Below, in pieces: positions 1-23,180 of a DNA stretch of 23,180 bases; positions within the stretch are counted from its first letter, which is position 1; the number at the start of each line of letters is the position of its first letter. This DNA is from Akkermansia sp. (GTDB lineage Bacteria > Verrucomicrobiota > Verrucomicrobiia > Verrucomicrobiales > Akkermansiaceae), in the NCBI GenBank assembly GCA_017379255.1, contig JAFNWZ010000090.1, positions 1 through 23,180 of the forward strand. Direction: 5' to 3'. A model generated the notes under the pieces. The model was not told the origin of the DNA. It did not search any database and saw only the letters and a program-made list of their open reading frames with translations. A program made the position numbers and the translations under genes.

Positions 1-2258
1 CCCGCGCGATGATTGATGCCCTGGTGGCGCAGGAAGATAAGAATTTCTGGGTGCACAACGGTTTTGACCCGGTCGGTATTCTCCGTGCGGCAAAAGAAGC
101 CGCTGCAGCTGGTGGGCAGGCGAATCAGGGTGCATCCACCATTACGCAGCAACTGGCTCGAAATGCCTATGACCTGGAGCAGCGCACGATGGCTCGCGGC
201 GGCAGCCGCTATGAACGTAAGGTGGTGGAAATCTTCCTGGCCATGCGCATTGAGGAGAAGTACGAGAAACAGCAGATTCTCGAATTTTACATCAACCGCA
301 TTTATTTCGGCCGCGGGTATTATGGCATCCGCGCAGCTTCGCTCGGTTATTTTGGTAAGGAACCCGCAGACCTGACGGTGCGGGAGGCTGCCAGTATCGC
401 GGCTCTGATTAAAAATCCGGAAAATTACAACCCCGTGCGCAACCCTGAGCTGAACTGGCGCTGGCGCAACGACGTTATCGACCGCATGGAGCGAGCCGGT
501 ATGCTGACGGCAGGCGAAGCCGCCCGCCAGAAAGAAACCCCGCTGGGGCTGAATCCCAAACCGCTCAAGCGCAACACCTCTTTCCTGCATGCCATGGTGC
601 AGCAGCATGCCATTGATATTTTCCAGAATCCCGAGCGCGGTGAGGAAATTGTCAAGAGCCGGGGAATCAAGATATACACCACGATTGACAAGAAGATGCA
701 GGAGGCTGCAGAGCAGGCCCTGCGCGCGCAGTTGGAAAAAGTGGAGTCCCGGGAAGATTATACGCACGTGCGGTTCAGTGAAACCAGTGACCCCCGCTGC
801 GCCCAGCATCGTTATGTGGATGGTGCCGTCATGGCTGTGGATAACAACACGGGCGGGGTGCTGGCCTATGTGGGTGGCCGCAGCTTTGACCGCGATAACT
901 TCGATATCATTGAGAGCGGGCGGCGCTCAGTAGGCACAGCCATGCTACCGTTCCTGTATATGTGTGCCTTTGAGAACGGCTATTCACCGTGTTCCCGCTT
1001 GCTGGATGATGCGCTGGATAACCGCCTGGCCGGTATTGGCGGCTCTGAAGGTATACTGGGCGAATGGGGCATGGAGGTCGAGAAAGGACGCTATCTGGAT
1101 TCCATAACCCTGCGCCAGAGCCTCGAATGGTCCAAGATTGCCGCTTCTGCCCGCCTGGGTATTGCCCTGGGTTCTCACCCGACCAAAGGCGCGCGTTGCT
1201 TCCAGAACACACTCTCACAGGTTGGTATCACCCCGCCGCCCAGAAATCCGCACAGCACGGAATTGAAACCCCAGTATTACCCCCGCGTGTATCTGGGAAC
1301 AGAGCCGGTGTCGCTCAAGGAGGTGACAATGGCGTACACCGTGTTCCCGAATGGAGGCAAGCGCCCGATTGCTCCTTATGTCGTGAGCAAGATTACGGAT
1401 AGTAATGGCAAGATTCTCTGGGAGAATCCGCTGGCTGTAACTCACCGCATGGTGCGCAGCACCACGCCGTGCACGGCCTACCGCCTGCACAGCATCATGC
1501 GCGAATCCATGGAAAAAGGCTCGGCGCAGCGCGTGCGCCCGCTTCTGCCGGAGTCTTTCGGCGGTGCGGTCAAGACGGGAACCAACTATGATTTTTCTGA
1601 CAATGCCCTGTTCGGCTACACCAGCAGCTTCACCTGCGGCATCTGGATGGGGTATCTCAACGACCACCAGCCCATATATCCCCAGGCTTTTGGCTCAGAC
1701 ACCTGCGGCCCTGTGTATGCGGCCATTCTGGAATCTGCCAAGGGGCGTTATGAGGATACTCCCATTCCGGTTCCCCCGGATACAGAAGAGGTGGAAATCT
1801 GCCTGACCTCCGGCCAGATTGCCACAAATTTCTGCTTTGAGACGGTGACAAAGGACGGCAAGCCCGGCTATGTCCGTCCGACGTATCGCGAATATATTCC
1901 CAAGGGGGATGTGTCGATGGGGCAGTGCTCCATTCATGGAGATGGCAGTCCGTCTCTGCATGATTTCATGGAGGCGCATTCCGGGCACATGAATTCATCC
2001 CGCGTGCTGCAGATTGTGCCCGTGTTGCCGCGCAGCGCCGCGCTCATTGGAGAGGACCCCTACGACTGTGACCTGACACTTTCGCCCCGCTACCAAGATG
2101 CGGCAGATATAGCTGATACATCCAGCTCTGCGGAGGAGGTTGCGTCCCCCGCCGATGACAGCCCGGAGGAAGTGGAAAGCCCCGGTGTTGATACGGATAT
2201 GCAGCTGAATGCCCCTGCGCCCATGCGCCATCTGCCGCTCGTTCCGCTTCAAATCTGA
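1..2258 (+). CDS. Class A penicillin-binding protein (PBP1A-like), 5' end missing, transpeptidase motifs degraded
   Basis: This is the 3' part of a bifunctional murein synthase; the reading frame is open at the left edge, so the cytoplasmic tail, membrane anchor and first part of the glycosyltransferase (GT51) domain lie outside. Counting from the ATG at 9, GT51 motifs are clear: the catalytic Glu motif EDKNFW (8-13), GASTITQQLARN (41-52), RKVVE (70-74) and NRIYFGRGYYGI (96-107). The transpeptidase domain follows, but its motifs have changed. The place of SxxK, in the context RxxGSxxKP, reads T310-A-M-L313 before P314. The place of SxN reads S375-K-I377. Only K522-T-G524 survives. The C-terminal 60 or so residues are acidic, Ser/Pro-rich and probably disordered. 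The glycosyltransferase is likely active and the transpeptidase likely not. The next gene follows after 20 bases on the same strand, suggesting an operon. The family assignment is sure; the loss of transpeptidation is inferred from the missing nucleophile. Confidence 0.9.
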   Translation, partial: RAMIDALVAQEDKNFWVHNGFDPVGILRAAKEAAAAGGQANQGASTITQQLARNAYDLEQRTMARGGSRYERKVVEIFLAMRIEEKYEKQQILEFYINRIYFGRGYYGIRAASLGYFGKEPADLTVREAASIAALIKNPENYNPVRNPELNWRWRNDVIDRMERAGMLTAGEAARQKETPLGLNPKPLKRNTSFLHAMVQQHAIDIFQNPERGEEIVKSRGIKIYTTIDKKMQEAAEQALRAQLEKVESREDYTHVRFSETSDPRCAQHRYVDGAVMAVDNNTGGVLAYVGGRSFDRDNFDIIESGRRSVGTAMLPFLYMCAFENGYSPCSRLLDDALDNRLAGIGGSEGILGEWGMEVEKGRYLDSITLRQSLEWSKIAASARLGIALGSHPTKGARCFQNTLSQVGITPPPRNPHSTELKPQYYPRVYLGTEPVSLKEVTMAYTVFPNGGKRPIAPYVVSKITDSNGKILWENPLAVTHRMVRSTTPCTAYRLHSIMRESMEKGSAQRVRPLLPESFGGAVKTGTNYDFSDNALFGYTSSFTCGIWMGYLNDHQPIYPQAFGSDTCGPVYAAILESAKGRYEDTPIPVPPDTEEVEICLTSGQIATNFCFETVTKDGKPGYVRPTYREYIPKGDVSMGQCSIHGDGSPSLHDFMEAHSGHMNSSRVLQIVPVLPRSAALIGEDPYDCDLTLSPRYQDAADIADTSSSAEEVASPADDSPEEVESPGVDTDMQLNAPAPMRHLPLVPLQI

Positions 2259-2278
2259 TTTTCTTCCCGCTTTTCTGC

Positions 2279-3688
2279 ATGCAAATGGATTCTCTGACAC
2301 AAACGCTCGCTGCCACCCAGGAAAAGGCCTTTGAAATCAATATGGACAAAGGCGTGTACGGCGCCTTTGCTGAAATTGGTGCCGGGCAGGAGACCGCAAA
2401 CTGGTTTTTCCGTTCATCCGGCGCAGCCGGTACCGTGGCCAAGACTATTTCTGCTTATGATATGACCGTGAGCGATACGCTCTATGGCCAGGCTCGCCGC
2501 TATGTGTCGGAGGAGCGGCTCAAGCAGATGATGGATTACGAGTATTCCCAGCTTATCAACAGGTTAGGTGAGAAAAGGGGCGAGAATACCTGCTTCTTTT
2601 CATTCTGCAACACGGTAAAGGCCAAGGGATATCGCGATAACGGCCCGTGGTCTGCGTGGATTGGCGTGCGTTTTCAGCTCAAGCCCGGCCTGCCTCCCAG
2701 TGATTTTGTGATGCATGTGCGCCTGCTGGTGCCGGATCACGATGTCCAGATGCGAATTCTGGGGGTTCTGGGCGTAAACCTGCTGTATGCTTTGTTCTAC
2801 AAGCGCGACCGCATGGAGGAATTTGTGCGGAGCGTGGGTGATAATGTAGACCGCGAGTTTTACGAAATTGATTTCATGCGGTTCTCCGGGCACGGGTTCG
2901 GCATGTTCGATAACCGCATCCTGGCGCTGGAGCTGGTGCGCTCTGGATTGACGGAAGCAACGCTTCTCTGCCCGGATGGCACAGTGGCGCAGCCCGCAGA
3001 TTTCCTGTATAAGCGCCCGATTGTGCTGATGCGCGGCAGCTTCCGCCCACTTTGTGGTATTCATCTGGAAATGATGGATAGCGTGCGCAACAAGTTCCTG
3101 GAAAGCCTTCCGGCAGAGCAGCAGGGGCGTGTGGTGGATATCTGTGAAATCTCCCTCTCTAACCTTCTGCGCGGTGAGCAGGTGGATTTGCTGGAGTTCC
3201 TGGACCGCGTGGAAGCACTGGCGGCCGAGGGTAAAACGGTGATGGTGACGAATTTTGGCCGTTTCCACCGTCTTTCCCGCTTGCTGAGCCAATATACCAG
3301 CGAACCTGTGGCCATTGCCTTGTCCATCGGCCTGCTCAACGAAATCTTCAAGGATAAGTGGGCAGATACGCCCGGTGGTATTCTGGCCACCATGGGGCAG
3401 ATTTTCGTGAACAAGACCAAGTTCTACGTGACACCGTGGATTAACCGCACCACCGGTGAGTTTGTGACGGCAGGCACTTACAAAGCGCCTGAGAAATACC
3501 ACTACCTGTACCGCCACCTGCGCGAGACCGGCTGTATCGTGGAGGTGCCGTACTTCAACCAGAAGCTTTTGTTCCAGACTCCGCGGGATATTATACGCAT
3601 GATTAAGACCGGCGATGAAAAGTGGCGTGAATACGTGCCTGCATCTGCAGAGCGTATGGTGGAGCATATCATGGAGGAGGAGAAATGA
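2279..3688 (+). CDS. Conserved uncharacterised protein, translationally coupled to sufS
   Basis: This 469-residue soluble protein has no signal peptide or membrane segment. The N-terminal block (residues 16-70: MDKGVYGAFAEIGAGQE, then AKTISAYDMTVSD) matches, from memory, a widespread conserved family found in several phyla. Automatic pipelines often give that family misleading names such as TonB-dependent receptor or nicotinate-nucleotide adenylyltransferase; nothing in the sequence resembles a beta-barrel or a HIGH-type nucleotidyltransferase. Other conserved-looking blocks are ILGVLGVNLLYALFY near 160-174 and VLMRGSFRPLCGIHLEM near 248-264. I do not know its function. Its stop overlaps the sufS start (ATGA at 3685-3688), so the two proteins are probably made together, suggesting a role near Fe-S or sulfur metabolism. 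ATG 2285 (M3) is an alternative start; neither has a clear ribosome binding site. Confidence 0.85.
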   Translation: MQMDSLTQTLAATQEKAFEINMDKGVYGAFAEIGAGQETANWFFRSSGAAGTVAKTISAYDMTVSDTLYGQARRYVSEERLKQMMDYEYSQLINRLGEKRGENTCFFSFCNTVKAKGYRDNGPWSAWIGVRFQLKPGLPPSDFVMHVRLLVPDHDVQMRILGVLGVNLLYALFYKRDRMEEFVRSVGDNVDREFYEIDFMRFSGHGFGMFDNRILALELVRSGLTEATLLCPDGTVAQPADFLYKRPIVLMRGSFRPLCGIHLEMMDSVRNKFLESLPAEQQGRVVDICEISLSNLLRGEQVDLLEFLDRVEALAAEGKTVMVTNFGRFHRLSRLLSQYTSEPVAIALSIGLLNEIFKDKWADTPGGILATMGQIFVNKTKFYVTPWINRTTGEFVTAGTYKAPEKYHYLYRHLRETGCIVEVPYFNQKLLFQTPRDIIRMIKTGDEKWREYVPASAERMVEHIMEEEK

Positions 3689-4899
3689 CGAATTACCGGA
3701 ACGATTTTCCCATTCTGGAAGCAAAAATCGGCAAGCGTCCCTTGATTTATCTGGACAATGCCGCGACGACCCAGAAGCCGGCCTGTGTGCTGGAGGCGGC
3801 TCGCCGTTATTATGAAGCGCAGAATTCCAACATTCATCGCGGTGCTCATTACTTGAGCCGCGTTGCGACAGAAGAACACGAGAACGCCCGCTCCACCGTG
3901 GCAGATTTTCTGCACGCCGCCAGTGCGAGTGAGGTGATTTTCACCAGTGGCTGCACGGCGGGCATCAATCTGGTGTCCCAGACGCTGGCGCTTTCCGGCA
4001 TGCTGAGTGCCGGGGATGAAATCCTGGTGAGTACGGATGCCCACCACTCCAACATCGTGCCCTGGCAGATGTTGTGCGAACGCACGGGTGCAGTGTTGCG
4101 TCCCGTGCCGCTTACTCCAGAGCTCCGGTTTGACATGCAGGCCTACCACCGTTTGCTCAGCCCCCGCACCCGTCTGGTGGCTGTGCCGTATATTTCCAAC
4201 GCGCTGGGGGCGGTTAACCCGGTGCGTGAGATTATTGCCGATGCCCGGCGCAACAACCCGGATTGTCTGGTGCTGGTGGACGGCGCGCAGAGCACGGCGC
4301 ACCTGCCGGTGAATGTGCAGGAGCTGGATTGCGATTTCTACGTGTTCTCCGGGCATAAGGTGTATGCGCCTACGGGAACGGGTGCTCTCTGGGGGCGCGA
4401 AGCGTTGCTGGAGCAACTGCCCCCCTGGCAGGGCGGTGGCGAAATGATCAGCGAAGTGAGTTTCGAGCAAACTACCTACAATACCCTCCCGTTCAAGTAT
4501 GAAGCCGGTACGCCCAACATCTGCGGCAATATCGTGCTGGCAGAAGCACTCCGCTATGTGCAGGGAATCGGGCTGGAGGCGATAGACGCTCATGAAATGG
4601 CGCTCACGCAGCGCATGTACGACGGCCTGCAGGAACTCGGCGTCAACATCCTCGGCACACGAGAGCAGCGCGGGGCACTCATCTCCATCACTGTACCGGG
4701 AGTTCATCATTACGACCTCGGCACGCTGCTCGACCAGATGGGGATTGCCGTGCGCACGGGGCATCATTGCTGCCAGCCTTTCATGCAGTCGCTGGGCATC
4801 ACCGGCACCACCCGTTACTCCTTCGCCTTATATAATACGATGGAGGAAGTGGAAACCGCTCTTTCTGCCACATCCCGGGCGCTGGATATGCTGCGTTAA
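3685..4899 (+). CDS. sufS: Cysteine desulfurase, SufS type
   Basis: This 404-residue PLP enzyme removes sulfur from L-cysteine as a persulfide for Fe-S cluster assembly in the cytoplasm. The fold-type I aminotransferase core is complete: LDNAATTQKP (23-32), AHHSN with the PLP-stacking His (119-123), DGAQS (199-203), the Schiff-base Lys in SGHKVYAPTGTGALWG (K225) and the group II active-site Cys in RTGHHCCQPF (C362, followed by a second Cys). The RTGHHC arrangement is that of SufS rather than IscS. The usual TRGTTEAINLVA segment reads TSGCTAGINLVS here. No sufBCD, sufE or sufU genes are visible in the window. The start overlaps the upstream stop by four bases (ATGA). The TAA interlocks with the recF stop on the other strand. 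Confidence 0.95.
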   Translation: MTNYRNDFPILEAKIGKRPLIYLDNAATTQKPACVLEAARRYYEAQNSNIHRGAHYLSRVATEEHENARSTVADFLHAASASEVIFTSGCTAGINLVSQTLALSGMLSAGDEILVSTDAHHSNIVPWQMLCERTGAVLRPVPLTPELRFDMQAYHRLLSPRTRLVAVPYISNALGAVNPVREIIADARRNNPDCLVLVDGAQSTAHLPVNVQELDCDFYVFSGHKVYAPTGTGALWGREALLEQLPPWQGGGEMISEVSFEQTTYNTLPFKYEAGTPNICGNIVLAEALRYVQGIGLEAIDAHEMALTQRMYDGLQELGVNILGTREQRGALISITVPGVHHYDLGTLLDQMGIAVRTGHHCCQPFMQSLGITGTTRYSFALYNTMEEVETALSATSRALDMLR

Positions 4900-5951
4900 G
4901 TGAGCAGCGCTGCGCCTTGCACCTGTTGAACGGGGAGCGAAAGCGGCATGCCACCCACCCAGTCCAGATTGGTGGTGGTGATGAATACCTGTGATTCTTC
5001 CGGCAGCTGCTGGAGCAGCGCCCGGCGTCTTTCGGTGTCCAGCTCCCCGAAAATATCATCTATCAACAGAATCGGAGCGCGGCCGGTTTCTTCCTGAAGC
5101 ATGGCACCCTGCGCCATCTGCAGGGCTATGGCCAGCGTTCGCTGCTGCCCTTCAGAGGCGAACTCCGCGGCGTTCATGCCCCCTATCAGCAGGGAAAAAT
5201 CGTCCCGGTGCGGGCCGACAGTGGTGAATCCGGCCCGTTCATCTGCCTGCAGGCTGGCCTCCAGTGCAGCGGCCAGAGCCTGGCTGGTGGAGGAGGGGGT
5301 GTAGCGCAGCAAGACTTGTTCTGCACCGCCGGAAATGCTGCGGTGCAGGTGGGCAATGTGCGGGTGCAGCCGCTCCAGTAACTGGTGGCGCAGCTGTATG
5401 ATGATTGCTCCATGCTGCGCCAGGAGTGCCGCATAACTGCGCAGGGTTGCCTGGCTGCGGCGCGGGTGGCGGAGCAGGGCATTACGGCTTTTGAGCGCTT
5501 TGCGGTATGCCTGCAGCGCCTTGCGGTAAACCGGGTGCCACTGGCTGCCCAGGAAGTCTAGGTAGCGGCGGCGTTCCTCTGCCGGGCCGTTTACCAGCCC
5601 CATATCGCTGTTGGCCAGCCAGGTGACTGGCAGCGTATCGGCCAGAAAGTCGGCATAATCGCGGCGTTCTGCGCCGTTGACTTGCAGGTTGAGCTTGCGC
5701 TCTGCCCAGACCAGCCTCCGGGTGTGGGCTTCCGTCTCCAGAGAAATGCCGAACTGGCCGCTGCCCATGCGCGCCAGCTTGTCCATTCTGCTGGTGCGGG
5801 GGCTGTGCAGGGTGAGGGCAAAGCAGATAGCCTCCATGAGGCTGGTTTTTCCCTGCGCGTTTGCCCCTAGTAGAATGGCACCCTCTGCCGGAATATTCCA
5901 GCGGAGGGTGCTGTAACAGCGGAAATTGCTCAGGCGCAGGTTGGTGAGCAT
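4896..5951 (-). CDS. recF: DNA replication and repair protein RecF
   Basis: RecF is an SMC-like ATPase that loads RecA at single-strand gaps with RecO and RecR. Using the ATG at 5951 (MLTNLRLSNFRCY, the canonical RecF N-terminus) gives 351 residues, close to the usual length. Seen are Walker A LLGANAQGKTS (about 27-37, K35), the central RRRYLDFLGSQ block typical of RecF, VGPHRDD (245-251), the ABC signature SEGQQRTLA (about 266-274) and Walker B LLIDDIFGELD (295-305). The frame is open further upstream to 6029, but that start would overlap plsC and adds no conserved sequence. It follows plsC after 13 bases and is probably the last gene of cmk-plsC-recF, not beside dnaN or gyrB as in many bacteria. 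Its stop interlocks with that of sufS. Confidence 0.95.
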   Translation of the reverse strand: MLTNLRLSNFRCYSTLRWNIPAEGAILLGANAQGKTSLMEAICFALTLHSPRTSRMDKLARMGSGQFGISLETEAHTRRLVWAERKLNLQVNGAERRDYADFLADTLPVTWLANSDMGLVNGPAEERRRYLDFLGSQWHPVYRKALQAYRKALKSRNALLRHPRRSQATLRSYAALLAQHGAIIIQLRHQLLERLHPHIAHLHRSISGGAEQVLLRYTPSSTSQALAAALEASLQADERAGFTTVGPHRDDFSLLIGGMNAAEFASEGQQRTLAIALQMAQGAMLQEETGRAPILLIDDIFGELDTERRRALLQQLPEESQVFITTTNLDWVGGMPLSLPVQQVQGAALLT

Positions 5952-5964
5952 GGGGGCTGGTGAA

Positions 5965-6591
5965 TCAAACCTCGGTGGGCAGGGCGCGGATGGCATCCAT
6001 GATCTTCTTGCCGATGGCGCGCTGGGCATCGCGCCCCTTGGCCTTGAGTTCCTCCGGCGTGAACTGGATGGGGTCTCCCACAGAGAGGGTGATGGGGCGG
6101 AACTTCAGCTTGCTGCTGTGAATGGGCAGGCAGTCATACGCGCCTTCGATGCGCACCGGTTGCACCGGCACGGTGGCCAGCTTGCTCAGAATGAGACCAA
6201 TGCCGGGCATGGCATCGTGAATCTGGCCATCCGGGCAGCGGGAGCCTTCGGGGAAGATGACGATGCGGCCACCGTTCTTCACGGTGCGCAGCACCTGAAT
6301 GATGCTGGCGGGGTCGGGGCGGGTCTGGTCCACGGGAATTGTGTTGCAGTACGGCAAGGCCTGCTTGAGGCCGGGAGCGTCAAAGAGGGTCTTGCGGGCC
6401 AGGAAGAATACTTCGTTGCGGTAGAGGGAGCCGATGAGGGGCGGATCGAGGAAGCTCTGGTGGTTGGCCACTATCAGGCAGGGGCCTTCCTCGATGAGCT
6501 TTTCGCGGTTAATAACCTTCAGGTTGAAGAATGAGTTGAAGAAGCAACTCGCAGTACCACGGATGGTGAGGTAGAGTAGGGAACGGTTCAT
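5965..6591 (-). CDS. plsC: 1-acyl-sn-glycerol-3-phosphate acyltransferase (PlsC family)
   Basis: This 208-residue membrane-associated acyltransferase probably converts lysophosphatidic acid to phosphatidic acid in phospholipid synthesis. The catalytic HX4D motif is in NHQSFLDP (43-50, H44 and D49), the acceptor-binding motif is FPEGSR (113-118), and the later VPVQPVRIEGA block matches motif IV of the family. The N-terminal 25 residues are hydrophobic and may associate with the membrane. It lies between cmk (18-base gap) and recF (13-base gap). A cmk-plsC pairing is common in other bacteria. The exact acyl acceptor cannot be read from the sequence. Confidence 0.9.
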   Translation of the reverse strand: MNRSLLYLTIRGTASCFFNSFFNLKVINREKLIEEGPCLIVANHQSFLDPPLIGSLYRNEVFFLARKTLFDAPGLKQALPYCNTIPVDQTRPDPASIIQVLRTVKNGGRIVIFPEGSRCPDGQIHDAMPGIGLILSKLATVPVQPVRIEGAYDCLPIHSSKLKFRPITLSVGDPIQFTPEELKAKGRDAQRAIGKKIMDAIRALPTEV

Positions 6592-6609
6592 GGTGAGAAA
6601 AAGCTTGAA

Positions 6610-7254
6610 TTAGCAGGCGGCAAGTTTGGTGCGGATGTCGGTGGCAATGAACGCAACCACCTGTTCGATGCTCATTTCAGACGTGTCTACCAGCATGGCG
6701 TCATCTGCCTGCTTGAGCGGGGCGCAGGCGCGCTGGGAGTCTTTGCGGTCACGCTCGGCAATGGAATCGGTGATGCCTTCTGCCGCGCGGCGGGCGGCGC
6801 GCACTTCCTCAGAAGCTGTCACAAAGTATTTGTACCTGGAATCCGGGAACACAACGGTGCCGATATCGCGGCCTTCCATCACCACAGCTTCGCGGGTGTT
6901 GTACTCGCGCTGCTTCTCCACCAGCAGGGCGCGCACGGCCGGAATGGAGGCAATGGCGGAAACATTGTCATTGGTGCTCTTTTCGGTGAGCTCGGTGGTC
7001 AGCACGCGGCCCTCATACACAACGGTGGAGTTCGAACCATCCTTGCCGAAACTCAGCGGGATGCCGGGCAGCAGGGCTTCTACGGCTGCCGTGTCTGCCG
7101 GGTTAACACCTTGTTGCAAGGTGTACCAGGTAACGGCACGATACATGGCACCCGTGTTGATGAATGTAAACCCAAGCTCCTTGGCAATGAGTTTTGCCAC
7201 GGTGGATTTGCCGGAAGCAGCGGGGCCGTCAATGGCGATGGCTGGAGGATTCAT
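6610..7254 (-). CDS. cmk: Cytidylate kinase
   Basis: Cmk phosphorylates CMP and dCMP with ATP, in the cytoplasm, for nucleic acid and phospholipid precursor supply. The 214-residue protein has the P-loop DGPAASGKST (9-18, K16), the substrate region NTGAMYRAVTWY, EGRDIGTVVFP, and the Cmk signature RDRKDSQRACAPLKQADDA. Length and motifs are those of the bacterial family. It is the first gene of the cmk-plsC-recF operon. A good promoter sits so close to the ATG that the message would have a leader of only about 4 bases, and there is no Shine-Dalgarno sequence before the start. Confidence 0.96.
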   Translation of the reverse strand: MNPPAIAIDGPAASGKSTVAKLIAKELGFTFINTGAMYRAVTWYTLQQGVNPADTAAVEALLPGIPLSFGKDGSNSTVVYEGRVLTTELTEKSTNDNVSAIASIPAVRALLVEKQREYNTREAVVMEGRDIGTVVFPDSRYKYFVTASEEVRAARRAAEGITDSIAERDRKDSQRACAPLKQADDAMLVDTSEMSIEQVVAFIATDIRTKLAAC

Positions 7255-7264
7255 ACTTGCGCGT

Positions 7265-7293
7265 ATTATAGTGTTTTTTTCCGGCCGTGTCGA
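7265..7293 (-). promoter_or_regulatory. Sigma-70-type promoter of cmk-plsC-recF
   Basis: Reading the minus strand, TCGACA (7293-7288), a 17-base spacer and a perfect TATAAT (7270-7265) stand upstream of cmk. The -10 box ends 10 bases before the cmk ATG, so the predicted transcription start is about 4 bases before the start codon. The match to consensus and the spacing are strong; no expression data are available. Confidence 0.7.
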
Positions 7294-7385
7294 GCAAAAA
7301 CGCAGTCAGAACCCCTGCTCGGCGCGGGTGGGGGGAATTGTCCGGGCGGGTGACGAACAAAATGGGAAACTGAAACATTTTGGGC

Positions 7386-7415
7386 TTGTGGACAGCATCG
7401 GGGAAATGGTAAATT
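7386..7415 (+). promoter_or_regulatory. Possible promoter of the amidase pair
   Basis: TTGTGG (7386-7391) and TAAATT (7410-7415) are separated by 18 bases, upstream of the amidase ATG at 7432. Just upstream lies a 7-base inverted repeat, CAAAATG (7358-7364) and CATTTTG (7376-7382), which could be an operator. The boxes match the consensus only moderately, and TATAGG at 7424-7429 is a competing -10. Confidence 0.3.
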
Positions 7416-7431
7416 ATGGGTGCTATAGGGA

Positions 7432-8496
7432 ATGAGACAATACCTGCGATACCTCCAGACTCTGTTGCTGGCGCTGCTGCTGTGCCAGCCCGGTGTCCTT
7501 TGCGCCCAGGGAACGTGGGCTGTGTCGGAAATAGGCGGGGTTGAGTATGTAAAACTCAGTGATGTCTGGCGTTTCTACCGCTTCTCGCCCAAAAAAGGCC
7601 GCCCCGGTTGCGTTTCCTACGGCAGTGGTAAGCATGTGGTCTCGCTCAAGGCGAACCAGCAGGATTTCTATGTGAATAACTACCGCTATGTGCTTTCCCA
7701 CCCGGTGCGTGAGGCAGGGGGGGAACTCATGATTTCCTCTGTTGATATGCGCAAGCTTGTTGACCCGGTGCTTCGTCCGCGTTTTTCGGCGCAGAATCGT
7801 TTGCGCACGGTGGTGATAGACCCCGGCCACGGCGGGCACGATGCCGGCGCGGTGAGCGCTTATGCTAAGGAAAAAGATTTGAACCTGGCGGTGGCACGCA
7901 AGCTGCGCTCCATGCTGGAAAACCAGGGATACCGCGTGGTGATGACCCGGGATGCTGATTATTTCCTGACGTTGCAGCAGCGTGTGGCCATAGCCAACAG
8001 TGTTCCTGATTCCGTGTTTGTGAGCATACATCACAATTCCGGTCGCCGCGCTGCCAGTGGAATTGAGACCTTTACGCTGGCTCCGCAGGGAACCACCTCT
8101 CCCTTTGCCCGTTCCCGGAGGTTTGATGACCTGGCCGGTAACAACCAGGACAGCGAGAATATTGCCCTCGCAACAGCCGTGCACAGCCGGGCTATCCGCA
8201 GTTCGGGCGCCATTGACCGTGGTATTCAGCGGGCTCGCTTTTCGGTGCTCTGCACCATTAACCGCCCCGCGATTCTGTTTGAAGGAGGTTTTGTCTCCAA
8301 TCCGGAGGAATGCCGCAAGATGGCCACAGGTGCTTATCAGAACCTGCTGGCGCACAGTATCTGCCAGGGCATAGTCGCCTATAATAACACCGTGTGCAAA
8401 CCCGCACGCAAGGTAGCGGCCGCTACTTCTGGTTCCGGGCGTGTGCGCACCAGTATGTCCGGGTCTCGCGTGAGCTCCTATTCCAGAGAAAAGTGA
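7432..8496 (+). CDS. Secreted N-acetylmuramoyl-L-alanine amidase (Amidase_3)
   Basis: This 354-residue exported zinc amidase should cleave the amide bond between MurNAc and the stem peptide, for cell separation or wall turnover. A signal peptide covers residues 1-25 (LLLALLLCQPGVLCAQ). An N-terminal domain of about 85 residues follows (SEIGGVEYVKLSDVWRFY...). The Amidase_3 domain starts near 125 with VVIDPGHGGHDAGA. All four expected metal or catalytic residues are visible: H133, E147 (KEKDLNLAVA), H200 (SIHHNS) and E284 (ILFEGGFVSN). The TRDAD...RVAIAN block is normal. The C-terminal 30 residues are Ser/Arg/Lys-rich. Its stop overlaps the start of a second amidase by one base (TGATG at 8494-8498), and the two share the same N-terminal domain, so they arose by tandem duplication. 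Confidence 0.92.
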   Translation: MRQYLRYLQTLLLALLLCQPGVLCAQGTWAVSEIGGVEYVKLSDVWRFYRFSPKKGRPGCVSYGSGKHVVSLKANQQDFYVNNYRYVLSHPVREAGGELMISSVDMRKLVDPVLRPRFSAQNRLRTVVIDPGHGGHDAGAVSAYAKEKDLNLAVARKLRSMLENQGYRVVMTRDADYFLTLQQRVAIANSVPDSVFVSIHHNSGRRAASGIETFTLAPQGTTSPFARSRRFDDLAGNNQDSENIALATAVHSRAIRSSGAIDRGIQRARFSVLCTINRPAILFEGGFVSNPEECRKMATGAYQNLLAHSICQGIVAYNNTVCKPARKVAAATSGSGRVRTSMSGSRVSSYSREK

Positions 8497-9701
8497 TGTT
8501 GTCGCGTGTTGCAAGGAGATGTGGAGTGTTGGCATTACCGGTTTTTCTGGCTCTTGCCCCGGTGACCCTGGCTAATGCAGAGGCGCAGGCCGAGGCTGGT
8601 CAAGCTGAGCCGGCTGCGGTGAATAACTGGCATGTGCGCGAGATTGACGGCGTGGAATATGTGCCGCTGGAGGATTTGCGCAGCTTTTACAAGCTGATGC
8701 CGCTGCAGCCCAAGGGGCGCAAGGTGGCGGGACAGCGTATGCTGGGCAATGGTGAGGTGGAGCTGGTTTTCGGGCCAGCTCCGCGGGAGCTTTTCATTCA
8801 GAACCGCCTGTGTGCTCTCTCCCATCCCGTGCAGGAGGATGCATCCGGCGATTTGCTTGTGTCTCGCATTGATGTGCTCCAGGTGATTGAGCCGGTGCTG
8901 CGCCCCACATACATTGCCAATCGCCGTGCGGTGCGCACGGTGGTGATTGACCCCGCGCACGGCGGTCACGATACCGGCACGGTAACCGCCTATGCCCGGG
9001 AGGCTGATGTGGTGCTGGCGGTGGCGACCCGCCTGGGGGCAGAATTGCGCAAGCGTGGCTACGAGGTGCGGCTCACACAGGAGCAGAACCAATACCAATC
9101 TCCCCAGGTGCGTGTGGACAAGGCCAACGAAGCCCCCGCTGCCATTTTCCTCAGCCTGCATCTCAACAGCGGCCGCAGCGATATGAAGGGCGCGCAGACC
9201 TACACGCTCGCCCCGTGTGGAAAAAATGAAAAGCCGCTTCCCGGTCATGAGTTCAGCCAGTCGAGCATGGCTCTGGCCATGGCTCTGCAATCGGCCATGG
9301 TGGAAAAAGCCGGAGCGGTAGATGGCGGTTGCCGCCGGGCGCATTTCAGCCCGCTTAATTCGCTGCGTTGCCCCTCCGTCATGCTGGAACTGGGCTATGC
9401 CACCAACCCGGATGAAGGCACGCGCCTGAGCTCAGAGGAATACCAGCTTAAAGTAGTGAACGCCCTGGCTGAGGGCGTGGATGCCTACGCCCGGGTCATG
9501 AATCCGGCCACGGTGCTGCAGGTTCAGAAAGCCCCGGTGGTAGAGACTCCCCCGGCGCCGGTCAAGGTAGACCCCGCGCCCCCGGTCAAGGCTAAACCTG
9601 CTGCAAAGCAGGCGGCCCAGCCGCGCAAAAAGGCTGCGCGCCGCCGCGCCCCGGCGCGCAAGCCCGCCAGACCCGCGAACCGCCGGAATCGCCGCCGTTA
9701 G
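8496..9701 (+). CDS. Second secreted amidase paralogue with long basic tail
   Basis: This is the tandem paralogue of the preceding gene, 401 residues from the ATG at 8496. I chose that start because it overlaps the previous stop and begins a signal peptide (residues 1-28, VLALPVFLALAPVTLANA). The N-terminal domain REIDGVEYVPLEDLRSFY (48-65) is homologous to that of the neighbour. The Amidase_3 core keeps H155 (DPAHGGHDTG), E169 (READVVLAVA), H222 (LSLHLNSG) and E298 (VMLELGYATNP). Surrounding positions have drifted: DPG is DPA, EKDLNL is EADVVL, and the usual TRxxD is TQEQN. The C-terminus, from about residue 350, is Pro/Ala/Lys-rich and ends in a dense Arg/Lys tail that could bind the wall, lipopolysaccharide or nucleic acid. 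It may be a specialised or weakened amidase. Confidence 0.88.
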   Translation: MLSRVARRCGVLALPVFLALAPVTLANAEAQAEAGQAEPAAVNNWHVREIDGVEYVPLEDLRSFYKLMPLQPKGRKVAGQRMLGNGEVELVFGPAPRELFIQNRLCALSHPVQEDASGDLLVSRIDVLQVIEPVLRPTYIANRRAVRTVVIDPAHGGHDTGTVTAYAREADVVLAVATRLGAELRKRGYEVRLTQEQNQYQSPQVRVDKANEAPAAIFLSLHLNSGRSDMKGAQTYTLAPCGKNEKPLPGHEFSQSSMALAMALQSAMVEKAGAVDGGCRRAHFSPLNSLRCPSVMLELGYATNPDEGTRLSSEEYQLKVVNALAEGVDAYARVMNPATVLQVQKAPVVETPPAPVKVDPAPPVKAKPAAKQAAQPRKKAARRRAPARKPARPANRRNRRR

Positions 9702-9711
9702 TTCACTAATA

Positions 9712-9739
9712 AAAAAGGCAGTCTTGCGACTGCCTTTTT
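9712..9739. terminator. Bidirectional Rho-independent terminator
   Basis: A perfect 12-bp stem, AAAAAGGCAGTC (9712-9723) with GACTGCCTTTTT (9728-9739) around a TTGC loop, has A and T runs on its flanks. It lies between the convergent second amidase and ndk and can serve both. Confidence 0.9.
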
Positions 9740-9763
9740 GTATTCTGCCGTAGCAGGAAATGA

Positions 9764-10213
9764 TTAGTCGATATTGTCGAAGATTTCCTCCGGCTTGAAG
9801 AAGCGCTTGATTTCGGCCTCAGCGCTTTCGGGGGAATCAGAAGCGTGGCAGATGTTGAGCATGCTGTTGGTGCCGAAGTCGCCGCGGATGGTGCCTTTGT
9901 CTGCCTTCATGGAATTGGTGGGCCCCAGGATGGTGCGCACGCGGGTGATGACACCCGGGCCGGAAAGAACCAGAGCCACCACCGGGCTGGTCTGCATGAA
10001 TGCAGAAAGCTTGGGGAAAAGCGGTTCGCCATCAATCACCAGGTCAATGATGTGGCCGTAGTGCTCGCGCAGCACGGCATCGTCCAGCTGCATCATCTTC
10101 ATGCCGCGCAGGCGGAAACCTTCGCCCAGCAGACGCTGTAGAATGATACCAGAAAGATTCTTGCGGACGCAGTCCGGCTTGAAGAGAATGAGTGTTTTTT
10201 CGTCGCGGTTCAT
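9764..10213 (-). CDS. ndk: Nucleoside diphosphate kinase
   Basis: Ndk transfers the gamma-phosphate of ATP to NDPs through a phosphohistidine, balancing NTP and dNTP pools in the cytoplasm. The 149-residue protein begins LILFKPDCV, matching the usual IKPDxV. It contains SGPGVITRVRTILGPTNS and the active-site motif NICHASDSPESAEAEI with H123. The family usually has NxxHGSDS, so A replaces G after the His. Length is typical (about 140-150). It is transcribed alone, with a TTGACA-containing promoter upstream and a shared terminator downstream. Confidence 0.95.
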   Translation of the reverse strand: MNRDEKTLILFKPDCVRKNLSGIILQRLLGEGFRLRGMKMMQLDDAVLREHYGHIIDLVIDGEPLFPKLSAFMQTSPVVALVLSGPGVITRVRTILGPTNSMKADKGTIRGDFGTNSMLNICHASDSPESAEAEIKRFFKPEEIFDNID

Positions 10214-10240
10214 GATATGAAATGAATTGTGTGTGATGCA

Positions 10241-10269
10241 TTCTTACTCTCCCATGCGCATTCTGTCAA
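10241..10269 (-). promoter_or_regulatory. Probable ndk promoter
   Basis: On the minus strand a perfect TTGACA (10269-10264) precedes TAAGAA (10246-10241) at 17 bases. The predicted leader to the ndk ATG is about 20 bases. The -35 is strong and the -10 is weak. Confidence 0.45.
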
Positions 10270-10300
10270 GGAAAAAGCCCGGTGCTTACATGATTTCGCA

Positions 10301-10329
10301 TTGAACAACGGGCGCTGAAAGAGTATACT
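10301..10329 (+). promoter_or_regulatory. Promoter of the Xaa-Pro aminopeptidase gene
   Basis: TTGAAC (10301-10306) and TATACT (10324-10329) are spaced by exactly 17 bases. The predicted transcription start is near 10336, leaving a leader of about 8 bases before the ATG at 10345, too short for a normal Shine-Dalgarno contact. Confidence 0.6.
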
Positions 10330-10344
10330 GCCTGCCAGTAAGAT

Positions 10345-11643
10345 ATGAACCACACTCTGCGTTACGAACCGATTCCTGCTTCTTTCTACCAGGCGAACCG
10401 CGATAAGCTGGCCGCCCAGCTGCCTGCCGGTGCGCTTGTTATTGTGCATGCCAATGATATTTACCCCACCAATGCCGATGGTACACTGGCGCACCACCAG
10501 AATGCCAACTTGTTCTACCTGACCGGTATTGACCAGGAGGAAACGGTGCTGCTCATGCGCGTGGGCGAGGCCGGGGAGCACGAGGATACCCTGCTGCTGC
10601 GCGAAACAAATGAGAAAATCGTCATCTGGGAGGGTGCCCGCCTGACGATTGCTGCTGCCACGGCCCTGAGCGGGGTGGAGGATGTGCGCTGGACGGATGC
10701 GTATAACGCCCTGCTGGCCGAGTGGGTGCCGGCGGCTTCCTCTGTGTGGCTGGAGATGGATAACCACCCCCGCCGGTTCACCTATGTCCAGACCCGCAAT
10801 GAGCGCATGGCTGCCGCCCTGCGTGCTTCTTACCCGGATACCAGGGTAGAATGCCTGTACCCCATGCTTGCCGCACTGCGCCTGGTGAAGAGCCCTGAAG
10901 AAATGGTGCAGCAGCGCCGCGCTTGCGAAATCACCGGTGCCGGTTTTGTGGAACTGCTTCCGCAGATCAGGCCCGGCATGGGTGAGTGGGAAATTGAGGC
11001 CGCGTTGAGCGCCGCATACATACGCCGCCGGGCGCGCAAGTTCTCTTTCCTTCCCATCATTGCCAGTGGGGCAGATACCTGCGTGCTGCATTACATTTCC
11101 AACCACAAGGAAGTGCAGGATGGAGAGTTGATTCTGCTGGATATCGGCGCTGAATACGGCGGCTATGCCGGTGATATGACCCGCACCGTGCCGGCCAATG
11201 GCAAGTTCACTCCCCGCCAGCGTGCTGTGTATGAAGCGGTGCTCCGTGTGCAGCGCTATGCCATGAGTATCATGCGCCCCGGCCTGGAAAAACAGGAATA
11301 TGAACGTCTGGTGCGCATCAACATGGCGGCTGAACTTGTGCAGCTGGGCCTGCTCAGCCAGGAGGAGGTTGATGCCCAGCCTGAAAACCCGCTCTGTGTG
11401 CGCAAGTACTATATGCACGGTACTTCCCATTCCCTGGGAATTGATGTGCACGATGTCGGCTCCGACACGAAGTGCTTTGCCGAGGGGCAGGTATGGACGG
11501 TGGAACCCGGTATCTATATTCCCGCCGAAAAAATCGGTATCCGCCTGGAGACGGATGTGCTCATCACCGGGAACGGAGTGGAAGACCTCATTCCCAATGC
11601 TCCCATTGAGCCGGATGATATTGAAGCCGCAATGGCGAAATAA
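10345..11643 (+). CDS. pepP: Xaa-Pro aminopeptidase (M24B, PepP type)
   Basis: This 432-residue metalloaminopeptidase should release an N-terminal residue next to proline from peptides in the cytoplasm. The N-terminal AMP_N domain (about 5-150, containing HHQNANLFYLTGI) is followed by the pita-bread catalytic domain. All five metal ligands are in place: D266 (LLDIGAEYGGYAGDMTRT), D277, H362 (HGTSHSLGIDVHD), E387 (WTVEPGIYI) and E402 (RLETDVLIT). It starts at the ATG shortly after a good promoter, faces away from ndk, and ends in a GC-rich terminator shared with the convergent membrane protein gene. Confidence 0.93.
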   Translation: MNHTLRYEPIPASFYQANRDKLAAQLPAGALVIVHANDIYPTNADGTLAHHQNANLFYLTGIDQEETVLLMRVGEAGEHEDTLLLRETNEKIVIWEGARLTIAAATALSGVEDVRWTDAYNALLAEWVPAASSVWLEMDNHPRRFTYVQTRNERMAAALRASYPDTRVECLYPMLAALRLVKSPEEMVQQRRACEITGAGFVELLPQIRPGMGEWEIEAALSAAYIRRRARKFSFLPIIASGADTCVLHYISNHKEVQDGELILLDIGAEYGGYAGDMTRTVPANGKFTPRQRAVYEAVLRVQRYAMSIMRPGLEKQEYERLVRINMAAELVQLGLLSQEEVDAQPENPLCVRKYYMHGTSHSLGIDVHDVGSDTKCFAEGQVWTVEPGIYIPAEKIGIRLETDVLITGNGVEDLIPNAPIEPDDIEAAMAK

Positions 11644-11648
11644 AACGC

Positions 11649-11676
11649 AACGGGCCGCTGGAATCAGCGGCCCGTT
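11649..11676. terminator. Bidirectional terminator between pepP and the MauE/DoxX-like gene
   Basis: A perfect 12-bp stem, AACGGGCCGCTG (11649-11660) with CAGCGGCCCGTT (11665-11676) around a GAAT loop, lies between two convergent genes. A T-rich stretch follows it on the minus strand; on the plus strand the T run is weak (TTCTGTT). Confidence 0.8.
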
Positions 11677-11679
11677 CTG

Positions 11680-12150
11680 TTAAAAATCCTCGAACTCGTA
11701 TTTGCGCAGTTTCATGAAGGTGGGTGCCGGGCGGCGGGAATCCCAGAACAGCAGCAGCATGGCTCCCAGCAGCAGCAGACGCATGCCTGTGTCAAAGGGG
11801 TAGTTCGTGATTTCATGCAGGGAGCCCAGGCAGTTGCAGCTCAGCTCCAGCCCGCGCATCCACGCCTGGAAATACAGCAGCACAAAAGTGCCGCACATTA
11901 CCACACCCCAGACCGTAGCTCCGCGGTAACTGCGCCGCGTCAGCAGGCAGATGGCAACCACCAGTTCCATGGCCAGTCCGATGCAGGCCAGCGGAAACGA
12001 GAAAAACGCCGGCAGAATGCGGCTGCGGGTCAGAAAATCGGCCGTTTCATTCATACCAGCCAGCTTCTGCAACCCGGTAAGGAGGAAGAATCCCCCCATC
12101 CCGAGCCGCAGAATGTTGAGCAGAAGATTAACGAACCGGTTGTATTTCAC
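11680..12150 (-). CDS. MauE/DoxX-like four-helix membrane protein
   Basis: From a GTG at 12150 this gives 156 residues starting MKYNRF. The frame is open to a TTG at 12186, but those 12 extra residues do not look like a protein start. Four membrane helices are visible (about 9-28, 50-70, 78-96, 121-136). The first ends in the DoxX-type segment GGFFLLTGLQKLAG. Between helices 3 and 4 is ELSCNCLGS with a Cys-x-Cys pair (C105, C107), as in MauE-type proteins. In known relatives such pairs are linked to periplasmic redox chemistry or cofactor maturation. The substrate is unknown. The C-terminus is charged and probably cytoplasmic. Confidence 0.75.
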   Translation of the reverse strand: MKYNRFVNLLLNILRLGMGGFFLLTGLQKLAGMNETADFLTRSRILPAFFSFPLACIGLAMELVVAICLLTRRSYRGATVWGVVMCGTFVLLYFQAWMRGLELSCNCLGSLHEITNYPFDTGMRLLLLGAMLLLFWDSRRPAPTFMKLRKYEFEDF

Positions 12151-12217
12151 GCGGTGGAGTCTACACCAGCTTACCGGGCTCTGCAAGCGGAAATAGTCCC
12201 ATGCCTGAAATAAAAGC

Positions 12218-12246
12218 TGTGCATGGGCGCGCCTTTATGGTATAAG
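12218..12246 (+). promoter_or_regulatory. Extended -10 promoter of the LolA-like operon
   Basis: TGGTATAAG (12238-12246) is an extended -10 element. A weak -35, TGTGCA (12218-12223), is 17 bases upstream. The -10 box ends only 6 bases before the ATG at 12253, so transcription should start at or very near that codon. Confidence 0.5.
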
Positions 12247-12252
12247 AATGCT

Positions 12253-12981
12253 ATGAAAATGTGGAAGAACATACTGTTTGCCGTTATACTGCTGCCGCTG
12301 GTTCCCGCCTGGGCTCAGGAGGAAGCCGCGGAGCCCACGGCTGATGAATTGCTCGCCTGCATGCGTGAAATGACGGTGAGCCAGGGAAATAAGGATGTGG
12401 CGGGCCGCATCCGAAAGGGCAAACTCAAGATTCCGTTCAGCCTGAGTGTGCGCGGCGATACTCTGGCATTCCAGTATAAGGAGGGCAGTGCATGGAAGCG
12501 CTTTGATGTGCGCATCAAGGAAGATAAGGCTGACCTTCTCCGGGTGGAAAACGGCAAGGCTGTGGTGATGGCTCCTGCTCAATATGCGCAGCCTATTGCC
12601 GGCACGGATGTGTGCTACGAGGATCTCTCCCTGCGTTTCCTTTACTGGCAGGGCGGCGAGATGGTGGATGCCGGGGCTGATTCCCGCATCAAGGGGCGCG
12701 ATTGCTACGTGGTGCAGGTGCCGAACCCCACGCCCAAGGTGGGCCAGTTTGCCTGGGTGCGCATGTGGGTGGATAAGGAGAACGGCACCACCTGGCAGAT
12801 TGATGGCTACGGGGCCGATGGTAAACTTAAGAAGCGCTTTTCCATTACCTCTGTGCAGCGTCTCAGTGATGGCTCCTGGTTCTTCAAGCAGATGAAACTG
12901 GAGGTGCGCAATCCCCAGAATCCTGAGCGCACCATAGCGCTGGATTATCTGGAGATGGATGACCTCCCCGGTAAGAAGTAA
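12253..12981 (+). CDS. LolA-like exported protein (outer membrane lipoprotein-sorting family)
   Basis: I start at ATG 12253 (MKMWKNILFAVILLPLVPAWAQ), which gives a clean signal peptide cleaved near residue 22. A frame extension to 12223 lacks sense and precedes the promoter. The mature protein of about 220 residues has the features of LolA/LolB-like single-domain beta proteins described as outer membrane lipoprotein-sorting: an N-terminal TADELLACMREM helix, LSVRGDTLAFQYKEG, then GRDCYVVQVPNPTPKVGQFAWVRMWVDKENGTTWQIDGYGADGK-like strands (about 158-200). The last strands contain WFFKQMKLEVRNPQNPERTIALDYLEMDDL. It probably handles a lipid or lipoprotein in the periplasm, but its cargo cannot be told. 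The stop overlaps the next start by one base (TAATG). Confidence 0.75.
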   Translation: MKMWKNILFAVILLPLVPAWAQEEAAEPTADELLACMREMTVSQGNKDVAGRIRKGKLKIPFSLSVRGDTLAFQYKEGSAWKRFDVRIKEDKADLLRVENGKAVVMAPAQYAQPIAGTDVCYEDLSLRFLYWQGGEMVDAGADSRIKGRDCYVVQVPNPTPKVGQFAWVRMWVDKENGTTWQIDGYGADGKLKKRFSITSVQRLSDGSWFFKQMKLEVRNPQNPERTIALDYLEMDDLPGKK

Positions 12982-13589
12982 TGCTTTACCGTGTGTTCCA
13001 GATGCTGGTGGCGCTGGTGCCTCTGGCGGGGTTTGCGCTGGCGCTGCTGCCAGTGCAGGAACGCATGTTTGGCGGGCAGGCCACCCAGGGAATCCTGCTG
13101 CTGCTGGTGGCCTTGGCTGTGCTGGCGGTGGTTGAGGGGCTGCTCTTCCGCTATTGGATTCTCCCCCGTTGGGGAGATAGAGTGGCAGAGCGGCTCTATG
13201 CCGGTTCCTACCTGCCGGAAAATGATGCGCTGGCGCAGCTTGCAGAGCGTATCATGAATGAAAATGCCCCCGGTTTAATTCCCGCTCTGGAGGAAATGGT
13301 GCGCCACCAGCCGGGGCGACTCCGCGGGTGGCTGGAACTGGCCCATCTCCAGCAGGAGCTGTTGCAGGATAAGGCGTCTGCCCTCCGGTCTCTGGAGCTG
13401 GGGGCTGCCAGCATGCGCGACCCGGAAGATGCCGCGCTCCTCTTGTATCGCGCCGGTTCGTTGTGCCGCAAAGTCATGCATGACTCTGCCGCTGCAACCC
13501 ACTTTTTTGAACAGGCCGCCAGCCGCTATGCAGATACGGTTTATGGCCGCCAATCTGCTACTTCTCTGAAATCGTTGAATCAGCATTAA
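12981..13589 (+). CDS. Small membrane protein with TPR-like cytoplasmic or periplasmic domain
   Basis: This 202-residue protein has two hydrophobic helices (about 7-24 and 37-57). A helical domain of about 140 residues follows with TPR-like spacing: LIPALEEMVRHQPGRLRGWLELAHLQQELLQDKASALRSLELG..., then AALLLYRAGSLCRKVMHDSAAATHFFEQAASRY. I recognise no specific family. It overlaps the LolA-like gene by one base and is followed by a strong terminator, so the two form a two-gene operon. A scaffold role for the LolA-like partner is only an inference. Confidence 0.8.
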   Translation: MLYRVFQMLVALVPLAGFALALLPVQERMFGGQATQGILLLLVALAVLAVVEGLLFRYWILPRWGDRVAERLYAGSYLPENDALAQLAERIMNENAPGLIPALEEMVRHQPGRLRGWLELAHLQQELLQDKASALRSLELGAASMRDPEDAALLLYRAGSLCRKVMHDSAAATHFFEQAASRYADTVYGRQSATSLKSLNQH

Positions 13590-13628
13590 ATGGCTGGTGT
13601 ATAAGGATTGCAGGGATCAGTTCCGCAG

Positions 13629-13660
13629 GATATGGAGTTTCGTCCATGTCATTTTTTTTT
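13629..13660 (+). terminator. Rho-independent terminator of the LolA-like operon
   Basis: GATATGGA (13629-13636) pairs with TCCATGTC (13643-13650), with one G-U pair and a GTTTCG loop. An A and nine T residues follow to 13660. This is a classical hairpin plus U-tract. Confidence 0.85.
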
Positions 13661-13713
13661 ACTTTGTGCTGAATTAGAATTCAATGAGTTCTGTTCATGA
13701 CTCGTTTTCCGGG

Positions 13714-13742
13714 TTGAATTGCGGATACCCTGTCACTACCAT
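13714..13742 (+). promoter_or_regulatory. Possible promoter of the HTH regulator
   Basis: TTGAAT (13714-13719) and TACCAT (13737-13742) are spaced by 17 bases. The predicted start falls beside the perfect palindrome GGTGCACC (13744-13751), which could be an operator. The leader to the TTG start would be about 85 bases. Support is sequence similarity only. Confidence 0.3.
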
Positions 13743-13784
13743 TGGTGCACCCCTATGTTTTTCTCCCGAAAAGAGAATAAGAAA

Positions 13785-13841
13785 ATGCCCAACTATGATG
13801 ATGAACCACTTGCCACATGGGAAGGAGGTGCCTCTTGTTAG
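13785..13841 (+). CDS. Possible 18-codon upstream ORF
   Basis: An ATG at 13785 opens a frame coding MPNYDDEPLATWEGGASC, ending with TAG at 13839-13841. It runs through the strong Shine-Dalgarno site of the next gene, and its last codons overlap that gene's TTG start in another frame (TTGTTAG). This is the layout of a translationally coupling leader peptide. It could also be chance: it has no strong ribosome binding site of its own and is very short. Confidence 0.25.
   Translation: MPNYDDEPLATWEGGASC
13822..13828 (+). promoter_or_regulatory. Strong Shine-Dalgarno site that sets a TTG start
   Basis: AAGGAGG at 13822-13828 is followed after six bases by TTG (13835), in the frame of the HTH regulator. 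The ATG at 13817 in the same frame lies upstream of this site and so is not served by it. This is the only consensus-like ribosome binding site I found in the window. Confidence 0.7.
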
Positions 13842-14455
13842 GCCCTCATTCTTTGCCGCGTACCCTGCAGGGTGTGGGTGGCGCGAGACTAATAGATATG
13901 CCGGGAGTCCGGTATCCGGAAGCGATGTTGCATGCCCGCCGCGGCTCTGATGAAAACAGTGGAAAAGCGTACGCCTTGCCGCCAGCCTGGGGGATGAGCT
14001 CCCGCCAGGCAGCAGATGCTCTGGGGCTCTCCGTGCGGACGGCAAGAGCTTTGCTCAACAGGCATAAGGCGCGTTACCGCCTGGTTTTTCAGCAAGGACG
14101 CCCGGCGTGTCTGTATTGGGAAAAAAGCGTGGTGAAACGTCTGCTGGCATCGCGCATGCCCCTGGTGCGGAAAATTCCGGCAAAACTCTGTTCTGCTGCT
14201 GAGGCATGCTGTATTCTGATGGTTGCACGCAGTACCTTGTTTCGTTATGTGAAACAAGGCGTGTTGCAGGAATACAAAATCAGGTATGCCACTAAGAGCG
14301 GGGTGCGCCTGCTGTCGCATTATCTGCGGGCAGATGTACGCCGTCTGGCCGCCCGCCGCAATGCGGTCCGGGTGCGTGCCAGTTCCTTGCAGATGGAACG
14401 CTTGAAAAAGGTGTGGAATGGTCGTATGTCGTCGTCATATACCCCTAAAAGCTAG
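13835..14455 (+). CDS. Tandem helix-turn-helix DNA-binding protein
   Basis: From the TTG at 13835 the protein has 206 residues. It carries two helix-turn-helix segments of the excisionase/MerR-like (HTH_17) type. The first, about 54-106, contains MSSRQAADALGLSVRTARAL and ends in a strand-plus-helix YWEKSVVKRLLASR. The second, about 119-175, contains CSAAEACCILMVARSTLFRY followed by VKQGVLQEYKI and ADVRRLAARR. The C-terminus is basic. The N-terminal 50 residues look disordered. I know no precise family; DNA binding is the likely role. It is followed 45 bases later by the pyruvate oxidase gene, which it may control. Unlike its neighbours it uses a strong Shine-Dalgarno site, and it lies alone between a terminator and poxB, so it may be a later arrival. 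The true start could also lie at internal Met codons (13898, 13925). Confidence 0.7.
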   Translation: MLGPHSLPRTLQGVGGARLIDMPGVRYPEAMLHARRGSDENSGKAYALPPAWGMSSRQAADALGLSVRTARALLNRHKARYRLVFQQGRPACLYWEKSVVKRLLASRMPLVRKIPAKLCSAAEACCILMVARSTLFRYVKQGVLQEYKIRYATKSGVRLLSHYLRADVRRLAARRNAVRVRASSLQMERLKKVWNGRMSSSYTPKS

Positions 14456-14466
14456 AAAGTTAGCTT
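14449..14466 (+). promoter_or_regulatory. Inverted repeat between regulator and pyruvate oxidase gene
   Basis: AAGCTA (14449-14454) and TAGCTT (14461-14466) form a perfect 6-bp inverted repeat with a six-base centre, spanning the regulator's TAG stop. It may be an operator or a small mRNA hairpin upstream of the oxidase start. A 6-bp repeat can arise by chance. Confidence 0.3.
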
Positions 14467-14500
14467 GAAATTTCCCACTCAGCCGCAGAGAATGGTCGGC

Positions 14501-16237
14501 ATGCAGAAGAGTGTATCAGACCAGGTGGTGGAAATGCTGGTGGCCGCTGGAGTCAGCCGTATTTATGGTATGGCGGGCGATGCGTTGCACCCATTCATGG
14601 AGGCGTTGCAGCGTGATGCCCGCATCCGTTGGGTGCATGTGCGCCATGAGGAAACGGCCGCCTTTGCCGCGAGTGCAGAGGCTCAGCTTACGGGGGAACT
14701 TGCGGTGTGCTGCGGCAGTTGCGGGCCTGGCAATCTGCATCTCATCAACGGGTTGTACGATGCCTGCCGCTCTGCTGCTCCGGTGCTCGCCATCGCGGCG
14801 CATCTGCCTACGCTGCAGATTGGTACACACTATATCCACGAAACGCACCCCACCTTCTTCTTCCGGGAATGCGCGGCGTATGCCGAGCTCGTGAGCCGCC
14901 CGCGCCAGCTGCCGCCGGTATTGGCCGAGGCCATGCGGATGGCTCGCGCGCGGAGCGGGGTGGGTATGCTGGTGCTGCCGGGAGATGTGGCCGGCATGCC
15001 CTGTGTGGATGATGCGGCCGAGAGTCCGGTGTTGCCGCCGGTGCCGCCGCTGCTGCATCCCGGCGCAGGGGTGATACCACGCATGGCTGACATCCTGGGT
15101 AGTTCCCAGCGTATCACATTTTTGTGCGGTATTGGCTGTGCCGGGGTGGAGAAAGACATCGTGGCGCTGGCCAGGCATCTGCAGGCACCTGTGGCTTATA
15201 CACTGCGAGCCAAGGATTTGCTGGAGAAAGATAACCCCAATGCCGTGGGAATGACCGGGTTGCTGGGCTGGGGGGCTGCTGTGCATGCCGTGCTCGATTG
15301 CGACGTGCTGGTCATGTGGGGTACGGATTTTCCTTACCGGGATTTTCTGCCCCGCAAGGTCAGGGTCATTCAGGTGGATACCGATGCAGCCGTTCTGGGC
15401 CGCCGCGTGCCATTGGTGCAGGCGGTGCAGGCAGATGCCGGGGTAGTGGCGCGGCATTTGTTGCAGGAGGTGCCGCCGAACCAGTCCGATGATTTCCTGC
15501 GCACCATGCTGAACCATCATGCCCGGGAGGTGGCTTCCATCAGCCAGTGTCTGCGTGTGGTGGATGAAGATGCTCCCTTGCGGCCGGAGCTGCTGACCCG
15601 CCTGGTGAGTGACCATGCGGAACCAGATGCCGTTTTTACCGTGGATACCGGAACGCCTGATATCTGGTGCGCGCGCTATTTGCAGGCAAATGGAACGCGG
15701 CGTATTCTGGGTTCTTTCAACCACGGTTCCATGGGCTGCGCGCTTGCCATGGCCATTGGAGCAAAGGCGACATGCCGCACCCGGCAGGTTATTGCGTTGT
15801 GTGGAGATGGCGGCCTCTCTATGCTGGCGGGTGATTTGCTCTCCCTGCTGCAGGAGGGGCTGGCGGTCAAGGTGCTGGTGTACAATAATTCCGAGCTGGA
15901 TTACGCCGCCATAGAACAACTCCGGGCGGGGATTCCTTCGCCCGTGGGAACCGCGCTACGCACCACCAGCTTTGCCGCCGTGGCCCGCGCCATGGGGATG
16001 CGCGCCTGGCGTGTTTCCCGGGTGGAGGAGGCCATCCCCGCCATTAAGGCATGGCTGGCGGCAGATGGCCCGGCGCTGCTCGATGCCGCGGTTGACCGGC
16101 ATGCCTTGCCCCTGCCGCCCGGGCTCACCTTCATGGAAGGCCTGGGGTACTGCAAAAGCCTGGGTGAGCAGTCAGCCCATGCTTCATTGGATACGGTGAA
16201 GCGCCTCCTGTTCGGCAATAGACGCTTCTTCTGCTAA
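14501..16237 (+). CDS. poxB: Pyruvate oxidase / pyruvate:quinone dehydrogenase (PoxB-like)
   Basis: This ThDP- and FAD-dependent enzyme should decarboxylate pyruvate to acetate and CO2, passing electrons to membrane quinone. The ThDP-binding PYR domain has RHEETAAFAASAEAQLTGELAV with the activating Glu, then SCGPGNLHLINGLYDACR, nearly identical to what I recall of E. coli PoxB. ETHPTFFFREC and VLPGDVA follow. The PP domain has GDGGLSMLAGDLLSLLQEGLAVKVLVYNN (GDG...NN, residues 447-475 counted from a TTG at 14465). The C-terminus ends in an amphipathic basic stretch (DTVKRLLFGNRRFFC), possibly a peripheral membrane anchor as in PoxB. Start 14501 (MQKSVSDQVVEML) aligns with the E. coli N-terminus; ATG 14492 and TTG 14465 are alternatives. 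Acetolactate synthase is less likely given the PoxB-specific blocks. The stop interlocks with that of ruvC. Confidence 0.9.
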   Translation: MQKSVSDQVVEMLVAAGVSRIYGMAGDALHPFMEALQRDARIRWVHVRHEETAAFAASAEAQLTGELAVCCGSCGPGNLHLINGLYDACRSAAPVLAIAAHLPTLQIGTHYIHETHPTFFFRECAAYAELVSRPRQLPPVLAEAMRMARARSGVGMLVLPGDVAGMPCVDDAAESPVLPPVPPLLHPGAGVIPRMADILGSSQRITFLCGIGCAGVEKDIVALARHLQAPVAYTLRAKDLLEKDNPNAVGMTGLLGWGAAVHAVLDCDVLVMWGTDFPYRDFLPRKVRVIQVDTDAAVLGRRVPLVQAVQADAGVVARHLLQEVPPNQSDDFLRTMLNHHAREVASISQCLRVVDEDAPLRPELLTRLVSDHAEPDAVFTVDTGTPDIWCARYLQANGTRRILGSFNHGSMGCALAMAIGAKATCRTRQVIALCGDGGLSMLAGDLLSLLQEGLAVKVLVYNNSELDYAAIEQLRAGIPSPVGTALRTTSFAAVARAMGMRAWRVSRVEEAIPAIKAWLAADGPALLDAAVDRHALPLPPGLTFMEGLGYCKSLGEQSAHASLDTVKRLLFGNRRFFC

Positions 16238-16740
16238 ATATACTTGCGCTCCCGGAAGAGGTGGGCGCGGAGCGGATCTGTGGCGGCCATGTGGGTGTAG
16301 CCGATGGCCAGGGCATCTGCGGCATCTGCGGCGGGCGTTTCGGTGAGCGAGAGCAGGGCACGCATCATGAATGCCACCTGCTGCTTACCGGCACCACCGC
16401 GGCCCACCGTGGCCAGTTTCACGCAGGTGGGCGGGTATTCCATAATCTGCAACCCGTATTTGGCGGCTGCCAGCACTGAGGCGGCGCGGGCTGAACCCAT
16501 GGTGATGGCGGTGCGGTGGCTCTGCACATAGATGATGCCCTCGATGGCCAGTTCATCGGGCTGCCATTTTTCGATGAGCGCGCACACATGCTCGTGAATT
16601 GCCAGCAGACACTGGCTCTGGCTGAGCTTTGCAGGCAGGGAGAGCGTGCCGTATTCCAGTGCGCGCGGAGCACGGAAATCGCCGTCAATGACGGCGAATC
16701 CAGTGTTGCGTATAGCCGGGTCTATGCTGACAACGCGCAT
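16234..16740 (-). CDS. ruvC: Holliday junction resolvase RuvC
   Basis: RuvC is the dimeric endonuclease that resolves Holliday junctions with RuvAB. The 168-residue protein has all four acidic catalytic residues in their usual places: D7 (SIDPAIRNTGFAV), E67 (LAIEGIIYVQSHRTAI), D139 and D142 (AADAADALAIGY). The GxGxAGKQQV-like segment (VGRGGAGKQQVAFMM) is also typical. ruvA and ruvB are not in the window. It is the last gene of the MBL-rhlE-ruvC run, 14 bases after rhlE, and its stop interlocks with that of the oxidase gene. Confidence 0.95.
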   Translation of the reverse strand: MRVVSIDPAIRNTGFAVIDGDFRAPRALEYGTLSLPAKLSQSQCLLAIHEHVCALIEKWQPDELAIEGIIYVQSHRTAITMGSARAASVLAAAKYGLQIMEYPPTCVKLATVGRGGAGKQQVAFMMRALLSLTETPAADAADALAIGYTHMAATDPLRAHLFRERKYI

Positions 16741-16754
16741 GGTTGTGGCAATGC

Positions 16755-18005
16755 TTAGCGGCGGCGTCGCTTGGGGGCTGCGGGGCGCGGTTTTCGCACC
16801 GGGCGCACCGGGCCGTCTTCCAGCAGGGCGGTGTAGGCGTAGTTGAAGCCGTCCAGCTTGCGGCGGGCAATCTTGCGGTTGATGAAGATTTCCACGCTCT
16901 TGGCAAAGTCCACTTCATCGGCGGTAAGCAGGGTGAAGGCATCGCCGGTGGATTCGGCGCGGCCGGTGCGGCCGATGCGGTGCACATAGTCCTCCGGGTT
17001 TTCCGGCACGCGGTAGTTGATGACATGGGTTACCCCGTTGATGTCGATACCGCGGGCGGCCACATCGGTGGCCACGAGGATGCGGAACTTATCCTCCTTG
17101 AATCCCTTGAGCGCGGCCATGCGTTCTTTCTGGCCGATGTCGGAGTGCATTACGGTCACTTCATCCTTCCACCCGGCATTGGCCAGCATGGTGCCCACAG
17201 TGTCGGCCTCCTTGCGGGTGCGGGTGAAAATCATGAGGTTCTGGAAATCCGTTGCCTTCACGAGGGCGAGCAGCAAATCATCGCGCTGGTCGAGCCCCAC
17301 CGGGTAGAACGCGTGGGAAATCGTGCTGGCCACTTCGCGGCGCGCAATGGCAATTTCCACCGGGTCGGTGAGGCACCACTTGGCAAAGCCCTGCAGAATC
17401 TGCGGCATGGTGGCAGAGAAGAACAGGGTCTGGCGGCCCTCCCACGGGCAGAGATTCACAATCTTGCGTACAATGGGCAGGAAGCCCATATCCGTCATGC
17501 GGTCCACTTCATCCAGCACCAGGGTCTTGATGGCCTTGAACTTCATGTTGCCGCGGTAGAAATGGTCAATGAGACGGCCAGGAGTGGCCACAACGACATC
17601 GACCCCCTTTTTGAGCTCCTCTGTCTGGGCGCCATAGCCCACACCGCCGTATAGCAGGCCTACTTTGATATCGGTGTGTCTGGCATAGGTGCGGAACGAT
17701 TCGGCCAGCTGGTCAGCGAGCTCTCGGGTGGGCTCGAGCACCAGCACCTGGGGCTGCCCGGTGTGGGTGATGCTGTTGAGCAGGGGCAGGGCGAATGCGG
17801 CAGATTTGCCCGTGCCGGTCTGGGATGCGCCAATCACATCCTTCCCCTGCATAATCTGGGGAATAGCCTGTTCCTGAATCGGGGTCGGGTTCTCATAGCC
17901 GCAATCCTTCACGGCTTCCAGAATGGGGGCGGAAAGCCCCAGTTCTTCGAATGTCATCTTCGTTTCCGTTGTCGTTTGTTGTGTAAAATCGTCCATGCCT
18001 GCCAT
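16755..18005 (-). CDS. rhlE: DEAD-box RNA helicase, RhlE-like, with DEVD motif II
   Basis: This 416-residue ATP-dependent RNA helicase probably works in ribosome assembly or RNA decay. The Q motif is F19...GYENPTPIQEQAIP. Motif I is SQTGTGKS (61-68, K67), Ia PTRELA (92-97), Ib TPGR, motif II DEVD (165-168) in place of the usual DEAD, III SAT (197-199), V VATDVAARGID and VI HRIGRTGR (342-349). The C-terminal extension is short, Pro/Arg-rich and ends in RRRR, as in RhlE-type proteins. Its ATG overlaps the stop of the MBL gene by one base (TGATG on the minus strand). ATG 17996 is a possible alternative start. Confidence 0.92.
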   Translation of the reverse strand: MAGMDDFTQQTTTETKMTFEELGLSAPILEAVKDCGYENPTPIQEQAIPQIMQGKDVIGASQTGTGKSAAFALPLLNSITHTGQPQVLVLEPTRELADQLAESFRTYARHTDIKVGLLYGGVGYGAQTEELKKGVDVVVATPGRLIDHFYRGNMKFKAIKTLVLDEVDRMTDMGFLPIVRKIVNLCPWEGRQTLFFSATMPQILQGFAKWCLTDPVEIAIARREVASTISHAFYPVGLDQRDDLLLALVKATDFQNLMIFTRTRKEADTVGTMLANAGWKDEVTVMHSDIGQKERMAALKGFKEDKFRILVATDVAARGIDINGVTHVINYRVPENPEDYVHRIGRTGRAESTGDAFTLLTADEVDFAKSVEIFINRKIARRKLDGFNYAYTALLEDGPVRPVRKPRPAAPKRRRR

Positions 18006-18646
18006 CAGCAGATGTAGGGGTTGTTGAGTTGCTCCTCGCCAATGGTGCTGGCCGGGCCATGCCCACTGTTCACCGTGGTCTGCGGGGGCAGGGGCATCAG
18101 GTGCTCCTGAATGCCGCGCACCAGCGCGCTCATGCTGCCACCGGGGAAATCCGTGCGCCCTACGCTGCCGGCAAACAGGATATCGCCCACAAAAAGCTCA
18201 TCATCCCCGGGCAGGTAATACGCTGCGCCATCTGTAGCGTGGCCGGCAATCGGGAACACCTCCCATGCCATCCCCGCCCAGTCGGCTTTGCTCGGGACTG
18301 TGCCCAGCACATCATCTACCACGTAGGGTGCTACCGGGGGCAGTCCCCAGGCGCCTGCTGCTTCCTCCAGGGTCAGTTTTTTGCTGTAGGGTGCCACCGC
18401 GACGATACGGCAGCCCGTTCGTTCCTTCAGTTCAGCAGCGCCTTCCACATGGTCGAAATGCTGGTGCGTGAGCAGGAGGTGCGTCAGCTTTGCGCCAGCG
18501 GGCAGCTGGCGCTGCACCCAGGCGGCCATGCCCAGCGGGGCATCTACCGCCACATACCCCCCGGTTCCTTCAATCAGGTAGCCATTGCACCCCACGGAAC
18601 CACCGGTGTAAACCTGTATTTTTCTGCTCACGCGTGCATTGTACAC
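18005..18646 (-). CDS. Metallo-beta-lactamase-fold hydrolase (glyoxalase II-like)
   Basis: This 213-residue cytoplasmic hydrolase has the binuclear zinc site of the MBL fold: THQHFDH (H61, H63, D65, H66), H136 in IAGHATDG, D155 in VGDILFAGSVGRTDFPGGS, and H196 in NSGHGPASTIGEE. GRTDFPGGS is typical of hydroxyacylglutathione hydrolase-like (YcbL/GloB-type) members, so a thioester is a plausible substrate. The start is a GTG at 18646; a second GTG at 18631 gives VSRKIQVYTGGS and fits the family N-terminus as well. An extended -10-like TGCTATGAA lies immediately upstream (18658-18650), favouring the inner start. It is the first gene of the MBL-rhlE-ruvC operon. Confidence 0.88.
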   Translation of the reverse strand: MYNARVSRKIQVYTGGSVGCNGYLIEGTGGYVAVDAPLGMAAWVQRQLPAGAKLTHLLLTHQHFDHVEGAAELKERTGCRIVAVAPYSKKLTLEEAAGAWGLPPVAPYVVDDVLGTVPSKADWAGMAWEVFPIAGHATDGAAYYLPGDDELFVGDILFAGSVGRTDFPGGSMSALVRGIQEHLMPLPPQTTVNSGHGPASTIGEEQLNNPYIC

Positions 18647-18682
18647 GCTTTCATAGCACTTGGCGAGCCGAAAGTGAGGCAG

Positions 18683-18919
18683 TACACCTGGAGAGGGGCT
18701 GTTTCAGATTTGCTGATGCCAGTATGCATCATAGCACAATAGCATGTACAATGTACGAGGTACAAAGGACAATTTTAAAGTATGCTGCGCCCAAGGGGCG
18801 CAGGGAATTTTAACCATTTGTACATTGTAATTTGTCCATTGTACATTCCGATAAATAGCAATATATCCGCGTGCCCTCAATGTCTGCAAATCGGAAACAT
18901 TCTCCCCTGGCGCTGTGTA
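18683..18919. repeat. 237-bp imperfect palindrome with heptamer arms and GC hairpin core (element A)
   Basis: The centre is a perfect 8-bp hairpin, CTGCGCCC (18785-18792) with GGGCGCAG (18796-18803). On each side stand four tandem seven-base words of the form TGTACAA: 18745-18772 read on the plus strand and 18818-18845 read on the minus strand. Outside them, TGTTTC plus GATTTGC (18700-18713) recurs inverted at 18886-18899; AGGGG and TACAC are likewise mirrored at 18904-18908 and 18915-18919. The right end is the base next to the stop codon of the membrane protein gene. It is noncoding and looks like a nonautonomous palindromic element. Confidence 0.75.
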
Positions 18920-19309
18920 TCAGAACGCGTTGCCAAAGCTCGCGCAGAGCAGGCACCAGGCCAATATTTGCCCCGCCAGCGCGTATGCAACCACGGCCAG
19001 TGCTCCCGCCAGCCAGGTGCGCGGCCAGTTCTGCATCTGGAACATGCGTGATACGGCCATGGTGCTGGCCAGAATCCCGACCAGCTGGAAAATACCGGCC
19101 ATGGCCAGGCCTGTGCCGAGTTGTGCGGCGGCAAAACCCCCGAGCATGGAAAGCACGGCGGCTAGCACCATTTCCACCAGCGCACAGGCCATGGAGTTTT
19201 TCCAGCGGTGCAGGGCATCTGCCACATAAAATGCCAGCGCCAGCAGCAGCCAGGTCAGCAGACAATACAGCAGAACATACCAGAGCTCATTATGGCACAG
19301 GGGAATCAT
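18920..19309 (-). CDS. Four-helix membrane protein of unknown function
   Basis: This 129-residue hydrophobic protein has about four membrane helices (roughly 9-30, 42-65, 67-85 and 98-122), with a short polar loop DALHRWKNS between the first two. It has several Cys residues but no motif that I recognise. It lies 55 bases after the secreted protein gene 19365-19790 on the same strand and may share its transcript. Downstream its stop codon directly abuts the palindromic element. Confidence 0.7.
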   Translation of the reverse strand: MIPLCHNELWYVLLYCLLTWLLLALAFYVADALHRWKNSMACALVEMVLAAVLSMLGGFAAAQLGTGLAMAGIFQLVGILASTMAVSRMFQMQNWPRTWLAGALAVVAYALAGQILAWCLLCASFGNAF

Positions 19310-19364
19310 AGCAAAGAGGTTGATGCCGCAGCTCTACCTCTTGTTCGCTGATTGTTACGGTGTA

Positions 19365-19790
19365 TCAGCGCCGTATTTGCTGCGCCGAAAGCCCGCGCAC
19401 GGTGTCGCGGAACACCTGCAGAGTCTCTCCGGCCCTTGTCTGGGTGCATATCATGGCAAAACTGCCATCCTGGCTGACCAGAATGGAGTCTGCCTGCGGC
19501 AGCAGTAATTCCTTGATGGCGGATTCCGGCGTGCCGCTTTCGCTCGGGCGGGTCAGCACGCGCACCAGATTCTCTACCGTGGCATCATGGCCTGCCTGTT
19601 GCAATAAATCCTGCAGGGCTGCCTCCACACACTCCATCACGGCGCTATTGTTCTGGCGGAATCCGGTCAGTTCGGTTTCCAACTCCCACATGACCTCGTT
19701 GGGCAGGGTGCTGCGCTGAAGCACGGGCAGACCGTCATCAGCATGGGCGGCCGCCAGAAAAAGCAGGGGAATGAACAGCTTGGTCATCAT
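19365..19790 (-). CDS. Small exported protein of unknown function
   Basis: This 141-residue protein has a signal peptide MMTKLFIPLLFLAAAHADD with a cleavage site near residue 17. The mature part is mostly helical, with two Cys (in MECVEAAL and ICTQTRAGE) that could form a disulfide in the periplasm. I recognise no family. The start is one of two adjacent ATG codons (19790 or 19787). A perfect TTGACA lies upstream on the minus strand (19834-19829), but no good -10 sits at the usual distance. It is divergent from xerC. Confidence 0.7.
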   Translation of the reverse strand: MMTKLFIPLLFLAAAHADDGLPVLQRSTLPNEVMWELETELTGFRQNNSAVMECVEAALQDLLQQAGHDATVENLVRVLTRPSESGTPESAIKELLLPQADSILVSQDGSFAMICTQTRAGETLQVFRDTVRGLSAQQIRR

Positions 19791-19847
19791 CGGGAGGATG
19801 CGTTCATACTGCCAGAGCCGCCCGATTCTGTCAATGCAATTCTGCGC

Positions 19848-19876
19848 TTGTATCCCGGTGCCAGATGTGCTACAAC
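19848..19876 (+). promoter_or_regulatory. xerC promoter, leaderless
   Basis: TTGTAT (19848-19853), a 17-base spacer and TACAAC (19871-19876), preceded by the extended TGC element, stand only 7 bases before the GTG at 19884. Transcription would begin at or next to the start codon. Confidence 0.55.
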
Positions 19877-19883
19877 TACCCCC

Positions 19884-20810
19884 GTGAATTCAACCGCGGC
19901 AGAGCTCGGCCCTCTTGTGTTCCGCTTCCTGGAATACCTGGAAGCGGAGAGGAATGCCTCACCCCGCACGGTGGAGGCGTACCACCGTGCGCTGCAGCTG
20001 TTCCGCCGCTGGGCGGGTGCTGATTTTGAGGCGTGGGAGCGCTGCGGGGCAGATGTGTTCCGCTCCTGGCTGTATGAAGCGCTCAACGAACAACTCAAGC
20101 CTTCTACCATACGACTGCGTTTTGCCGCCCTGCGTTCGTTTTATGAATACCTGATGCGCCGCGAGGGGCTGCAGGCCAGTCCCCTGGCCGAGGTGAGCCT
20201 GCCCCGCGCCTCACAGAGCCTTCCGGTGCACCTTTCCCTGCACCAGATGGAGGAGCTCCTGGCGCTGCCGCTGCGGATTCCTCCCGATAAGAAGAGCCCC
20301 GCCTGGCTGCCGCACAGGGATGTGGCGATTCTGGAACTCTTTTACTCATGCGGCATGCGTTTGAGCGAACTGGTGGCACTGGATGCCGATTCTCTGCGCC
20401 CCGGGGAGAACTGCATCCGGGTGCTGGGCAAAGGCCGCAAGGTGCGGCTGGTGCCCGTGGGCGATTATGCACGCGAGGCCGTGGAACGCTACCGCGAGAT
20501 GGCCGGGGTGCAGGGCCGCGAGCCGCTTTTCATCAGCCGCCTGGGCAAGCGCATGAGCTGCCGCAGCGTGCAGCTCATGCTGGATAAATACCTGCGTGTT
20601 TCTGACTTGCCCTTCCACATTTCTCCGCACAAACTGCGGCATACCTTTGCCACGCACCTCCTCGATGCCGGGGCAGATTTGCGCGCGGTGCAGGAGTTGC
20701 TGGGGCACAGCTCACTCGCCACCACGCAGATATATACGCATGTGACCCGGACCCGCATGCAACAGGTATACCGCCAGGCTCATCCCCGCGCCGGGTGGAA
20801 TGAGGAATAA
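19884..20810 (+). CDS. xerC: Tyrosine recombinase XerC
   Basis: XerC resolves chromosome dimers at dif together with XerD. From the GTG at 19884 the protein has 308 residues, the usual length. The frame is open to 19743, but the promoter and homology support the inner GTG (VNSTAAELGPLVFRFLEYLEAERNAS). The N-terminal SAM-like domain spans about 10-95. The catalytic set is complete: R159 (SCGMRLSEL), K183 (LGKGRKVRLVP), H249 and R252 (SPHKLRHTFATHLL), H275 (LLGHSS) and nucleophile Y284 (TTQIYTH). The ending AHPRAGW resembles XerC rather than XerD. A housekeeping role is more likely than an integrase role because there is no mobile element context. The stop codon directly abuts element B. Confidence 0.88.
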   Translation: MNSTAAELGPLVFRFLEYLEAERNASPRTVEAYHRALQLFRRWAGADFEAWERCGADVFRSWLYEALNEQLKPSTIRLRFAALRSFYEYLMRREGLQASPLAEVSLPRASQSLPVHLSLHQMEELLALPLRIPPDKKSPAWLPHRDVAILELFYSCGMRLSELVALDADSLRPGENCIRVLGKGRKVRLVPVGDYAREAVERYREMAGVQGREPLFISRLGKRMSCRSVQLMLDKYLRVSDLPFHISPHKLRHTFATHLLDAGADLRAVQELLGHSSLATTQIYTHVTRTRMQQVYRQAHPRAGWNEE

Positions 20811-20885
20811 GTGATTAGTGATTAGTGAATGGGGCGGAGCTGCGAAATTTTGTTCATTAATCACTAATCACTAATTCTTAATCAC
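20811..20885. repeat. 75-bp palindrome with GTGATTA heptamer arms (element B)
   Basis: The left arm holds GTGATTA twice plus GTGAATG (20811-20831). The right arm holds the complement TAATCAC at 20858-20864, 20865-20871 and 20879-20885, with one variant word between. The core is GC-rich at first (GGGGCGGAGCTGCG, 20831-20844) and then AAATTTTG. The element begins at the base after the xerC stop, and its right arm supplies the last codons and stop of the convergent TPR-like gene. The design is that of element A, with a different seven-base word. Confidence 0.75.
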
Positions 20886-21756
20886 TGGTTCTGATGCCCG
20901 TGGTCGGGAACCGCAGGTCATTGCGGGCAAAGCGGCGCAGCTGCTTCATGGCCCGTTCCCGGGAACCGAACAGCTCTTCCAGTGAAAGCTTTTCCTCCTC
21001 CGGAACCTGCAGTTTATGCTGCAGCACTACCAGCAGGCAGCGCAGCGAGGGAGAGCGGTGCCGCTCTTCCCGGTACAGCTCGCGCCCCAGCTTCCAGGCT
21101 TCTTCTTCTCTGCCGCGGATGCGGCACAGATTATAAAACTCCCAGCGGCGGTACATGGGCGAGGCTCCCAGCGCCACCGCCCGGCGGTAATCTTCCACCG
21201 CCCGGCTGAAACGAGGGCGGCGGGCCAGGTCCTCATCAAACGCGCCCATCTGCAGCCAGAGCAGGGCACTCTGCGGGTTATTGGCAATCCCTTCCTGCAG
21301 GAACCGCTCTGCGGCATCCAGATACTCCTTGTTCTGCAAGGCCCGCTCGTGCTCGCCGCCGGTCTCCCGGCTGTTCACCCAGGCCACGGCATTGGTGCCC
21401 ATATCCCGTGCGGCGCGGATCCAGTAATTCACCCGCTGCGGGCACAGCGTAGTAATCTGCTCCCAGCGGCGGCGGGCACGCGGCCAGTCCTGCTCAATCC
21501 ACGCATTGGTGGCATCGATACACAGCATCTCGGCCGCGAAAGTGCGCAACCCGCCCAGCGCAAACAAGGCCAGCTTCTGAGAGAGGGCATCCGTCTGCCC
21601 ATAATCAGGGGCAGGCAGGAGCAGGCGGGCGGCCTCCTCCTGCTGCTGCACACGCTTTTCCAGCGGTTGCAGCGCCAACCCCGCTGCCACAAGTAGCCCC
21701 AGCGCCCCGCACATGCAGAGCCCCCGGCGCACAGCACTGGACGGATTCAAGCTCAT
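20878..21756 (-). CDS. Membrane-anchored TPR-like protein of unknown function
   Basis: This 292-residue protein has one N-terminal membrane segment (about 11-29, GLCMCGALGLLVAAGLAL). A helical domain follows with TPR-like pairs, for example WIEQDWPRARRRWEQITTLCPQ, then AERFLQEGIANNPQSALLWLQMGAF and AVEDYRRAVALGASPMYRRWEFYNLCRIRGREEEAWKLG. No specific family is recognised. Its ATG overlaps the panE stop by four bases (ATGA), so it is co-translated with panE. The last residues, from LRRFARND to the stop, look like translated repeat DNA: the last two codons and the TAA lie inside element B. The original C-terminus may have been shorter or different. Confidence 0.75.
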   Translation of the reverse strand: MSLNPSSAVRRGLCMCGALGLLVAAGLALQPLEKRVQQQEEAARLLLPAPDYGQTDALSQKLALFALGGLRTFAAEMLCIDATNAWIEQDWPRARRRWEQITTLCPQRVNYWIRAARDMGTNAVAWVNSRETGGEHERALQNKEYLDAAERFLQEGIANNPQSALLWLQMGAFDEDLARRPRFSRAVEDYRRAVALGASPMYRRWEFYNLCRIRGREEEAWKLGRELYREERHRSPSLRCLLVVLQHKLQVPEEEKLSLEELFGSRERAMKQLRRFARNDLRFPTTGIRTSD

Positions 21757-22670
21757 GCCCGGCCCAACTGCTTGCGGATATCGGCGGCCAGCTGTTCCCA
21801 GTGCGGCACGCTTACCCCGGCCTCTCGGGCCCGCTCCAGTGTGCTCCCCCAGATGGCGTCATATTCAACCGGGCGCCCACGCTGCAAATCCACCGCGCTG
21901 CTCGGCACAAACTCGCCCATGATGCGCGTCCGTTCCATCTGGTATTGCACAATATCCAGAGGCAGCGGGAATCCGCGCTTCTCTGCTGCGGCACAAACCT
22001 CCTTCATCACCGCCTCGGCGCGCTCCGGCTGCCCCGGCATGGTGAAAAGCTTTTTCACGCTGATGCCGCCGTGCGCCACGCACAGTCCGTTGAACGGAAT
22101 ATTCCAGGTCAGCTTGCACCACTGAATCTGCTCAGCGTGCTCAAAGGCAGAGGAAACGATGCGGGCCTGCTCAAACACGGTGGCCAATTCCCTGGCGCGG
22201 GCGATGCCCGGCTCCGAGCTCACAAAGGGCGCAAACTGGATGTCGCCGCCCTCCAGATGCCGTATTCTGCCGGGGACATCCATCATGCAGCACACAAAGC
22301 AAAGACCGATATACACCCGCGTGGCATCCACAAATGCTGAAATGGCCTCAGCATTGCCCATGCCGTTCTGCAGTGTCAGCACTTCAGTGCCTTCACCCAC
22401 CAGGGCGGGGAGGTAAGCCCCCAGCAGGTCATTGCTGGTGGTCTTCCAGCATACAATTGCTAAATCAACCGGGCCGCATTCCTCTGCACTCCGGCACACC
22501 TGCACCCGCGGCAGGTGAATATCTCCATGCACGCTCTCCACATGCAGGCCTTCCGCCTTCAGCGGTTCACAGACAGAACGCCCGATAAAGCACACATCGT
22601 GCCCCGCTTCCGCCAGCCGCGCGCCGTAGTAGCACCCCAGAGCCCCAGCCCCTAAAATGGCAATCTTCAT
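21753..22670 (-). CDS. panE: 2-dehydropantoate 2-reductase (ketopantoate reductase)
   Basis: PanE reduces ketopantoate to pantoate with NADPH on the way to coenzyme A. The 305-residue protein has the Rossmann motif GAGALGCYYG (7-16), QNGMGN (101-106), and the catalytic Lys and Asn residues in CKLTWNIPFN (K186, N190, N194). In the C-terminal helical domain, SSAVDLQRGRPVEYDAIWG carries the substrate-binding Ser and Glu. Length and motifs fit the family well, though related oxidoreductases share them. A promoter lies immediately upstream, with no room for a ribosome binding site. The TPR-like gene overlaps its stop. Confidence 0.9.
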   Translation of the reverse strand: MKIAILGAGALGCYYGARLAEAGHDVCFIGRSVCEPLKAEGLHVESVHGDIHLPRVQVCRSAEECGPVDLAIVCWKTTSNDLLGAYLPALVGEGTEVLTLQNGMGNAEAISAFVDATRVYIGLCFVCCMMDVPGRIRHLEGGDIQFAPFVSSEPGIARARELATVFEQARIVSSAFEHAEQIQWCKLTWNIPFNGLCVAHGGISVKKLFTMPGQPERAEAVMKEVCAAAEKRGFPLPLDIVQYQMERTRIMGEFVPSSAVDLQRGRPVEYDAIWGSTLERAREAGVSVPHWEQLAADIRKQLGRA

Positions 22671-22676
22671 GTCTCT

Positions 22677-22705
22677 AGACTAGCATTTGTGCGCCATTCT
22701 GGCAA
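22677..22705 (-). promoter_or_regulatory. panE promoter, leaderless
   Basis: On the minus strand TTGCCA (22705-22700), a 17-base spacer and TAGTCT (22682-22677), preceded by an extended TGC element, end 6 bases before the panE ATG at 22670. The -35 is good; the -10 is weak but helped by the extended motif. Confidence 0.45.
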
Positions 22706-22733
22706 TAAAAAAGCCTGTACACGCATTTTAGCC

Positions 22734-22762
22734 TTGCAATCAGCTCTTAAAAACGCTATTTA
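22734..22762 (+). promoter_or_regulatory. Promoter of the small basic protein gene
   Basis: TTGCAA (22734-22739) and TATTTA (22757-22762) are spaced by 17 bases in an AT-rich stretch. The leader to the ATG at 22827 would be about 57 bases. TAGAAT at 22761-22766 is a competing -10. Confidence 0.55.
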
Positions 22763-22781
22763 GAATCCACTTATTCAACCC

Positions 22782-22803
22782 GGGCGGGTCTGTTTGCCTG
22801 CCC
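22782..22803 (+). promoter_or_regulatory. Leader hairpin before the small basic protein gene
   Basis: GGGCGGGT (22782-22789) pairs with GCCTGCCC (22796-22803), with two G-U pairs and a six-base loop, in the 5' leader and 23 bases before the ATG. It may stabilise the message or act as a binding site for autoregulation, as in ribosomal protein operons. The pairing is seen; the role is inference. Confidence 0.4.
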
Positions 22804-22826
22804 TACAAACCTAACACAGAACCACC

Positions 22827-22958
22827 ATGGGTCAACAACATCGTAAGGAGACGAAGCGTCGCCGCCGCACCGCCTACATCAAGCGCCAGAAGGAAATCGC
22901 CAAGAACAGCAAGAACACCACTCCTGTTCAGATGGCCAAGAAGGTTTCCAAGGACTAA
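22827..22958 (+). CDS. Small, very basic protein of 43 residues
   Basis: The ATG at 22827 opens a 43-residue frame ending in TAA at 22956-22958. It begins MGQQHRKETKRRRRTAYIKR and has 15 Lys or Arg against 3 acidic residues. Codons are strongly biased to C- or G-ending preferred forms (AAG, ATC, GCC, AAC), a sign of high expression. It has its own promoter, leader hairpin and terminator, so it is a monocistronic unit. I recall similar small basic proteins in Verrucomicrobiota. Binding to RNA, probably ribosomal, is plausible by composition but unproven. It is not one of the standard ribosomal proteins that I know. Confidence 0.75.
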   Translation: MGQQHRKETKRRRRTAYIKRQKEIAKNSKNTTPVQMAKKVSKD

Positions 22959-22990
22959 TCTTCGTCTCAGCCATATATAACTGACTTCCG

Positions 22991-23023
22991 AACCCGGCAG
23001 CCTGGTTTTCAGGCTGCCGGGTT
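22991..23023 (+). terminator. Terminator of the small basic protein gene
   Basis: A perfect 14-bp stem, AACCCGGCAGCCTG (22991-23004) with CAGGCTGCCGGGTT (23010-23023) around a GTTTT loop, lies 32 bases after the stop. The following T-run is weak (TTCTATTAC), but the stem is very stable. Confidence 0.85.
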
Positions 23024-23180
23024 CTATTACGTTCAGGCGGTCACGGCGCAAACTGCCTGCGATTGGATAAAGTTAACAAAGAGTATGCACCAACCTGGGT
23101 GTATTTTAGAAAAATGAAGTAGTGTTCTATATATTGGTGCTATCTGTACTGGTATGAGCTGATTTTGTTTGACCTCCACC
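23024..23180. other. AT-rich right edge without a recognisable gene
   Basis: After the terminator the sequence becomes AT-rich, with no convincing coding frame. A 7-base inverted repeat (GCACCAA at 23087-23093, TTGGTGC at 23134-23140) is the only structure seen. It could be upstream DNA of a gene beyond the window. Confidence 0.3.

Follow-up and report, generated by a model that had tools for sequence, protein, structure and literature searches.

Tandem repeats with a unit of seven bases are reported to be over-represented in bacteria, with no agreed cause, in work cited in PMC4692102. In Xanthomonas the 7-bp unit GGGAATC forms arrays that are mostly intergenic and mostly composed of four units, and 70 and 75 inverted pairs of such arrays were counted in two genomes; the word is G-rich and quadruplex-forming, and neither a transposon shell nor a replacement of the word appears in the account of these arrays given in PMC4692102. 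TAACTGA arrays, also mostly intergenic, are patchily distributed among Beggiatoaceae, cyanobacteria and Bacteroidetes; in the main genome treated in PMC4679880 they comprise two to six units, and elsewhere up to 43. They differ from the arrays considered here in that, in this main genome, 169 direct-repeat sets lie mostly just upstream of start codons and a single indirect repeat is listed (PMC4679880). Tandem repeats framed by IS-type terminal repeats are represented by BrickBuilt and by MITE464/PgRS of Porphyromonas gingivalis, of which BrickBuilt is intergenic and reaches 19 copies in ATCC 33277; however, their units measure 23 and 41 nt, their ends are of IS5 type, and no mirrored pair of arrays around a hairpin enters into their description in PMC4596501.

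The pieces of the arrangement reported below are known, in BrickBuilt MITEs and in Xanthomonas arrays, and for their combination we found no precedent. A literature search on repeats and MITEs of Akkermansia and Verrucomicrobia, heptamer arrays and nested palindromes, conducted mostly at title and abstract level and with sparse coverage of subscription titles, returned neither heptamer-armed MITE palindromes nor word replacement on one scaffold. REP/REPIN sequences and their RAYT transposases offer another likeness as multicopy extragenic palindromes, although we know of no IS terminal repeats, target duplications or heptamer arms in them, and the elements of the present genus have almost no linked Y1 gene. 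A close parallel is found in ISL3-type MITEs, which resemble the element studied here in the terminal repeat of an ISL3-type IS of the same genome, the lack of genes, dispersed ends and, presumably, a duplication of about 8 bp, whereas the interior is here a heptamer-armed palindrome common to elements with other terminal repeats.

The palindrome, its insertion site and its ends

The window, that is the whole stretch of 23,180 nucleotides of Akkermansia sp. DNA analysed here, contains between 18695 and 18907, in the space separating two genes, an imperfect palindrome of 213 bp that runs from GGGG to CCCC and carries four period-7 units per arm around the hairpin CTGCGCCC/GGGCGCAG (Table 1). 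From outside to inside, the order is terminal repeat, spacer, AT-rich adaptor, four heptamers, A/T stretch and GC hairpin, the adaptor being clear on the right and largely absent on the left. An alignment of the element with its reverse complement scores 58, as compared with a mean of -2.1 (sd 7.8, maximum 30) for 500 shuffles and a maximum of 28 for 450 other 213-bp segments of the window. The lag-7 identity amounts to 15/21 in the left arm, equalled in none of 20,000 mononucleotide shuffles, and to 14/21 in the right arm, equalled in 8 of 20,000; in both arms, all other lags between 3 and 13 fall well short of these scores. Over the whole 23 kb, four stretches reach at least 15/21 at lag 7, namely both arms of the element (18740, 18818) and those of a second palindrome (20794, 20847), and other lags from 4 to 12 give 0-3 stretches each at the same threshold. 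The four mirrored heptamers per arm around a GC hairpin, described in the initial annotation, are upheld by these shuffle tests and by the self-alignment. Within the 237-bp palindrome proposed there, the unit proper is the 213-bp element: the outer TACAC...GTGTA blocks belong to the ancestral flank, since AGTACACC is present at sites without the element, and the right edge lies 12 bases short of the stop codon (TCA, 18920-18922, minus strand) at which the palindrome had been said to end. RNA folds of the 237 bp gave z values of -4.5 and -4.8, one per strand.

Table 1. Features of the palindromic element and of its immediate flanks (window coordinates).
Feature	Position	Strand	Comparison or basis
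Presumed target-duplication remnant, left flank, TGGAGA	18689..18694	.	G020 without element: TGGCGTGG
Left terminal repeat GGGGCTGTTTCAGATTTGCTGATGCC	18695..18720	+	25/26 identical to left end of IS G000:C61:1247
Left heptamer array GTACAAT GTACGAG GTACAAA GGACAAT	18746..18773	+	lag-7 test
Central hairpin CTGCGCCC-AAG-GGGCGCAG	18785..18803	.	
Right heptamer array, outside to inside, GTACAAT GGACAAA TTACAAT GTACAAA	18817..18844	-	lag-7 test, inverted repeat
AT-rich adaptor CGATAAATAGCAATATATC	18849..18867	.	counterpart of CGATAAATTGGAATTTGTCG-type adaptors; by-eye comparison of C22, C225, G020:C83 and G101 elements
Right terminal repeat, minus strand, GGGGAGAATGTTTCCGATTTGCAGA	18883..18907	-	
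Presumed 8-bp target duplication, right copy, TGGCGCTG	18908..18915	.	G020 without element: TGGCGTGG

The second palindrome (20797-20892) is built on an AGTGATT-type word, has a predicted fold of -36.7 kcal/mol and is located where a tyrosine-recombinase-like reading frame meets a convergent one.

The left flank was searched for in 76 genomes of the genus and matched in 67, the sequence beyond it being examined for part of them. The orthologous site lacks the element in three aligned congeners, G020, G026 and G043, the closest of which is G020 with 90% identity over 679 bp, and inspection by eye gave the same result for G005; in most other relatives examined a different sequence follows the flank, which makes them uninformative on the site. 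The element, present here and absent in the aligned relatives, is thus an insertion. The empty site of G020 reads ...GGCAGTACACC-TGGCGTGG-CGTATCA, with the flanks joined as ACACC-TGGCGTGG-CGTATCA, and the window reads GGCAGTACACC-TGGAGA, then the element, then TGGCGCTG-TGTATCA. When TGGAGAGG and TGGCGCTG are taken as the left and right copies of a target that reads TGGCGTGG in G020, they match each other at 5 of 8 positions, a poor duplication, and this only if two G were lost from the G run. Given such a loss, TGGAGA before GGGG and TGGCGCTG after CCCC fit a decayed 8-bp duplication, in which the last two G of the left copy would have merged into the G run. We propose that the element inserted 12 bp past the stop codon of the gene after the host lineage had split from G020, duplicating about 8 bp, and that this duplication would since have decayed. 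Elements of the ISL3 family generally produce target duplications of 8 bp. A duplication of this length has also been reported with an ISL3 element at one end (PMC11702846).

The host genome (G000) carries a complete IS at C61:1247-2583, with an ORF of 409 aa matching Pfam PF01610 (DDE_Tnp_ISL3, E 1.4e-46) and a perfect 8-bp target duplication, TGGTGTTT. The left ends of this IS and of the element are identical at 25/26 bp; the right terminal repeat of the element, with the minus-strand end GGGGAGAATGTTTCCGATTTGC, has diverged and exceeds the left one by 3 bp, and 213 bp leave no room for a transposase. As it has a terminal repeat in common with a complete ISL3-type IS of the same genome, the palindrome is very probably an ISL3-type MITE bordered by the outer repeats of the resident IS, and the C61 transposase or a close relative presumably moved it.

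Both ends and core recur in the host genome. The motif TGTTTCAGATTTGC has 14 exact occurrences, the window copy included, and 40 matches when up to two mismatches are allowed, against 4 for the reversed pattern. BLAST of the element returned 13 matches including itself, nine of them confined to the terminal repeat region, and copies of the core are found in C225 (98%), C170 (94%) and C22 (76%, right half only). Both terminal repeats together were not seen on a second copy among those found in this genome: on C22 just the right end is present, C225 runs into a contig end and C170 bears no ISL3 repeat; the G020:C83 element has the left end only. Six other elements with this terminal repeat were followed inwards, five without such a heptamer array in the inner sequence examined and the sixth, C37, with two GTACAA-type units. 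The further copies of the core and of the ends, the empty sites seen when orthologous intergenic regions are compared, and the repeat shared with an IS together show the nonautonomous repeat family that had been suggested initially; the sequence is neither single-copy in its genome nor conserved at this locus in all relatives.

Heptamer cassettes and their shells in the genus

Three GTACAA-type units in succession, searched as a pattern in the 76 genus genomes, are present in 34 of them, with 110 matches in G101 and 120 in G018, the reversed-pattern control giving 0 or 1 per genome. PF01610 matches at E 0.001 are lacking in G018, G101, G002, G003 and G001, five of the six genomes with the most heptamers, and number two in the sixth, G103; across the 76 genomes, heptamer and PF01610 counts show no correlation (Spearman -0.14, p 0.24). 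An ISL3 transposase as the driver of the heptamers was considered and rejected, PF01610 being rarer among genomes with at least 8 heptamer hits (5/12 vs 48/64; Fisher p 0.037, relatedness uncorrected).

One centre sequence occurs 48 times in G101, and in the 43 distinct copies examined at least three outer shells were distinguished by eye around the same adaptor and arms. Between G000 arms and a G101 element, identity amounts to 82-84% in alignments of 44-50 bp (E 8e-7 and 3e-6). Shells a and b are called transposon-like on the basis of their repeated inverted ends, and pairs of shell-a ends in G101 enclose interiors both with and without the cassette. Flanking duplications of 4-5 bp accompany 8 of 15 shell-a pairs when the boundaries may move by one base, the control 20 bp further out giving 2 hits; a ninth pair, L163, has one only with both boundaries shifted by one base. 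Shell b provided no pairs for this count. A search for the transposases of both shells found no inverted end pair enclosing a reading frame at 60 loci (30 per shell, up to 1.5 kb on either side), and for the G101 element L177 no syntenic empty site was found, its flanks being matched separately in relatives. The occurrence of the cassette within shells with other ends, and in genomes without a detected ISL3 transposase, shows that it is separate from the ISL3 shell, and within the genus it combines with differing transposon-like shells. The seven-base period noted at the outset is real, recurs across the genus and can be separated from the MITE shell.

Insertions into heptamer arrays occur as well: at pattern-picked loci, 8 of 47 distinct shell-a ends adjoin a period-7 stretch, compared with 0-1 for five other lags. 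The shell-a elements at L201, L362, L368, L369 and L376, and by eye the one at L093, have 4-5 bp flanking duplications and flanks that resemble heptamer words (TATT, GATT, AATA, AATT, AAATT).

Period, mirrored pairing and word change

Long stretches were scanned in four genomes: the G000 sample (208 kb) combined the window with contigs surfaced by earlier searches, those of G101 (400 kb) and G018 (396 kb) came from contigs known to hold elements, and that of G052 (400 kb) was evenly spaced. At a threshold of at least 16/21, lag 7 gave 8 stretches in G000, 28 in G101, 64 in G018 and 1 in G052, and lag 14, a multiple of 7, gave 6, 17, 45 and 1. Lags 4, 5, 8, 10, 11 and 13 gave 0-2 each; for lags 6, 9 and 12 the counts went up to 19, such as coding sequence would be expected to produce at these lags. 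Lag 7 stands above all those lags in the element-bearing contigs of G101 and G018; in G000 it is not in excess at 16/21 (8, against 9 for lag 6 and 7 for lag 12), and at 18/21 it gives 2 stretches vs 0 for lag 6.

Similar lag-7 stretches that are neighbours within 250 bp are inverted in one case in G000, two in G101, 14 in G018 and none in G052, which makes 17 inverted and 0 direct pairs over the four genomes. Under a looser threshold, inverted pairs in G018 numbered 15 and used five words (GTACAAW 6, GTACTAK 3, GTTGGAR 3, TTATAAT type 2 and AAATC type 1). When three GTACTAK and four GTACAAW elements are aligned, adaptor and centre are common to all and the units differ at the same position in both arms. 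Among the 43 G101 copies, the right slot holds an unbroken GTCC/GTAA word in 23 and a truncated or interrupted one in 4, GTCAATT in 8 and an interrupted form of it in 5, TTCGTAA in one and another sequence in 2; the left arm carries the usual array in 34 copies and is short in 4 others, and in the remaining 5 it was not found. Four units make up the array in 27/32 cases in G018 and in 69/86 in G101, at loci picked by a four-unit or centre pattern.

These observations lead us to suggest, tentatively and with more doubt than confidence, a repeat class defined by architecture rather than by sequence, in which a hairpin is surrounded by two arrays in mirror orientation, each with about four 7-bp units, and in which one word can give way to another in both arms simultaneously, with adaptor and centre unchanged. 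If this were true, it would imply that copying or recombination of an unrecognised kind, advancing by 7 bases at a time, acts on both arms of the palindrome together; that some unusual replication or recombination process lies behind the heptamer arms, as initially suggested, is possible. In the scheme we favour, with far less certainty than the MITE reading, replication slippage would have enlarged a hairpin-forming cassette by 7 bp at a time, one word would have been kept in both arms by template switching between them or by an exchange of half-elements, and the mirroring itself would come from hairpin-templated copying or from the pairing of halves. Transposon shells would then have dispersed the cassette, with recombination at adaptors and centres. 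We regard the slippage origin of the mirrored arms as a possibility on which we would not yet rely. A slippage step tied to the DNA segment held by the polymerase is a suggestion of authors cited in PMC4692102. In G101, left and right arms show the same mutual difference across copies, and this fixed difference argues against ongoing arm-to-arm correction there. The genus offers one scaffold in many copies, with varied words and shells and with empty sites, and such copies and empty sites make the origin of the 7-base step, of the preference for four units and of the mirrored pairing testable by comparison and by passage experiments.

Two further kinds of arrangement were observed. Long arrays include L183 (G002:C69), where the contig is 3,081 bases long and GTACAA-type matches extend from 1925 to 3077, and L184 (G002:C105:32500-51000), with TTGTAGA/TTGTACT-type matches at several places from 33.9 to 50.1 kb. 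In similar elements, a palindromic piece TTCCGTCTTCGCC..GGCTACGCCGAGAC lies inside the loop of the GC hairpin and generates concentric nested palindromes (L489 and L502 vs L496, and L491; also L167, L171 and L174), placed in the left hairpin in some elements and in the right one in another.

Alternative readings and arrays outside the genus

The heptamer palindrome might itself be the functional unit, a bidirectional terminator or an RNA structure at gene ends, with the MITE shells as mere vehicles; we consider this rather unlikely. Some G018 centres contain perfect hairpins between A and T runs (AAAAACGGTCTGACGCAAGCGTCAGACCGTTTTT), a few G018 arrays appear by eye, genes not being called, to follow a stop codon directly, and the second window palindrome is found where two converging reading frames meet. 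However, the A/T-run hairpin is absent from the G101 and G000 centres examined, the window element contains no terminator-like site (no GC stem plus T run inside) and is missing from relatives, and Rfam, searched at its gathering threshold, gave 0 matches in the window. The absence from relatives and the Rfam result led us to reject a regulatory RNA. For some members, roles as binding sites or terminators are possible; for the window copy they are unsupported.

That the heptamers are subterminal repeats, bound by a transposase or accessory protein required for moving the cassette, is improbable. The mirrored four-unit arrays do lie inside the ends, and the predominance of four units at the pattern-chosen loci of G018 and G101 would suit such a role, but the full ISL3 element has no such arrays in roughly 100 bases at each end, the word varies among elements of the same scaffold and between halves of homologous elements, and G018, the heptamer-richest genome, matches neither PF01610 nor PF01797.

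Movement of a REP/REPIN-like element by a Y1 (RAYT-type) transposase is highly improbable, even though the elements are palindromic and multicopy, Y1_Tnp matches occur in 50/76 genus genomes, and Y1 and heptamer counts are weakly correlated (Spearman 0.38, p 0.0006, relatedness uncorrected). IS-type terminal repeats and a presumed target duplication are at odds with REP/REPIN, G018 has no Y1 match, and a GTACAA palindrome is present in only 1 of 20 Y1 neighbourhoods (G035), with lag-7 stretches of other words in three more; these 20, from about 100 matches, were scanned with L528-L531 left out and with the G035 one picked for its adjoining element. At L532 (G035:C12) the Y1 match lies about 160 bp from the heptamer palindrome.

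A chance or compositional artefact, or simple-sequence slippage without an element, has a negligible probability: many-word heptamer arrays are found in many bacteria, but the shuffle tests and the inverted-only neighbour pairs stand against it, and the sites without the element refute it for the window copy.

The preferred reading is that of an ISL3-type MITE enclosing a separable heptamer cassette. GTACAA arrays were also sought beyond the genus: among the 117 stretches listed, 18 have an inverted partner within 250 bp, compared with 6 in the reversed-word control, and 10 of the 80 for which titles were listed are from Akkermansia sp. These counts are a weak hint of inverted partners outside the genus, and we make no claim that the architecture is common there. 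At two loci outside the genus, L214 and L251, the word switches in the 7-base register, for example from TTGTACC to TAGTTCC in a Thalassotalea record.
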